Origin: Nonomuraea terrae
GTDB taxonomy: Bacteria > Actinomycetota > Actinomycetes > Streptosporangiales > Streptosporangiaceae
DNA: 64,000 nucleotides
Reading direction: 5' to 3'
NCBI RefSeq assembly: GCF_004348995.1
Contig: NZ_SMKQ01000015.1
Location: 1 to 64,000 of the forward strand
Below, one piece after another: positions 1 through 64,000 of the stretch. Each line of letters opens with the position of its first letter. Positions within the stretch are counted from its first letter, which is position 1. The notes under the pieces are model-generated. The model was given only the letters and a program-made list of their open reading frames with translations. It did not search any database and had not been told where the DNA came from. The position numbers and the translations under genes are program-made.

Positions 1-672
1 GGCGGGCGGATTGTTACGCCGAATGTGGATATCTGTCGGGCGGTTGCTCGGGATTCCACGCTCAGGGAGCTTGTGTGTTCGGCGGAGATCGTGGTTGCCG
101 ATGGGATGCCGTTGGTGTGGGCGGCGAGGCTGCTCGGCAGGCCGGTGCCGGAGCGGGTCACGGGAGCCGATCTCCTTTGGTCGTTGAGCGGGCTCGCCGC
201 ACGTCGGGGCTGGCCTGTCTACCTGCTTGGTGGGCCGCCGGGAGCTGCGGCAGGAGCGGCTCGCACGCTCAGCCGGCGCTTTCCGGGGTTACGGGTCTGC
301 GGCGTGAGCGCGCCCCCGTACGGGTTCGACGCGACCGCTGAGGGGCGGGCGCGCGTGCGGCGGGAGGTGGTCGCGGCCCGGCCGCGGATCGTGTTCGTCG
401 GGCTCGGGTTCCCGCGGCAGGATCGGCTGGCCGACGAGCTGCGGGAGGATCTGCCGGACGCGTGGTTCCTGGGATGTGGGGCGGCCATCTCCTTCGCGGC
501 GGGCACCCTGCCCAGGGCGCCGGAGTGGATGCGCTGGGCCGGGCTGGAGTGGGCGTTTCGGCTGGCCTGCGAGCCGCGGCGGCTGACCCGTCGCTACCTG
601 GCGAACGACCTGCCTTTCGCCGCCCGGCTGCTCACGACGGCCCTGGCCACCCGGGTGGCGGCCGCCCGGTGA
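1..672 (+). CDS. WecG/TagA/CpsF family glycosyltransferase (5' end outside window)
   Basis: Transfers a sugar (often ManNAc or a related residue) onto a lipid-linked acceptor during exopolysaccharide, teichoic acid or enterobacterial common antigen synthesis, at the inner face of the membrane. The reading frame is open from base 1, and residues before the first GTG (base 25) match the family (GGRIVTPNVDICR), so the gene begins upstream of the window. Seen: ADGMPLVWAARLLG with the conserved Asp, GLGFPRQD near residue 140, GCGAAISFAAGT, and the C-terminal block PEWMRWAGLEWAFRL. These are the family signatures in the right order. 223 residues are present, and the family usually has about 240-260. 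A TTA leucine codon lies at 289-291. It borders the sulfotransferase/flippase operon, which fits a role in making the same polymer. Confidence 0.9.
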   Translation, partial: GGRIVTPNVDICRAVARDSTLRELVCSAEIVVADGMPLVWAARLLGRPVPERVTGADLLWSLSGLAARRGWPVYLLGGPPGAAAGAARTLSRRFPGLRVCGVSAPPYGFDATAEGRARVRREVVAARPRIVFVGLGFPRQDRLADELREDLPDAWFLGCGAAISFAAGTLPRAPEWMRWAGLEWAFRLACEPRRLTRRYLANDLPFAARLLTTALATRVAAAR

Positions 673-713
673 ACCGGGCCACGCCGATCGCGAGGCCCGG
701 TGCTCGGCACCGG

Positions 714-1928
714 CTATTGAGCCGGCTTGGCCGCGTCGGCCGACGCGGCTTCCCCGTCGCAGAACACCACGTCGATGAGGTCGTTCAACGCCTTCGGGAA
801 CTCCGTCGCCACGTCCATTGCGGCGTCGCCGCTGGTTATCGAGGCGGTCATGGTCTTCTTGCCGTCGGGCGTGCTGTACATCAGCGCCCCGTAGCCGTTG
901 TTGCTGCCGTTGTGGTTGAGGATGACGCTGGCGCAGTCCGGGCCGGTGTCCTGCACGTATACCCCGAGGCCGTAGCGGCCGTAGAGGCCGGCGCTGCCCG
1001 GGTGTGGCTCGCGCATCTCGGCCAGCAGCCTGGCCGGCAGGAGCGTCCCGTCGTTCAGCGCGGAGAAGAACGTGTGGAGATCCTCGGTGGTCGAGATCAT
1101 CTCACCAGCGGCGGAGATCCAAGAGGGGTTCTGGCGGGTGACGTCGATCACCTTCCACTGGCCGGCGTCTTCGTAGCGGTAGTAGGCGTGAGCGTACGGC
1201 GCGGGCATGTCCGAGCGGGCGCCCGGCACCACGGTGTGCTCCAGTTTGAGCGGCCCCAGGATCCGCCGCTGCATCTCCACGGCGTAGGAGTGGCCGGTGA
1301 CCTTCTCGATCAGCAGCTTGGCCAGCACGTAATTGGTGTTGGAATAGCTCCAGCCCGTCCCCGGCTCGAACTTCAGCCGCCTGGACAGCGACAGCCGTAC
1401 CAGCTCGTCGTCCTTGTAGGTGTGGAACCGCTTGTCCACCCATTCCTCGCCCTGCCATGGGATCAATGACACCTGCGTCCCGTCGGGGAGGACGTCGAAG
1501 GTGTAGTCGATCAATCCGCTGGTGTGCTGCAGCAGCATCCGTACGGTGATCCGCCGGTCCAGCCCGTATTGAGGCAGGTGGTCGGCGACCGGGGCATCGA
1601 GATCGACCTCGCCGGCGGCTACCAGTTTCAGCACCAGGGTCGCGGTGAAGTTCTTGGTGGTGCTGCCCATCCGGAAGTGGCCGTTCGTCGGTGGCTTGGC
1701 GGTCGTGCCCAGCTTGCGCACCCCGGCGCTGCCGGCCCACTCGCCTCGCTCATCGTTCACGCGCAGCTGCACCCCGGCGAAACCGGCATCGACGAATGCC
1801 TGGATGGCCCTCTGCAGCTCCGGACGATCCTGCCCGCCGTCCGCGGCGGCCGCCCCGGAGGCGGCCACCCCGCCCAGCAGCGCGGCGGCCAGCGCCGTGG
1901 CGACCCCCACACGCCGGAAGGCCCGCAT
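714..1928 (-). CDS. Secreted serine hydrolase of the class C beta-lactamase / DD-peptidase family
   Basis: Penicillin-recognising-fold hydrolase, probably exported. The chosen ATG at 1928 has an AGAGGA ribosome site and starts directly with a signal peptide (MRAFRRVGVATALAAALLGG, cleavage near residue 28). Longer upstream frames lack this logic. Catalytic motifs are complete: STTK with the nucleophile Ser near residue 89, YSN near 195, and HNG near the C-terminal third. 404 residues is normal for D-alanyl-D-alanine carboxypeptidase or esterase relatives. Sequence alone cannot tell a beta-lactamase from an esterase or peptidase. It is transcribed leftward towards the glycosyltransferase gene and is separated by about 200 bp from the sulfotransferase operon upstream of it. 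Confidence 0.85.
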   Translation of the reverse strand: MRAFRRVGVATALAAALLGGVAASGAAAADGGQDRPELQRAIQAFVDAGFAGVQLRVNDERGEWAGSAGVRKLGTTAKPPTNGHFRMGSTTKNFTATLVLKLVAAGEVDLDAPVADHLPQYGLDRRITVRMLLQHTSGLIDYTFDVLPDGTQVSLIPWQGEEWVDKRFHTYKDDELVRLSLSRRLKFEPGTGWSYSNTNYVLAKLLIEKVTGHSYAVEMQRRILGPLKLEHTVVPGARSDMPAPYAHAYYRYEDAGQWKVIDVTRQNPSWISAAGEMISTTEDLHTFFSALNDGTLLPARLLAEMREPHPGSAGLYGRYGLGVYVQDTGPDCASVILNHNGSNNGYGALMYSTPDGKKTMTASITSGDAAMDVATEFPKALNDLIDVVFCDGEAASADAAKPAQ

Positions 1929-2127
1929 ACGTCCTCTGGGCTTGATCTGCTCTGTGTATGCCTCGCGCGGGCCCGAGGCCGCGATCTCCGAACCGTTCAT
2001 GGGATTCACCATCACCGACCGCTCTGATACCGAGCCGTTGCGATGCTGACACGGCCGCTGACACTCGACCGGGAACGGCTCGGCAGACCCGGTGCGTGGT
2101 CGGTGGCGCTGGAGCGGGTGCGTGGTG

Positions 2128-3030
2128 TCAGGAGCGGGTGAGGGTGCGAATGCGGGTCGCCTCTTCTGGGGTGAGGCCGCGAAGAGCGGTGGTCAGGGAG
2201 GCGGGGGAGTTCATGGGGCGGTAGGCCGTGCGGGACAGGCCCGTCCAGGTGAAACCGCGGCCCCGGCCGGTGGGGGAGGGAGCGAGGCAGGCGCGGGTGA
2301 TGCGGCGTTCGGCGGATGGGGTCCAGGGCAGGTCCGCGTAGTCGTAGAGGCGCCGGAAGGCCGGCAGAGGGTCGGCGGCCAGCGATTCGTATGGGGTGAC
2401 GAGGATTCCCTGGGTGCGGTCGAGGATCGCGCGGGTCACCCGCCACAGGGCGGCGGCCTTGGCGATCCGGTCCTCGGAGCCGACCAGCGGCCGCAGCTGC
2501 AGAACCTCCGGATGGTCGCGTACCAGGAGCGGCTGGTCCAGCAGCTCCTCGAAGTGCACCGTCCAGCCCAGACGCTGCCAGCTCGCCACGAACGTCACCG
2601 GGTCCCGGACCAGCGCGATCACCCGGCATCCCAGCCGCCGGGCGAACCAGCCCGCGCTCAGCACCGCGAACGGGTCGTCCAGCAGCGCCCGCCGCCCTGT
2701 CAGCCGGCTGTACGTGAACGCGGTGCCGTATCGGACGAGACGCGCCAGATCGTACGGTGACCGGTTGGCACGCAGCTCGGCGAGCCACCGGTAACGCAGC
2801 GCCAGGGTGTCGCGGAAGGCGGGCAGCCAGTCGGCGGCGTTGTCGTCGCAGATGTACTGGAAGCGGTGGGTCACCCGGGCGTTCAGTACGCCGGGGCAGC
2901 GGCCGGGCGGGTGTTGCGGGTTGAGCGGCTCGTTGACGTAGACCAGGTCGCCTCCGGCGGCGAGCATCTTGCCGGCCCAGCTCGTCCCGCTGCGCGGCAG
3001 CCCGGTCACCAGGACAGGGCGCCCCCTCAT
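2128..3030 (-). CDS. Sulfotransferase family protein (last gene of EPS operon)
   Basis: Predicted PAPS-dependent sulfotransferase of 300 residues. The 5'-phosphosulfate loop is LPRSGTSW (residues 11-18). The 3'-phosphate site is VRDPVTFVAS (residues 141-150), with Arg and Ser in the expected places. The ATG at 3030 overlaps the end of the flippase gene (stop at 3027-3029), so the genes are translationally coupled. A much longer open frame upstream in the same frame is a shadow of the flippase. The acceptor is unknown. The context of flippase, ligase-like and chain-length proteins suggests a glycan. The gene is followed by about 200 bp without a gene before the hydrolase. Confidence 0.85.
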   Translation of the reverse strand: MRGRPVLVTGLPRSGTSWAGKMLAAGGDLVYVNEPLNPQHPPGRCPGVLNARVTHRFQYICDDNAADWLPAFRDTLALRYRWLAELRANRSPYDLARLVRYGTAFTYSRLTGRRALLDDPFAVLSAGWFARRLGCRVIALVRDPVTFVASWQRLGWTVHFEELLDQPLLVRDHPEVLQLRPLVGSEDRIAKAAALWRVTRAILDRTQGILVTPYESLAADPLPAFRRLYDYADLPWTPSAERRITRACLAPSPTGRGRGFTWTGLSRTAYRPMNSPASLTTALRGLTPEEATRIRTLTRS

Positions 3031-4262
3031 GCCGCGGCCCAGCCGCGTACGCGCAGCGCCGCGAGGGTGTGGCGGCCGAACGGGTGCAGGCCGTAGCGGC
3101 GGTGCAGCTGCCACAACGGCAGCAGGTTCTTCACGAGCACGCCGCCCGACCACCCCGCGACCGCCCCGAGCGCCCCGTGGGCCGGGATCAGCGCCACATC
3201 GAGGACGAGGGTGCAGGCGACGGCGGCCAGCAGGTTGGCCAGGCTCGTCCCGGTGTGCCCTGCGGCGGTCAGGACGACGTCCACCATCCCGCAGGCCGTC
3301 GCGACCATCATCGTCCCGGCCAGCACGAGCGCGACCGGAACCGCCGCCTCGTACCCGGGGCCGAACAGCCGCAGCACCCACGGGGCCAGCGCCGCGTACG
3401 CCAGCCACACCGGCCAGGTCAGCAGCACCAGCCAGACCGTGGCGCTCTGGTAGAGGCGCCCGGCAAGCTCGTGCTCGCCGTCGGCCAGCGCCCTGACCAG
3501 CCGCGGTTGGAGGGCCTGCGCCAGCCCCTGGTTGGCGAGCTGACCGACCACCTTGAAGCGGGTGGCGGCGGTGTACACGGCGGCCTGGACGGGGCCGGCG
3601 AGCGCGGCGACGATCACGATGTCCGCCCGCTGGAACACCGCCTGGATGGCCCCCGCCACCGACCGGGGAGCGGTGTGACGCCACAGTTCCCGTACGGTCC
3701 CCGGCAGGTAAGGCGTCCGCGTCACCCGCCCCCTGACCGCCACCACGGCCAGGACCAGCAGCGGCACGTACGGCAGTCCCCACGCCGCCGGCAGCCACCC
3801 GGCCGCCCCCGCCAGGGCCGCGCCCGCCACGAGAGCCAGCTGGCAACACGGCACCAGCACCCCGTCGAGCAGCACCGTGGGCCGCATGGAGCCGAACCCC
3901 CGGGTGACCGCCAGCAGCACGTCGCCCGCCACCATGACGGGCAGGACCAGCGCGAGCGGCCCGAGCCACGGATACAGCACCACCGCCGCGAGCCCGGAGA
4001 CCATCAGACAGGGCACCAGCGCCGCCCGGATATATCCGGAAATACCGTCGACCGCCCGCGCTGCGAAGTACACCAGCCCGTTCCCCGCGTCGAGCTTGGC
4101 GATCCCCGCCACCATCAGCGCCAGCGCGGTCGCCGTGAAGAACGCCCCCGCCTCCTCCGCGGAGAACGCCCGCGTGACGACCACCACCAGCGCGAACTGC
4201 GCCAGCGCGCTGCAGCCCGCCCCCACCACCCCGGCGGCACCGGCCAGGCTCAACGCCGCCAC
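3027..4262 (-). CDS. Polysaccharide flippase (Wzx/MATE-like, MOP superfamily)
   Basis: Integral membrane protein of 411 residues with about 12 hydrophobic segments spread over its length and almost no soluble domain. This fits translocation of lipid-linked oligosaccharide across the membrane. The start is taken as GTG at 4262: it has GAGGA six bases upstream and overlaps the end of the second sulfotransferase by 13 bp. The same frame is open to 5000, but the sequence before 4262 is an Arg/Ala-rich shadow of the sulfotransferase gene. The N-terminal block AGCSALAQFALVVVVTRAFS is typical of oligosaccharide flippases. It lies between two sulfotransferase genes, so sulfation and export are probably coupled in one pathway. 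Confidence 0.85.
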   Translation of the reverse strand: MAALSLAGAAGVVGAGCSALAQFALVVVVTRAFSAEEAGAFFTATALALMVAGIAKLDAGNGLVYFAARAVDGISGYIRAALVPCLMVSGLAAVVLYPWLGPLALVLPVMVAGDVLLAVTRGFGSMRPTVLLDGVLVPCCQLALVAGAALAGAAGWLPAAWGLPYVPLLVLAVVAVRGRVTRTPYLPGTVRELWRHTAPRSVAGAIQAVFQRADIVIVAALAGPVQAAVYTAATRFKVVGQLANQGLAQALQPRLVRALADGEHELAGRLYQSATVWLVLLTWPVWLAYAALAPWVLRLFGPGYEAAVPVALVLAGTMMVATACGMVDVVLTAAGHTGTSLANLLAAVACTLVLDVALIPAHGALGAVAGWSGGVLVKNLLPLWQLHRRYGLHPFGRHTLAALRVRGWAAA

Positions 4263-5104
4263 GACGGCTCCTCGCCCAGCCACCGCGCCAGCCGGGCGTC
4301 GTACGGCTCGAACCGCTCGCGCAGCGACCGCTCCAGCGCGGGCGGCACCGGACGCGGCAGCGCCCGGCCGTTGTGCCGCTCGAACACCGGATACCCCAGG
4401 TGCGGCACCTCCAGGAACTCCAGCACCCGGTCGTAGACCGCCTCGGGATGGGCGAAGAAGCGGTGGCTGTCCAGCACGAGGATTCGGTCGCGGCCGAACA
4501 TCGGCTCCAGCCGGTCGAGCTGGTCGGCGTAGCGGCTCCGGGTCACGTAGGCGTGGTGGCGGTGGGAGTGGTGCAGCGCGTAGGGGAGCGCGCGCAGCAG
4601 TTCGTCGGCTCCGGCCAGGCGCTGCTCCTCGAGTTCGAGCGCGGTCTCGAGGTGCGACTCCGTCTCGAAGCCCCTGGCCAGCTCGTGGGCGTGCGCCGAG
4701 CAGGCCCGCTCGACGGGGTCGCGCACGAGCACGACGAGCTTCACGCCCGGCAGGGTCGCGGCGATGCGCTCGCCGGCCAGCGGGTGGAACAGGTAATAAG
4801 GGGAGGATTCGTACGCATGAGCAGGCCCGCCGTGCCGGCGGCCGAGCAGGGCGGCGCCCGCCTGTAACGGGAAGTGGGCCCGGTACCAGCGCAGGCCGCG
4901 GTCGTAGGCCACGTCGAAGTAGTGCACGCCCTTGTGCAGCACCGGCTTGAGCAGCAGCGGGTGCTGGGCGAGCGCGCGGTAGAGCGAGGTGGTGCCGCAC
5001 CGCTGCGCCCCCACGATGAGGAACGACGGCAGCACCCGCGCCCCCGCCGTGAACCGCCCCGCCGACCGCGACAGGGAAAGGGCTGAGCGTTTCATCGTCC
5101 TCAT
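4250..5104 (-). CDS. Sulfotransferase family protein
   Basis: 284-residue PAPS-dependent sulfotransferase, different in sequence from the one at 2128-3030. The 5'-phosphosulfate loop is VGAQRCGTTSL (residues 31-41), and the 3'-phosphate site is VLVRDPVERACSAH (residues 125-138). His-rich and aromatic residues around 145-180 resemble the NodH/heparan-type group rather than the aryl group, but this is a loose judgement. The ATG at 5104 overlaps the phosphotransferase stop as ATGA, so translation is coupled. Leucine 80 is encoded by a TTA codon (4865-4867 on the plus strand), which in actinomycetes needs the rare UAA-anticodon tRNA. Confidence 0.87.
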   Translation of the reverse strand: MRTMKRSALSLSRSAGRFTAGARVLPSFLIVGAQRCGTTSLYRALAQHPLLLKPVLHKGVHYFDVAYDRGLRWYRAHFPLQAGAALLGRRHGGPAHAYESSPYYLFHPLAGERIAATLPGVKLVVLVRDPVERACSAHAHELARGFETESHLETALELEEQRLAGADELLRALPYALHHSHRHHAYVTRSRYADQLDRLEPMFGRDRILVLDSHRFFAHPEAVYDRVLEFLEVPHLGYPVFERHNGRALPRPVPPALERSLRERFEPYDARLARWLGEEPSWRR

Positions 5105-5997
5105 GTCAGCAACTCCTGGTGGTCGACGACCGGGTTGAGCCAGGTCTCCGGCGGGCCCAGCGGTTCGTGACCGTCGGCGGCGTGCCGGTCGGCCAGCGCG
5201 ATCAGGTACCGCAGCGCGGTGTGCCGGGCCGCCGCCGCCGACAGCCCCAGGGGAGCGAGCACCCGTACGGACTGGGCCAGGCACGCCCGCGCCGCGACCG
5301 GCGGGCGCATCCGGCGCAGCGCCCGCTGGAAGAAGTGGTGGACCGCGTCGAACCCGTACGGGACGCCGATCTCGTAACGCTCCCAGTCCCACACCAGCAC
5401 CCGGCCGTCGGGCGACGGGCACATGTTCCAGGGCGCGAGGTCGCCGTGCCAGGCCGGGCGGGTGCCGCCGGTCTCGGCGATCTCCCTGACGGCGTCGAGC
5501 AGCAGCGGGCGCGGCACCCGACGGCGGCACACCGGCAGCGGTGAGACGGCCAGCACCGACAGCCCCCGCCACTCGCCGTGGTGCAGCACGTAAGGGGTGG
5601 CCACCACGTCGAGGGACAGCCCGGCCAGCCGGCGCAGCGCCGCCGCCTCCGTGGCGAGCAGCTCGCGGGTGCGGGGCGTGTCGCCGACCTTCACGAACGC
5701 CAGCCGCCGCCCTTGCGAGCGCGCCTCCAGCACGGGCTTGCGGTTGGCCCGCCGCGCCGGGCGCACGTGCAGGACCGTCTCGACCGGCCGCTCGAAGACC
5801 TCGCTCAGGTACGTCGCAATCGACCCTTCGTCGGGGACCATGACCCGGGAGCCCACATGCCACCATCGGCGCGGCGCCAGCCGCCGGGGCAGGGCGGGAA
5901 GCGGCAGCACGGTGTACGCCCGGGGCGAGCCCGTCCCCGGGTACAGCAGCCGCACGGTCTCCGCGAGGTAGCCGAGACGGGTCGCGGCGTCGGTCAT
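5101..5997 (-). CDS. Aminoglycoside-phosphotransferase-fold kinase
   Basis: 298-residue small-molecule kinase of the APH/choline kinase fold. Seen: the catalytic loop WHGDLAPWNM (residues 183-192, Asp186 as base, Asn191), the metal-binding VWDWERYEIG (Asp204), and a candidate ATP-binding Lys in FVKVGD (residue 103). The residue positions match active enzymes. Substrate unknown. Given the operon, a sugar or a polymer head group is more likely than a drug. The ATG at 5997 overlaps the stop of the ligase-like gene as TGATG, and its own stop overlaps the next start as ATGA. Confidence 0.8.
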   Translation of the reverse strand: MTDAATRLGYLAETVRLLYPGTGSPRAYTVLPLPALPRRLAPRRWWHVGSRVMVPDEGSIATYLSEVFERPVETVLHVRPARRANRKPVLEARSQGRRLAFVKVGDTPRTRELLATEAAALRRLAGLSLDVVATPYVLHHGEWRGLSVLAVSPLPVCRRRVPRPLLLDAVREIAETGGTRPAWHGDLAPWNMCPSPDGRVLVWDWERYEIGVPYGFDAVHHFFQRALRRMRPPVAARACLAQSVRVLAPLGLSAAAARHTALRYLIALADRHAADGHEPLGPPETWLNPVVDHQELLT

Positions 5998-7259
5998 CAG
6001 TTTCTCCAGAGCAGGGCGAACGAGATCAGATAGAGGCTGAGCGGCGAGACCAGGCCGTCGTAGATGAACATGTAGAGCAGCACGAGCCCCATCACGAGCA
6101 CCCCGGCCAGCCCGATCGGGCTGCGGTCACGCCAGTGGCGCCGGATGGCGCCGAGGAAGAACGCCGCGTACAGCAGCGCGCCGGTGAACCCCTGGGTGAT
6201 GATCAGCAGCCAGAGCTGCCCGTCACCGCCCAGCGGCGGGTGTCCGCAGGTCGGGCACCACGGGGTCTTGCCCGTGGTGATCGAGCGGTGGTTGCCGGTG
6301 GCGTTGCGGGTGTTGCCGTAGCCGATGACCGGCGAGTGGGTGGCCGCCGCGAGGGTCGCGCTCACGGTGAAGGCCCGGATGTCGTTGGAGTGCGGCCGGT
6401 CCAGCCGCTGGGCGACCAGCGACGCGAGCGGGCTGAGCACGAACGCCAGCGCCGCCGTGGCCACTAACCCGCACGTCAGGATCCGGGTGCGCCCGCCCAC
6501 CCGGACGATGAGGTAGAGCACCGCGAGGCCGAGGCCGATCCACAGGCCCCGGTTGAGCGAGTACACGATGGGGATCGCGGCCAGGGCGAGCACCACGGTC
6601 GCGAAGACCTTGTGCCGCGTCCGGCCGTACACCCACCAGCCGATCACGAACCAGACCAGCAGCACCGACGCGTTGCTGCCCCACGCGTTGGCCCACTCGT
6701 ACGGCGCCTCGGGCCGCGGCGCGGCGTACCCGAGCACCTTCTGGGTCTGCGCCGCCGTGGGCTGGATGAGGTTCTGGACGAACGGGTTGCCGCCGATCCA
6801 GTCCGGCAGCAGCAGCTGCACCGGCGCGGTGTAGGAGAAGGCCGGGAAGAACACGCCGAGCAGCCCGCCGGCGACCGTGGTCACGAACAGCACGCCGAGC
6901 ATCCGCACCAGCCGCAGCTGCGGCAGCTCGCGCTCGGTGAGGTTGCCCAGGTAGAGCATCATGACCACGACGGACGTGTAGAGCGCCAGCCGCATGAGGT
7001 AACCGATGACCCGGCCGGCGCTCAGCTCGCCGTACGTGCCGGGGGGCGACTCGGCCAGCATCAGCCCGCTGATGAGGTAGCCGGCCAGCAGCAGCGCCCA
7101 CAGCCCGAACCCGCGCGGCACCCTGATCGGCCGGCGCCGCCACAGCACCACCGCCATCGGCACCGCCACCACGATCACCGACAGCCCCCCGAACCCGAGC
7201 GCCCACCAGACCGGGTAGCCGATCAGCAGCGCCGCGATGGGCCAGGCGGCTCTGCTCAC
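5997..7259 (-). CDS. O-antigen ligase / polymerase-like membrane protein
   Basis: 420-residue polytopic membrane protein with about 10-12 transmembrane segments and a large extracytoplasmic loop between roughly residues 130 and 210. This is the layout of the WaaL/Wzy (O-antigen ligase) family. Likely role: polymerising repeat units or attaching finished glycan to an acceptor on the outer face. The family has little sequence conservation, so the assignment rests on topology and context. The start is GTG at 7259, which overlaps the stop of the Wzz-like gene as GTGA. Leucine 265 is a TTA codon (6465-6467 on the plus strand). Confidence 0.75.
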   Translation of the reverse strand: MSRAAWPIAALLIGYPVWWALGFGGLSVIVVAVPMAVVLWRRRPIRVPRGFGLWALLLAGYLISGLMLAESPPGTYGELSAGRVIGYLMRLALYTSVVVMMLYLGNLTERELPQLRLVRMLGVLFVTTVAGGLLGVFFPAFSYTAPVQLLLPDWIGGNPFVQNLIQPTAAQTQKVLGYAAPRPEAPYEWANAWGSNASVLLVWFVIGWWVYGRTRHKVFATVVLALAAIPIVYSLNRGLWIGLGLAVLYLIVRVGGRTRILTCGLVATAALAFVLSPLASLVAQRLDRPHSNDIRAFTVSATLAAATHSPVIGYGNTRNATGNHRSITTGKTPWCPTCGHPPLGGDGQLWLLIITQGFTGALLYAAFFLGAIRRHWRDRSPIGLAGVLVMGLVLLYMFIYDGLVSPLSLYLISFALLWRN

Positions 7260-8554
7260 GTCGGCATGCCCGGCCGCTGCGGGTGGTGGAAGTGCTGGAT
7301 GGGGGTGGTGTCGGGCGGCAGGCCCAGATCGAGCTCGCCGCTCGCGACGAGCTTGCCGAGCGTGTGGTGGTGCGGGTGCGGCTCCAGCAGCGGCACGAAC
7401 GTCGGCACCGCCTCGGCCGCCGCGACCACGCCGGCGACCGGGACGCCGTGCCGGGCCAGTCGCCGTACGGCGGCGGCGACGTCCGTGGAGGTGACCCGGC
7501 CCAGGCCCACGACCAGCAGGGCGGCCTCGGCCCTGGCCAGGTCGCGGGCGTCGGAGCCGTCCAGCACGACGAGCGGCAGGCTCACCGGCAGCGGCTCGGC
7601 GCGGCGGCGGGCGGGTTGCAGGTCGTGGGGGAGCGCCCTGATCAGGAGCCGCTTGCCCGGGCAGGCGGCGACGACCTCACCGGCCAGCTCCGCCAGCACG
7701 CCGTGCGGGCGCGGCCCCGACAGGTCGCCGAGGACGGGCAGGCCGGTCAGCCGCTCCACGTCGGCGGCCGTGCGCAGCCGCCTGTCGAGCCGGTCGCGGG
7801 CGTACGCGGCGGTCGAGCCGGCCAGCAGGCCCGCCATCAGCCCGGTGCCGAGATAGAGGGGCAGGCTGGGGGAGCTGGGGGCGTCCGGCGGCGTGGCCCG
7901 GCTGAGGATCGAGCCCGGGGTCACCGCGACCGTCCGCAGCGCGTCGTACTTGAGCGCCAGACTGGCGGACTGGCGGTTGAGCACGCTCTGGCGCTGCTGG
8001 GCGAGCGTGTGCTCCGGGGTGCCCCTGGGCAGCCGGACGAGCTCCCTGACGACCTGGTCGAGTGCGGCGTTGACCTGCTTGTACTTGGTCAGCATCACCT
8101 GCTGCTGCGCGGTCAGCGCGCTCAGGGCGCCCGCGCGGCGATGGTCGAGGTACGCCTCGGCGTACGCGCGCGACTGGGCGGCCGCGCTGTCGGGGCCGCC
8201 CGCCGTCACCGAGATCCACAACACCCCCGAGTTGGGCGGCACGAAGACCTCGGCCGGCTCGGGCTCCTCACCGCCGAGGACCCTGGCCGCGCGGGCGGCG
8301 ACCGCCGCCGACTGCGCGACCTGGGCCTCGGTGTCGAGGTTGAGCGCCTCACGCTGGCGGTTGGTGACCTGGTTGAGCGGCTCCGGCACGCCCACCGGCA
8401 GGACGTGGACCTGGGTGGTCGCGGTGTAGACGGGCGGTGTGAGCAGCAGGAGTGCGAGCGCCGCGACGCCGCCGAACACGACGCAGCCCACGAACGGCAG
8501 CCACCGCCGGCGCAACAGCGCGAGGTGCTCGTCCAGGCCGGTGCCGGAGCTCAT
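7256..8554 (-). CDS. Wzz/YveK-type chain-length determinant protein
   Basis: First gene of the leftward operon. The ATG at 8554 is preceded by AGGAGA at good spacing. An 18-codon upstream extension in frame has no ribosome site. 432 residues: a short cytoplasmic N-terminus, a transmembrane segment near residues 20-40 (FVGCVVFGGVAALALLLL), an extracytoplasmic region with Gln/Ala-rich helices (about 100-230), a second membrane segment near 245-270, then a cytoplasmic tail with no clear Walker A motif. This is the polysaccharide co-polymerase layout, controlling polymer length. There is no linked BY-kinase, and the tail ends with a Pro/His-rich stretch. Confidence 0.78.
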   Translation of the reverse strand: MSSGTGLDEHLALLRRRWLPFVGCVVFGGVAALALLLLTPPVYTATTQVHVLPVGVPEPLNQVTNRQREALNLDTEAQVAQSAAVAARAARVLGGEEPEPAEVFVPPNSGVLWISVTAGGPDSAAAQSRAYAEAYLDHRRAGALSALTAQQQVMLTKYKQVNAALDQVVRELVRLPRGTPEHTLAQQRQSVLNRQSASLALKYDALRTVAVTPGSILSRATPPDAPSSPSLPLYLGTGLMAGLLAGSTAAYARDRLDRRLRTAADVERLTGLPVLGDLSGPRPHGVLAELAGEVVAACPGKRLLIRALPHDLQPARRRAEPLPVSLPLVVLDGSDARDLARAEAALLVVGLGRVTSTDVAAAVRRLARHGVPVAGVVAAAEAVPTFVPLLEPHPHHHTLGKLVASGELDLGLPPDTTPIQHFHHPQRPGMPT

Positions 8555-8625
8555 GGGAGGTCTCCTGGGATGTGTGCGGATCGTCGCGGACCGGCGACAC
8601 TGCGTCACTGTCCGGACGCGGGCTC

Positions 8626-8631
8626 ACTATA
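8626..8631 (-). promoter_or_regulatory. Possible -10 hexamer of the exopolysaccharide operon
   Basis: On the minus strand this reads TATAGT, 72 bp upstream of the Wzz-like start. No convincing -35 is found at 16-18 bp. The surrounding 8555-8845 gap (291 bp) between divergent genes is locally AT-rich (about 8690-8725) and probably holds both promoters. I see no clear operator in it. Confidence 0.3.
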
Positions 8632-8845
8632 GGACGGACGGTTATCACCCAGGTGGAATACGCAAGATGTTCTCCGGTACGGCCAGAAAGAAGGCACCTG
8701 ATAAATCGAAATATCAGAAAAATTCGGGCGGCCCGATCCCTGCCATGAACTGGGGAGACTCTCACACTGGCTGACGTTCCAAGAATGGCGTGGCAAGGTT
8801 CAGGTGTGATAGGCGGGGGTCACTCGACAAGGGGGTAGGAAGGCT

Positions 8846-9937
8846 TTGCAGCTACGGGGTAAAACTCACAAAACTACGCACACCGCGCTCACGGGCGCCG
8901 CCATGGCCGTGGTCACGGTGCTGGCCGCCTGCTCCGGCGCGGAGGGCGCCGGAAGTGTGCCGCCGGTCGAGAGCCGTTCGGTGCGGCCGGCTGTGCGCTC
9001 GCCCACCTGCACGGCCACCTCGAAACTCATCCCGTCCTGCGGCGCCTGGTGGGGGATCGCGCCGGAGGTCTTCACCGGCGCCCCGGTGGAGCAGGCGCTG
9101 CACGGTGCGGAGGCGCGCATGGGGACCGCCGCCGACGTGCTGCACGTCTATCACCGGGGCAGTGAGCTGTTCCCGACCGGCGCGGAGATCAGGCTGGCCC
9201 GCGACCCCGAGCGGCCGCGGCTGCTCATGATCAACTGGAAGCCGTCGTTCGAGCACACGTGGGCGGACATCGCGGGCGGCGCCCTCGACCGCCGCATCGA
9301 CCGGCTGGCCGCCCACCTCAGGCGCAAGTTCCCCGAGCGCTTCTTCCTCACCGTGCACCACGAGCCCGAGAACGACGTGAACCCCGCACGGGGCTCGGGC
9401 ATGCAGGCCACCGACTACGCGGCCATGCTCCGCCACGTCGTGCTGCGGCTGCGCGAGCGTGGGGTCAGGAACGCGGTCGTGGTCATGACGTACATGGGGG
9501 CGCCCAACTGGGCGGCCAAGCCCTGGTTCGAGGATCTCTACCCGGGTGACGACGTGGTGGACTGGGTGGCCATGGACCCGTACGCCGACCATCGGGTGCA
9601 GGACTTCGACGGCCTCGTGAACAAGACCCGCAAGGAATATCCGGACTGGCCAGGGTTCTACCGGTGGATGCAGGCGCGCTTCCCCGGCAAGCCGGTCATG
9701 GTGGCCGAGTGGGGGGTGTTCGAACGTCCTCACGACCGGTCGTTCAAGCGCCGCTTCTTCGAGTCGGTGAGCCGGCAGATCAAGCGGTATCCGCAGATCA
9801 AGGCGCTGCTCTACTTCGACTCGCCGCAGGCGCCGCGGGGCGACACCAGCTTCGACTCCGACCAGGGCGCCGACCGCGCCTTCGCCGAGCTGGCCCGGGA
9901 TCCGTACTTCCGCTCGACCCCGGTGCCGCGTCCGTAG
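8846..9937 (+). CDS. GH26-like glycoside hydrolase, lipoprotein
   Basis: 363-residue exported protein resembling endo-beta-1,4-mannanases of family GH26. Start TTG at 8846, preceded by GGAAGG. The lipobox LAAC places the lipidated Cys at residue 29. Likely acid/base Glu173 in HHEPEND, and nucleophile Glu288 in VAEWG. The spacing of about 115 residues and the position late in a beta/alpha barrel fit clan GH-A. It may trim or release the polymer made by the divergent operon, since endo-hydrolases are common in such loci. Its stop converges with the transporter gene, leaving one base between the stops. Confidence 0.75.
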   Translation: MQLRGKTHKTTHTALTGAAMAVVTVLAACSGAEGAGSVPPVESRSVRPAVRSPTCTATSKLIPSCGAWWGIAPEVFTGAPVEQALHGAEARMGTAADVLHVYHRGSELFPTGAEIRLARDPERPRLLMINWKPSFEHTWADIAGGALDRRIDRLAAHLRRKFPERFFLTVHHEPENDVNPARGSGMQATDYAAMLRHVVLRLRERGVRNAVVVMTYMGAPNWAAKPWFEDLYPGDDVVDWVAMDPYADHRVQDFDGLVNKTRKEYPDWPGFYRWMQARFPGKPVMVAEWGVFERPHDRSFKRRFFESVSRQIKRYPQIKALLYFDSPQAPRGDTSFDSDQGADRAFAELARDPYFRSTPVPRP

Positions 9938-9938
9938 C

Positions 9939-10844
9939 CTAGGGGCTCACCTCGTGCGGCTGCCCGGCCGCCGGGGCGCCGTCGGCTTCCGCCGCCGCGC
10001 GCCTGGCGCCCGCGCGGCGTCGCAGCCGCCAGCCGGCGACGGTGACCGCGACGGCCACGACGAGGGCGCACACGGTGAACGTGTTGCCGGCGTCGAGCAG
10101 CTTGAGCGCCGAGGCGAGCAGGACGATCGCCAGCATGGCCCTGATCAGGCCGCCGGGGGCGCGTGAGGAGATCCGCGCGCCGAGGTAGACGCCCGGGATC
10201 GAGCCGATCAGCAGGGAGACGGTGAGGTCGAGCTGGAAGTCGCCGAACAGCAGGTGGCCGAGCGCGGCGGCGGCGACCAGCGGCACGGCCTGCACCAGGT
10301 CCGTGCCGACGAGCTGGTTGGCCTTGAGCGCCGGATACAGCACGAGCAGGGCCACGATGATGAGCGATCCGGAGCCGACGGAGGACACGCCGACCACCAA
10401 CCCGCCTACCATACCGACCAGTAGGGTAGGCATTGGGCGCACGACGATCTCGTGCGGGCTCGACGTTCCACCCCGCCCGGCGAACCAGCTCTTCAGCGCC
10501 ATGCCGGCCACGGCCAGCAGCAGCGCCACGCCGAGGGCGTACTTCACCGCGTCGGTGACCGCGAACGCCCTGGCCAGGAACACCCCGCAGAAGGCCGTCG
10601 GCACCGACCCCGCGCACAGCCAGCCGACCAGGCGCAGGTTGACGGTGCCGTGACGCAGGTGGACGAAGCTGCCGACCGGCTTCATCACCGCCGAGGCGAC
10701 CAGGTCGCTGGAGACCGCGGCCAGTGGCGGCACGTTGAAGAACAGCATCATCATCGGGGTCATCAGGGCGCCGCCGCCCATGCCGGTCAGCCCGACCACG
10801 ATGGCGACGACGAAGGACCCGGCGATCAGCGGGAGGTCGATCAA
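9939..10844 (-). CDS. TauE/SafE family membrane transporter
   Basis: 301-residue protein with about 8 transmembrane segments and the duplicated family signature: GLTGMGGGALMTP near residue 18 and VGVSSVGSGSLI near 150. Family members move sulfite, sulfonates or other organosulfur anions. TTG at 10844 is chosen because it overlaps the upstream stop as TTGA and has GGAGG eight bases upstream. A GTG at 10853 is the alternative. It is coupled to the APS kinase gene, so a sulfate or sulfite transport role fits. Confidence 0.85.
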   Translation of the reverse strand: MIDLPLIAGSFVVAIVVGLTGMGGGALMTPMMMLFFNVPPLAAVSSDLVASAVMKPVGSFVHLRHGTVNLRLVGWLCAGSVPTAFCGVFLARAFAVTDAVKYALGVALLLAVAGMALKSWFAGRGGTSSPHEIVVRPMPTLLVGMVGGLVVGVSSVGSGSLIIVALLVLYPALKANQLVGTDLVQAVPLVAAAALGHLLFGDFQLDLTVSLLIGSIPGVYLGARISSRAPGGLIRAMLAIVLLASALKLLDAGNTFTVCALVVAVAVTVAGWRLRRRAGARRAAAEADGAPAAGQPHEVSP

Positions 10845-12055
10845 CGGACCCACCTCCCGGACTTCAGCGTGTCGAGCACCCTGGAGACGGCCGCCTCGAT
10901 CGACATGTGGGTGGTGTCGATCACCAGATCGGCGTCGTCCGGTTCCTCGTACGGATCGGAGACGCCGGTGAACTCGGGGATCAGGCCGGCGCGGGCCTTG
11001 GCGTACAGGCCCTTGCGGTCGCGCCGCTCGCACTCCTCCAGCGGCGTCGCGACGTGCACCAGCAGGAAGTCGGCGCCGACGGACTCGACCATCTCGCGCA
11101 CCTCCGCGCGGGTGGCCTCGTACGGCGCGATCGGGGCGCAGATCGCCAGGCCGCCGTGGCGGGCGGCCTCGGCGGCGACGAAGCCGATCCGGCGGATGTT
11201 CAGGTCGCGGTCGGCCTTGGAGAACGTCAGGCCCTTGGACAGCAGGTGGCGCACCACGTCGCCGTCGAGGTAGGTCACCGTGCGGGAGCCGAGCTCCAGC
11301 AGCGCGTCGCGCAGGCCGCGGGCGATCGTGGACTTGCCGGAGCCGGACAGCCCGGTGAAGAAGACGACCAGGCCGCGGCGGTGGGGCGGGCCCGGGATGT
11401 GCACGGGGTCGGGGCCGGCGAAGTGTTCCGTGGCTCCGTAGCGGGTGGCGACGTGTTCGCGCAGCTCCAGGTCGATCTCGGGCTCGTCGCGCGGGGCCAG
11501 CGGCACCGGGACGACGAGCGTCCCCTCGGGCAGCTGATCCTTCGCTCGCAGCGCGGCGCGCACGACCGCGGGGCCGGCCTCGCCGTACGCGAGCGGGAGC
11601 AGCAGGATCACCGCGTCGAGCTCCTTCGCGGTGGCGATCACCTCGGACAGGTCGTCGAGCGGGCCGCGCATGGTGACGCCCAGCGCCGGACGCCCGCCGA
11701 GCTCCTGCCGGACCTCGGCGGGCGTACGCCGCAGCCGGGCGAAGGGGCCGTGCTCCGGCGTGCTCAGCGCCTTGATCGGCCCGGAGGTCAGCCCGTCGGG
11801 CTCGTGAGCCGTCACGGTCAGCACGGCCAGCGGCAGCCCCTCGGGGTCGAGCAGGGTGACCTCGTCGCCGGGAGAGACGTCGGCGGGCAGGTGGAGGGTC
11901 ACGGGCGCGGGCCACGGGGTGCCGTCGGCGAGGGTGCCGCGCTCGTGCACCGTATGGAGGTCGTCGTGGCCGAGGAACCCGGTCAGCGGCTCGAAAGCTC
12001 CGCAGAGCAGCAGCTCGAGGTCGGCCAGTTCGCGCTGGTCGGGGGTCCACTCCAC
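10841..12055 (-). CDS. cysC: Adenylylsulfate kinase with partial ATP-sulfurylase-like N-terminal domain
   Basis: Makes PAPS from adenylyl sulfate. The C-terminal domain (about residues 225-404) is a full APS kinase: P-loop GLSGSGKST at 235-243, the DGDVVRHLLSKGL motif, then FTGVSDPYEEP. The N-terminal 220 residues resemble the first part of ATP sulfurylase (LTGFLGHDDL, TLADGTPWPAPV), but I do not find the catalytic QxRNPxHxxH motif. Bifunctional enzymes are usually over 550 residues, so this half is shortened and may be inactive or regulatory. Start GTG at 12055. Coupled to the TauE/SafE gene. PAPS would feed the two sulfotransferases nearby. Confidence 0.85.
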   Translation of the reverse strand: MEWTPDQRELADLELLLCGAFEPLTGFLGHDDLHTVHERGTLADGTPWPAPVTLHLPADVSPGDEVTLLDPEGLPLAVLTVTAHEPDGLTSGPIKALSTPEHGPFARLRRTPAEVRQELGGRPALGVTMRGPLDDLSEVIATAKELDAVILLLPLAYGEAGPAVVRAALRAKDQLPEGTLVVPVPLAPRDEPEIDLELREHVATRYGATEHFAGPDPVHIPGPPHRRGLVVFFTGLSGSGKSTIARGLRDALLELGSRTVTYLDGDVVRHLLSKGLTFSKADRDLNIRRIGFVAAEAARHGGLAICAPIAPYEATRAEVREMVESVGADFLLVHVATPLEECERRDRKGLYAKARAGLIPEFTGVSDPYEEPDDADLVIDTTHMSIEAAVSRVLDTLKSGRWVR

Positions 12056-12067
12056 GGTTCCTACATC

Positions 12068-12089
12068 CCAACTATTCCGATTGAATTGG
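12068..12089. promoter_or_regulatory. Imperfect palindrome upstream of cysC (possible operator)
   Basis: A 22-bp element whose ends are CCAA and TTGG around ATTC-CGATT-GAAT, lying 13 bp upstream of the cysC GTG start. It is unusually AT-rich for this genome and sits where a promoter/operator for cysC-tauE is expected. The regulator is unknown. Confidence 0.45.
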
Positions 12090-12125
12090 TAGGGAAGGAG
12101 TCTACCGGCTGATGCCAGTGTGTCA

Positions 12126-12845
12126 CTAGATGAGCCGGGCGAAGTGGTGCTGAGGCTTCCTGATGACCATGGTGATCTCGTCGTGGGAGGAGGGGAAGCG
12201 GCCGCTGGTCAGGTTGGACATCATCGCCACCGCCGCCGCGCCGAGCCTGCGCGACCTGGCCGGCCCGCTCGTGGTGCGCCGGTCGTCGGTGATCATGAGC
12301 CCGCGGCTCAGGCAGAACGCGTGCATCCCGTCGCCGGAGGCCAGCGGCTCGTACACGGCCGGCAGCGGGCCCGGCGTGCCGGCCGGCACCATGGCCGGCC
12401 ACAGCAGGCGGCGCAGGAACGGCGGCGTCAGCCGGTCGAGCAGGCCGTAGGCCGACTTGCGGTCGCGCATGCGCAGCAGGAGGAGGCCGCCCGGGCGCAG
12501 CGCCCGCAGCAGGCGGTCGAGCACCAGCTCGGCGTGGTGCACCCGTTCGAGCAGGAACGACAGCTGGATGACGTCGAAGGACCTCGGCGGCAGCGCCACG
12601 CTGCGCAGGTCGCCGAGGGACCAGGCGACCAGGTCGGCCCGCTCCTCCAGCACCTTCCTGATCGCCGGGAGGTCCTCGTCGACCCCGGTGGCCCTGATCT
12701 CGATGTGGTCGAGGACCAGCGGCTCGTCGTAGGCGCAGCCGGCGACCAGCACGTCGAGTCGCCTGATCGGCTGCCCGGCGCAGTGCTCACGGACCCGCTG
12801 ATCGAAGAGGTCGCCTCGCCGGGCGACCGATTTCACCTCAGACAT
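12126..12845 (-). CDS. SAM-dependent methyltransferase, class I fold
   Basis: 239 residues. The start at 12845 (MSEVKSVARRGDLFDQ) has a GGTGA site. A longer frame to 12920 lacks support. Seen: the SAM-binding motif I variant LDVLVAGCAYDEP (about residues 30-42), an acidic residue ending strand 2 (IRATGVDED), SLGDLRSVALPPRSFDVIQL as motifs II/III, then LLRALRPGGLLLLRM. This is the usual Rossmann methyltransferase pattern, although motif I has Ala-Gly-Cys instead of the common GxGxG. Substrate unknown. It follows the sulfur genes but is transcribed leftward from its own promoter. Confidence 0.75.
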   Translation of the reverse strand: MSEVKSVARRGDLFDQRVREHCAGQPIRRLDVLVAGCAYDEPLVLDHIEIRATGVDEDLPAIRKVLEERADLVAWSLGDLRSVALPPRSFDVIQLSFLLERVHHAELVLDRLLRALRPGGLLLLRMRDRKSAYGLLDRLTPPFLRRLLWPAMVPAGTPGPLPAVYEPLASGDGMHAFCLSRGLMITDDRRTTSGPARSRRLGAAAVAMMSNLTSGRFPSSHDEITMVIRKPQHHFARLI

Positions 12846-12986
12846 GTCACCTACAGTAATCAACCGATCCCGATCAGTGAGCCATTTACCCCACCACCCC
12901 TGCTCCGATCTCCTCCCCAAGGGACCTCGGCCCGCGTGCGGCGCCGTGGGGCTGGGGGAGTGAGGGGGCTGCTAGCGTCGCTGGGC

Positions 12987-13427
12987 GTGAGTGGTGAGGT
13001 CTACGTCGGGAACGCCGGGGTCGATGCGGCTCTTGATCGAGGGTGGCTGCTCGGTCACTTCAAGCCTCCAGGAGACCCCAGGCACAGCGACGACGTCGAG
13101 ATCAAGTGGGGTGTGCACCCGGCGGGCGACGAGCGCGCGGAGTGGGTCCGGGGTGAGGAGCGTACGGCGCTGCTGGTGCTGATCAGCGGCCGGTTCCGGG
13201 TCGAGCTGCCCGGACGCGGTGTGTTGCTGGCCGAGCCCGGTGACTACGTGGTCTGGGGCAAGGGGGTCGACCACTCGTGGCGGGCGGAGGAGCCGTCGAC
13301 CGTGCTGACCGTACGATGGCCGTCCGTGCCCGGTTATCGGGTTCCGGAGGGCGATGGCCCATGGGTGCCTGACGGTGACGGCACTCAGGCTCCGGACGGC
13401 GAACGGACCCGCGTTCAGGGTGGTTGA
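12987..13427 (+). CDS. Cupin-fold protein, function unknown
   Basis: 146 residues. Residues about 45-105 read as a small beta-barrel: LVLISGRFRVELPG, then GDYVVWGKGVDHSWRAEEPS, with the Gly/His pattern of a cupin. The N-terminus (NAGVDAALDRGWLLGHF) resembles actinobacterial proteins sometimes mislabelled as signal peptidase. No ribosome site precedes GTG 12987, but TAGCGT at 12973-12978 would place the transcript start at the GTG, so a leaderless start is likely. A GTG at 12960 is the alternative. The C-terminal 30 residues are a degenerate Gly/Asp/Pro tail. It lies upstream of mfd with no obvious functional link. Confidence 0.65.
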   Translation: MSGEVYVGNAGVDAALDRGWLLGHFKPPGDPRHSDDVEIKWGVHPAGDERAEWVRGEERTALLVLISGRFRVELPGRGVLLAEPGDYVVWGKGVDHSWRAEEPSTVLTVRWPSVPGYRVPEGDGPWVPDGDGTQAPDGERTRVQGG

Positions 13428-13556
13428 GGGCGGGGCCGGGCGCTCGGTGGAGGGCGTCTTCGGTGGGTGGGGGGCGGGTACCCTGGTGGCAGACCCCCGC
13501 GACCTGACCCGGCCGGGGGTAGTCGTGTTGCCGTCGTGGGGCTGTGGACGTATCTG

Positions 13557-16500
13557 ATGAGTCTTTCCGGGCTACTTGACCTTGTTCGCGCCGACCCGAA
13601 GCTGACCGCCGCTCTCGAAGAGGGCGGCGACGTCGCGCTCGTCGCGCCGTCCGCGCTGCGGCCGTTCGGCGTGGCCGCGCTGGCCACGCACGACCAGCGC
13701 ACCGTGCTCGCGGTGACCGCGACCGGGCGCGAGGCGGAAGACCTCGCCGCCGCGCTGACCAGTCTGATGGAGCCCAGCTCCGTCGCGGTGTTCCCGGCCT
13801 GGGAGACGTTGCCGCACGAGCGGCTCTCGCCGCGTAGCGACACCGTGGGCCAGCGGCTGGCGGTGTTGCGGCGGCTGGCCCACCCGGTCAAGGGCGACGC
13901 CGCCGCGGGGCCGCTCAGCGTGATCGTGACGCCGGTCAGGGCGCTGCTGCAGCCGATCGTCAAGGGGCTCGGCGACCTGGAGCCGATCAGGCTGCGCGCC
14001 GGCGACGAGGCCGACCTCGACGACGTTGTCGACCAGCTGGTCGACAACGGCTACCACCGGGTCGACATGGTGGAGAAACGCGGCGAGGTGGCCGTGCGGG
14101 GCGGGCTGCTCGACGTGTTCCCGCCGACCGAGGAGCACCCGCTGCGGCTGGAGTTCTGGGGCGACACGGTCGAGGAGATCCGCTGGTTCAAGGTGGCCGA
14201 CCAGCGTTCGCTGGAGGCGGCCGAGGACGGCCTGTTCGCGCCGCCGTGCCGCGAGCTGCTGCTGACCGGCGAGGTCAGAGCGAGGGCGCGGGCACTGGCG
14301 GAGGAACATCCGGCGCTGGCCGAGGTGCTCGACCAGCTCGCCGAGGGCACGCCGGTCGAGGGCATGGAGGCGTTCGCGCCCGTGCTGGCGGGCGAGATGG
14401 ACCTGCTGATCGACCACCTGCCGGCCAGGTCGGCGGTGTTCGTCTGCGACCCCGAGCGGATCCGGGGCCGGGCCGAGGAGCTCGTACGCACCTCGCAGGA
14501 GTTCCTGGAGGCGTCCTGGATCAACGCGGCGGCCGGCGGCGAGGCGCCGATCGATCTGGGAGCGGCGGCGTTCCGCACGCTCGACGAGATCCGCGAGCAC
14601 GCGGGCGCGCTCGGCCAGCCGTGGTGGACGATGGCGCCGTTCGGCGGCGGGGTGGAGCTCGACGCACAGGACTCCGAGGCCTATCGCGGCGAGACGGCGC
14701 GGGCGCTGGCCGACATCAAGGGCTGGCTGTCCGAGGGCAAGGCGGTCGTGCTGCTCAGCGAGGGCCACGGCCCGGCCGAGCGCATGGTCGAGGTGCTCAA
14801 GGGCGTCGACGTCCCGGCCCGTCTGCAGAGTCATCTGGACAAGGCGCCCGAGCCGAAGGTCGTCCACGTCTCGACCGGTCTGATCGAGCACGGCTTCGTC
14901 ACGCCGGGCCTCGCCGTCCTGACCCACCTCGACCTGGTGGGGCAGAAGGCGTCCACGAAGGACATGCGCCGCCTGCCGTCGCGCCGCCGCAACATGGTCG
15001 ACCCCCTGCAGCTCAAGGTGGGCGACCATGTGGTGCACGAGCAGCACGGCGTCGGCCGTTACGTCGAGATGGTGCAGCGCACGGTGCAGGGCGCGACCCG
15101 CGAATACCTGGTCATCGAGTACGCCAAGGGCGACCGCCTCTACGTGCCGACCGACCAGCTCGACGAGGTCACCCGCTACGTCGGCGGCGAGGCACCGACG
15201 CTCAACCGCATGGGCGGCGCCGACTGGGCCAAGGCCAAGTCGCGGGCCAAGAAGGCGGTCAAGGAGATCGCCGGCGAGCTGATCCGCCTCTACTCCGCCC
15301 GCATGGCCTCGCCGGGTCACGCGTTCGGCTCCGACACGCCGTGGCAGCGCGAGATGGAGGACGCCTTCCCGTACGCCGAGACGCCCGACCAGCTGGAGGC
15401 CATCGACGAGGTCAAGCGCGACATGGAGCGCGGCGTCCCGATGGACCGCCTGATCTGCGGTGACGTCGGCTACGGCAAGACCGAGATCGCGGTGCGGGCG
15501 GCGTTCAAGGCGGTGCAGGACGGCAAGCAGGTCGCGGTGCTCGTGCCGACGACGCTGCTGGTGCAGCAGCACATGTCCACCTTCGCCGAGCGGTTCTCCA
15601 GCTTCCCGATCACGATAAAGCCGATCTCGCGCTTCCAGACCGACGGTGAGGTCAAGGGCACCATCGAGGGGCTCAGGTCGGGCGCGGTCGACGTGGTGAT
15701 CGGCACCCACCGGCTGCTCAGCCCCGAAGTCAGGTTCAAGGACCTCGGGCTGATCATCGTCGACGAGGAGCAGCGGTTCGGCGTCGAGCACAAGGAGGCG
15801 ATGAAGCACCTGCGCACGCAGGTCGACGTGCTCGCCATGTCCGCCACGCCGATCCCGCGCACGCTGGAGATGGGCCTGACGGGCATCCGCGAGATGTCCA
15901 CGATCCTCACGCCTCCGGAGGAGCGCCACCCGATCCTGACGTTCGTGGGGCCGTACGAGGAGAAGCAGATCGCGGCGGCGGTCCGGCGCGAGCTGATGCG
16001 CGACGGCCAGATCTTCTTCGTGCACAACCGGGTGGCCTCGATCAACCGGGTCGCCGCGCGGCTGCGCGAGCTGGTGCCCGAGGCGCGCATCGCGGTGGCC
16101 CACGGCCAGATGAACGAGCACCAGCTCGAAAAGATCATGGTCGGCTTCTGGGAACGCGAGTACGACCTGCTCGTCTCCACCACGATCGTCGAGTCGGGTC
16201 TCGACGTGCCCAACGCCAACACGCTGATCGTCGACCGCGCCGACAACTACGGCCTGTCGCAGCTCCACCAGCTGCGCGGCCGGGTCGGGCGAGGCAGGGA
16301 ACGCGGGTACGCGTACTTCCTGTATCCGCCGGAGAAGCCGCTGACCGAGACCGCGCACGAACGGCTGGCCACCATCTCGCAGCACACCGAGATGGGCGCC
16401 GGCATGTACGTCGCGATGAAGGACCTCGAGATCCGCGGCGCGGGCAACGTGCTGGGCGCCGAGCAGTCCGGTTTCATCGCGGGCGTCGGCTTCGACCTGT

Positions 16501-17045
16501 ACGTCCGGCTGATGTCCGAGGCCGTGCAGGAGCAGCGGACCAAGCTGTCCGGCGAGGAGGTGCGCGAGGAGCAGCCCGACGTCAAGGTGGAGCTGCCGAT
16601 CAACGCGCACATCCCGCACGACTACGTCACCTCCGAGCGGCTGCGGCTGGAGGCGTACAAGCGGATCGCGGCCATCGCCACGACGGCCGACATCGACGAG
16701 GTGCGCGACGAGCTGACCGACCGCTACGGCAGGCCGCCGGCGGAGGTGGAGAACCTCCTGGAGGTCGCGCGGTTCCGCATCAAGGCGCGCGCCGGCGGGC
16801 TCACCGACGTCACGCTGCAGGGGCAGAACATCAAGTTCGGCCCGGCCAGGCTGAAGGAGTCGCAGCAGGTCCGGCTCGACCGGCTGTACAAGAAGGCGAT
16901 ATACAAGCAGGCGGCGGAGACGCTGCTGGTGCCGGTGCCCAAGACCAAGCCGCTGGGCGGTCAGCCCCTGCGCGATCTCGAGTTGCTCAAATGGTGCGGC
17001 GACCTGGTCGAGGCGATGTTCCTCGAGCCCGCCCGGGTAAGCTAG
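13557..17045 (+). CDS. mfd: Transcription-repair coupling factor Mfd
   Basis: Removes RNA polymerase stalled at DNA damage and recruits UvrA. 1162 residues, full length. Domains in order: UvrB-homology N-terminal part (about 1-330), RNA-polymerase interaction domain around LKVGDHVVHEQHGVGRYVEM (about 485-550), RecG-like translocase with Walker A GDVGYGKTE (about 636-644), DEEQRFG motif II (about 735), SATPIPRT, then a C-terminal TRCF domain. ATG at 13557 is chosen because the sequence before it is Gly/Pro shadow. The ribosome site is weak. The downstream lipoprotein and mazG are close and codirectional. Confidence 0.97.
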   Translation: MSLSGLLDLVRADPKLTAALEEGGDVALVAPSALRPFGVAALATHDQRTVLAVTATGREAEDLAAALTSLMEPSSVAVFPAWETLPHERLSPRSDTVGQRLAVLRRLAHPVKGDAAAGPLSVIVTPVRALLQPIVKGLGDLEPIRLRAGDEADLDDVVDQLVDNGYHRVDMVEKRGEVAVRGGLLDVFPPTEEHPLRLEFWGDTVEEIRWFKVADQRSLEAAEDGLFAPPCRELLLTGEVRARARALAEEHPALAEVLDQLAEGTPVEGMEAFAPVLAGEMDLLIDHLPARSAVFVCDPERIRGRAEELVRTSQEFLEASWINAAAGGEAPIDLGAAAFRTLDEIREHAGALGQPWWTMAPFGGGVELDAQDSEAYRGETARALADIKGWLSEGKAVVLLSEGHGPAERMVEVLKGVDVPARLQSHLDKAPEPKVVHVSTGLIEHGFVTPGLAVLTHLDLVGQKASTKDMRRLPSRRRNMVDPLQLKVGDHVVHEQHGVGRYVEMVQRTVQGATREYLVIEYAKGDRLYVPTDQLDEVTRYVGGEAPTLNRMGGADWAKAKSRAKKAVKEIAGELIRLYSARMASPGHAFGSDTPWQREMEDAFPYAETPDQLEAIDEVKRDMERGVPMDRLICGDVGYGKTEIAVRAAFKAVQDGKQVAVLVPTTLLVQQHMSTFAERFSSFPITIKPISRFQTDGEVKGTIEGLRSGAVDVVIGTHRLLSPEVRFKDLGLIIVDEEQRFGVEHKEAMKHLRTQVDVLAMSATPIPRTLEMGLTGIREMSTILTPPEERHPILTFVGPYEEKQIAAAVRRELMRDGQIFFVHNRVASINRVAARLRELVPEARIAVAHGQMNEHQLEKIMVGFWEREYDLLVSTTIVESGLDVPNANTLIVDRADNYGLSQLHQLRGRVGRGRERGYAYFLYPPEKPLTETAHERLATISQHTEMGAGMYVAMKDLEIRGAGNVLGAEQSGFIAGVGFDLYVRLMSEAVQEQRTKLSGEEVREEQPDVKVELPINAHIPHDYVTSERLRLEAYKRIAAIATTADIDEVRDELTDRYGRPPAEVENLLEVARFRIKARAGGLTDVTLQGQNIKFGPARLKESQQVRLDRLYKKAIYKQAAETLLVPVPKTKPLGGQPLRDLELLKWCGDLVEAMFLEPARVS

Positions 17046-17075
17046 CGGCGGTTTTCGGGTCGGAAAGGGACTTAC

Positions 17076-17672
17076 GTGAAGTCGATACGAGTGGCCGTGG
17101 CCGCCGCCGCGGTGGCCATGGCACTGACCGCCTGCTCCTCTCCCATGCAGGCCGGGGCCGCGGCCGTGGTCGGGAAGGAACGCATCTCGACGAGTGAGCT
17201 CAACGAGGACACGCAGGCCTATCTCGCCGCGCTGAAGCGGGCCAACCTGGACGAGTCGGCGCTCGGCGGCGTCCCGGCGAGCCAGATCGTGCTGCAGCGG
17301 CTGGTCAACGTGAGCGTGTCCCGGCAGCTCGCGGCGCGCTACAAGGTGCAGGTGAGCGAGTCGGAGGTCGACGCCGCGCTGCGCGATCCGGGCCAGTTCG
17401 AGTCGCCCGAGATCAACCTGCTGGCCAACGGCGTCACGCCGACCGACGCCCGCGACTACGGCCGGGCGATCGTCGGCCTGTCGAAGCTGCAGCAGCAGTT
17501 CGGCGGCCAGGCGGGGCAGCAGCGCCTGACCCAGGAGTTCATCTCGATCAAGCCGGTCTTCAGCCCCCGCTACGGCGCCCTCAACCCGCAGCGCACGCAG
17601 GAGAACCCCGCGCTGTTCGTCGACACCGGCAGGTTCGGCAAGCTCACCCAGCAGGCGCAGGCGCAGGGCTGA
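17076..17672 (+). CDS. SurA-N-like lipoprotein (chaperone/foldase relative)
   Basis: 198 residues. Signal peptide and lipobox LTAC give a lipidated Cys at residue 20. The following AAAVVGKERISTSELNED is the characteristic start of the SurA/PrsA N-terminal domain, and residues up to about 165 are helical and charged as expected. No parvulin-type rotamase domain is present, so it may be a chaperone only. Start GTG at 17076 with GGAAAGGGA upstream, 30 bp after mfd. The gene ends two bases before mazG, so mfd, this gene and mazG probably form one transcript. Confidence 0.78.
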   Translation: MKSIRVAVAAAAVAMALTACSSPMQAGAAAVVGKERISTSELNEDTQAYLAALKRANLDESALGGVPASQIVLQRLVNVSVSRQLAARYKVQVSESEVDAALRDPGQFESPEINLLANGVTPTDARDYGRAIVGLSKLQQQFGGQAGQQRLTQEFISIKPVFSPRYGALNPQRTQENPALFVDTGRFGKLTQQAQAQG

Positions 17673-17674
17673 CC

Positions 17675-18619
17675 GTGCCGCTGATCGTCGTCACCACCTC
17701 GCCCACGGTCGCGCCGGGCCTGCTGAGCCACCAGGCCTGGCAGGCCCTGCGCTCGGGGCCGGTCCTCACCGCCTCCGCCGCGCAGCGGCAGCTGCCCTAC
17801 CTGGCCGAGGCCGGGATCGAGGCCGAGGTGGTCGAGCCCGACCCGCGAGGGCTGGTCGCGCGCGCGGTCGCCGAGACCGTGGTGTGGCTGGCGTCGGAGT
17901 CCGAGGCCGGCGACGAGGCGTTCATGCGGGCGGTGGGGCACGCCGCGCTCGCGCTCGACGAGCCGCCGGTGATCGAGGTCGTGCCGGGTTCGTACGACCT
18001 GCCGGGCGGGCGGGTGCTCGGCCTCGTGGCGGTGATGGACCGGCTGCGCACCGAGTGCCCGTGGGATCGCAAGCAGACCCACGAGTCGCTGGTCCCGTAT
18101 CTGCTGGAAGAGGCGTACGAGGTGCTCGAGACGATCGAGCAGGGCGACCACGAGGCGCTGCGCGAAGAACTCGGGGACCTGCTGCTGCAGGTGGTCTTCC
18201 ACGCGCGGGTGGCCGAGGGCTTCGACATCGACGACGTGGCGGCGGGCATCGTCGACAAGCTCGTACGCCGCCATCCCCACGTGTTCGGCTCGGTGCGGGC
18301 CGAGAGCGCCGACGAGGTCAACGACAACTGGGAGGCCATCAAGGCCGCCGAGCGTGCGTCCAAGGGCCGCGAGTCGGTGCTGGAGGGCGTGCCGATGGGT
18401 CAACCGGCGCTGTCGCTGGCGGCCCAGCTGCTGCGCAGGGCCGAGCGGGCCGGTGCGCCGGAGTCGCTGGCGGCCGCCGTCGGGCAGGGCGTCGCACGCG
18501 AGCTGTTCGACCTCGTACGCCGGGCCGCCGAGGCCGGGGTCGACGCCGAGGCGGAGCTGCGGGCGGCGGCGCGGGCTTACCGGGATCGCGTCCGCACCTG
18601 GGAGTCGTCGGCCGGGTGA
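17675..18619 (+). CDS. mazG: MazG-family nucleoside triphosphate pyrophosphohydrolase
   Basis: Hydrolyses NTPs or dNTPs to the monophosphate and pyrophosphate, limiting use of aberrant nucleotides. 314 residues. The C-terminal half (about 105-310) holds the MazG domain: RLRTECPWDRKQTHESLVPY, then EEAYEVLETIE and the metal-binding EELGDLLLQVVFHAR (EExxE/D pattern). The N-terminal 100 residues are an extra domain typical of actinobacterial MazG proteins. GTG at 17675 follows the lipoprotein stop by two bases. The gene is followed by eno after 76 bp. Confidence 0.92.
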   Translation: MPLIVVTTSPTVAPGLLSHQAWQALRSGPVLTASAAQRQLPYLAEAGIEAEVVEPDPRGLVARAVAETVVWLASESEAGDEAFMRAVGHAALALDEPPVIEVVPGSYDLPGGRVLGLVAVMDRLRTECPWDRKQTHESLVPYLLEEAYEVLETIEQGDHEALREELGDLLLQVVFHARVAEGFDIDDVAAGIVDKLVRRHPHVFGSVRAESADEVNDNWEAIKAAERASKGRESVLEGVPMGQPALSLAAQLLRRAERAGAPESLAAAVGQGVARELFDLVRRAAEAGVDAEAELRAAARAYRDRVRTWESSAG

Positions 18620-18653
18620 GGCGCGCCGCACCCGCGAGCGGGCCTACCGATAG

Positions 18654-19973
<1,320 letters not shown>

Positions 19974-20066
19974 TTTCAAAGAAGGCCCCGAAAAGGGCGA
20001 CGGCACGCGAGGGAGCTGCCGTCGCCTGGGGGAGCGGAGGGAGCGCAGCGACCGGAGCGGAGGAAG

Positions 20067-20222
20067 GCGGCGGCATTGGGGGCGATCGAGCCGGCCTCGC
20101 GGAGCGAGGCCAATGGGCACGCGGCGGCATTGGGGGCGACCGAGCCGGCCTCGCGGAGCGAGGCCAATGGGCACGCGGCGGCATTGGGGGCCACCGAGCC
20201 GGCCTCGCGGAGCGAGGCCAAT
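20067..20222. repeat. Three 54-bp tandem hairpin repeats between eno and divIC
   Basis: Units begin at 20067, 20121 and 20175. The third is about 48 bp before it degenerates. Each unit contains GGCCTCGC-GGA-GCGAGGCC, a perfect 8-bp stem with a 3-base loop (20093-20111, 20147-20165, 20201-20219), nested in wider arms CATTGG and CCAATG. Units differ only by single bases around positions 18-21. The array fills most of the 263-bp gap after eno. No gene in either direction is credible here, although the minus strand stays open because the period is a multiple of three. Confidence 0.92.
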
Positions 20223-20236
20223 AAGTAAGGGGGGCG

Positions 20237-20656
20237 ATGGGCACGAAAAGGCCGCAGCTCACTGGGCGGGCCGCCATCCTGGCGATCGTGGTCTGCGCGA
20301 TCGCGATGAGCCTGGCCTATCCGGTGCGCGAGTACATCAGCCTGCGCCGCAGCATCGCCGAGCTGCGGGCGGAGAAGGCCAGGGTGGAGGCCGAGCGGCA
20401 GGAGCTGCTGGCCCGCGACCGGCAGAGCGACGACCCCAACTGGATCAAGAAGACAGCCAAGGAACGGCTCCACTACTGCGGTCCCGGCGAGAAGTGCTAC
20501 GTGGTGATGGAGCCCCACCAGGGCAAGGAACAGACGGCCGCGAGACAGCCGGCGGCGGTGCCGCCGTGGTACCAGACGCTCTGGGAGTCCGTGGAGGCAG
20601 CCGACAAGGGCACCGGGCGCAGGGCGGTCACCGGGAAGGAGAGCGTTGGACGCTAA
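20237..20656 (+). CDS. divIC: Septum formation initiator FtsB/DivIC
   Basis: Small bitopic cell-division protein that links FtsQ and FtsL in the divisome. 139 residues: a short basic cytoplasmic start, one transmembrane segment (about 14-31), then a coiled coil (LRRSIAELRAEKARVEAERQ, about 36-55) followed by the family block WIKKTAKERLHYCGPGEKCY. The C-terminal 60 residues are Pro/Gln-rich and variable. The ATG sits just after the hairpin repeat array, with GGGG upstream. The gene overlaps the DUF501 start by 11 bp. Confidence 0.9.
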   Translation: MGTKRPQLTGRAAILAIVVCAIAMSLAYPVREYISLRRSIAELRAEKARVEAERQELLARDRQSDDPNWIKKTAKERLHYCGPGEKCYVVMEPHQGKEQTAARQPAAVPPWYQTLWESVEAADKGTGRRAVTGKESVGR

Positions 20657-21134
20657 GGACGTCGAGATCGTGCAGGAGCAGCTCGGGCGTCCGCCCCGAG
20701 GGCTGCGCGGGGTGGCCCACCGCTGCCCGTGCGGCAACCCCGACGTGGTGGAGACCGCGCCGCGGCTGCCTGACGGCTCGCCGTTCCCGACGCTCTACTA
20801 CCTGACGTGCCCCAAGGCGGCCTCGGCCATCGGCACGCTGGAGGGCTCGGGCCTGATGCGGGAGATGCAGGCCCGGCTGGCCACCGAGCCCGATCTGGCG
20901 GCCGCCTACCGGGCCGCGCACGACGACTACGTCGCCCGGCGCGACAGGGCCGCCGAGGAGCAGGGCCTGGAGCCGCTGCCGCGCGACATGCAGAGCACGG
21001 GGGGCATGCCGGAGCGGGTCAAGTGCCTGCACGCGCTCGTGGCGCACGAGCTCGCGGCGCCCGGGGCCAACCCGTTCGGCAGGGAGGCGCTCGACGCCCT
21101 CCCCGACTGGTGGAGTGACGGACCATGCGTGTAG
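20646..21134 (+). CDS. DUF501 family protein
   Basis: 162 residues with the conserved family features RCPCGNPDVVETAPRL and FPTLYYLTCP near the N-terminus, plus further conserved residues in VKCLHALVAHELA near the end. Cys-rich (CPCG, TCP, KCLH), which suggests metal or cluster binding, but no function is established. TTG start preceded by AAGGAG. It overlaps divIC upstream and ppx downstream by about 10 bp each. This divIC-DUF501-ppx order is conserved in actinobacteria. Confidence 0.9.
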   Translation: MDAKDVEIVQEQLGRPPRGLRGVAHRCPCGNPDVVETAPRLPDGSPFPTLYYLTCPKAASAIGTLEGSGLMREMQARLATEPDLAAAYRAAHDDYVARRDRAAEEQGLEPLPRDMQSTGGMPERVKCLHALVAHELAAPGANPFGREALDALPDWWSDGPCV

Positions 21135-22072
21135 CCGCCATCGACTGCGGCACCAATTCCGTACGCCTGCTCATCGCCGACGTGCGCGATGACGAGATCG
21201 TCGACGTCGACCGGCGGATGGAGATCGTCCGCCTGGGCCAGGGCGTCGACCGTACCGGCAGGCTTGCGCCCGACGCGCTGGAGCGCACGTTCAAGGCGAT
21301 GCGTTCCTACCGGGAGCTGATCGACCGGCACGGCGCGACGGCGACCAGGGTGGTGGCGACGAGCGCGACGCGGGACGCGGCCAACCGCGAGGAGTTCGCC
21401 GCCGGCGTACGCGAGATCTTCGGGGTGGAGCCGGAGGTCGTGACGGGGGCCGAGGAGGCCGAGCTGTCGTTCACCGGCGCCACCAAGGGCCTGGTCCGGC
21501 TGTCGCCGGAGACGGAGGTGCCGCAGGGGCCGCTGCCGCCGTTCCTGGTGGTGGACATCGGCGGCGGGTCCACGGAGTTCGTGATCGGCTCCCAGCACGC
21601 GGAGGCGGCGCTGTCGGTGGACATCGGGTGCGTCCGCCTGACCGAGCGTCACCTGCGCGAGGCCGGCGACCCGCCGTCCGCGCCCGCCCTGGAGGCGGTG
21701 GTGGCCGACATCGAGGCCGCGCTCGACCGCGTCGAGGCCGAGGTGCCGGTACGCCGGGCGCACACGCTCGTGGGCCTGGCGGGCTCGGTCACGACGGTCG
21801 CGGGCATCGCGCTCGACCTGCCGTCCTACGACCCGGCGCGCATCCACCACTCGCGGATCTCGGCCGAGCAGGTGCACGACGTGACGCGGCGGCTGCTGGC
21901 GATGACCCACCGTGAGCGCGCCGACCTGCCCGTGATGCATCCGGGACGCGTGGACGTGATCGGAGTGGGGTCGCTCATTTTGGACCGCATCGTACGCCGT
22001 TTCGGGTTTTCCCAGGTCGTGGTTAGTGAACACGACATTCTGGACGGAATCGCCTGGTCTATTGCCCGATAG
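21125..22072 (+). CDS. ppx: Ppx/GppA family exopolyphosphatase
   Basis: Removes terminal phosphate from polyphosphate or from pppGpp. 315 residues of the actin-like ATPase fold: phosphate-1 loop AAIDCGTNSVRLLIAD at the N-terminus, the catalytic region TSATRDAANREEF, EEAELSF, and phosphate-2 loop VVDIGGGSTEFV near 140-151. It is the short (about 310-residue) actinobacterial form, without the C-terminal HD domain of the E. coli enzyme. ATG at 21125 overlaps the DUF501 stop. Confidence 0.92.
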   Translation: MRVAAIDCGTNSVRLLIADVRDDEIVDVDRRMEIVRLGQGVDRTGRLAPDALERTFKAMRSYRELIDRHGATATRVVATSATRDAANREEFAAGVREIFGVEPEVVTGAEEAELSFTGATKGLVRLSPETEVPQGPLPPFLVVDIGGGSTEFVIGSQHAEAALSVDIGCVRLTERHLREAGDPPSAPALEAVVADIEAALDRVEAEVPVRRAHTLVGLAGSVTTVAGIALDLPSYDPARIHHSRISAEQVHDVTRRLLAMTHRERADLPVMHPGRVDVIGVGSLILDRIVRRFGFSQVVVSEHDILDGIAWSIAR

Positions 22073-22246
22073 ATGACGAAAAATCCGGACATTTCTCCTG
22101 TCTCGATCGTGTTGAGTGTGCAATCAGTATTGTGATTAGGTAAAGGTGCATTACGGGGGCTTTGCCATATCGCTGTGCGCGGAAGGTGCCGGCGTGGCGA
22201 CCGTTCCCGAGCGCGTCTTTTCCCTCACGGAATGGAGCACTCTCAC

Positions 22247-23410
22247 ATGGTTTCTGTTGGGTTAGCTCGTAAGGCCGCCGCATTCGGCGCGTCGGCCGCG
22301 GTGCTCGCCACCCTGTCCGCGGGCCTGGTCGCCGGTCCCGCGCAGGCGGCGACCGCCGGCAAGGCGCCGAAGGTCTCGGTGTCCGCGCCGAAGGCCACGC
22401 CAGGGAAGTTCGAAGGGTCCTGTCCGGCCAAGGTCGACTTCTCGGCCAAGATCAACGTCCCGGTCAAGGGCAAGACGGAGCTGGCCTACCGCTGGCTCCA
22501 CGGTGACGGGTCCAAGAGCAAGGTCTACACGGTCAAGCTCAAGGGCAAGGGCGTCAAGTCGGTGACGGTCAAGCAGTCCGTCACCTTCGAGGAAGACGTC
22601 AAGGGCTGGGAGGCCATCCAGATCCTCGGCCCGAAGAAGGTCACGTCCAAGAAGGGCTACTTCTCCGTCTCCTGCCAGGAGCCGCTGAAGGAGGTCCGTA
22701 CGCACCTCGACGTGTCGGTCACGGCCCGTGCCTGGGCCACCCCGAGCTCGTACGCCGGCCGCTGCACCCCCGGCAACAAGATCGGCTTCGTCGGCCTGAT
22801 CGAGGCCGACCGCCCGACGTGGGTGCGTTACCGCTGGCTGCTCAACGGTGACGCGGTCGACTACGGCAAGGTCAAGGTCCACGACGCCCGCAAGGTGGGC
22901 TTCGCCTTCTCGCCGCGGCACAGCCAGCGTGGCTGGGCGCAGTTGCAGATCCTGAGCCCTGACGGCTCGTACTCGAACCGGGCCGGCTACAAGGTCTGGT
23001 GCAAGGACTACACCCCGCACAAGCCCGAGGGTCACGGCACCAAGGTGTCCGCCTCGGCCTCGGTGAGCGTGGACGACAGCTGCGCCGTCAAGGCGAGCGG
23101 CTTCGTCTCGGCGACCGGCGCGGGCAAGGTGTCGTACACCTGGCGGGTGAACGGCAGCTCGCTCGGCGGCGGTGAGGTCTACTTCGGCCGCGGTGGCGGC
23201 ACGAAGAGCATCCCCGGGGTCGCCACCACGGTGAGCGGCGAGGCCGTCAAGGGCGGCACCGTCACCCTGTCGGTGACCGGCCCGAACAACAGCAGCTCCG
23301 ACAGCGAGAGCTACCGGTCCTGCGGGGTCACGACGCAGGCTGAGAAGCCGGCCGAGACGCTGAAGGTGGAGGCGACTCCGACGCCTTCGGCTTCCACTCC
23401 GGCCGCCTGA
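22247..23410 (+). CDS. Exported protein with three Ig-like repeats
   Basis: 387 residues. ATG 22247 is chosen for its GGAG site nine bases upstream and because it starts a clear signal peptide ending near AQAA (about residue 38). The mature part holds three divergent units of 90-100 residues (about 45-150, 155-265 and 270-365). Each has an early Cys, a central YRWL or YTWR strand, and a late Y-x-V-x-C or YRSCG strand. Units 1 and 2 share QIL-P before the last strand. A Pro/Thr/Ser tail ends the protein with no membrane anchor or LPxTG. Function unknown. Secreted binding protein is a guess. Leucine 6 is a TTA codon (22262-22264). Confidence 0.75.
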   Translation: MVSVGLARKAAAFGASAAVLATLSAGLVAGPAQAATAGKAPKVSVSAPKATPGKFEGSCPAKVDFSAKINVPVKGKTELAYRWLHGDGSKSKVYTVKLKGKGVKSVTVKQSVTFEEDVKGWEAIQILGPKKVTSKKGYFSVSCQEPLKEVRTHLDVSVTARAWATPSSYAGRCTPGNKIGFVGLIEADRPTWVRYRWLLNGDAVDYGKVKVHDARKVGFAFSPRHSQRGWAQLQILSPDGSYSNRAGYKVWCKDYTPHKPEGHGTKVSASASVSVDDSCAVKASGFVSATGAGKVSYTWRVNGSSLGGGEVYFGRGGGTKSIPGVATTVSGEAVKGGTVTLSVTGPNNSSSDSESYRSCGVTTQAEKPAETLKVEATPTPSASTPAA

Positions 23411-23432
23411 ACGGCGCGACGCTGATCACGTG

Positions 23433-23471
23433 AACCGGGTGGTGCCTTCGGGCGCCGCCCGGTTCTCTTTT
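23433..23471 (+). terminator. Rho-independent terminator with UUCG tetraloop
   Basis: Stem AACCGGGTGGTGCC paired with GGCGCCGCCCGGTT (two G-U pairs), loop TTCG, then a run containing CTCTTTT. It follows the Ig-repeat gene and precedes the PadR promoter. Confidence 0.85.
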
Positions 23472-23477
23472 GTTGCC

Positions 23478-23500
23478 ACTACTACGCAAAGCGCAGTAGT
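23478..23500. promoter_or_regulatory. PadR operator-like palindrome overlapping the padR promoter
   Basis: 23-bp near-perfect palindrome: ACTACT-ACGC-AAA-GCG-C-AGTAGT. Its right arm overlaps a -10 hexamer TAGTGT (23497-23502), so bound repressor would block the promoter. PadR proteins commonly bind such ATxxxTATxAT-like or ACTxxx palindromes in front of their own genes. Autoregulation is inferred. Confidence 0.7.
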
Positions 23501-23509
23501 GTGCTTCGC

Positions 23510-23833
23510 GTGGATAGCAGTCAGCTGCTCAAAGGAGTGCTCGACCTCGCCGTGCTGGCCGTGCTCAAGGAGCGCGACGGCTACGGCTACGACGTGGTGC
23601 GCAGGCTGCGGGAGGCCGGGCTCGACGGGGTCGGCGACGCCTCCGTCTACGGCACGCTGCGCCGCCTGTTCAAGGCGGGCGCGCTGACCTCCTACGTGGT
23701 GGCCTCCGACGAGGGGCCGCACCGCAAGTACTACGGGCTCAACGACGTCGGCCGCGGCATGTACGCCTCCTCGGCCCGGACGTGGGCCGAATTCTCGGCC
23801 ACCATGGCATCCCTGCTCAAGGAGGCAGAATGA
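23510..23833 (+). CDS. PadR family transcriptional regulator
   Basis: 107-residue winged-helix regulator. Seen: QLLKGVLDLAVLAVL, then the recognition region YGYDVVRRLREAGL, ASVYGTLRRLFKAGAL and the wing EGPHRKYYGLNDVGR, all classic PadR. GTG 23510 is favoured over GTG 23501, because TAGTGT at 23497-23502 places the transcript start at about 23509-23510 (leaderless). The stop overlaps the next start as ATGA. It probably represses itself and its membrane partner through the palindrome at 23478-23500. Confidence 0.9.
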   Translation: MDSSQLLKGVLDLAVLAVLKERDGYGYDVVRRLREAGLDGVGDASVYGTLRRLFKAGALTSYVVASDEGPHRKYYGLNDVGRGMYASSARTWAEFSATMASLLKEAE

Positions 23834-24777
23834 CCCCCGACCAGTACGCGCAGGCCGTACGCGCCGCCCTGGCCGACCACCCGGAGCGGGACGAGCTGCT
23901 GGAGGACCTCGACGAGCACCTCGCCGAGATCGCCGCCGAGACCGACCAGCCGCTGGAGTCCAGGCTCGGCCCGCCGGAGGCCTACGCCGAGGAGCTGGCG
24001 GCCGCGTACGGCGAGCGCCCCCAGCGGGTCCGCCGGCGCCGGGTGGACCCGCGCGGGTGGGCCGTGGGGGCGCACACCCGGCTGATGGCCCAGGCGCCCT
24101 ACCGCTCGTTCGCGGGCTTCCTGCCGGAGCTGCGGCCGGGATGGTGGGTGCTGCGCGGCTACCTGCTGGCCATGGTGCTGCTGATGGTCACCGACAACGG
24201 CGGGCTCGTCCCCGGTGACGTCGTGGGCTGGGTGGTGGTCGCGGTCGCGGTCTGGGCCTCGGTGTGGTTCGGCCGGCGCAGCGGTCGCGGACGGCGTGCC
24301 GGTCGCGTGGTGGAGATCACGGCCAACGCGCTGGCCGTGATCGCCCTGATGGCGGGCCTCGACCTCGCGGCCTCGGCCGGCGACAGGACACAGGTGGCCG
24401 TCGCCCGTCCCGAGGTGTGGGTGCGCAACGCGTCGTCCGACGGCGTCTACAACATCAAGCCGTACGCCAAGGACGGCACCCCGCTGACCGACGTCTACCT
24501 CTACGACCAGGACGGCAACCCCCTCATCACCCACCCGGAGCGCTACGGCCACACGGTCGACCGCTCGTGCGGCGAGCCGATACTCAACCGCTACCCGCTG
24601 CCCCTGATCGACGAGCGAGCCGTCCCGCGCGATCACCGGGGCATGCCCAGCCCGGCCCCGTCGGTGTGCCCGGCGCCCGGGCCTGCCGCGACGCCGGCCG
24701 CCACCCCTGACCCGGCCGTCACCGTACGCCCTGTGCCCAGCGACACCCCGGCGCCCTCGCCGGCCCGGTCGAGGTGA
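23830..24777 (+). CDS. HAAS-domain membrane protein, partner of PadR
   Basis: 315 residues. The N-terminal 60 residues ([20 protein letters not shown], then [11 protein letters not shown]) form the helical HAAS/DUF1700-type domain usually encoded beside PadR regulators. There are three or four membrane segments between about 110 and 190, then an extracytoplasmic region of about 125 residues ending in a Pro/Ala/Thr tail. The start at 23830 overlaps the padR stop and has AAGGAGG upstream. The role is presumably membrane sensing linked to PadR. Ligand unknown. Confidence 0.75.
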
Positions 24778-24790
24778 TGAGATCGGTGTC

Positions 24791-25585
24791 ATGAGCTTCG
24801 TACCCCCGGGCACCGGCTGGCCCGACGATCCGGCGACGGCCGACACGCCCGTCGCCCTCGACCCCGCCGACGTGCGCCGCCTCGCCGCCGCCAGCGACAC
24901 CCTCGCAGAGCTCACGGCCAGGCAGTCGGTCTGCCGTGCCTGCCCGCGCCTGGTGGAATGGCGCGAGGAGGTCGCCCGGGTGAAGCGGCGCGCGTTCGCG
25001 GAGGAGACGTACTGGGGCCGGCCCGTCCCGGGGTGGGGCGACGAGCATCCCCGGATCCTGGTGGTAGGCCTGGCCCCGGCCGCCCACGGGGGCAACAGGA
25101 CCGGGCGCATCTTCACCGGCGACCGCAGCGGCGACTGGCTGTTCGCCTCGCTCCACCGCTGCGGGCTGGCCGCACAGGCCACCAGCACACACGCGGGCGA
25201 CGGGCAGAGGCTGCTGGGCGCCAGGGTGATGGCGCCGGTGCGCTGCGCCCCGCCCGCGAACAAGCCGACGCCCGCCGAGAAGGCCGCCTGCCAGCCGTGG
25301 ATGTCGCGGGAGCTGGCGCTCGTGGCGCGGGACGTGCGGGTGATCGTGGCGCTCGGCGGCTACGCCTGGCAGGCCGTGTGGCCGGTGCTGAAGGAGGCCG
25401 GGTACGAGCTGCCGCGCCTGCGCCCGCCGTTCGGTCACGGCGCCGAGGTCGAGCTCCGACACGCCGGCGCCCCCGTGACCCTGCTCGGCTGCTACCACCC
25501 CAGCCAGCAGAACACCTTCACCGGCCGCGTCACCGCCCAAATGCTGGATGACGTCTTCACCAGGGCCAGGTCACTGGCTGTGTGA
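24791..25585 (+). CDS. Uracil-DNA glycosylase family 5 (UDGb)
   Basis: Base-excision repair enzyme removing uracil and deaminated purines. 264 residues. Motif A is [19 protein letters not shown] (about 92-110) with the family 5 features, including no Asp or Asn at the usual catalytic water position. Motif B is [11 protein letters not shown] (about 236-246). Iron-sulfur ligands are likely CRACPRL (residues 46-50), plus Cys in APVRCAPP and in the CQPW block. ATG at 24791. No close functional link to its neighbours. Confidence 0.92.
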
Positions 25586-25635
25586 CGCGTCCCACCACGT
25601 CCGGATTGGCTTCGTCGAGAGCGCTTGACGTAAGC

Positions 25636-25653
25636 TTGTGAATGCTTTCACAA
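25636..25653. promoter_or_regulatory. Rex operator upstream of ndh
   Basis: TTGTGAA-TGCT-TTCACAA, an exact match to the Rex consensus TTGTGAAnnnnTTCACAA known from Streptomyces and other Gram-positive bacteria. It starts six bases after a -35-like TTGACG (25625-25630), so it covers the spacer. A second, overlapping inverted repeat GAATGCTT-TCAC-AAGCATTC follows at 25640-25659. Rex would repress ndh at low NADH/NAD ratio. Confidence 0.9.
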
Positions 25654-25680
25654 GCATTCGACGAGGGATGGGGCCTCAGG

Positions 25681-26997
25681 ATGAACAAGCACATCTTGAT
25701 CGTCGGCGGCGGATACGTCGGCCTGTACACGGCGCTGCGGCTGCAGCGCAAGCTCCACCGTGAGCTGCGCGGTGGCGAAGCCCGCATCACGATCATCGAC
25801 CCCCAGTCCTACATGACCTACCAGCCCTTCTTGCCGGAGGCGGCGGCGGGTAACCTCTCGCCGCGCCACATGGTGGCCCCGCTGCGGCGGATCCTGCCGA
25901 AGGCCCACATCCTCAACGGGACGGTGACGAAGGTGAACCACGCCGGGCGCACCGTCACGTTCCAACCGGCCGAGGGCGAGGCCCGCCAGCTCTCCTACGA
26001 CGTGCTCGTGATGGCGGCCGGCTCCATCTCGCGTACGCTGCCCATCCCCGGTCTCACCGACATCGGCATCGGCTTCAAGACCGTGGGTGAGGCCATCGCG
26101 CTGCGCAACCGCGTGCTCCACCTGCTCGACGTGGCCGAGTCGACCGACGACCCCGAGGTGCGGCGCAGGGCGCTGACGTTCGTCGTGGTCGGCGCCGGTT
26201 TCGCGGGCGTCGAGGCGCTGGCCGAGCTGGAGGACATGGCCAAGGATTCCACCCGTTACTACCGCAACATCAAGCCGTCCGACATCCGCTGGGTGCTGGT
26301 GGAGGCCACCACCCGGGTGCTGCCCGAGGTCGGGCCCGAGATGGGCAGGTGGACCCTCGAGCAGCTGCGCGAGCGCGGCATCGACGTCCGGCTGGAGACC
26401 CGCCTGGAGTCGTGCACGGACGGCCGCGTGGTGCTCTCGGACGGCACGGAGTTCGACGCCGACACCCTCGTGTGGACCGCCGGCGTCAAGCCGAGCCCGG
26501 TCGTCAACGACAGCGACCTGCCGCTCGACGAGCGCGGCCGGATCAAGACCACCGCCCTGCTCACCGTGGCGGGCACGCGCGACGCGTTCGCGGCCGGCGA
26601 CGCCGCCGGGGTGCCCGACGTGACCAACCCGGGCCAGTTCTGCGCACCCAACGCCCAGCACGCCGTCCGCCAGGCCAAGGTGCTGGCCGACAACATCGTC
26701 CGCCACCTGCGCGGTCAGGAATTGCTGCAATACCGCCACAAGTACGTCGGATCGGTCGCAGGTCTCGGCCTGCACCAGGGCGTCGCCAACGTCTACGGCG
26801 TCAAGCTTCGCGGATTCCCTGCGTGGTTCATGCACCGCACCTACCATCTGTCGCGGGTGCCGACGCTGAATCGCAAGGTCCGCGTCGTCGTCGACTGGAC
26901 CCTGGCCCTGTTCTTCAAGCGCGAGACCATCTCGCTGGGTGAGATGGAACATCCACGCGAGGGATTCAGGGCCGCCGTGGCGACGACTCGCCGCTAG
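25681..26997 (+). CDS. ndh: Type II NADH dehydrogenase
   Basis: Non-proton-pumping NADH:menaquinone oxidoreductase at the inner face of the membrane. 438 residues. FAD motif GGGYVGLYTALRLQRKL at the N-terminus, NADH motif VVGAGFAGVEALAEL (about 171-185), and the second FAD motif AAGDAAGVPD (about 300). The C-terminus has an amphipathic membrane-binding helix (TYHLSRVPTLNRKV). ATG 25681 gives the canonical start MNKHILIVGG. The Rex site directly upstream explains redox control. Confidence 0.95.
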   Translation: MNKHILIVGGGYVGLYTALRLQRKLHRELRGGEARITIIDPQSYMTYQPFLPEAAAGNLSPRHMVAPLRRILPKAHILNGTVTKVNHAGRTVTFQPAEGEARQLSYDVLVMAAGSISRTLPIPGLTDIGIGFKTVGEAIALRNRVLHLLDVAESTDDPEVRRRALTFVVVGAGFAGVEALAELEDMAKDSTRYYRNIKPSDIRWVLVEATTRVLPEVGPEMGRWTLEQLRERGIDVRLETRLESCTDGRVVLSDGTEFDADTLVWTAGVKPSPVVNDSDLPLDERGRIKTTALLTVAGTRDAFAAGDAAGVPDVTNPGQFCAPNAQHAVRQAKVLADNIVRHLRGQELLQYRHKYVGSVAGLGLHQGVANVYGVKLRGFPAWFMHRTYHLSRVPTLNRKVRVVVDWTLALFFKRETISLGEMEHPREGFRAAVATTRR

Positions 26998-27011
26998 CCC
27001 GGGAACGGCAA

Positions 27012-27036
27012 CGCCCCGGCGGTCACCGCCGGGGCG
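27012..27036 (+). terminator. Strong hairpin after ndh
   Basis: CGCCCCGGCGG and CCGCCGGGGCG form a perfect 11-bp stem with a 3-base loop, 15 bp after the ndh stop. There is no U-run, which is common for actinobacterial terminators. Confidence 0.6.
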
Positions 27037-27074
27037 TCTCGGCGCCCCTGGTCGCAAGGGAAGGGGCACAAGGG

Positions 27075-27596
27075 GTGGGGCTCTCAGCGGTGACCGTGCT
27101 CGGCGTCGACCGGCCCGGCGTGATCGCCGCGGTCACCGGTTCGCTGGCCGAGTGCGGAGCGAACATCCAGGACTCGACCATGACGTTGCTCGGCGGGCAC
27201 GTGGCGATGATGCTGCTGGTGTCGGGCGACCTCGACCCCGCCGAGCTGAGGAAACGCCTGGGCGCGCCCGACCTGGTCGTGACCGCCTCCGCCATCGACG
27301 CGCGCCGTCACTTCTGCGACGACGGCGGCGGCCCCGAAGGAGTCGGCTACGTGCTGACCGTCCACGGCCCCGACCGGCCGGGCATCATCTCCGCCATCAG
27401 CGCCGTGCTCGCCGCCGACGGCGGCAACATCACCGGCATGAGCACCCGGCTGACCGGCCGCCTCTACGTGCTGATCGCCGACGTCGACCTGCCCAAGGAC
27501 GTGGACGTGGCGGCGCTCATGCGCAGGCTCGCGGCCGTCGGCGCGAGCCTCGACTCGCAGATCACCTTCCGCCCCGTCGAACCGGACCTGCTGTGA
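27075..27596 (+). CDS. Double ACT-domain protein (GcvR-like)
   Basis: 173 residues: two ACT domains, about 5-80 (LGVDRPGVIAAVTGSLAECG) and 92-165 (VHGPDRPGIISAISAVLAAD). Both have the conserved DRPG loop that binds amino acids. This is the glycine-cleavage repressor-like layout, with no DNA-binding domain. GTG start with AAGGGG upstream. The stop overlaps the next start as GTGA, so its product is made together with the deformylase-like protein. Confidence 0.85.
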   Translation: MGLSAVTVLGVDRPGVIAAVTGSLAECGANIQDSTMTLLGGHVAMMLLVSGDLDPAELRKRLGAPDLVVTASAIDARRHFCDDGGGPEGVGYVLTVHGPDRPGIISAISAVLAADGGNITGMSTRLTGRLYVLIADVDLPKDVDVAALMRRLAAVGASLDSQITFRPVEPDLL

Positions 27597-28108
27597 AGGG
27601 AACCCCGCGGCAGGTGCTCGGGGCGCCCCACCCGGTGCTGTCGGCCATGGCAGAACCGGTGGACCCGACCGCGCCCGAAGTCGTGGCCGCGGCGGCCGAC
27701 CTTCTCGCGACCCTGCGCAACGAGCCCGCCACGGCGGGCCTCGCGGCCCCCCAGATCGGCCTGAGCTGGCGCCTCATCGCCTTCGACGCCGGTCGCCACC
27801 CCAAGGCCCGGTCAAGGGCCGGAGAGCTCGTGGTGGCCAATCCACGGCTCGCCGGCGCCGCCCACTGGAACGAGGGGCGCGAGGGCTGCGCCTCCGTCGC
27901 GGGGCTGAGCGCGGACGTCCCCCGCGCGACGCGTATCACCGTACATGGGCATTTGCCAGGTACGGGGGAGGCCGTCACCATCGAAGCGGATGCCTTCGAA
28001 GCCCGCTGCATTCAGCACCAACTGGACCATCTGGACGGTCTACTCTTCTTGGACAGAGTGCCCGGAGTCCTATCACTTCACACTAGTCTTCACAGTTGTG
28101 ACGCTTGA
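27593..28108 (+). CDS. Peptide-deformylase-like protein with altered catalytic motif
   Basis: 171 residues of the deformylase fold. Motif 1 GLAAPQIG (49-56) is intact. Motif 2 is EGCAS (97-101) with the metal Cys99. Motif 3 reads QHQLDH instead of QHELDH: metal ligands His142 and His146 are kept, but catalytic Glu143 is Gln (codon CAA, 28019-28021). In true deformylases this Glu is essential. The protein may be a pseudoenzyme or carry a changed activity. GTG start overlaps the ACT gene. A UAA-anticodon tRNA begins 50 bp downstream. Confidence 0.8.
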   Translation: MKGTPRQVLGAPHPVLSAMAEPVDPTAPEVVAAAADLLATLRNEPATAGLAAPQIGLSWRLIAFDAGRHPKARSRAGELVVANPRLAGAAHWNEGREGCASVAGLSADVPRATRITVHGHLPGTGEAVTIEADAFEARCIQHQLDHLDGLLFLDRVPGVLSLHTSLHSCDA

Positions 28109-28145
28109 TGCGAAGTTGTGCTCCTCGGAAGCATGGTCCGTTTCG

Positions 28146-28151
28146 TATGAT
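28146..28151 (+). promoter_or_regulatory. -10 hexamer of the tRNA gene
   Basis: TATGAT, a near-consensus -10, ends six bases before the first base of the tRNA (28158). Transcription would therefore start at or within a base of mature position 1. No good -35 is found at 16-18 bp. Confidence 0.55.
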
Positions 28152-28157
28152 TGCGGC

Positions 28158-28230
28158 GCCCCCGTAGCCCAATGGCAGAGGCAAACCCCTTAAAAGGGTT
28201 GACGTGCGGGTTCGAATCCCGCCGGGGGCA
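28158..28230 (+). tRNA. Class I tRNA with UAA anticodon (isotype uncertain, Leu by anticodon)
   Basis: 73 bases with a full cloverleaf. Acceptor GCCCCCG/CGGGGGC (7 perfect pairs), D-arm from 28167 with GG, anticodon stem AACCC/GGGTT, loop CTTAAAA giving anticodon UAA (34-36), variable loop GACGT of only five bases, T-arm GCGGG-TTCGAAT-CCCGC, and discriminator A73. CCA is not encoded. UAA reads UUA leucine codons, but bacterial tRNA-Leu (including bldA) is class II with a long variable arm, so this is not a standard tRNA-Leu. A standalone gene with its own promoter, just after a deformylase-like gene. Confidence 0.85.
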
Positions 28231-28782
28231 CTGCCTCTTTACCTTCCCTTTAGGTCACTGACCTGGAGGTTTACCGCGATCGACGGACGGACTCGCGCAG
28301 CCGATATCGAGTTGTTACTCAGTAGGGGCGGCGCGACGTGCTTCAGCCCCGGTGGCGTAGGGGCTGAGCACGCGGTCAGGAGTCTCCCTCTCGGGGCCGG
28401 ACAGGCAGTCCATGTTTGCGCGGCTGAAAACTTATCGTGTTCCTCTCGATATTGACTTCGCGCCGGTCATCTGCAATCTCTGGGGAGAGCCCCGTCGTTT
28501 CTTTCCGTGAAAGGTTGACTACGCTTCACGGCGAGACTTTTCGACGGTGAAAACCCGGTCGGCGCCTATAGTCGCCTGCCCGGTCCGGCCCGCCGCCCCC
28601 GGCGGGCGTCACCCGAGGGGCTCCCATGACGAAGATTTCTCCGTCTCGGGATGACCATGGGAACTCCACGGCGGGCATGTTCGTTGTGAACGCAGCCGTA
28701 GGTTTCGTAGGAACATCTGACTGAGCGTCACAGTTGACCAAGGTGCCGCCGGCCCCGCAGGTCGGCGACACAGGAGGCAGCG
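28231..28782. other. 552-bp stretch without a certain gene
   Basis: Between the tRNA and the Bax-inhibitor-type gene. It holds an inverted repeat CCGTGAA (28505-28511) and TTCACGG (28525-28531), a possible -10 TATAGT (28567-28572), and a possible 32-codon gene (28626-28724, listed separately). The part from 28231 to 28500 shows no coding frame on either strand and no riboswitch that I recognise. A frame over the tRNA is a shadow. Confidence 0.6.
28626..28724 (+). CDS. Possible 32-residue peptide
   Basis: ATG with GAGGGG seven bases upstream, and a promoter-like TATAGT 54 bp before it. The predicted product starts MTKISPSRDDHGNSTAG and has a hydrophobic second half (MFVVNAAVGFVG). Too short for family assignment. 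Third-position GC is only moderate. It could instead be leader sequence of the gene at 28783. Low confidence. Confidence 0.3.
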   Translation: MTKISPSRDDHGNSTAGMFVVNAAVGFVGTSD

Positions 28783-29574
28783 ATGCAGAGCAAGAACCCC
28801 GTATTCAGCAGGTCGCGGCAGCAGGCCGCGACGGGCTGGGCCGGCCCCACCCCGTCCCCCGACCAGTTGCAGAACATGTACGACACGCCGTCGTACACCC
28901 CGTCCCGGCCGGCGTTCCGCACCATGACGCTCGACGACGTCGTGGTTCGAGGGTTCCTGACCCTCGGGGCGCTCGTCGTGGCCGCCGCCGCGGCCTGGTA
29001 CCTCCAGGTCCCGCCGATGATCGCCATCGGCGCCGCCGTCGTGGCCCTGGTGCTGGGGCTGATCGCCTCGTTCACCATGAGCACCAACCCGGCGCTCATC
29101 CTCGCGTACGCGGTGTTCGAGGGCGTCTTCCTCGGCACGATCAGCTCCCTCTTCGAGGGCATGGTCAGCGGCATCGTGCTGCAGGCGGTGCTCGGCACGG
29201 CGTTCGCCTTCGGCGCGGTGCTGACCGTCTACTCGCTGCGCATCGTGCGCGTCACACCCAAGCTGGTGAAGTTCACCATCGCCGCCGGCCTCGCGGCCCT
29301 CGCCCTGGTGCTGGTCAACCTGGTCGCCGGCTTCTTCGTCGACGGCGGCCTGGGGCTGCGCACCGACTCCCCGCTCGGCTGGATCTTCAGCGCCGCGATG
29401 ATCCTGCTCGGCTGCTTCTTCCTGCTGCTCGACTTCGACTCGATCGAGCAGGGCGTCCGCCAGGGCGCTCCGGAGAAGTTCGCCTGGCAGTGCGCGTTCG
29501 GCCTGACGCTCAGCCTCGTGTGGATCTACCTCGAGGTGCTGCGGCTGGTCTACTACTTCAACAGCAGCGACTGA
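28783..29574 (+). CDS. Bax inhibitor-1 / YccA-family membrane protein
   Basis: 263 residues. A soluble Pro/Ser-rich N-terminus (about 1-50) is followed by seven transmembrane segments. Seen: MTLDDVVVRGFLTLGALVVA, AYAVFEGVFLGTISSLFE, and the final segment LVWIYLEVLRLVYYF, all typical of the actinobacterial Bax1-I group. Members are pH-sensitive calcium leak channels in other bacteria, but the role here is unknown. AGGAGG precedes the ATG. A terminator follows. Confidence 0.88.
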   Translation: MQSKNPVFSRSRQQAATGWAGPTPSPDQLQNMYDTPSYTPSRPAFRTMTLDDVVVRGFLTLGALVVAAAAAWYLQVPPMIAIGAAVVALVLGLIASFTMSTNPALILAYAVFEGVFLGTISSLFEGMVSGIVLQAVLGTAFAFGAVLTVYSLRIVRVTPKLVKFTIAAGLAALALVLVNLVAGFFVDGGLGLRTDSPLGWIFSAAMILLGCFFLLLDFDSIEQGVRQGAPEKFAWQCAFGLTLSLVWIYLEVLRLVYYFNSSD

Positions 29575-29592
29575 CCGTCCGCGACGTGATGA

Positions 29593-29621
29593 GGGCCTCG
29601 CCGATCCGGCGGGGCCCTTTT
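29593..29621 (+). terminator. Rho-independent terminator
   Basis: GGGCCTCGCCG and CGGCGGGGCCC pair (one G-U) around a short loop and run into TTTT. It lies 19 bp after the Bax1-I-type gene. Confidence 0.85.
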
Positions 29622-29736
29622 CGTTGTGCGATCGAAGATCTACCGACCGTCACGGAATGATGCCCTTACGGGGGGTTGCCATCTGTACATCTGTGTTGCA
29701 GTGTCAAGCAAAGAAGCGTTAACCGCGGAGGTGCCC

Positions 29737-29970
29737 ATGATCTTGAACCACTCACCGGAGACGCAGACGAAGCTCATCGCAAGGGTCCCATCGATAACGG
29801 GACGCGAACTCCCCGAGTGGTTCCAAGCCATCGACAACGGCCCGGCTTTCCTACGGTGTGACGAGCGGGCCAACTGGCTCGCCGACGAGCACGGGCTCAC
29901 TCACGGCTATGCCGCCGCCATCGTGCGCGAACACGAGCGGCACCGCCGTAACCGTCGGGGCTTCATCTAG
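29737..29970 (+). CDS. DUF4287 family protein
   Basis: 77 residues. The start ATG 29737 has GCGGAGG upstream, and the longer frame to 29626 covers promoter DNA. The sequence SPETQTKLIARVPSITGREL followed by WLADEHGLTHGYAAAIVREH is the DUF4287 pattern, found alone or fused to DUF5655. Function unknown. Small, soluble and basic at the C-terminus. Confidence 0.85.
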   Translation: MILNHSPETQTKLIARVPSITGRELPEWFQAIDNGPAFLRCDERANWLADEHGLTHGYAAAIVREHERHRRNRRGFI

Positions 29971-29988
29971 ACCCCACACCGTCCCCCC

Positions 29989-30013
29989 GCGCCCGCGCTG
30001 CCAGCGCGGGCGC
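29989..30013 (+). terminator. Hairpin after the DUF4287 gene
   Basis: GCGCCCGCGCT and AGCGCGGGCGC form a perfect 11-bp stem with loop GCC. No U-run. It ends 14 bp before the next ATG. Confidence 0.55.
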
Positions 30014-30027
30014 GTCATCATGAGGGA

Positions 30028-30435
30028 ATGGATCTCGACAAGGCACTTGACTTCCTTCGCGCCAACCACCACGCGGTCCTGCTCACCAGGCATCGCGACG
30101 GGCGCCCGCAGATGTCCCCGGTCGTCGCCGGGGTCGAGAACGGCCGCGTGGTCATCAGCTCCAGGGAAACCGCGATCAAGGTGAAGAACGCCCGCCGCGA
30201 CCCGCAGGTCTCGCTGTGCGTCTTCACCGACCGCTTCTACGGCGACTGGATCCAGCTCGACGGCACGACGGAGATCATCGCTCTGCCGGACGCCATGGAG
30301 CACCTGATCGCCTACTACCGCGGCATCTCCGGCGAACACCCCGACTGGGACGACTACCGCGCCGCGATGGAGCGCGAACACCGCGTCATCATGAGCATCA
30401 CCCCGGCCCACGCCGGCCCCGACCACCACGGCTGA
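30028..30435 (+). CDS. F420-type PPOX-fold oxidoreductase (TIGR03618-like)
   Basis: 135 residues of the split-barrel flavin/F420-binding fold. Seen: HHAVLLTRHRDGRPQMSPVV at the N-terminus, RVVISSRETAIKVKNARRDP, then VSLCVFTDRFYGDWIQLDGT. This pattern is shared by F420-dependent reductases of actinobacteria. The substrate is not predictable. A separate short transcription unit is likely, as terminator-like hairpins lie before it and the next gene is convergent. Confidence 0.85.
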   Translation: MDLDKALDFLRANHHAVLLTRHRDGRPQMSPVVAGVENGRVVISSRETAIKVKNARRDPQVSLCVFTDRFYGDWIQLDGTTEIIALPDAMEHLIAYYRGISGEHPDWDDYRAAMEREHRVIMSITPAHAGPDHHG

Positions 30436-30499
30436 CCGGAAGGGCACACGCGAAGCGCCCGGCCGTGAGGCCGGGCGCCGGGCGAACGCGGTGCGTCGA

Positions 30500-31717
30500 T
30501 CAGCCGAGGCGCTCGACGATCATGGCCATGCCCTGGCCGCCGCCCACGCACATCGTCTCCAGTCCGATGCTCTTGTCGTGGTGCTGGAGGCCGTTGATCA
30601 GCGTGGAGGTGATCCGCGCGCCGGTCATGCCGAACGGGTGCCCGACCGCGATCGCGCCGCCGTTGACGTTGAGCCGGTCGAGCTCGATGCCCAGCTCGCG
30701 GTACGACGGGATCACCTGGGCCGCGAACGCCTCGTTGATCTCGGCCAGGTCGATGTCGTCGATCGCCATGCCGGCCCTGGCCAGCGCCTGCTTCGTCGCC
30801 TCGACCGGCCCGAGGCCCATGATCTCGGGCGACAGGCCGGAGACGCCGGTGGAGACGATCCGGGCCAGCGGCGTGATGCCCAGCTCGGCGGCCTTGACGT
30901 CGCTCATCACGACCACCGCGGCGGCGCCGTCGTTCAGCGGGCAGCAGTTGCCGGCCGTGACCGTGCCGTCGGGGCGGAAGACGGGCTGCAGCGAGGAGAC
31001 CTTCTCGTACGTGGTGCCGGGCCGCGGGCCGTCGTCCTTGCTGACCACGGTGCCGTCGGGCAGGGTCACCGGCGTGATGTCCTTCTCCCAGAACCCGTCG
31101 GCCAGCGCCTTCTCGGCGAGGTTCTGCGAGCGCACGCCGAACTCGTCCTGCTCCTGGCGGGAGATGCCCTTGATCTGGGCGACGTTCTCGGCGGTCTGGC
31201 CCATCGCCATGTAGACGTCGGGGACCTCGCCGTCCTCACGCGGGTCGTGCCAGGTCTTGCCGCCCTTGCCGAACTCCTTCGTACGGCCCAGCGCGCTCAG
31301 GAAGGCCGGGTTGTGCGTGTCGGGCAGCGAGTCGGAGTTGCCCTTGGTGAAGCGCGACACGGTCTCGACGCCGGCCGAGACGAACACGTCGCCCTCGCCC
31401 GCCTTGATGGCGTGGAAGGCCATCCGCGTGGTCTGCAGCGACGAGGAGCAGTAACGCGTCACGGTGGTGCCGGGCACGTTGTCGAGCCCGAGCAGCACCG
31501 CCACCACGCGGGCCATGTTGAAGCCCTGCTCGCCGCCGGGCAGGCCGCAGCCGAGCATGATGTCGTCGATCGACGACGGGTCGAGCTGGGGCACTTTCGC
31601 CAGCGCGGCCTGGATCATCTGCACGGTCAGGTCGTCGGGCCGGATGTCCTTCAGCGAGCCCTTGAAGGCTCGCCCGATCGGGGAACGCGCGGTTGCGACG
31701 ATGACTGCCTCGGGCAT
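30500..31717 (-). CDS. fadA: Acetyl-CoA C-acyltransferase (thiolase)
   Basis: Last step of fatty acid beta-oxidation: thiolytic cleavage of 3-ketoacyl-CoA. 405 residues. Nucleophile Cys90 in RYCSSSLQ, His360 in GHPFGMTGAR, and Cys390 in CVGGGQG complete the triad. GGAGGGG lies upstream of the ATG at 31717. An operator-like palindrome lies 28-46 bp upstream of the start. It stands alone here, without the usual fadB partner within the window. Confidence 0.93.
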   Translation of the reverse strand: MPEAVIVATARSPIGRAFKGSLKDIRPDDLTVQMIQAALAKVPQLDPSSIDDIMLGCGLPGGEQGFNMARVVAVLLGLDNVPGTTVTRYCSSSLQTTRMAFHAIKAGEGDVFVSAGVETVSRFTKGNSDSLPDTHNPAFLSALGRTKEFGKGGKTWHDPREDGEVPDVYMAMGQTAENVAQIKGISRQEQDEFGVRSQNLAEKALADGFWEKDITPVTLPDGTVVSKDDGPRPGTTYEKVSSLQPVFRPDGTVTAGNCCPLNDGAAAVVVMSDVKAAELGITPLARIVSTGVSGLSPEIMGLGPVEATKQALARAGMAIDDIDLAEINEAFAAQVIPSYRELGIELDRLNVNGGAIAVGHPFGMTGARITSTLINGLQHHDKSIGLETMCVGGGQGMAMIVERLG

Positions 31718-31744
31718 GGCCCCTCCTTTGTCGGCGCTAATAGT

Positions 31745-31763
31745 AGAACTATATTCCAGTTCT
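31745..31763. promoter_or_regulatory. Operator-like palindrome upstream of the thiolase gene
   Basis: AGAACT-ATATTCC-AGTTCT, perfect 6-bp arms. On the minus strand it contains TATAGT, a plausible -10 for the thiolase gene, so a bound repressor would block transcription. TetR-family fatty acid regulators use sites of this size. The specific regulator is unknown. Confidence 0.6.
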
Positions 31764-31792
31764 TCGCTCGGGGCCCGCGCCGGCCCCGGGCG

Positions 31793-33142
31793 TTATCCGT
31801 ACATACCCGGCGTCGTCCCCGTGTGGTCGTGCACCGCGTGGACGGCGCCCTTCTCGTCGCGCCACAGCCGCCAGCCCTCCTGGCTGCCGGTGAACCACAG
31901 CGGCGGAGCCGCCGCCGGCGAGACGCGCTTGCCCGTGGCCAGGTCGTACTCGCAGATGGCGGCCGTGGAGTAGAAGCCCGGCGGCTGGCCGCGCAGGGGC
32001 AGCGGCTTGGGGTCGGTGACGCAGAACGACCAGCCGCGCTGCTCCTCCACCGAGATGGGGCCGCCGGAGGCCAGGTCGAACGCCGTGCCCTTGGCGTTGT
32101 GGGTGAGGAAGCCCAGTTTGTCCATGCGCTCGGGGAAGGCCAGCCACCAGCCGGAGCCCGGCACGTCGGCGGCCGGGATCTGGCCGACCACCCGCCCGCT
32201 CTGGGGGTCGAGCCGGGCGAACCCGCCGTAGGAGCCCTGCGGGTCGACCGGGCGGACGACGGGGGCGTGGCCGGGGTTGCCGCTCGGATAGACGCGTACG
32301 ACGGAGGGGCGCATCCAGTTGATCGTCCCGTCGGAGATCCTGACGGAGAACAGCCCGAACGTGGAGACCTTCCGCGTCTGCGGGTGGGTGTAGGGGGCGA
32401 CGTAGCCGACCAGGTCGTCGCCCGCCGCGCCGAACGCCCACCCGCCCGACACGTCGATGCCCGGCCCGAGCGCCTGTTCGATCGGCTGCTGCCACTGCAG
32501 CTTGCCGGTCTTGAGCTCGTACGACTCGACCGAGGGGCTGGCGGACAGCCGCAGCAGCAGGACGCGGGAGCGGTCGTACCACTCGACCTCGGAGATGCCG
32601 GGCAGCCGCCACAGCACCTTGCCGGTCGACGGTTCGAGCACGACCATGCGCGCCTTGGCCAGGGCGGTGTGCTCCGACAGGCAGACGTAGGGCCCGCATC
32701 GCTGCGGCCCGAACGTCGAGTGCACCGGCCTGCTCCACTTGCGCGCGCCCGAATGTGCGTCGCGGGCGGTGAGGGTGGCGTTCCAGCGGCCCTTCTTGAC
32801 CGGGTCGAGCGCGACGACCACGGCCTTGCCCGGGGACGTCTCGACGACCGCCGGCGTGGAGACGCCCATGCCGGGCAGGCGGCCCGCCATCGTGGCCGGC
32901 TGGGCCCACAGCCGCCTGCCGTCGCGCAGGCCGAGGGCGACCGTCTCGAGCGTGCCGTCGGGCTTCATGGAGGTGGCGGCCACGACCCCGGCCGCCACGG
33001 CCATCCGGCTGACGGCGTTGACGTGGGTGTTGTGCCAGGTCGTGGATTCGGTGGTGGCCGCGTCGCTGCCGGAGCAGGCCGTCGCGGCGAGGGTTCCGGC
33101 GAGGGCGAGGGACGGTTTCCAAAGGGACCGGAGCACAGGCAA
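31793..33142 (-). CDS. Lipoprotein with PQQ-like beta-propeller
   Basis: 449 residues. Signal peptide with lipobox ATAC (Cys near residue 23). The rest carries several propeller-blade motifs: LRDGRRLWAQP, HSGARKWSRP, PSTGKVLWRLP, KTGKLQWQQP, SDGTINWMRP. Each is the W-containing strand of a PQQ-type repeat. No quinoprotein catalytic residues were identified, so a binding or scaffold role is likely. TTG 33142 lies four bases after GGAG. GTG 33136 is the alternative. Confidence 0.75.
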   Translation of the reverse strand: MPVLRSLWKPSLALAGTLAATACSGSDAATTESTTWHNTHVNAVSRMAVAAGVVAATSMKPDGTLETVALGLRDGRRLWAQPATMAGRLPGMGVSTPAVVETSPGKAVVVALDPVKKGRWNATLTARDAHSGARKWSRPVHSTFGPQRCGPYVCLSEHTALAKARMVVLEPSTGKVLWRLPGISEVEWYDRSRVLLLRLSASPSVESYELKTGKLQWQQPIEQALGPGIDVSGGWAFGAAGDDLVGYVAPYTHPQTRKVSTFGLFSVRISDGTINWMRPSVVRVYPSGNPGHAPVVRPVDPQGSYGGFARLDPQSGRVVGQIPAADVPGSGWWLAFPERMDKLGFLTHNAKGTAFDLASGGPISVEEQRGWSFCVTDPKPLPLRGQPPGFYSTAAICEYDLATGKRVSPAAAPPLWFTGSQEGWRLWRDEKGAVHAVHDHTGTTPGMYG

Positions 33143-33212
33143 TCCACTCCAATGAGAACGGGGAGTGGCGGCTCCGGCCCGGAGGGTGACCGGGCGCGGT
33201 CTCGCTGAGCCG

Positions 33213-34196
33213 TCAGGCGTCGTTGAGCGGCTCGCCGAGCCGCCGGCGGAACAACGTCACCCACTTACCGTGCAGGCCCGTCGCCCGCCCGTCGACCCGG
33301 GTCGCGGTGACCTCGGTGCCGGGCTCCTCCGCGGCCGTCGCCGCCGCGAGGTATATCGGTTGCAGTGCTTCGCCGCGCCGGGGGTGCGGTTCAGGCCAAA
33401 GCCCCAACGCTGCGCACACCGACGGTAGCACCGCGTAAGCGGCCTGCGCGTAACCTCGGTCAGATGGATGGAAACGATCCGGTCCGAACATTTCTGCCGG
33501 ATTTGCGTCGAATTCGGGCCCTAGGACGTCGGCGAACGCCACCGTACGCCCTCCGGCGTCGACCACGGCGACCGTCTGCGCCGCGGCCAGCTGGCGGCTC
33601 CAGCGCCGCGTCACCCAGCGCAGCGGCTGGGCGATCGGCCGCACCGTGCCGAGATCGGGGCAGGTGCCCACGACCACCTCGGCCCCCGCGTCGCGCAGCC
33701 GCCGCACCGCCTTGGTCAGATGCCGTACGGCCGTCGCGGGCGGCGTCTGCGTGATGATGTCGTTGGCCCCCACGAAGATCACCGCGAGGTCGGCCTCCAT
33801 GGCGAGGGCGACGTCCACCTGTTCGACCAGCTCGGCCGACGGCGTGCCGGACTTGGCGGCGACGACGAGGCGCACCGGGCGCTCGGCCACCGAGGCCAGG
33901 CCGTTGGCCAGCAGCACGCCCGGGGTCTTGGCCGGGTCGGTCATGCCGAGGCCCACGGCCGTCGAGTCGCCCAGCATGGCCATCCTGATCGGCTCGCCGG
34001 GGAAGTCGCCGTACACGCCGTCGGAGACCGGGCCGTCCAGGCCGTGCGGCTGGCCGATGACCCTGCGTGCGAGCAGTCCTTCAGCGATCAGCAGGCCGTA
34101 CGCCGTGGCTCCGAGGGCGGTGAGCCCGCCCCCTCCGAGCGCAGCCGCGGTAGCGATCTTGCGTGCCGCCCGCGCCATCCCTGCTGGCCACACCAC
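33213..34196 (-). CDS. SGNH/GDSL hydrolase, membrane-anchored
   Basis: 327 residues. An N-terminal hydrophobic segment (about 20-42) is followed by the SGNH core: block I MLGDSTAVG (nucleophile Ser near 77), block III FVGANDI, block V DRFHPSDRGY with the catalytic Asp and His. The usual length for actinobacterial lipase-like hydrolases. Substrate unknown. Probably an esterase acting outside the membrane. It is transcribed leftward, divergent from cystathionine beta-synthase. Confidence 0.87.
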   Translation of the reverse strand: MVWPAGMARAARKIATAAALGGGGLTALGATAYGLLIAEGLLARRVIGQPHGLDGPVSDGVYGDFPGEPIRMAMLGDSTAVGLGMTDPAKTPGVLLANGLASVAERPVRLVVAAKSGTPSAELVEQVDVALAMEADLAVIFVGANDIITQTPPATAVRHLTKAVRRLRDAGAEVVVGTCPDLGTVRPIAQPLRWVTRRWSRQLAAAQTVAVVDAGGRTVAFADVLGPEFDANPAEMFGPDRFHPSDRGYAQAAYAVLPSVCAALGLWPEPHPRRGEALQPIYLAAATAAEEPGTEVTATRVDGRATGLHGKWVTLFRRRLGEPLNDA

Positions 34197-34323
34197 GTAC
34201 GTGCCCTCCCCGGTCGAACTCGGCGGTAGCGTTTGCTTGAAAGTAACCGAGGCCCTGTCACCCCCAGGGGACCTCGGCCGACGACAAGCTGATCAAGCTT
34301 CGGCAAAGAAGGTGAACACCTCG

Positions 34324-35694
34324 GTGCGCGTTTACGATTCCCTGGTCGAGCTGATGGGGAACACCCCACTCGTCAGGCTGCACAAAGTCAATGCGGGGGT
34401 GCCTGCGCAGGTGCTCGCCAAAGTCGAGTACTTCAACCCGGGCGGCTCCGTCAAGGACCGGATCGCGGTGCGCATGATCGAAGCCGCGGAGAAGTCCGGC
34501 GAGCTGCGCCCTGGCGGCGTCATCGTGGAGCCCACCTCGGGCAACACCGGCGTCGGGCTGGCCATCGTGGCGCAGCAGAAGGGCTACCGGTGCCTGTTCG
34601 TCGTGCCCGACAAGGTGGCCCAGGACAAGATCTCCGTCCTGCGGGCGTACGGCGCCGAGGTCGTCGTCTGCCCGACCGCCGTCGCGCCCGACCACCCCGA
34701 GTCCTACTACTCGGTCTCCGACCGGCTGGCCCGCGAGATCCCGAACGCCTGGAAGCCCGACCAGTACTCCAACGTCAACAATCCCGACTCCCACTACCAC
34801 TCGACGGGGCCGGAGATCTGGGAGCAGACCGAGGGCCGGGTCACGCACTTCGTGGCCGGCATCGGCACCGGCGGCACGATCAGCGGCACCGGCCGCTACC
34901 TCAAGGAGGTCTCCGGCGGTCGCGTGAAGATCATCGGGGCCGACCCGGAGGGCTCGGTCTACTCCGGCGGCAGCGGCCGTCCGTACCTCGTGGAGGGCGT
35001 CGGCGAGGACATCTGGCCGGCCACCTACGACACGACCATCTGCGACGAGATCATCGCGGTGTCCGACAAGGACTCCTTCACCATGACCCGCAGGCTCGCC
35101 CGCGAGGAGGGGCTGCTGGTCGGCGGCTCCTGCGGCATGGCCGTGGTGGCGGCGCTGCGGGTGGCGGCCGCGGCCTCGCCCGACGACATGGTGGTCGTGC
35201 TGCTGCCCGACGGCGGCCGAGGTTACCTGTCCAAGATCTTCAACGACGACTGGATGGCCGACTACGGCTTCCTGACCGAGTCGTCGGAGGAGGGGCTGGT
35301 CGGCGACGTGCTGGCGCGCAAGGGTCCGGGGCTGCCGGAGTTCGTGCACGCCCACCCGCACGAGTCGGTCGGCACGGCCATCTCGATCATGCGCGAGTAC
35401 TCCGTCTCGCAGCTGCCCGTGATGAAGGAGGAGCCGCCGGTCATGGCGGCCGAGGTGGTCGGCTCGATCGTCGAGCGCGACCTCCTCGACGCTCTCTACC
35501 GCGGAAAGCTTTCGTCCGACGACCCGATCTCCGAACATATGTCGGCCCCGCTACCCACGATCGGCAGTGGTGAACCCGTGGCTCGTGCGGTGGAAGCGCT
35601 GGAAAAGGCGGATGCGGCGGTCGTGCTGGACGACGGCAAGCCCGCCGGGCTGATCACCCGGCAGGACCTGCTCGCCTTCCTCGCCAACCGCTAG
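34324..35694 (+). CDS. cbs: Cystathionine beta-synthase
   Basis: Condenses serine and homocysteine to cystathionine (reverse transsulfuration). 456 residues. PLP lysine K44 in GGSVKDRIA, the SGNTG phosphate and substrate loop, GTGGTISG, then GGSCGMAV. Two CBS domains occupy about 335-456 (HPHESVGTAISIMREYSVSQ and the block ending LITRQDLLAFL). GTG 34324 is chosen (GAAGG 11 bases upstream, family start MRVYDSL). GTG 34312 is the alternative. The stop overlaps the convergent gene's stop in CTAG. Confidence 0.93.
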   Translation: MRVYDSLVELMGNTPLVRLHKVNAGVPAQVLAKVEYFNPGGSVKDRIAVRMIEAAEKSGELRPGGVIVEPTSGNTGVGLAIVAQQKGYRCLFVVPDKVAQDKISVLRAYGAEVVVCPTAVAPDHPESYYSVSDRLAREIPNAWKPDQYSNVNNPDSHYHSTGPEIWEQTEGRVTHFVAGIGTGGTISGTGRYLKEVSGGRVKIIGADPEGSVYSGGSGRPYLVEGVGEDIWPATYDTTICDEIIAVSDKDSFTMTRRLAREEGLLVGGSCGMAVVAALRVAAAASPDDMVVVLLPDGGRGYLSKIFNDDWMADYGFLTESSEEGLVGDVLARKGPGLPEFVHAHPHESVGTAISIMREYSVSQLPVMKEEPPVMAAEVVGSIVERDLLDALYRGKLSSDDPISEHMSAPLPTIGSGEPVARAVEALEKADAAVVLDDGKPAGLITRQDLLAFLANR

Positions 35695-36548
35695 GGCTTC
35701 ATGATCGACTCGATCACGGTGCCGAGGCCCTCATCGCCGCGGCCTTCGGCGTCCGCGCGCTCGAAGAGCCGCCGCAGCGCCTGCGGCACCGTGGTCTCCA
35801 GACCGGCCTCGGCCAGCGCGTCCACGGCGTGGCCGAGGCCCACGGCCTGCATGTGCAGGGAGTTGAGCTCGCCCGGGTAGACGCCGGCCTCCGCCTCCTC
35901 GGCGAGAATCTTCGCGTACCCCATGGGGCCGTCGCCGCCCATCGAGGTGAACAGCTCCCCCGCGAACGGCAGGAAGTCCCTCGCCGGCACGCCCGACCTG
36001 CGCATGAGGGCGAGGGCGTGCATGAAGCTGGTCAGGCTCGACCAGAACATCAGCAGCTGCGCCTGATAGTACGTCATCGCCAGCCCCTGGTCGGCCCCCA
36101 CGTAGGTGACCTGGCCGAGGGCCTTCAGGGTCGCGGCGTGCCGGTCGAGCACGTCCTCGGGGCCGCTGTAGAACGTGTACGCCCCCGGCTGCCCGATCGC
36201 CGGCGGCGGCACCATGACGCCCCCGGTGACCAGCGTGCCGCCGCGCCCGGCGACCCAGCCGGCCGCCGCGCGCAGCTCCTCGGGGGTGCCGGAGCTGAGG
36301 TTGACCACCACCTTCCCGTCGAGCCTCGCCTCGCCGAAGCTGTCGTACATCGCCGGGTAGTCGGTCTGGCTGACCACCAGCAGGTCGCCGTCGGCCGCCG
36401 ACCCCGCCCGCCTGGCGCCCTTGTCCACCAGCGCGTCCGCCTTGCTCGCCGTGCGGTTCCAGACCGCCACCTCGTGGCCCGCGGCCAGGAACGCCACGGC
36501 CATCGCCGACCCCATCGGGCCGAGTCCCACCACTGTCACTTCGCTCAT
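35691..36548 (-). CDS. NAD(P)-binding beta-hydroxyacid dehydrogenase-like protein
   Basis: 285 residues of the 6-phosphogluconate/3-hydroxyisobutyrate dehydrogenase superfamily. Rossmann motif VGLGPMGSAMAVAFLAAGHE at the N-terminus, the substrate-site VNLSSGTPEELR, and GGVMVPPPAIGQPG. The catalytic Lys expected near residue 170 is not obvious: the YYQAQLLMFWSS helix has Gln in that region, as in imine-reductase-like members. An imine reductase is therefore possible. ATG 36548 is chosen. ATG 36560 is an alternative. Confidence 0.8.
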   Translation of the reverse strand: MSEVTVVGLGPMGSAMAVAFLAAGHEVAVWNRTASKADALVDKGARRAGSAADGDLLVVSQTDYPAMYDSFGEARLDGKVVVNLSSGTPEELRAAAGWVAGRGGTLVTGGVMVPPPAIGQPGAYTFYSGPEDVLDRHAATLKALGQVTYVGADQGLAMTYYQAQLLMFWSSLTSFMHALALMRRSGVPARDFLPFAGELFTSMGGDGPMGYAKILAEEAEAGVYPGELNSLHMQAVGLGHAVDALAEAGLETTVPQALRRLFERADAEGRGDEGLGTVIESIMKP

Positions 36549-36611
36549 GCCCTCGACCATCCGGCCGGCCGCTACGGAAATCCTTCGGGCCCGCCACGGG
36601 TTGGGTTGGGT

Positions 36612-39600
36612 GTGTTGCGTTTCGGAGTGCTCGGGCCGTTGCGGGTCCGTACGGAGGACGGCCGTCCTGTCGAGGTGGCCGAGCCCAAGGTGCGGGCGCT
36701 CCTGGCCGACCTGCTCGTCCACGGGGGCGGGCCGCTTTCGGCGGACCGGCTGATCGAGGACCTGTGGGGGGAGCGGGCCGGTCGTAACCCGCGCGGCACC
36801 CTTCAGGCTCGTGTCTCGGAGCTGCGCCGTGCGCTCGGCGACCGTGGCGCCGTTCTGCACGGTCCTGGGGGGTATCGGCTGGCGGGCTGTGACTGTGATG
36901 CCGGGCGGTTCCGGGCGCTCGTCGGGCGTCGTTCGCGTGACCCGCGGGTGCGGGCGGGGGAGCTGGGGCAAGCCCTGGCGTTGTGGCGCGGGCCCGCGTA
37001 CGCGGAGTTCGCCGACGCGGAGTTCGTGCGCGCCGAGGCGGCCGGTCTGGAGGAGGCGCGGCTCGCGGCGCTGGAGGAGCAGGCTGAGCTCCATCTCGAC
37101 CTGGGGGAGCCCGTGGACCTCGGCTCGCTGGTCGCCCGGCATCCGCTGCGGGAGCGGCTGGTGGCGGCGCACATGCGGGCGCTGTACCGGGGCGGGCGGC
37201 AGGGTGAGGCGCTGGCGGCGTACGCGGAGCTGCGGGGGCGGCTGGCCGAGGAGCTGGGGGTGGACCCGTCGCCCGAGCTGACCGCGCTCCACCAGGCCGT
37301 CCTCCGCCAGGACACCGCCCTGCACCGCCCGGTGGCTTCGGCGGTCAGGAGTGGACCGACGAACCTGCCCGCGCCCCTGACGGAGCTGATCGGACGGGAC
37401 GCCGACGTGGCCGACGTGCGCGGGCTGCTGGCCGCCGCCCGGCTGGTGACGCTCACGGGGCCGGGCGGCGTCGGGAAGACCAGCCTCGCGCTGGAGGCCG
37501 CTCGCGGTGTGACCGCGCCCGACGGGGTGTGGCTGGTGGAGCTCGCCGGAGCGGTGGACCCGTCCGAGGCGGTGGCGGCGGTGCTGGGGGTACGCGACGA
37601 CGACACGCTCCCGCTGGCCTCCCGCCTGGCCGGCGCACTGACCGGCAAAGACGTTCTCCTGATCCTCGACAACTGCGAACACCTCCTGGACCCGGCCACC
37701 CGCGCGAGGGGAGGCGGGGCCGAGGCGAACCCGCCGCACGGCAGCGGGGCCACGCACGATGGTGCTGGTGGCAGCACGGTCCCCGGGCTCGTGGCGGAGC
37801 TGTTGCGGGCCGTTCCCGGGCTGCGGGTGCTGGCGACCAGCCGGGAGCCGCTCGGGGTGACCGGCGAGCGTGTACGGGTCGTGCCGCCGCTTCCGGAGCC
37901 CGAGGCCGTACGCCTGTTCACGGCACGGGCCGGTGTCGAGCCGGACGAGACCGTGGCCACCGTCTGCCGGCGGCTCGACGGCCTCCCGCTGGCCCTGGAA
38001 CTGGCCGCCACCCGCGTGCGCGCGCTGGGCGTTCACGAGCTCGCCGACCGGCTGGACGACCGGTTCCGGCTGCTCAGCGCCGGGACGCGCGACGCCCCCG
38101 CCCGGCAGCGTACGCTCCGGGCGGTCATCGACTGGAGCTGGGAGCTGCTGGGCGAGGCCGAGCGGGTGGTGCTGCGGCGGCTGGCCGTGCACGCCGACGG
38201 GTGCACGCTGGAGGCCGCCGAGGAGGTGTCCGCGGAACCAGGGGTGGACGTGCTGGACACTCTGGCCCGCCTGGTGGGCCGGTCGCTGGTCGTCCGCGTC
38301 CCCGGGCCACGGTTCCGCCTGCTGGAGTCCGTGGCCGCGTACTGCGTGGAGCGGCTGCGCGAGGCGGGGGAGGACGACCTGGTCAGGGAGCGGCACGCGC
38401 GCTACTACACGGCGCTGGCCGAGCGCGCCGACCTCCGGGGGCCGGGGCAGCGGGAGTGGCTGGAACGGCTCGACGCGGAAACCGCCAACCTCCGCCGCGC
38501 GCTCGCGGGGCCCTACCCGCTGCGCCTGGTCAACGCGCTGGCCTGGTACTGGATCCTGCGCGGCCGCCTCCGCGAAGCCCGCCGCTCCCTGACCACCGCC
38601 ATCAACGCCCCCGAGGCGACCACACGGGTCACCGGCGCGGGTGGTGACGCGGGGCGGGCGGCGGTTTGGCTGGCTGGGGTGGAGTCGCTGATCGGGGAGA
38701 CCGCCGTGTCCGTACGGCGGGAGGAGCTCGACCTGGCGGGGGAGGCGCTGGCCGATTGGCTGCTGACGCATGTCCGTTGGGCGTACGGCGATCACGCCGC
38801 GCATGAGGCGGCGGCCGGGCGGGCGCTGGCGGCGTACGAGGCGCTGGGAGATCGGTGGGGGATCGCGGCGGCGCTGTGCCTGCGGGCCAAGCTCGCCGTC
38901 GGCCGCGGCGACCTGGCCGCGATGGAACGCGACGGGGAGCGGGGCCTCGCGCGGTTCCGGGAGCTGGGTGACGGCTGGGGACAGATCGAGGCCATGGACG
39001 TGCTGGACCGGGCGGCCGAGATCCGCGGCGACTACCCGAAGGCCGCCCGGCTGCGGAGGGAAGGGCTGCGGCTGGCGGAGGCGCTCGGGTTCGAGGTGTC
39101 GTACAAGCTGGCCGGGCTGGGGCGGATCGCGCTGCTGAAGCGCGACTACGCGGCCGCCGACGACCTGCACGAGCGGGCCAGGCGGCTGGCGGTGGCGCAG
39201 TCGTACAAGTCGGCCGAGGAGAACGCGCTGCTCGGCCTGGCCATGAGCGCCCGCAGGCAGGGCCGGTACGACGAGGCCGAGGCGTACCTGCTGCCCGTGC
39301 TCGGCTGGCTGCGGCAGGTGCGCGGGACGTCCGGGATCGCGTTCATCATGGCCGAGCTGGGGTTCGCCGCCGAGCAGCGCGGCGACGCACGGCTCGCGCT
39401 GGCCCGCCACCGCGAGGGCCACGAGGCGGCCCGCGCCACCGCCGACCCCCGCGCCGTCGCCCTGGCCCTGGAGGGCCTGGCCGGCGCCCTGTCACTGTCG
39501 GGCGTGGAAACGTCGTCCGACGCCTGGGTCATCAGGGCGGCTGAGCTGGTCGGGGTGGCGGGGGCGATCCGGCAGGAGGTGGGCGTGCCGTTGCCCGCGG

Positions 39601-39824
39601 CTGAGCGGCTCGATGCGGAACGGATCGTCGCGCGGCTGCGGGACCGGCTGGGCGAGGAGGTGTTCGAGCGGGTCGTCGCGTCAGGACAGCGGGAACTCGG
39701 CGAACACCTCCCAGGCCCCCTCCGGCGAGGGCCCGGCGTACAACCGGCCGCCCAGCGCCTCCACCCGCTCGGCCATCCCGACCAGACCGAACCCGCCGCC
39801 CAGGCCGGCCAGCCGCGGGTCTGA
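36612..39824 (+). CDS. AfsR/SARP-type transcriptional regulator (winged helix-BTAD-NB-ARC-TPR)
   Basis: 1070-residue pathway-level activator. An OmpR-like DNA-binding domain (FGVLGPLRV, then VAEPKVRALLADLL) is followed by BTAD (about 95-240), NB-ARC with Walker A GPGGVGKTS (about 283-291) and LLILDNCEHLL, and a long TPR region (about 600-1000). A Gly/Ala-rich insert of about 25 residues follows the Walker B Asp. GTG 36612 starts the classic MLRFGVLGPL, with no ribosome site. The last 48 codons run antisense through the histidine kinase gene. Targets unknown. No biosynthetic cluster lies in the window. Confidence 0.88.
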   Translation: MLRFGVLGPLRVRTEDGRPVEVAEPKVRALLADLLVHGGGPLSADRLIEDLWGERAGRNPRGTLQARVSELRRALGDRGAVLHGPGGYRLAGCDCDAGRFRALVGRRSRDPRVRAGELGQALALWRGPAYAEFADAEFVRAEAAGLEEARLAALEEQAELHLDLGEPVDLGSLVARHPLRERLVAAHMRALYRGGRQGEALAAYAELRGRLAEELGVDPSPELTALHQAVLRQDTALHRPVASAVRSGPTNLPAPLTELIGRDADVADVRGLLAAARLVTLTGPGGVGKTSLALEAARGVTAPDGVWLVELAGAVDPSEAVAAVLGVRDDDTLPLASRLAGALTGKDVLLILDNCEHLLDPATRARGGGAEANPPHGSGATHDGAGGSTVPGLVAELLRAVPGLRVLATSREPLGVTGERVRVVPPLPEPEAVRLFTARAGVEPDETVATVCRRLDGLPLALELAATRVRALGVHELADRLDDRFRLLSAGTRDAPARQRTLRAVIDWSWELLGEAERVVLRRLAVHADGCTLEAAEEVSAEPGVDVLDTLARLVGRSLVVRVPGPRFRLLESVAAYCVERLREAGEDDLVRERHARYYTALAERADLRGPGQREWLERLDAETANLRRALAGPYPLRLVNALAWYWILRGRLREARRSLTTAINAPEATTRVTGAGGDAGRAAVWLAGVESLIGETAVSVRREELDLAGEALADWLLTHVRWAYGDHAAHEAAAGRALAAYEALGDRWGIAAALCLRAKLAVGRGDLAAMERDGERGLARFRELGDGWGQIEAMDVLDRAAEIRGDYPKAARLRREGLRLAEALGFEVSYKLAGLGRIALLKRDYAAADDLHERARRLAVAQSYKSAEENALLGLAMSARRQGRYDEAEAYLLPVLGWLRQVRGTSGIAFIMAELGFAAEQRGDARLALARHREGHEAARATADPRAVALALEGLAGALSLSGVETSSDAWVIRAAELVGVAGAIRQEVGVPLPAAERLDAERIVARLRDRLGEEVFERVVASGQRELGEHLPGPLRRGPGVQPAAQRLHPLGHPDQTEPAAQAGQPRV

Positions 39825-40823
39825 GCCGAACCCGAAGTTCCGCACCCGCAGCACCGCGCTGCCCTCGTGGCGGCGCAGGGACGCCTCGACCCAGGCGGCC
39901 CGCGGCGCGTGCTTGCGCACGTTCGTCAGCGCCTCCTGGAGCACCCGGTGCACGGTCGTCATGACCTCCGGCTGCAGCGTGCGGTCGTCGAAGCCGGAGC
40001 CGATCTCGAAGGCCACCTTCGGCCCGTCGGCGGAGAACCGGTCGGTCATCATCCGCAGGTCGGCCATGGTGACGCCCGGCGTGCGGGCCGCGTCGTCCTC
40101 CGTGCGGAGCACCGTGACCATGCGCCGCATCGAGGTCAGCGCCTCCGACCCGGCCGTGGCGATCGCGTCGAGCGCGGGCGAGACGGCCTCGGGCTTGGTC
40201 GCGGCGACCGTACGCGCGGCCTGGGCCTGCACCACGATGCCGGTGATGTGGTGGGCGACCAGGTCGTGCAGCTCCCTGGCGATCTCCAGGCGTTCGGCCC
40301 TGCGCACCGCGTGCACCGCCTCCACCCGGCGTTCCTGCTGGAAGCGGAGGTAGCCGCCGATCCCGGCGGCCGTCGACCAGCCCACGAACAGCAGGAAGGA
40401 GAACGCCAGGCCCGAGCCGTTGTAGTCGCGCGCGCTCGCCTCGGTCATCAGCACGACCAGCGCCACGATCGACAGGACGACCGCCTGGCGTACCGGCTCC
40501 ACGTGCCGCAGGACCCCGATGAGCAGGATGAGCAGCGCCCCCGTCTCCGCGGCCCCCGGTATGCCCCTGAAACCGGTGAAGCCGACCAGCAGCGACGTGG
40601 CGAGCGACAGCGCCAGCATCACGGCGAACCCGCCCAGCCGCCACCTGCGCCGCAGGATCACGGCGACCATGCCGACCGCGCCGCACACCGGCACCACCCA
40701 CTGGAGCGTCCCGACGACGACGCCGAGCAGGACGTCCATCAGCAGCATCATGGCCAGGCAGCCGAGCATGGCGATCTCGCCCAGCCGCCGGACCCAGTAC
40801 ACGATGCGCTTGGAGTCGGCCAC
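39681..40823 (-). CDS. Sensor histidine kinase (HisKA_3 type)
   Basis: 380 residues. Four to five membrane segments (about 17-155) with almost no loops, then the dimerisation helix RAERLEIARELHDLVAHH (phospho-His186) and a HATPase domain with VLQEALTNVRKHAP and GLGGGFGLVGMAERV. This is the NarL/FixJ-partner type. GTG 40823 is chosen because sequence before it is shadow. No response regulator gene is adjacent, which is unusual for this type. Its 3' 144 bp overlap the SARP gene on the other strand. Confidence 0.85.
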   Translation of the reverse strand: MADSKRIVYWVRRLGEIAMLGCLAMMLLMDVLLGVVVGTLQWVVPVCGAVGMVAVILRRRWRLGGFAVMLALSLATSLLVGFTGFRGIPGAAETGALLILLIGVLRHVEPVRQAVVLSIVALVVLMTEASARDYNGSGLAFSFLLFVGWSTAAGIGGYLRFQQERRVEAVHAVRRAERLEIARELHDLVAHHITGIVVQAQAARTVAATKPEAVSPALDAIATAGSEALTSMRRMVTVLRTEDDAARTPGVTMADLRMMTDRFSADGPKVAFEIGSGFDDRTLQPEVMTTVHRVLQEALTNVRKHAPRAAWVEASLRRHEGSAVLRVRNFGFGSDPRLAGLGGGFGLVGMAERVEALGGRLYAGPSPEGAWEVFAEFPLS

Positions 40824-40959
40824 GGTGTCGAGCCTAGGCCGCGAGTCGTACCGCTCGTATCCACCGTTCGGCCGAACAGCACGGCCGCGAACCCGTCCTT
40901 CAGCGGAGGCGGCGGCCTGGGCGCGTCGCGGATGCTGGAGAGGTCGGAAGGAGATGGAC

Positions 40960-41046
40960 ATGCTGGCCATCGGAATCGTGCTGCTGGTCGTCGGAGTGCT
41001 GCTGGCGCTGGCCGACCCCGTGCTGCTCTCCCGTACGGACGCCTGA
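40960..41046 (+). CDS. 28-residue single-span membrane peptide
   Basis: ATG with AAGGAG six bases upstream. The product MLAIGIVLLVVGVLLALAD is one transmembrane helix, followed by a short tail (PVLLSRTDA). The strong ribosome site and full hydrophobic span support a real small protein. Function unknown. It lies between the histidine kinase and metB genes, rightward, and may be divergent from the kinase. Confidence 0.55.
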   Translation: MLAIGIVLLVVGVLLALADPVLLSRTDA

Positions 41047-41172
41047 CGACCTTGGGCTCGCGTGCGCAGGGCGCGCGGGCCCCAGGTGGGCCGTCGGGGG
41101 ACGGCGGCCCTGAAGCGGCCCGCGACTCGGTGGGGACCGAGGCGCGGGCCGGCTTCCACTAACGTGTGGTGT

Positions 41173-42312
41173 ATGAGCAACGGTTTTGAGACCTTGGCCA
41201 TTCACGCAGGTCAGGAGCCCGACCCGCTGACCGGCGCGGTCGTGCCGCCGATCTACGCCACGTCCACGTACAAGCAGGACGGCGTGGGCGGCCTGCGTTC
41301 CGGATATGAGTACAGCCGTTCGGCGAACCCCACCAGGACCGCGCTCGAAGCCGCGCTGGCCGCCGTGGAGGGCGGGGCGAGGGGGCTGGCGTTCGCCTCT
41401 GGGCTCGCCGCCGAGGACACCCTCCTGCGCGCGGTGTGCAAGCCGCAGGACCACGTGATCATCCCCAACGACGCGTACGGTGGCACGTACCGCCTGTTCG
41501 CCAAGGTGCACGAGGCCTGGGGCCTGCACTACGACCCCGTGCCGCTGCACGACCTCGACGCCGTGGCCGCGGCCATGACGCAGAAGACCAAGGTCGTCTG
41601 GGTCGAGACGCCCACCAACCCGCTGCTCGGCATCGCCGACATCGCCGCCCTGGCGCAGCTCGCCCACGACAACGGGTCGCTGCTGGTCGTCGACAACACC
41701 TTCGCCTCGCCGTACCTGCAGCAGCCCATCGCGCTGGGCGCCGACGTGGTCGTCCACTCGACCACGAAGTACGTCGGCGGCCACTCCGACGTGGTCGGCG
41801 GCGCGCTCGTGGCCGCCGACAGCGGCCTCGGCGAGCAGCTCGCCTACCACCAGAACGCGATGGGTGCGGTGGCCGGGCCGTTCGACGCCTGGCTCACGCT
41901 GCGCGGCCTGAAGACCCTCGGCGTCCGCATGGACCGCCACTGCGACAACGCAGAACGCGTCGTCGACCTGCTGCTGGCCCACCCGCGTGTGACGGAGGTG
42001 CTCTACCCGGGGCTCGCCGAGCACCCTGGCCACGAGGTGGCGGCCAAGCAGATGAAGAGGTTCGGGGGCATGGTGTCGTTCCGCGTCGCCGGAGGCGAGG
42101 CGGAAGCCGTGGAGATGTGCAACCGGGCGGAGCTGTTCACGCTGGGCGAGTCGCTCGGCGGCGTGGAGTCGCTGATCGAGCACCCCGGCCGCATGACGCA
42201 CGCCTCGGCCGCGGGGTCGCCGCTGGAGGTGCCCGCCGACCTCGTACGCCTGTCGGTCGGCATCGAGACTGTCGACGACCTGCTCGCCGACCTCACCCGC
42301 GCGCTGGGCTAG
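41173..42312 (+). CDS. metB: Cystathionine gamma-synthase
   Basis: Forms cystathionine from an activated homoserine and cysteine in methionine synthesis. 379 residues. PLP lysine K199 in HSTTKYVGGHSDVVGG, YSRSANPTR, and DNTFASPYLQQP. Related lyases cannot be fully excluded. No ribosome site precedes the ATG, but TAACGT at 41160-41165 lies seven bases upstream, so transcription probably starts at the ATG (leaderless). With the cbs gene at 34.3 kb both directions of transsulfuration are represented. Confidence 0.9.
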   Translation: MSNGFETLAIHAGQEPDPLTGAVVPPIYATSTYKQDGVGGLRSGYEYSRSANPTRTALEAALAAVEGGARGLAFASGLAAEDTLLRAVCKPQDHVIIPNDAYGGTYRLFAKVHEAWGLHYDPVPLHDLDAVAAAMTQKTKVVWVETPTNPLLGIADIAALAQLAHDNGSLLVVDNTFASPYLQQPIALGADVVVHSTTKYVGGHSDVVGGALVAADSGLGEQLAYHQNAMGAVAGPFDAWLTLRGLKTLGVRMDRHCDNAERVVDLLLAHPRVTEVLYPGLAEHPGHEVAAKQMKRFGGMVSFRVAGGEAEAVEMCNRAELFTLGESLGGVESLIEHPGRMTHASAAGSPLEVPADLVRLSVGIETVDDLLADLTRALG

Positions 42313-42316
42313 GCGC

Positions 42317-42745
42317 CTACTCCGGCACCACCATCAGGAAGAGGATCACCAGCCAGATCACCGACACCAGCCCGCTGATCGCGGCGATCCGGCCGTTCTG
42401 CACCTGCGCGTCGTCCTCGGCGCTCTCGCTCGTGAGGGCGCGTACGGCGGCGCGCAGGTCGCGGTCGATGATGACGAGCAGCACGGCCGCCACGATGAAC
42501 AGCGTCATCGAGGCCGACATGTACCACCGGCCGAGGATCCCGCCACCCATCACGATGCCGAGCACCAGGCCGAAGACGAAGACCCCCAGGGCGCCGATGC
42601 TGTAGATCCGGGTCGTCCGCTGGATGAACTGGAGCGCGGGGACGTTCTTGTTGCGGATGACGCGCGGCGCGGCCATCGTCGCGGCGGTGATCGGGCCGAT
42701 CGTGAAGATCGCGAACCCGATGTGCAGCCAGAGAAGCAGGTCCAT
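42317..42745 (-). CDS. DUF2269 family membrane protein
   Basis: 142 residues with four transmembrane segments. The N-terminus MDLLLWLHIGFAIFTIGPIT and the following RVIRNKN and TRIYSIGALGVFVFGLVLG match the DUF2269 pattern, in which a membrane His (LHIG) could bind a cofactor or metal. ATG 42745 is chosen. The longer frame to 42790 is Ser/Arg shadow. It is preceded by a short candidate membrane-protein gene transcribed the same way. Confidence 0.82.
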   Translation of the reverse strand: MDLLLWLHIGFAIFTIGPITAATMAAPRVIRNKNVPALQFIQRTTRIYSIGALGVFVFGLVLGIVMGGGILGRWYMSASMTLFIVAAVLLVIIDRDLRAAVRALTSESAEDDAQVQNGRIAAISGLVSVIWLVILFLMVVPE

Positions 42746-42755
42746 GCCGCTGAGA

Positions 42756-42881
42756 CTAGTCGCCGACGATCTCCTTCGGAGACTCGACACTCTCTTTGCT
42801 CTCCGCGGAGCTACGCATGCACAGCTCCGTGCTCACCACCGCGAAGAGCATGAACATGATGAGGAGAACTGTGGCAATCAT
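42756..42881 (-). CDS. Possible 41-residue membrane protein
   Basis: Starts MIATVLLIMFMLFAVVSTEL, a single membrane span, then a charged tail (SSAESKESVESPKEIVGD). About 83% of third codon positions are G or C, as in real genes of this window, although the ribosome site is weak. It ends 10 bp before the DUF2269 start, so the two may form an operon. No known family recognised. Confidence 0.45.
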   Translation of the reverse strand: MIATVLLIMFMLFAVVSTELCMRSSAESKESVESPKEIVGD

Positions 42882-43034
42882 GGGAACTACTGCTTCCCCG
42901 ATTCAGCCGCAAATATCGTCCATTATGACTAGACGCTCTGTGACCGGTTGAGTTCAGGCGCGGGTATGGTTGGGTCCCGTCGCAGTTTCCTCACTATTTG
43001 GGCGACCGTTTTTGGGCGCAGGGGGGTGCCGTCC

Positions 43035-43457
43035 GTGGCCATCAAGCACGTCGAGCCGTACACCGATGAGTGGCTGCACCAGCCGATCTGCTACGTGCGG
43101 CGGGTCATCGGCCTGCTCGGGTCAGAGGTCGCGGACTGGTGGGAAGGCCCTTCTGAGCCGCGTGACGCCACCGTGAAACTCACCGACGGCACCGCGCTGG
43201 TGTGGGACGAAGAGAGCGGCTGGCGCCTCGGCACCTTCGTCTCCGGCGGCCCCGGGCAGCACACCGAGCTGTCGGGGGTGCGCTACCTCGGTCACGGCCT
43301 GCTGCCCAGGCCCGAGCGCGTGCCTCAGGCGCTGCAGGACGCGCGGGCGGGCGTCGGCGCGAGCTCGGCCTGGCGGCCCTGCTACCGCTCCCACCGCAAC
43401 TGCCGCGACGGCTTCGACGTCGCCCTCGACTTCTACTCCCGCCTCGTCGACGCCTGA
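43035..43457 (+). CDS. Small actinobacterial protein of unknown function (DUF6292-like?)
   Basis: 140 residues. GTG 43035 has AGGGGGG eight bases upstream. The middle reads KLTDGTALVWDEESGWRLG and the protein ends GFDVALDFYSRLVDA. The pattern of a short protein with a central LVWDE-GW strand resembles DUF6292-type regulators' accessory proteins, but I am not sure. No transmembrane segment. Its end overlaps the convergent acetyltransferase gene by 25 bp. Confidence 0.6.
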   Translation: MAIKHVEPYTDEWLHQPICYVRRVIGLLGSEVADWWEGPSEPRDATVKLTDGTALVWDEESGWRLGTFVSGGPGQHTELSGVRYLGHGLLPRPERVPQALQDARAGVGASSAWRPCYRSHRNCRDGFDVALDFYSRLVDA

Positions 43458-43903
43458 TCCTCCCCGCCCAGCACCAGCAGGACGTGCCCGTCGTCGGTGA
43501 CGCCCGCGCGGCGGAACCCGTGGCGCTCCAGCAGCCGCACCGAAGCGATGTTGCCCTCGAACGGATCGGCGTGCAACGGCCGGTTGGCTTCCTTGCGCAG
43601 GAAGAGCTCCAGCGCCCGCGTGCCCACCCCGCGGCCCCAGAACTCCCTGCCGAGCCAGTAGCCGATGAACCGCCGCTCGCCCTCCCACCAGGCCACGACG
43701 TTGCCCGCCAGCTCGCCGCCCACCAGGACGGCCTGCACCAGCACGGTCGGGTCGCCCAGGACCCGCGCCTTCCAGTGACTGATGAACGCCTCCCGCTCCC
43801 GTGGCGGGAACTTCGACCGCCGCACCGCCTCCGGGTCGTGCTCCTGCGCCAGGAACACCTCCAGGTCGGCCTCCACCACGTCACGCAGCCCGATGTCCTC
43901 CAT
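43433..43903 (-). CDS. GNAT family N-acetyltransferase
   Basis: 156 residues. Acetyl-CoA motif A is LGREFWGRGVGTRALELFL (about 84-102), with the Q/RxxGxG/A loop. Motif B is EGNIASVRLLERHGFRRAG. Belongs to the RimJ/RimL-like group. Substrate unknown. ATG at 43903. Overlaps the neighbouring convergent gene at its 3' end. Confidence 0.88.
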   Translation of the reverse strand: MEDIGLRDVVEADLEVFLAQEHDPEAVRRSKFPPREREAFISHWKARVLGDPTVLVQAVLVGGELAGNVVAWWEGERRFIGYWLGREFWGRGVGTRALELFLRKEANRPLHADPFEGNIASVRLLERHGFRRAGVTDDGHVLLVLGGEDQASTRRE

Positions 43904-43940
43904 GGCAGGCGAGTCTGGCAGCCGGCACCGACAGTTCGGG

Positions 43941-45899
43941 TCAGCGGGCGCGGCGCAGGCGCAGGAAGTCGCTGACGACGTACTCGCCCAGCCGTTCGGC
44001 GCTGGGGGAGAAGACGCGGCCGCCGTTCCTGCGGGCCACCTCGTCCACGAACTCCTTCAGCCGCTCGTCGGCCGCCAGCATGAAGACGTTGATGGTGGCC
44101 CGCCGCCGGGACATCTTGTCGACCTCGGCCAGCGTCAGCTCCAGCGTCTCCCGCGACGGCGGCCACTCGAACGCCGACCTGCCGTTGCGCATGAGGTGGG
44201 CGGTCGGCTCGCCGTCGGTCACCACCAGCACCACCGGTTCGAAGTCGGGATGGCGGTCGAGATGGCGGCCGGCGATCAGCAGCGCGTGGTGCAGGTTGGT
44301 GCCCTGCACCATGTCCCAGTCGAGCCCCGCCAGCTCGTCGGGCTGCAGCACCCTGGCGTAGTTGGAGAAGCCGATGATCTGCACGGCGTCCTGCGGGAAC
44401 TTCGAGGCTACCAGCGCCTGCAGGGCGAGCGCCGTCTGCTTGGCCGCCGCCCACGTGCCGCGCAGCGCCATCGAGTACGACAGGTCCACCAGCAGGCAGA
44501 CCGCCGCGGCGCTGCGGCGCTCGGTCTCGGCCACCTCGAAGTCGTCCACGGACAGCCGCACGCCGACGCGTTCGCCGGTGGTGACGCCGCCGCTGCGGAC
44601 GCCGTTCACGAGCGTGCGCACCACGTCGATGGGCTGCTCGTCGCCGAAGCGCCATGGCCGTGAGGAGCCCGTGAGCTCGCCGGCCGAGCCCGCGTCGTGC
44701 TGGTCGTGGTCGCCGCGGCGGCCGGCGTCGAGCGAGGAGAACACCCGGCGCAGCGCCGTCTCGCCCAGTCGGCGCACCGCCTTCGGGGTGAGCTCCAGCT
44801 TGCCGCGGCGGCGCAGCAGGTAACCCTGCTCCTCCAGCTCGCGTTCGATGCGCTTGAGCCCCTCAAGGTCGTCGACCGCCGAGCGGCCGAGCGCACGGCG
44901 TACGGCGGCCTCGTCGATGTCGTCGAGCCGCGCGCCCGGGTAGTCCTGGCGCAGGGCGGACTCCAGCTGTGAGAGGTCGGCCAGCTCCTCCAACGCCGTC
45001 ACCGCGTCGCCCATGGACAGCGGCTCGTCGCCGGTCATGCGCTCGGGCGCGTTCCAGGCCAGGTCGGGACGGCGGGCGTAGAGGGCCTCGCCGAGGCGGC
45101 GCATCTCGTCGGACAGACCCGTCTGCTCCAAGGTCTGGTTGATGAGGCCGGCCAGCTCCTCGCGCTGGCGCGGGGTCATCGAGGCCAGCATGCGCTGCGT
45201 GGCGGCGGCGCGGCGGGCCAGGATGTCGACGAGTTCGTCGAGGTTGCGCGGCTTCTCGGGGAACAGGTCACCATATTTCCCCATGAAGGCGTCGAAGTCT
45301 TCTTGGGTGTGTTCGCCCTGGGCGTCCTTGGCAAGCATGTCGTTCAGGTCCGCCATCATCTGCCGGACGCGTTCCATGGCCTCGGGGTCCGGGTTGGCCA
45401 GGGCGTCGCGCAGGCCCCTGAACTGGCTGTCGAGCACCTCGCGGCGCAGCAGGTCGCGCAGCTCCTGGAACGTCTGCCGGGCCGCGGCCGACCGCCAGTC
45501 GTACGTGCTCAGCTCCTGGATGGCGCTGGCGGTGTCGTCCGGCAGCGCGTCGAGCCCCGCCTCCCGCATGCGGGCGTCGTCGGACGGGTCGGGGAACAGC
45601 TCCGCCCGCTCCTGGCCGATCGCCTTGTCGAGCAGCGCCCTGGCGCGCTCCAGCGTGCCGTCGAGCCGCCCGCTCTCGCGCAGGTCGCGCCGGCGCCGCC
45701 GGACCTCCCTGAGCATGTCGTCGAGGCCGCGGCGCTCCTGGACGCCGGGCAGGCCGCGCTTGAGCAGGTCGCGCAGGGCGTGGACCGGCGTCGAGCCCGA
45801 CAGGATGGCGTCGCCCATCTCGTCGAGCGCCGCGCGTACGTCGTAGGGAGGGGCCAGGGGGTCAGGGCCGTCGTGGAACTCGCCATAGCGGAAGGCCAT
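43941..45899 (-). CDS. VWA-domain protein (CoxE/YehP-like, partner of MoxR ATPase)
   Basis: 652 residues. A long helical, Arg/Asp-rich N-terminal part (1-430) is followed by a C-terminal von Willebrand A domain with the MIDAS motif VDLSYSM (Asp and two Ser, about 465-471), GTNLHHAL and VVTDGEPTAH. Soluble, no signal. Such proteins act with MoxR-type AAA ATPases as metallochaperone-like or remodelling pairs. The ATPase is encoded just upstream, beyond a lipoprotein gene. ATG 45899 is chosen. In-frame GTG codons just before it are alternatives. Confidence 0.85.
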   Translation of the reverse strand: MAFRYGEFHDGPDPLAPPYDVRAALDEMGDAILSGSTPVHALRDLLKRGLPGVQERRGLDDMLREVRRRRRDLRESGRLDGTLERARALLDKAIGQERAELFPDPSDDARMREAGLDALPDDTASAIQELSTYDWRSAAARQTFQELRDLLRREVLDSQFRGLRDALANPDPEAMERVRQMMADLNDMLAKDAQGEHTQEDFDAFMGKYGDLFPEKPRNLDELVDILARRAAATQRMLASMTPRQREELAGLINQTLEQTGLSDEMRRLGEALYARRPDLAWNAPERMTGDEPLSMGDAVTALEELADLSQLESALRQDYPGARLDDIDEAAVRRALGRSAVDDLEGLKRIERELEEQGYLLRRRGKLELTPKAVRRLGETALRRVFSSLDAGRRGDHDQHDAGSAGELTGSSRPWRFGDEQPIDVVRTLVNGVRSGGVTTGERVGVRLSVDDFEVAETERRSAAAVCLLVDLSYSMALRGTWAAAKQTALALQALVASKFPQDAVQIIGFSNYARVLQPDELAGLDWDMVQGTNLHHALLIAGRHLDRHPDFEPVVLVVTDGEPTAHLMRNGRSAFEWPPSRETLELTLAEVDKMSRRRATINVFMLAADERLKEFVDEVARRNGGRVFSPSAERLGEYVVSDFLRLRRAR

Positions 45900-45952
45900 C
45901 ACGAAACCCACGCTAACCCGAGAAACGCTCCCATGTGCCCCCCGGAGCCCGG

Positions 45953-46729
45953 TCATGCGTCCCCGAAGACCTCCCAGACCTGCTCCAGGGAGTCGACTTC
46001 CGGGGTGTAGTCGACCTTGACCAGCACCGGGTGGCGCAGCTTCGACAGCGCCTCGGTGAGGTCGTCGGCGGCGCACTGCTTCGTGCCGAGGCCGTCCTGG
46101 TTCGCGTTCACGGGCCGGCCGGTGAGCCAGCCGTCGCCGCACTTCGCCGTGGTGCGGAAGAAGACCGTCGCGTACGTGTAGCCCAGCTTGACCTGCTTGC
46201 CCCCGGACGAGAACAGCACGGTGCTGTCGTCCACCCGCTGGATCGTGCCCTGCGCCGTCTTCAGGTCGGGCCAGTCGGGGACGAGGATCTCGTTGATCCG
46301 GGTCGCCCTGCCGTCGCGGTGTTCGGCCCGCAGCGCCACCGGGCCGCGCTCCAGTTCGGTGGCCAGATCGGACGGCTTGCACGCCGTGCGGCCCAGGCCC
46401 TTGTCGTCGAGCGCGACCTGCCCCTCGGTCTCCTTCAGGTCGCACGCCACCGTGACCCGCCCGTACGTGGCCGCGCCGTAGTCGAGCCGCAGCTCCTTCG
46501 CCTCCGCGACCGGCGAGAGCCGGTAGCCGGAGAAGCCGCCCTCATGCTTCTCGAAGGTCTCCGACTTGGGCACGACCCGCAGGCGGCCCTCGCCGTCGGC
46601 CCAGGCGTAGCCGTACACGACCTGGGTGGAGGCGGAAGCCTCCGCAGTGGTGGGCGCGGACATGACGGGCGCGGCGCAGCCGCTCACGGCCAGCGCGGCG
46701 GCAGCCGCGGCGCAGACGAACGAACGCAT
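45953..46729 (-). CDS. Lipoprotein of unknown function
   Basis: 258 residues. ATG 46729 is favoured over 46762 because it has GGAG seven bases upstream and begins a signal peptide (MRSFVCAAAAAALAVSGC, lipobox VSGC, Cys near residue 18). The mature part has two similar halves, each with a Cys pair: VTVACDL and RTACKPSDL, then TTAKCGDGW and KQCAADDL. Each is followed by a strand with PVALRAEH or PVLVKVDY, so a repeat is likely. No known family recognised. It sits between the VWA and AAA genes. Confidence 0.7.
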   Translation of the reverse strand: MRSFVCAAAAAALAVSGCAAPVMSAPTTAEASASTQVVYGYAWADGEGRLRVVPKSETFEKHEGGFSGYRLSPVAEAKELRLDYGAATYGRVTVACDLKETEGQVALDDKGLGRTACKPSDLATELERGPVALRAEHRDGRATRINEILVPDWPDLKTAQGTIQRVDDSTVLFSSGGKQVKLGYTYATVFFRTTAKCGDGWLTGRPVNANQDGLGTKQCAADDLTEALSKLRHPVLVKVDYTPEVDSLEQVWEVFGDA

Positions 46730-46794
46730 GGACGGTCTCCCCCGAAATTGCTGATCAGTCATCCCTTTTGACGCGGGAGACCGCCCATATGTTT

Positions 46795-48186
46795 TCAGGT
46801 GCGGTAAACGCTCACCCCGTCGACGTCCTCCTTCGACAGGCGCCGCATGAGGTAGAGCCCTTCGAGCGCGAACTCCAGGGCGGCGGCGGCGTGACCGGGC
46901 GACTCCTCGCCCGCGCCCATGCCGAGCCGCGACATGACCTTGGCCAGCCCGGTGACCGGGCCCATGCGGTGCAGCAGCTCGGCGGCCGGGACGAGCTCAC
47001 CCGACTCCACCTGGTTGCCCTCGGAGAACTTGTCGATCACCGCCGACAGGTCCATGCCGCCCAGCCGGTTCCTGAACGTCTCGGCCGTGGCCCGGCGCAG
47101 CAGGTGGGCCAGGATCTCGGTCTCCCTGCCCTCCTCGCTGACCTCGAACTCCACCTTGCCCCGCAGGCTGTGGACGACGCAGGCGAGGTCGACCACCCGC
47201 GCGACGGCCTGCTCCTCGCGGGCGATGGCCGCCCGGCGCACCGCGGAGGCGGCCGCGGTCTCGGCGGCGGCGATCGAGAAGCGGGCCGACACGCCGGAAC
47301 GGGCGTCGACGGCCGTCGACTCGCGGACCAGCCGGGTGAACCGGGCGATCACCTCGACCAGGTGCTCGGGGATGTCGGCTCCGATGTCCGGCATGGACTC
47401 CTGGCGGATGAGCCGCAGCTCGTCCTCGACGGTCATCGGGTAATGGGTGCGGATCTCGGCGCCGAACCGGTCTTTCAGCGGCGTGATGATCCGGCCCCGG
47501 TTGGTGTAGTCCTCGGGGTTGGCGCTGGCGATGAGCAGGATGTCGAGAGGCAGCCGCAGGTTGTAGCCGCGCACCTGGATGTCGCGCTCCTCCAGCACGT
47601 TGAGCAGCGAGACCTGGATGCGTTCGGCCAGGTCGGGCAGCTCGTTGACGGAGAAGACGCCGCGGTTGGTGCGCGGGACGAGGCCGTAGTGGACCGTTTC
47701 AGGGTCGCCGAGCGTGCGCCCTTCGGCGATCTTGATCGGGTCGACGTCGCCGATCAGGTCGCCCACGGAGGTGTCGGGCGTGGCGAGCTTCTCGCCGTAG
47801 CGCTCGTCGCGGTGCTTCCACGCGATCGGCAGCTCGTCGCCCAGCTCCCGCGTGAGTGCCTGGCAGCGGGTGCAGACCGGTGCGTACGGGTGGTCGTTGA
47901 TCTCGCAGCCTTCGACGATCGGCGTCCATTCATCGAGCAGGCCCGTCACGGTGCGGATGAGCCGGGTCTTGCCCTGACCGCGCTCGCCGAGGAGCACGAG
48001 GTCGTGCCCGGCGAGCAGTGCCCGCTCCAGGTGTGGCAGGACGGTGTCGTCGAAGCCCACGATGCCGGGAAAGCGTGGCTCACCGGCCCGCAGCTTGGCC
48101 AGCAGGTTTTCCCGGACCTCGGCTTTGACGGTGCGATGAACGTGGCCGCTCTCTCGCAACTCGCGGAGAATTCGTGGCTGATGCAC
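46795..48186 (-). CDS. MoxR/Mg-chelatase-I-type AAA+ ATPase
   Basis: 463 residues. Walker A GERGQGKTR (67-75), sensor-region NELPDLAERIQVSLLNVLEE and IASANPEDYTNRGRI, then FGAEIRTHYPM. Compared with ordinary MoxR it has an insertion (about 90-150) holding Cys94 and CTRC (105-108), a possible zinc site. The C-terminal 150 residues are helical. Works with a VWA protein in related systems. Here the VWA gene lies downstream after a lipoprotein gene. Rightward FIST gene is divergent. Confidence 0.87.
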   Translation of the reverse strand: MHQPRILRELRESGHVHRTVKAEVRENLLAKLRAGEPRFPGIVGFDDTVLPHLERALLAGHDLVLLGERGQGKTRLIRTVTGLLDEWTPIVEGCEINDHPYAPVCTRCQALTRELGDELPIAWKHRDERYGEKLATPDTSVGDLIGDVDPIKIAEGRTLGDPETVHYGLVPRTNRGVFSVNELPDLAERIQVSLLNVLEERDIQVRGYNLRLPLDILLIASANPEDYTNRGRIITPLKDRFGAEIRTHYPMTVEDELRLIRQESMPDIGADIPEHLVEVIARFTRLVRESTAVDARSGVSARFSIAAAETAAASAVRRAAIAREEQAVARVVDLACVVHSLRGKVEFEVSEEGRETEILAHLLRRATAETFRNRLGGMDLSAVIDKFSEGNQVESGELVPAAELLHRMGPVTGLAKVMSRLGMGAGEESPGHAAAALEFALEGLYLMRRLSKEDVDGVSVYRT

Positions 48187-48347
48187 GGAACCGAGACTAC
48201 GTCCCCCACGAAGAATGTGGCAGGGAGTTTCGCACCTGGCGGAGATTTCGGATCTTGACTATTAGGTGACGGTTCGTGCGCGTGCTTGTCCCCTTTGTGG
48301 GGAGAATCGGGCCTAGGGAACTTGGACATGACGAGGAGGCGAGACGC

Positions 48348-49532
48348 GTGGCCTTGATGACAAGCCGCTTCGCCGACGGCCTCGCCGTGGGTTCTGACCT
48401 GGTGGAGGCCGCGGAGAACGCCGTCGGTCAGGCACTGTCGAGGCTCAGCGGCCCTGCCGACTTGGTCTGCTTCTTCATCTGCGGCGACGATCCCGATGAC
48501 GTCGCCCGGGCCGGAGAGGCCGCGATGAAACTCGCGCCCGAGGCGAACGTGATCGGATGCAGCGCCACGGGAGTGATCGGCGACGGGCAGGGGGTCGAGC
48601 TGACGCCCGCTGTCAGTGCCTGGGCCGCGACCTTGGACGGGGCCCGGTTGACGACGTTCGCGCTGGAGACGCTGACGGCCGAGGACAGGTTCGTGGTGGT
48701 CGGGCTGCCGGAACGCGGCCAGGACGACCACGTGGCGATTCTGCTGACCGATCCGTACAGCTTTCCGACCGACGCCTTCGTCGAGCGCTCGGTCGACGTC
48801 CTGGGCGACCTGCCGCTGGTCGGGGGGCTCGCCAACGGGTTGCAGGGACGCGGTTCCGTACGGTTGTTCGCCGACGGCGAGGTCTACACCGAGGGCGCGA
48901 TCGGCGTGCTGATCAGCGGCCCGGTGAAGATCAGCACCGTGGTCAGCCAGGGCTGCCGCCCGATCGGGCCGAGCATGGTCGTCACCGCGTCGGAGGACAA
49001 CCTGCTGCTCGAACTGGCCGGCCAGCCGGCCCTGGCCCGCCTGGAGGACATCGTCACCGAGCTGGACGAGGACGACCGCGACCTCGTCGCCGCCGGCCTG
49101 CAGATCGGCCTGGCGATGGACGAATACGCCGAACGCCACGAACGCGGCGACTTCCTCATCCGGGGCGTCATCGGCATCGACCCCGAACGCGAGGCCGTGG
49201 CCATCGGCGACATCGTCGAGGTCGGCAGGACCGTACGCTTCCAGGTCAGGGACGCCGCCACCGCCGACGAGGACCTGTACGACCTGCTCGACGCCCACCG
49301 CGAGGAGATCGGCAAGGTGGACGGGGCGCTGCTGTTCTCCTGCAACGGGCGGGGCTCGGCCATGTTCGGCACACCCGACCACGACGCGATCGCGGTGCGC
49401 GACACGCTGGGGCCCGTCGGCGTGGCCGGCTTCTTCGCCGCCGGCGAGGTCGGCCCGGTCGCCGGGCACAACCACGTGCACGGCTTCACCGCGTCCCTGC
49501 TCGTGTTCTGCAGCGCTGCGGACGAGCCATGA
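48348..49532 (+). CDS. FIST-domain signalling protein
   Basis: 394 residues: FIST N domain (about 1-200; VIGCSATGVIGDGQGVELTP) and FIST C domain (about 220-380; LFSCNGRGSAMFG, VAGFFAAGEVGPV). Such proteins bind small ligands, probably amino acids, as input modules. Here it is stand-alone, with no attached output domain. GTG 48348 has GAGGAGG eight bases upstream. The preceding 160 bp, divergent from the AAA gene, hold TTGACT-like promoter elements. Confidence 0.87.
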   Translation: MALMTSRFADGLAVGSDLVEAAENAVGQALSRLSGPADLVCFFICGDDPDDVARAGEAAMKLAPEANVIGCSATGVIGDGQGVELTPAVSAWAATLDGARLTTFALETLTAEDRFVVVGLPERGQDDHVAILLTDPYSFPTDAFVERSVDVLGDLPLVGGLANGLQGRGSVRLFADGEVYTEGAIGVLISGPVKISTVVSQGCRPIGPSMVVTASEDNLLLELAGQPALARLEDIVTELDEDDRDLVAAGLQIGLAMDEYAERHERGDFLIRGVIGIDPEREAVAIGDIVEVGRTVRFQVRDAATADEDLYDLLDAHREEIGKVDGALLFSCNGRGSAMFGTPDHDAIAVRDTLGPVGVAGFFAAGEVGPVAGHNHVHGFTASLLVFCSAADEP

Positions 49533-49557
49533 TCCCGTCCGGTACGGCGGGCCGCCC

Positions 49558-50748
49558 GTGATCCTCGCGATCGACATAGGCGGCACCAAGATGGCCACCG
49601 GGCTGGTGGCCCGCGACGGCACCGTGGTCACCTCCAGACGCGTCACCACCCCCCGGAGCGCCGACGCCGAAACCCTGTGGCACACCCTCACCGACCTCAT
49701 CGCCCCGCTCTCCGACGACGTCGAAGGGGTGGGCGTGGGCTGCGGAGGCCCCATGACCTGGCCCGAGGGCGAGGTCTCCCCCCTGAACATCCCCGGCTGG
49801 CGCCGCTTCCCCCTGCGCGCCCGCCTCACGGCCCTTTTCCCCGGCCTTCCGGTACGCGTGCACAACGACGCCGTCTGCCTGGCCGTCGCCGAACACTGGA
49901 AGGGCGCCGGCCAGGGCACCCAGGACATGCTCGGCATGGTGGTGTCGACGGGCGTGGGCGGTGGGCTCATCCTGGGCGGCCGGCTGGTGCACGGCCGTAC
50001 GGGCAACGCCGGCCACATCGGCCACGTGGTGGTGGAACCGGACGGCGGGCCCCGCTGCGGCTGCGGCGGCCACGGCTGCCTGGAAGCCATGGCCCGCGGC
50101 CCCGCCCTCGCCACCTGGGCCCTGGCCCAAGGCTGGGTGCCCAGCGCGGCCATCCCCACCCAGGCCTCAGCGCCCGACTCCGCCTTCGACACGCCACGGG
50201 GAACCGGCGCCGACCGCGTCCCATCGTCTCGCACCGACAACGGGACCGGTACGCGGGCCGGCAGGACCGAGAGTCCGGCGGCCGCGCCCGTGACCGTCCC
50301 CGGTGGGGCGCACTCCGGCCGAACCGCACCCACAGGCGTCCCCGCGCCACGCCTCACCTCGGCCACCACCCACGACCACGGGGCGCGGCCGTACGAACAG
50401 GACGAGGCGTACCGCGAGGATCGGGTGGTGACGGCGCGGCAGCTGGCGGCGGACGCGAGGGCCGGGGACGAGATCGCGTCCCGGGCGATGTGCCGGGCCG
50501 GTCGGGCGATCGGCATCGCGATCGCCTCCGCCACGCACCTGTGCGACCTCGACCTGGTGACCATCGGCGGCGGGCTCTCCCAAGCGGGGCAGCCGTTGTT
50601 CGGCCCGCTGGAGGAGGCGCTACGCGAGCACGCCCGGATGGGGTTCGCCCGTCGCGTCAAGGTCGTGCCCGCCGCACTCGGCCAGGAGGCCGGCCTGGTC
50701 GGCGCCGCCGCCCTTCTCCTCGCCGGCGACACCTATTGGCCCTCGTAA
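49558..50748 (+). CDS. ROK family kinase with long disordered insertion
   Basis: 396 residues. Phosphate motif DIGGTK (6-11), catalytic Asp in VHNDAVC (about 104), and zinc site His156 with CGCGGHGC (167-174). Glucokinase-like or N-acetylhexosamine kinase. The usual link of some 15 residues after the zinc helix is replaced by a Pro/Ala/Thr/Gly-rich stretch of about 95 residues (193-288) without predicted structure. The core resumes at ARQLAADARAGDEIA and GGGLSQAG. No other example of this length comes to mind. GTG start. Confidence 0.85.
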   Translation: MILAIDIGGTKMATGLVARDGTVVTSRRVTTPRSADAETLWHTLTDLIAPLSDDVEGVGVGCGGPMTWPEGEVSPLNIPGWRRFPLRARLTALFPGLPVRVHNDAVCLAVAEHWKGAGQGTQDMLGMVVSTGVGGGLILGGRLVHGRTGNAGHIGHVVVEPDGGPRCGCGGHGCLEAMARGPALATWALAQGWVPSAAIPTQASAPDSAFDTPRGTGADRVPSSRTDNGTGTRAGRTESPAAAPVTVPGGAHSGRTAPTGVPAPRLTSATTHDHGARPYEQDEAYREDRVVTARQLAADARAGDEIASRAMCRAGRAIGIAIASATHLCDLDLVTIGGGLSQAGQPLFGPLEEALREHARMGFARRVKVVPAALGQEAGLVGAAALLLAGDTYWPS

Positions 50749-50985
50749 CCCTCGTACGGTCCGCCCGGCCTTCGTGCTGGCCGTGCTGGCCGTCGTGACC
50801 CCGTGCTGGCCGTTCGGATCCTGTGCTGCCCCTCCAGATCCCCGTGCGCCGCCCCAGCCCCTCCAGAACCCGGATCCTGCGGAAGACGCCTTGGGCGTGG
50901 ACCGTGCCGTGCGAGGCCGTACAGCCACGGGATCCCGCCACCGGGCACCTGCGCTCACTGTCCGGCGGAGCGGGTTCGCGGCGGG

Positions 50986-52401
50986 TCAGGCGGCGGGTTT
51001 GCGGGGCTGGAAGAGCCAGGCGTCGAAGAGCGGGTTGAGGTCTTTGCCGGACATGCGCTCGGCCAGGTCGATGAACTTCTCCGTCGTGACGTGACCGTAG
51101 CGGTGCTCGGCGGCCCACGTGCGGAGCAGCTTGAAGAAGGTCTCGTCGCCGATGGCCTTGCGCAGCGCGTGCAGGGCCATCCCGCCACGGGTGTAGACCG
51201 ACTGGTTGAACAGGTCGTCGGGCTTGGCCCGCCCGGGCGGATAGGACCACATCGGGTCGCTGTCGGGGCGGTTGTTGAACTCCGTGAAGAACTCCTCCAC
51301 GGTCTTCCTGCCCTTGTGCTCGGACCACATCCACTCGGCGTACGTGGCGAAGCCCTCGTTGAGCCAGAGGTCCTTCCACCGCCAGATGGTCAGGCTGTTG
51401 CCGAACCACTGGTGGGCGAGCTCGTGGGCGACGATCACCTCGTCGGGGTCGAAGCCGCCGTAGAGGGGCTTGGTCTGGTTCTCCAGCGCGTAGCCCGCGG
51501 TGTAGTTGTCGATCACGCCACCCGTCGAGGAGAACGGGTAGGGGCCGAAGACCTTGGCCCAGTGGTCGGTGATCTCGGCGGTGGACGTGTAGAGCCGGTC
51601 GAGCCCGCTCTTGAAGGCCGGGTCGGTGGCGGCCAGCGTGGGGATGCCCGAGGCCGTCTTGCCCTGGCGCAGCTCGAACTTGCCGAGCGTGGCCGTCGCG
51701 AGGTATGTCGCCATCGGGTGGCGCTCCCGCCAGCGGAAGGTGGTCTTGCCGCCGGCGGTCTTGGGCTGCCCGACCTGCTCGCCGTTGGCCAGCGCCGTCA
51801 GCCCGGCGGGCACGGTGATCTCGAAGGCGTAGGTCGCCTTGTCGGCCGGGTGGTCGTTGCTCGGGAACCAGGTCTTGGAGCCGTCTGGCTCGGAGGCCAC
51901 GAACGCGCCGTCGGAGGTCGGCATGAACCCGAAGGTGCCGAGGTTGCCGGTGTCTTTCGCCGGGTTGGGGACACCGTCGTAGGTGACCTCGACGGTGAAC
52001 TCGTCATTGGCGTCGATGGGCCGCTCGGGCCGCACGGTCAGCTCGTCGCCCCGCCGGCTGAACGTCGCGGATTTGCCGTCGAGGCTCACCTTGCGCACGT
52101 CGAGCCCGGCCAGGTCGAGATTGAAGCTGGACAGGCCCTGCGTGGCGGCGGCCCGGATGGTGGCCACTCCCTCGAGCCGTCTGGTGGCGGGCGTGTAGTC
52201 GACGTCGAGGTCGTAGTGGGCGACGTCGTAGCCGCCGTTGCCGTCGTCGGGGAAGTCGGGGTCGCCGATGCCGGGCGCGCCCGGGCGGTACGCCGCTTCG
52301 GTGTGGTGTACCGCGGGCGGTGTCGGCTCGTCGGTGAGCGAGCAGCCGACCACGCTGCCGAGCACGACGAGCGCGACCACTCCGCTCCTGTGGAAACGCA
52401 T
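50986..52401 (-). CDS. M1 family zinc metallopeptidase, lipoprotein
   Basis: 471 residues. Lipobox VVGC puts the lipidated Cys near residue 20. The zinc motif HELAHQW (His326, Glu327, His330) and Glu349 in NEGFA have the right 18-residue spacing. The beta-rich N-terminal domain (about 55-240) is typical. The GAMEN-like exopeptidase motif is GYALENQ (about 303). The C-terminal helical domain of full-length aminopeptidase N is absent, as in other short actinobacterial M1 peptidases. The 237-bp gap after it (50749-50985) has degenerate GTGCTGGCCG repeats only. Confidence 0.9.
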   Translation of the reverse strand: MRFHRSGVVALVVLGSVVGCSLTDEPTPPAVHHTEAAYRPGAPGIGDPDFPDDGNGGYDVAHYDLDVDYTPATRRLEGVATIRAAATQGLSSFNLDLAGLDVRKVSLDGKSATFSRRGDELTVRPERPIDANDEFTVEVTYDGVPNPAKDTGNLGTFGFMPTSDGAFVASEPDGSKTWFPSNDHPADKATYAFEITVPAGLTALANGEQVGQPKTAGGKTTFRWRERHPMATYLATATLGKFELRQGKTASGIPTLAATDPAFKSGLDRLYTSTAEITDHWAKVFGPYPFSSTGGVIDNYTAGYALENQTKPLYGGFDPDEVIVAHELAHQWFGNSLTIWRWKDLWLNEGFATYAEWMWSEHKGRKTVEEFFTEFNNRPDSDPMWSYPPGRAKPDDLFNQSVYTRGGMALHALRKAIGDETFFKLLRTWAAEHRYGHVTTEKFIDLAERMSGKDLNPLFDAWLFQPRKPAA

Positions 52402-52492
52402 AGGTGACGAGCCCCCTTCAGATCGTGACCAGAATCTTACGCTGGGTCACGGACTGCCGACGACTCGTCACCGCATCGCCCCGGCAGGCCCC

Positions 52493-54194
<1,702 letters not shown>

Positions 54195-54290
54195 TATCAG
54201 CGGGGGACGAGGCACCATTATCGATCGTTTACCCTTGGCATTCGCCCAGGCTGCGGGGATGGGGCGACGCTTGACGGAGGGGAGTCAGGG

Positions 54291-56438
54291 GTGCGGAGTG
54301 GTGGTGGAAACGGGATGCGAAAACGGCGGCTTCTCCGGCTTGTACTGATTTCATTCGGTGCCGGAATCCTCGTGCTGGCCGGTCTTTTCGCCATTGCCTG
54401 GGCGATGACTCCGATTCCGGACACAACGCAGAAACAGGCGACCGCGCAGGGTTCGGTGATCTATTACCGCGACGGTAAAACCGTGCTCGCGCGGCAGGGC
54501 GTCGACCGCAGAAGGGTCGATATCGCGCAGGTGCCCCAGCACGTGCGCGACGCGGTCATCGCCGCCGAGAACCGGTCCTTCTACGACGACGCCGGCGTCT
54601 CGATCAAGGGCACCGCCCGCGCCGTCTGGTCCACGTTCACCGGGCAGCAGCTCCAGGGCGGCTCCACCATCACCCAGCAGCTCGTCCGCAACTACTACAG
54701 CGGGCTGAGCCAGGAGCGCTCGGTCACCCGCAAGTTCAAAGAGATCCTCATCGCGATGAAGGTCGACCAGTCCAAGCCGAAGGACTGGGTGCTGGAGCAG
54801 TACCTCAACACGATCTACTTCGGCCGCGGCGCCAACGGCGTGCAGTCGGCCGCCCGCGCCTACTTCGCCAAGGACGTCGGCGACCTGACCGTGGCCGAGG
54901 GCGCCTACCTCGCGGCGGTCATCCAGCAGCCCAGCCGCTTCGCCGACCCCCAGGGCGCCGACCTGGACGCGGTCAAGGCGCGCTGGCAGTCGGTGATCGA
55001 CGCGATGACGCAGACCGGCGCGCTGACGCCCGAGCAGGCCGCCGCCGAGCGGTTCCCCGAGCTCGCGCCGCCGAAGAAGCCGTTCGAGCTCAAGGGCCAG
55101 GCCCAGCACATGCTGGAGCAGGTCACCGCCGAGCTCAACCGCCGCGGCTACACCAACGAGGACATCAACAGCAGCGGCCTGAAGGTCGTCACCACGTTCG
55201 ACAAGAAGCTCATGCAGGCCGCCGAGCGCGCGGTGGAGGACCTGCTGCCCGACTCCAGCCCGAAGCAGGTCCGTACGGGCCTGGCCGCCGTCGATCCCGC
55301 CACCGGCGAGGTCGTCGCCTTCTACGGCGGGCGTCCCGCGCAGGTGGAACACTTCGACAACGCGTTCTCGGCCAAGGTGATGGCCGGCTCGACGTTCAAG
55401 CCGTACACCCTGGCCGCGGCCCTCGACAACGGGTTCGACCTGTCCACCCGCGTCGACGGCAACTCGCCGCTGCGGGTGGCCTCGGCCTCCAAGCCCATCC
55501 CCAACGACAGCGACCGCTCGTACGGGCTCATCAACCTGGTCAGCGCCACCCAGAACTCCGTCAACACCGCGTTCGTCGACCTCGGCCAGAAGGTGGGGCT
55601 CGACAAGGTGGCCAAGACCGCCGAGCTGGCCGGCATCCCCGCCGCCCAGCTGAAGCCCCACCAGGCGGCCGCCTCGTTCCCGCTCGGCGTCGCCTCGGTC
55701 AGCGCCGTGCAGAACGCCTCCGGGTTCGCCACGTTCGCCAACAAGGGCGTGCACATGGAGGCCCACGTGGTGCGGTCGGTCACCGACGCCCAGGGCCGCA
55801 AGCAGGTCGTCGAGCCGGCCGCCACGAAGGTGGTGGGCGAGCAGGCCGCCGCCGACACCACGTACGCGATGGAGCAGGTCGTCAAATACGGCACCGGCAC
55901 CGGCGCCCGGCTCTACGACCGCCCGGTGGCCGGCAAGACGGGCACCACCGACGACTCGAAGTCGGTCTGGTTCAACGGCTACACACCGCAGCTCGCGGTG
56001 GCGGTCAACATGTTCCGCGACGACAACGCCACCGTCACGATCCCGGGATACGGCACGCAGTTCGGCGGTTCGCTGCCGGCGCAGATCTGGCGGGCGTTCA
56101 TGACCGAGGCCATGGAGGGCAAGCCCGTCGAGGAGTTCCCCGAGCCGTCCGACTACGGCTACTCCTCGGGTTACGAGACGCCCGACTACGACAGCGACGT
56201 CCCCGACCCCGACTACACGCCTCCGACCGACTCGGACGAATGGGACGTCCCCGAGCCCGACGGCGGCCCGTCCTTCACCGACGAGCCCGATCAGGACAAC
56301 CCAGGCGACCGCGCACGCCAGGACGTGGAGCCGGAGCAGACGGACCCGCCGTCCCTCGACCTGCCCGACAACCCCTGGGTCCAGGACGACCGCACCAACC
56401 CCGATGAGCCCCGCCTCCGCGAACCCCAAGACCGCTGA
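54291..56438 (+). CDS. Class A penicillin-binding protein (bifunctional)
   Basis: Peptidoglycan polymerase and crosslinker. 715 residues. One N-terminal transmembrane segment (about 17-40). GT51 domain with Glu93 in AAENRSFYDD and GGSTITQQLVRN. Transpeptidase with Ser367 in GSTFKPY, SVN (about 423) and KTGT (about 550). The C-terminal 100 residues are Asp/Pro/Glu-rich and disordered. GTG 54291 has a strong GGAGGGGAG site. ATG 54315 is an alternative. Codirectional with lrp but with about 100 bp between. Confidence 0.93.
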   Translation: MRSGGGNGMRKRRLLRLVLISFGAGILVLAGLFAIAWAMTPIPDTTQKQATAQGSVIYYRDGKTVLARQGVDRRRVDIAQVPQHVRDAVIAAENRSFYDDAGVSIKGTARAVWSTFTGQQLQGGSTITQQLVRNYYSGLSQERSVTRKFKEILIAMKVDQSKPKDWVLEQYLNTIYFGRGANGVQSAARAYFAKDVGDLTVAEGAYLAAVIQQPSRFADPQGADLDAVKARWQSVIDAMTQTGALTPEQAAAERFPELAPPKKPFELKGQAQHMLEQVTAELNRRGYTNEDINSSGLKVVTTFDKKLMQAAERAVEDLLPDSSPKQVRTGLAAVDPATGEVVAFYGGRPAQVEHFDNAFSAKVMAGSTFKPYTLAAALDNGFDLSTRVDGNSPLRVASASKPIPNDSDRSYGLINLVSATQNSVNTAFVDLGQKVGLDKVAKTAELAGIPAAQLKPHQAAASFPLGVASVSAVQNASGFATFANKGVHMEAHVVRSVTDAQGRKQVVEPAATKVVGEQAAADTTYAMEQVVKYGTGTGARLYDRPVAGKTGTTDDSKSVWFNGYTPQLAVAVNMFRDDNATVTIPGYGTQFGGSLPAQIWRAFMTEAMEGKPVEEFPEPSDYGYSSGYETPDYDSDVPDPDYTPPTDSDEWDVPEPDGGPSFTDEPDQDNPGDRARQDVEPEQTDPPSLDLPDNPWVQDDRTNPDEPRLREPQDR

Positions 56439-56823
56439 CCGGCGACCGCGTGGCCGAGGTCGGCTGGGTGGTGGACGTGGCTCGGCGGGCGAGGCCGGCC
56501 GGGTAGCGGGATTGGGTTCACGGCCGAGGACCGGCCGCCTGCGTGGCTGAGGTCGGCTGGGTGGTGAACGTGGCTCGGCGGATGAGGTCGGCAGTGGGAT
56601 GGGGCTTACGAGGCCCGCTGCGGGGTGCCGTGTGGCTCGCCACCGAGATCTCGTGGCGGTGGGGTGTGGTTCACCCACCCAACCCCCAGACGGACGGTCG
56701 CAGGTGGGGCTCACCATTGAGGCCTCGCGAGGGTGGGTGTGTGCTTCACACACCCTCACCCTCAGAGGACGGTCCTGAGGAGGAGCGCGGGGCTTCGGCG
56801 ATGGTGGGCCCCTTGCCGGACGG
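56439..56823. other. 385-bp convergent intergenic region with repeats and hairpins
   Basis: Between the PBP and DUF255 stops. Contains a 52-bp direct repeat with five mismatches (from 56448 and from 56541, period 93 bp), a 21-bp palindrome-like element around CGAGATCTCG (56638-56658), and a strong hairpin (56729-56763). No gene is credible here. Open frames on the plus strand are Gly/Arg shadow. Confidence 0.7.
56729..56763. terminator. Bidirectional terminator-like hairpin
   Basis: GGGTGTGTG and CACACACCC pair perfectly around CTT, extended by GAGGG/CCCTC after a small bulge. No U-run. Placed between two convergent genes. Confidence 0.55.
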
Positions 56824-58815
<1,992 letters not shown>

Positions 58816-58926
58816 CATGACCTCCTCGATTCACCCTATGCGTCGTCCGGCGGCCGGTTGTGGGCCAGGTCACGCCCCGGCGCGCTGCGGCTGACTCGGA
58901 AGGCGGTGACGGCGTAGGTTACGGGC

Positions 58927-60081
58927 GTGGATATGGACTTCGTCTGCGCTCACGCCGGTCGCCCGGCCCCGGCGCTCACCCGCAGGGACGTGGCACGCGC
59001 GCTGCTCGCCGTACCGTCGGGGGTGGCGCTCGTGGCGCTGCCCGACCTGCGGCGGGAGATGCTCTCGGCCGGAAACCCGCTCTCCCGGGCGTTCTGGGAG
59101 TCGGCCAAGGCCGTTCTCAGCTCGATCGAGGCGGGCCAGGCCACGGTGGGCGACGTGCAGCGGTGGCTGGAATCGACCGGCACCGAGCCGATCCTCATGA
59201 CGCCCAGCTACTTCGTCTGGCCCGAGGAGGACGAACGCGGCCCCGTGGCCACGGAGATGTACGACCGCCTGGTGGCCCACCTGGAGGAGCGCGTGGCGGC
59301 CGGGGAGATCGACCCCGACGCGCTGGTGACCGGCGACCAGGAGGCCCGCAGGGCGTACGAGGAGTTGCAGGAGCAGTGGCTCGGCACGCCGCTGCCCGAC
59401 GGGCGGGTGCCCGGCTTCGCCGTCAGCGACGAGCAGGACGAGGAGCTCTTCAACGCCTGGGACGAGGAGGAGGCGTTCGCGCTGTCGGAGCTGCAGCGCA
59501 TCATGGCGGAGCTGCCCAAGCAGCCCGAGGTGCCCGCGGAGGAGCTGGAGGTCGCCGCGGCGCGGCTGCGCGTGCTGCTCGCCCTGCCCGGCTACCCGTC
59601 CAACGTGCTGCGGGCCTGCGCCGGGTTCGAGGACAGGCCGCTGCCCGACGACGACACCGAGCTGTGGTTGTCGGTGGCGGCCGGCATCGCCGGGCCCATC
59701 TCCGACCTGTCGGAGGGCGGCGACGTGCTGGAGGAGTTCGTCGACGTGGAGGGCGAGCTGAGCCAGGAGGACACCGTGCTGGCCAACCTGTGCGCGATCC
59801 AGCACGCCGACTGGCTGGCCGGGGTGGCCGCGCTGGCCAGGATGGGGCCGGGGGTGCTGGCCTCGCCGGAGCGGATGGCGCGCCTCATCGCCGAGTCGGA
59901 GGACGTCGACGTCGACGAGCATGCCGGCGACGACCTCGACACGACCGAGAGCCTCTTCGCCTCGGTCGTGACGCTGTGGGGCTACCTCGGCATCGTGGAC
60001 GAGGACGACGTGCTGACCCCGCTGGGCTGGTGGGGGCTGCCCAAGGCGCTGGAACGCGCCTGGTCGCCCCCGGCCGAGTGA
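58927..60081 (+). CDS. Large protein of unknown function
   Basis: 384 residues, acidic, no signal peptide or clear membrane segment. The N-terminal block RRDVARALLAVPSGVALVAL and the C-terminal TLWGYLGIVDEDDVLTPLG are recognisable but match no family I know. Pattern of repeated helical turns with many Glu and Asp suggests an all-helical fold. GTG 58927 with no strong ribosome site (ATG 58933 is an alternative). Inserted between the DUF255 and mca blocks, opposite in orientation. Confidence 0.6.
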   Translation: MDMDFVCAHAGRPAPALTRRDVARALLAVPSGVALVALPDLRREMLSAGNPLSRAFWESAKAVLSSIEAGQATVGDVQRWLESTGTEPILMTPSYFVWPEEDERGPVATEMYDRLVAHLEERVAAGEIDPDALVTGDQEARRAYEELQEQWLGTPLPDGRVPGFAVSDEQDEELFNAWDEEEAFALSELQRIMAELPKQPEVPAEELEVAAARLRVLLALPGYPSNVLRACAGFEDRPLPDDDTELWLSVAAGIAGPISDLSEGGDVLEEFVDVEGELSQEDTVLANLCAIQHADWLAGVAALARMGPGVLASPERMARLIAESEDVDVDEHAGDDLDTTESLFASVVTLWGYLGIVDEDDVLTPLGWWGLPKALERAWSPPAE

Positions 60082-60085
60082 TCCC

Positions 60086-60370
60086 TCAGGCGGAGTCGAC
60101 GAGCTCCTTGAACTCCGGGTGGCGCTCGATGTATTTCGCGACGTACGGGCAGGTCGGCACGACGCGCAGGCCGGTGTCGGCGCTCACCTGAAGCGCGTGG
60201 CCGACGAGCTTGCCCGCCAGGCCCTGCCCTTCGTACTCGGGCAGGACCTCGGTGTGGGTGAAAATGATCTTCGTGGGCAGCAGCCGGTAGTCGGCGAACC
60301 CGGCGAGCTTGCCGTCCACGTGGATCTCGAATCGCTTCTCCGTCGGGTTGTCGACCACTTCTGTCGGCAT
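60086..60370 (-). CDS. Short GNAT-fold acetyltransferase-like protein
   Basis: 94 residues, matching the small YjdJ/GCN5-related group. Seen: ADYRLLPTKIIFTHTEVLPE and GQGLAGKLVGHALQV (acetyl-CoA loop GQGLAG), then the end motif PTCPYVAKYIERHPEF. Such proteins are about 90-100 residues, so it is full length. Directly abuts the upstream small membrane protein (stop TAA next to start ATG), so one operon. Confidence 0.87.
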   Translation of the reverse strand: MPTEVVDNPTEKRFEIHVDGKLAGFADYRLLPTKIIFTHTEVLPEYEGQGLAGKLVGHALQVSADTGLRVVPTCPYVAKYIERHPEFKELVDSA

Positions 60371-60553
60371 TTACCTGGCCTTCTCGTCGTCTTTGACCTT
60401 CTCGTCGTGCACGTCACCCTCGTGCGGCACTTCGATCTTCGACATCTGCTTGTTCATCGACTTGATCAGAAGAAAGAGGGCGAACCCGATGAGGGCCACG
60501 ACGACGAAGCCGAGCAAACCCGGACTCACATCACCCGCTGCTAGAACACTCAC
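60371..60553 (-). CDS. Small single-span membrane protein next to mca
   Basis: 60 residues. Transmembrane segment about 11-30 (GLLGFVVVALIGFALFLLI), then KSMNKQMSKIEVPHEGD and a Lys/Asp/Glu tail. Equivalent to the small membrane protein encoded beside mca in mycobacteria (Rv1083 by gene order, from memory). Start ATG 60553. Its stop touches the GNAT start. Between mca and this gene are 34 bp. Confidence 0.8.
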   Translation of the reverse strand: MSVLAAGDVSPGLLGFVVVALIGFALFLLIKSMNKQMSKIEVPHEGDVHDEKVKDDEKAR

Positions 60554-60587
60554 CCTTCCAGTCTGCCACCTGAAGGCCGTGGTCCCC

Positions 60588-61472
60588 TCAGTGGCAGGCG
60601 GGTGAGACGTCGTCGGCGTGGATGCCCGCGAACAGGTCGTCCTCCGGCGGCTCGGTGTCGACCAGCGAGCGCGCCAGGTGGTAGTCCTCCGTCGGCCAGA
60701 TCTCCTCCTGCACCTCGCGCGGGCAGACGAACCAGAAGCCGTCCGGGTCGATCTGGGTGGCGTGGGCCAGCAGCGCCTCGTCGCGGACCTTGAAGTACTC
60801 GCCGCACGGCACGCGCGTGGTGGCCCCCCACTTGGTGGGGCGGTCCTCCCAGCGCGCGATCCAGTCGGAGTAGGGGGACCCGAGGTCGCGCGCGACCATC
60901 GCCTCGTGCAGCGCCTCGAACCTCTCCTTGGTGAAGCCCATGTGGTAGTAGAGCTTCAGCGGCTGCCAGGGGTCTCCGGTGCCGGGGTAGCGGTCGGGGT
61001 CGCCGGCCGCCTCGAACGCCTCGACCGAGACCCGGTTGGTCATGATGTGGTCAGGGTGCGGGTAACCGCCGTCGTCGTCGTACGTGATGATGACGTGCGG
61101 CCGGAACTCGCGGACGGCGGCCACCAGGGGCCTGGCGGCGTCCTCCAGCTTCTGCAGCGCGAAGCAGCCCTCGGGCAGCGGCTCGTTCTCGTCCTCCGGC
61201 AGGCCGGAGTCGACGAAACCCATGAAACGCTGCTCGACGCCGAGGATCTCGCGCGCGCGGTCCATCTCGGCCTTGCGGACCTCGGCGATGTTGGCCACGA
61301 TCTCGGGGCGGTCCATCTTGGGGTTGAGCACCGATCCGCGTTCGCCGCCGGTGAGCGTACAGACCAGCACTCCCACGCCTTCGCGCACGTAACGCGCCAT
61401 GGTGGCGGCACCCTTGCTCGACTCGTCGTCGGGGTGGGCGTGGACGGCCATCAGCCTCAGCGGTGCACTCAC
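60588..61472 (-). CDS. mca: Mycothiol S-conjugate amidase
   Basis: Cleaves mycothiol conjugates of electrophiles for detoxification. 294 residues of the LmbE-like zinc deacetylase fold: zinc motif AHPDDES (His13, Asp16), GYPHPDH (third His near 145), and the family block GGERGSVLNPKMDRPE. The length and the C-terminal YFKVRDEALLAHATQIDP favour Mca over MshB, although the two are similar. GTG 61472 with GAGGAGA upstream. Presence shows that the organism makes mycothiol, so it is an actinobacterium. Confidence 0.93.
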   Translation of the reverse strand: MSAPLRLMAVHAHPDDESSKGAATMARYVREGVGVLVCTLTGGERGSVLNPKMDRPEIVANIAEVRKAEMDRAREILGVEQRFMGFVDSGLPEDENEPLPEGCFALQKLEDAARPLVAAVREFRPHVIITYDDDGGYPHPDHIMTNRVSVEAFEAAGDPDRYPGTGDPWQPLKLYYHMGFTKERFEALHEAMVARDLGSPYSDWIARWEDRPTKWGATTRVPCGEYFKVRDEALLAHATQIDPDGFWFVCPREVQEEIWPTEDYHLARSLVDTEPPEDDLFAGIHADDVSPACH

Positions 61473-61607
61473 GGGCTCGATGTCTCCTCAGTCAGGACCG
61501 GGCAGTCACCCAGAGAGGTTAGTTTCTGCTGGGCGGTCGCGAGGGCACACCCCTCGCGGGCGACAATTGTCTCGGATAACGCCGAGGGAGTGCAGGGAGA
61601 TTCCGCC

Positions 61608-62027
61608 ATGGTCACCAGAGATGTCGAGGACGGGCCCGTTCTCGGCACCCCCGACGACTTCCCCGATCGTCCCGAGCGAAGGGGCAGGCTCGTCGTCCAC
61701 GTGGTGATCGGCGTGCTGGTGGCCATCATCGCCGGCGGCTGGGGTTACGTCATGTGGTCGATGACCGCGGGCGGCTCGGAGGCGCCGTCACAGGTGGTCA
61801 CGTTCGAGGTGGAGAGCCCGAGCCGGGCCGAGATCACGTTCGAGGTCTACAAGCCGGACGACCGGGTCGCGGTGTGCCGCATCCGCGCGCTGGACGTCGA
61901 CCACGCGGAAGTCGGCAGCAAGGAAGTAAGAATCCCGGCCGGTGCGGGTAGTAAGCAGATCAAGGAAAGCCTGGACACCAGTGGTCAGGCCACTTCCGTC
62001 CACATCCAGTACTGCAATCTCGTATAG
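61608..62027 (+). CDS. DUF4307 membrane protein
   Basis: 139 residues: cytoplasmic N-terminus with an acidic start, one transmembrane segment (about 30-52; VVHVVIGVLVAIIAGGWGYV), then a beta-rich outer domain (VVTFEVESPSRAEITFEV) ending in VHIQYCNLV. AGGGAG precedes the ATG. Divergent from mca and followed by greA. This is the standard mca-DUF4307-greA order. Function unknown. Confidence 0.88.
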   Translation: MVTRDVEDGPVLGTPDDFPDRPERRGRLVVHVVIGVLVAIIAGGWGYVMWSMTAGGSEAPSQVVTFEVESPSRAEITFEVYKPDDRVAVCRIRALDVDHAEVGSKEVRIPAGAGSKQIKESLDTSGQATSVHIQYCNLV

Positions 62028-62136
62028 TGAGACATTTGGGGAAGCGTTCTCGCCGTTGTCTTGTTACCCTTTCGCAATTCAACCGTACGCAACCTCGAAG
62101 TGATCTCAGGGCCCCCTAGGCAAGCAAGGAGAACCC

Positions 62137-62637
62137 GTGGCCGACTCTCGCGATGAGAACGTCACATGGCTGACGCAGGAGGCGTACGACCGCCTGAAGG
62201 CGGAGTACGAGTATCTCTCTGGCCCCGGGCGCGTCGACATCGCCAAGAAGATCGAAGCCGCCCGTGAAGAGGGCGACCTGCGTGAGAACGGCGGCTACCA
62301 CGCCGCCAAGGACGAGCAGGGCAAGATGGAGGCCAGGATCTTCCATCTGCGGCAGATCCTCGACAACGCCCAGGTGGGAGAGGCCCCGAAGACCGAGGGC
62401 GTGGTCGGCCCCGGCATGACCGTGACCATCAGGTTCGTCGGCGACGACGACGAGGTCACCTTCCTGCTCGCCTCCCGCGAGGAGAGCGGAGCGCCGATCG
62501 ACGTCTACTCGCCCAAGTCCCCGCTGGGTGCGGCGATCAACGGCAAGAAGATCGGTGAGAAGGCGACCTACGCCCTGCCCAACGGACGGCAGAACACCGT
62601 CGAGATCCTGGAGGCCGTGCCGTACGTCGGCAACTGA
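62137..62637 (+). CDS. greA: Transcription elongation factor GreA
   Basis: Stimulates cleavage of backtracked RNA by RNA polymerase. 166 residues: N-terminal coiled coil with the catalytic acidic tip (about 45-60; EEGDLRENGGYHAAKDEQGK, with Asp and Glu), then the C-terminal FKBP-like domain (TVTIRFVGDDDEV and SPLGAAINGKKIGE). GTG start with AAGGAGA upstream. A terminator follows 16 bp after the stop. Confidence 0.97.
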   Translation: MADSRDENVTWLTQEAYDRLKAEYEYLSGPGRVDIAKKIEAAREEGDLRENGGYHAAKDEQGKMEARIFHLRQILDNAQVGEAPKTEGVVGPGMTVTIRFVGDDDEVTFLLASREESGAPIDVYSPKSPLGAAINGKKIGEKATYALPNGRQNTVEILEAVPYVGN

Positions 62638-62653
62638 CCCCCCCGCACGACGA

Positions 62654-62686
62654 CCGCCGGGCCCCCGTTGGCCCGGCGGAATTTTT
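62654..62686 (+). terminator. Rho-independent terminator of greA
   Basis: CCGCCGGGCC and GGCCCGGCGG form a perfect 10-bp stem with loop CCCGTT, followed by AATTTTT. Confidence 0.92.
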
Positions 62687-63980
62687 GCATGTCCCGGGCC
62701 ATGTTCCCGGCCATGTTCTGGGTCATGTCCCGGGACATGACCCAGGGCATGGCTCGGGAATTCGGCAAGACCTGAGTTTTCTCGTCAAATCCCGTAAACG
62801 GCGCAACACGTACAGGCTTGTGCCGTTCATCGTGGTGGCGCTGGTGGCGGTGCTGACCGCCGACGTGCTGCTGCTCGTGCACCCGCCGCAGGAGCGCGCC
62901 GGGTTATCCGAAGCCCCGCGCGACGTCCGGCCCGAGCAGACGCTGCTGGCGCAGCAACAGCCCCAGGAACAGTCGCAGCAGTCGCCGCCGGCCGTCACGC
63001 CGGTCGCGCCGCTGCAGAAGCTGCACAAGCCCAACCTGTTCGTGCTCACCCGCAAGCCGTTCACGGACGAGCTGCTGCGGAAGGTGGCCGCGCTGCCCGG
63101 TGTGCGGGCGCTGGAGCTGGCGGACGCGGCCTCGATCGTGCTCGACGACAAGCGGGTGCAGACACTCGGGGTGGATCCGTCCACGTTCCGGGCGTACACG
63201 CCGAAGGTGACCGCTTCGTCCGATGCGCTCTGGCAGAACGTGGCGGCCGGCGACGTGGCGGTGTCGTTCGTGCTGGGCAACGACGGCGGGCTCACGCTGC
63301 ACCGGCGGGTGCAGGGGCCGGCCGGGCAGCTGCGCATCGGCGCGTACGCCACCACCGGCTTCGGCGCCGTGGACGCCGTGGTCTCCAAGGACGTCGGCCG
63401 CAGGCTCGGCCTGCCCCACGACAACGCGCTCATCGTCAGCGCCCCCAAGGCCGCCTCCGACGACCTGCGCGCGGCCATCCTGCGGGTGCTGCCCAAGGGC
63501 ACCCAGGTGGCGCTGGTCAACCCGGTGATCCCTCCGGAGCGGCAGCAGGTGACGCCGCGCGAGTGGCCGGCCGGGTCGTTCATGACGGGCGACCAGCTCA
63601 CGGCGGCGCTGCGGGCGGCCGTCTCCAAGCTGGGCCGCCCTTATGTGTGGGGCGCCGAGGGCCCGGAGACGTTCGACTGCTCCGGCCTGGTCCAGTGGGC
63701 CTACGCGCAGGCGGGGGTGCGGATGCCGCGCGTGACGCACCAGCAGTGGCTGACGGGGCCGCAGGTGCCGTACGCGCAGGCGCAGCCGGGCGACCTGCTC
63801 TTCTGGCGCAACGACCCGACGAACCCGGCCTACATCTCGCACGTGGCCATCTACTGGGGCGAGGGGAAGATGTTGCACGCGCCCCGCACCGGTGACGTGG
63901 TCAAGATCGTGCCGGTGACCACCCGCAACCTGGCCGGAGTGGTCAGAGTCAGCCCCGTGCAGGCGGCCAAGGTCCGCTGA
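62685..63980 (+). CDS. NlpC/P60 family cell-wall hydrolase, membrane-anchored
   Basis: Peptidoglycan endopeptidase (up to 431 residues). Basic KSRKRRNTYR then a transmembrane anchor, a Gln/Pro linker, a domain of about 200 residues of unknown type, and NlpC/P60 with Cys332 (TFDCSGLVQWAY), His386 (ISHVAIYW) and His near 398 (MLHAPRTGD). The start is uncertain: the only in-frame codon before the basic stretch is TTG 62685, which would translate the CATG repeats as His-Val-Pro-Gly units. GTG 62820 would lose the basic stretch. Leucine 74 is TTA (62904-62906). The last residues end in QAAKVR, before the window edge. Confidence 0.85.
   Translation: MHVPGHVPGHVLGHVPGHDPGHGSGIRQDLSFLVKSRKRRNTYRLVPFIVVALVAVLTADVLLLVHPPQERAGLSEAPRDVRPEQTLLAQQQPQEQSQQSPPAVTPVAPLQKLHKPNLFVLTRKPFTDELLRKVAALPGVRALELADAASIVLDDKRVQTLGVDPSTFRAYTPKVTASSDALWQNVAAGDVAVSFVLGNDGGLTLHRRVQGPAGQLRIGAYATTGFGAVDAVVSKDVGRRLGLPHDNALIVSAPKAASDDLRAAILRVLPKGTQVALVNPVIPPERQQVTPREWPAGSFMTGDQLTAALRAAVSKLGRPYVWGAEGPETFDCSGLVQWAYAQAGVRMPRVTHQQWLTGPQVPYAQAQPGDLLFWRNDPTNPAYISHVAIYWGEGKMLHAPRTGDVVKIVPVTTRNLAGVVRVSPVQAAKVR
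62688..62759. repeat. Six 12-bp CATG repeats forming a 56-bp near-perfect palindrome
   Basis: CATG occurs at exactly 62688, 62700, 62712, 62724, 62736 and 62748, each followed by an eight-base G/C-rich unit (for example TCCCGGGC). Bases 62704-62759 form an inverted repeat centred between 62731 and 62732: 28 perfect bases at the core (62718-62745) and overall 23 Watson-Crick plus 4 G-U pairs of 28, one mismatch. It begins two bases after the greA terminator's T-run and lies at the 5' end of the NlpC/P60 reading frame. Confidence 0.93.
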
Positions 63981-64000
63981 GGCTTTCCTCCGCGCACAGT

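Follow-up and report, generated by a model that had tools for sequence, protein, structure and literature searches.

What does a tRNA with the anticodon UAA and a variable loop of only five nucleotides do in an actinomycete? In textbooks, bacterial tRNA-Leu belongs to class II and carries a long variable arm, and a tRNA of the other shape lies at positions 28158-28230, on the forward strand, of the window, by which we mean the whole stretch of 64,000 nucleotides of Nonomuraea terrae DNA analysed here (contig NZ_SMKQ01000015.1). A sequence-only reading of this stretch had called the tRNA unlike any standard bacterial tRNA-Leu and had considered a new isotype, a use outside translation or an alternative means of decoding UUA. 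We hold it very probable that Nonomuraea here has its ordinary tRNA-Leu(UAA), one with a class I scaffold, charged by LeuRS through a leucine core, reading UUA as leucine and constituting the only UAA tRNA found in the genome.

The tRNA gene and its upstream region

The gene was identified by two routes, which bear out the complete class I tRNA with UAA anticodon first read from the sequence: ARAGORN called a tRNA with anticodon taa at 28158-28231, and Rfam model RF00005 matched 28158-28230 over its full length, scoring 60.1 bits where the gathering score is 29 (E 1.6e-10). Without CCA the tRNA measures 73 nt and folds into a 7-bp acceptor stem, a 3-bp D stem, a 5-bp anticodon stem and a 5-bp T stem, with the discriminator A73 at position 28230. 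The anticodon TAA (28191-28193, forward strand) is preceded by T33 and followed by A37 and A38, and the variable loop GACGT (28201-28205, forward strand) ends in U48, so that a Levitt pair A15-U48 is possible. Since this loop has 5 nt, the tRNA is of class I. Class II tRNAs are described as having a variable arm longer than 10 nt, and allo-tRNAs as having a 9/3 or 8/4 acceptor/T composition and a longer variable arm (PMC7609411); the present tRNA, with its 7/5 composition and 5-nt loop, is neither a textbook class II tRNA-Leu nor an allo-tRNA. The A37 flanked by A36 and A38 fits the A36A37A38 motif that TrmL is reported to recognise in leucine UUR tRNAs, together with i6A37 (PMC9976931).

Covariation over 31 distinct homologous sequences supports the fold. 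Base pairing was standard in 99.5% of the 620 base-pair cells and two-sided changes occurred in 12 of the 20 cloverleaf pairs, an outcome that none of 500 shuffles reached, and sliding the partners by 1-3 columns in the same alignment lowered pairing to 35-59%. Because pairing is kept by compensatory change beyond what any shuffle attains, the cloverleaf is not a product of chance. Wrong base calls at the variable loop, raised at the outset as a possible undoing of the observation, are ruled out by independent genomes, among them that of Nonomuraea gerenzanensis, whose replicon NZ_LT559118.1 carries an identical copy (73/73). In a separate search, identity was 96-100% over 84-93 bases in 36/36 genomes of the genus.

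How might this tRNA be expressed? Six nucleotides upstream lies the sequence TATGAT (28146-28151, forward strand), a putative -10 box that is kept, at the same distance, in the window and in all 22 named loci compared, with a single varying base in the spacer. A -35 element was not recognised, and a scan with the sigma-70 consensus returned 0 promoters in 27900-28800. The conserved box suggests that the tRNA would have a promoter of its own and a transcript with hardly any leader, starting at about the 5′ end of the tRNA.

Directly upstream (27593-28108, forward strand) there is a peptide-deformylase-like gene, as previously noticed, now supported by a Pfam PF01327 match of 123.4 bits. Active peptide deformylases carry an HE.DH motif with a catalytic Glu. 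The product of this gene has HQLDH in its place and thus lacks the catalytic Glu, as do its counterparts in 22/22 loci (L086-L107; 16 from Nonomuraea, where its best relatives are found, and 6 from other genera), while L108, a distant relative, has HETDH. On these residues the protein can fairly be called inactive-looking, and it is possibly a non-catalytic paralogue. The motif QHQLDH is kept in the same 22 loci, each with a UAA tRNA within 1.3 kb downstream, an arrangement that lends some substance to the earlier option of a tRNA serving peptide or lipid modification, for which the deformylase-like protein would then be the partner. This adjacency is, however, biased, because the loci were found by searching with the deformylase-like gene; moreover, the -10-like box separates the two genes, many other families of the class also have class I UAA tRNAs, and the searches of the genome and genus gave no second UAA tRNA that could serve the existing UUA codons. 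We therefore regard a role outside translation as highly improbable and the deformylase-like gene as probably only a neighbour of tRNA-Leu(UAA).

Probable leucine identity and the reading of UUA

The 9.69-Mb genome of the window (G000, 469 contigs) gave 63 tRNA matches in an Rfam scan; all were fetched and their anticodons read, and the tRNA at 28158-28230 was the only one with UAA. In a pattern search wide enough for variable loops of either class, the class I UAA string turned up in 54/54 Nonomuraea genomes, and among the matches in these genomes no class II UAA tRNA was read, the remaining ones being chance matches or overlaps with other tRNAs. The search for a separate bldA-type tRNA that had been recommended thus left the tRNA at 28158-28230 as the bldA equivalent, that is, the only UAA tRNA of the genome, within two limits: a deviant second copy could escape the pattern, because this requires T33 and a GGTTCRANYCC T arm, and another could lie in a gap of the own genome, because the assembly consists of 469 contigs.

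The other leucine tRNAs of the genome belong to both classes, class II comprising CAG, GAG and UAG, and further class I tRNAs with leucine anticodons being CAA (C414), CAG (C406) and AAG (C55). The class I tRNA-Leu(CAG) (C406:10332-10601, L037) is an extra copy, besides the class II tRNA-Leu(CAG) on C422, and adjoins an unusual second tRNA-Pro(TGG). The tRNA-Leu(AAG) is part of a tight array of six ARAGORN calls (C55:10167-10666, L042), namely Ala, class I Leu-AAG, Glu, Arg, Tyr and one doubtful, which likely derives from a mobile element; it recurs in G028 (L125) and, by pattern string, in G002.

Could the UAA tRNA likewise be a mobile-element tRNA and not the main UUA decoder of its host? 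A class I leucine tRNA in the C55 array of the same genome and the class I tRNA-Leu(taa) and tRNA-Leu(caa) of Cronobacter phage LPCS28 give this idea some footing, but the presence of the class I UAA tRNA in 54/54 genomes of the genus and the same upstream gene in 22 named loci leave it with very little probability. The phage tRNA-Leu(taa) resembles that of Nonomuraea in being of class I with the same type of D arm (83.1% identity over 79% of the query) and differs in being phage-borne in a gammaproteobacterial host. In LPCS28 it adjoins the class I tRNA-Leu(caa) (L238:1495-1652).

Which amino acid would this tRNA carry? In E. coli, leucine identity is reported to need A73, A15-U48, G18G19 and A20a, the long variable arm being dispensable (PMC9976931). 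We applied a register-aware test for a leucine core, defined as a 3-bp D stem with 13.22 unpaired, A14-A15, A20a, U48 and A73, to the 56 distinct tRNA sequences called by ARAGORN in the own genome, one doubtful call included. The core was present in 7/56, which are exactly those with leucine anticodons (4 of class I, among them the tRNA at 28158-28230, and 3 of class II), and in 0/49 of the others; this final version of the test was set up after a cruder D-loop test had passed tRNA-Lys(UUU), Asn, two Gly and one Thr and had missed Leu(UAG). The genome encodes one LeuRS above the TIGR00396 cut-off, other matches there lying below it. To judge from these sequence features and from the leucine anticodon UAA, we infer that the tRNA is charged by LeuRS. 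The single enzyme would recognise it through A73, A14/A15, U48, G18G19, A20a and the 3-bp D stem, and the long variable arm would not be needed for charging; as LeuRS most likely reads the conserved core, the arm would be free to vary.

Armless leucine tRNAs have precedents of other kinds. A minimal E. coli tRNA-Leu without variable arm is reportedly charged by LeuRS (Larkin 2002, cited in PMC9976931), although that molecule is engineered whereas the armless form of Nonomuraea is natural and conserved. Human mitochondrial tRNA-Leu(UUR) also lacks a long variable arm and is described as drawing its identity from A73 and A14 (PMC9976931), but its anticodon branch is partly unfolded, in contrast to the regular, G+C-rich cloverleaf of the Nonomuraea tRNA.

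A tRNA of another isotype that merely bears a leucine anticodon would insert a different amino acid at UUA, as missense or codon reassignment. We compared codons in well-aligned context between the window, a 100-kb stretch of N. gerenzanensis and three genomes of the genus represented by 400 kb apiece, with ORFs called by a GC3 heuristic and with comparisons that share columns. UUA faced leucine in another codon in 29/43 comparisons and a different residue in 14/43 (I 4, V 3, P 2, S 2, and A, F and T 1 each); in 22 further comparisons UUA stood on both sides. For reference, TTG faced leucine in 710/849 and another residue in 139/849, and CTA in 130/160 and 30/160, respectively, so that the non-leucine share is larger for UUA, albeit in a small sample with shared columns. 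Between the window and N. gerenzanensis alone, a very small sample, UUA met A, T, L (CTG), a gap and UUA once each. UUG, whose only cognate tRNA found in the own genome is of class I as well, faced leucine in 38/38 comparisons from the window to N. gerenzanensis and in 29/34 in the reverse direction.

These comparisons support a reading of UUA as leucine in the genus and, indirectly, the charging of the tRNA with leucine, and in this respect the UUA decoding considered earlier holds good. The class I scaffold, an A73 common to other isotypes and the 14/43 non-leucine comparisons are what another isotype could claim; yet the combination of D arm, U48 and A73 occurs in 7/7 leucine tRNAs and 0/49 others of the genome, and no residue stands opposite UUA nearly as often as leucine. 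Codon reassignment was rejected on the leucine core and on UUA facing mainly leucine, the new isotype fell with the same 7/7 and 0/49 distribution, and we rate an other-isotype tRNA overall as very unlikely. A tRNA-Leu(UAA) would thus read the rare UUA codon as leucine. In the window, 5 TTA codons were counted in 48 ORFs called by the GC3 heuristic, which misses some genes; this agrees with the earlier mention of UUA in at least five genes, although the TTA in 39681-41201, the fourteenth codon (codon 14) of a long ORF, may precede the true start. Near the 5′ end of 22175-23410, N. gerenzanensis and G010 share a TTA with the window where G006 has CTG.

Two structural classes of UAA tRNA

How far does the class I form extend? 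By pattern reading, a UAA string of class I was present in 71 of 150 genomes of the family and one of class II in none; 22 had other matches only and 57 no match. In the cases checked, the absence of a match did not mean that a UAA tRNA is lacking: when covariance model R1 was run on 15 of these 57 genomes, a class I UAA tRNA with C33 ranked first or second among the hits in all 15, and the pattern had missed it because T33 is fixed there. A relaxed pattern, with T33 still fixed, retrieved a true UAA tRNA in 1/32 no-match genomes (G042). In the C33 tRNAs of the 15 genomes the loop reads CCTAAAA (L260, L262-L265, L267, L268, L271-L277 and L283). U33 is nearly universal in tRNAs, and C33 may weaken or tune the reading of UUA.

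A sample of 158 genomes of the class gave, by pattern, 94 with a class I UAA string (variable region of 5-9 nt; 86 plus 8 members of the family), 38 with a class II string and 26 with neither; among the latter, a class I UAA tRNA was later recognised in G042 and in the family members G115, G121 and G131. Confirmation by ARAGORN was obtained for 19 class I loci that do not belong to the family and for 20 distinct sequences of class II, and variable regions of 7-9 nt were seen in L190, L189, L191 and L172. The class II set includes 13/13 genomes of genus g20, which we take to be Streptomyces from its bldA-like sequence. Neither pattern matched a UAA tRNA in G055, G235, G249 and G282 (family f19), G044, G260 and G280, and the best covariance-model hits in these seven were class I tRNA-Leu(CAA) in five, tRNA-Leu(UAG) in G260 and tRNA-Asn in G280; a class II tRNA with C33 may nevertheless be present in them.

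With the leucine core present, and with class I UAA tRNAs in 54/54 genomes of the genus and 94/158 of the class, the description as unlike any standard bacterial tRNA-Leu cannot be upheld: the class I tRNA-Leu(UAA) is normal for its actinomycete group, though against the textbook rule. The two classes are not simple arm deletions of each other, because positions 12 and 13 differ: all 31 aligned class I sequences have C12 and C13, whereas class II mostly has G12 and a varied position 13. The bldA tRNA is described as the only UUA decoder in Streptomyces (PMC4932002), and it shares with the Nonomuraea tRNA the anticodon UAA, the status of only UUA decoder, A14/A15, U48, A73 and a 3-bp D stem; the bldA-like sequence L221, however, has a long variable arm, G12-C23 and G13, as opposed to 5 nt, C12-G23 and C13. 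UUA decoders of the bldA type are dispensable for growth but required for development or antibiotics, and the Nonomuraea tRNA might have a comparable regulatory role. A review argues that the developmental role of bldA perhaps does not extend beyond Streptomycineae (PMC4255298). The wide occurrence of the armless UAA tRNA, together with the class swaps of tRNA-Leu(CAA) described below, bears on extrapolating the bldA/UUA switch from Streptomyces to antibiotic producers such as N. gerenzanensis.

Short-loop leucine tRNAs have been mentioned in mycobacteria, as a clustered tRNA-Leu(TAG) (PMC6582537) and by implication (PMC11541572); they have another anticodon there, or one not spelled out, and are not described as UUA decoders. 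Our literature search, to which tRNA databases and most subscription papers were external, retrieved no explicit description of a class I tRNA-Leu(UAA) as a common actinomycete form or as UUA decoder, or of the interchangeability of the two classes. The class I tRNA-Leu(UAA) itself may already be familiar to specialists; the interchangeability is less ordinary.

Exchange of tRNA-Leu(CAA) classes within the genus

Does the class of a leucine tRNA vary within Nonomuraea? A pattern admitting T32 and C32 found tRNA-Leu(CAA) of class II in 11 and of class I in 27 (19 with C32, 8 with T32) of 39 genomes of the genus, the 63% complete G018 giving no match. No genome of the 39 had both classes by this pattern, which would miss a copy with a deviant T arm, and ARAGORN confirmed 10 class I and 10 class II genes in fetched loci (L289-L308). 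In 7/7 class I/class II pairs compared, homology of the upstream flanks ended only some 50-75 bases short of the tRNA, and 5/7 showed homology downstream too; therefore, one locus holds different classes. Among the 20 loci, L303 and, to the greatest degree, L304 have less sequence in common with the rest. Because the two classes were never seen in one genome by pattern and share a locus in the 7 pairs, we conclude that, at the level of sequence, class I and class II tRNA-Leu(CAA) replace each other within Nonomuraea, an exchange that also speaks for the class I UAA tRNA being an ordinary leucine tRNA. We mapped the class label on a tree computed for 30 genomes from the 1.5 kb preceding the UAA tRNA, a single locus and not a species tree. 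The label requires 7 changes there, of which starred branches force at least 5, and is not significantly clustered (163/500 shuffles as low).

Temperate actinophages are reported to integrate into a host tRNA gene while carrying a replacement tRNA, and phage Gaia to carry a tRNA-Leu-CAA (PMC10865867); by analogy, such integration is a possible mechanism of the exchange. It is conceivable, though we would lean against it, that the structural class of tRNA-Leu is an exchangeable module throughout Actinomycetes, repeatedly replaced, as for CAA at the same locus, and perhaps carried by phages. If this were true, UUA could be read by tRNAs of two structures, the bldA switch of Streptomyces using one of them, and UUA-dependent expression might be tuned differently by the class I form, to which the C33 variant of sister genera belongs. 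Together, the widespread armless tRNA-Leu(UAA) and the CAA class swaps amount to a natural experiment that could show which demands LeuRS and the ribosome make on the long arm. A CAA pattern with T32 fixed also matched tRNA-SeC genes in Nonomuraea genomes (L239, L240, L242, L243 and L245).
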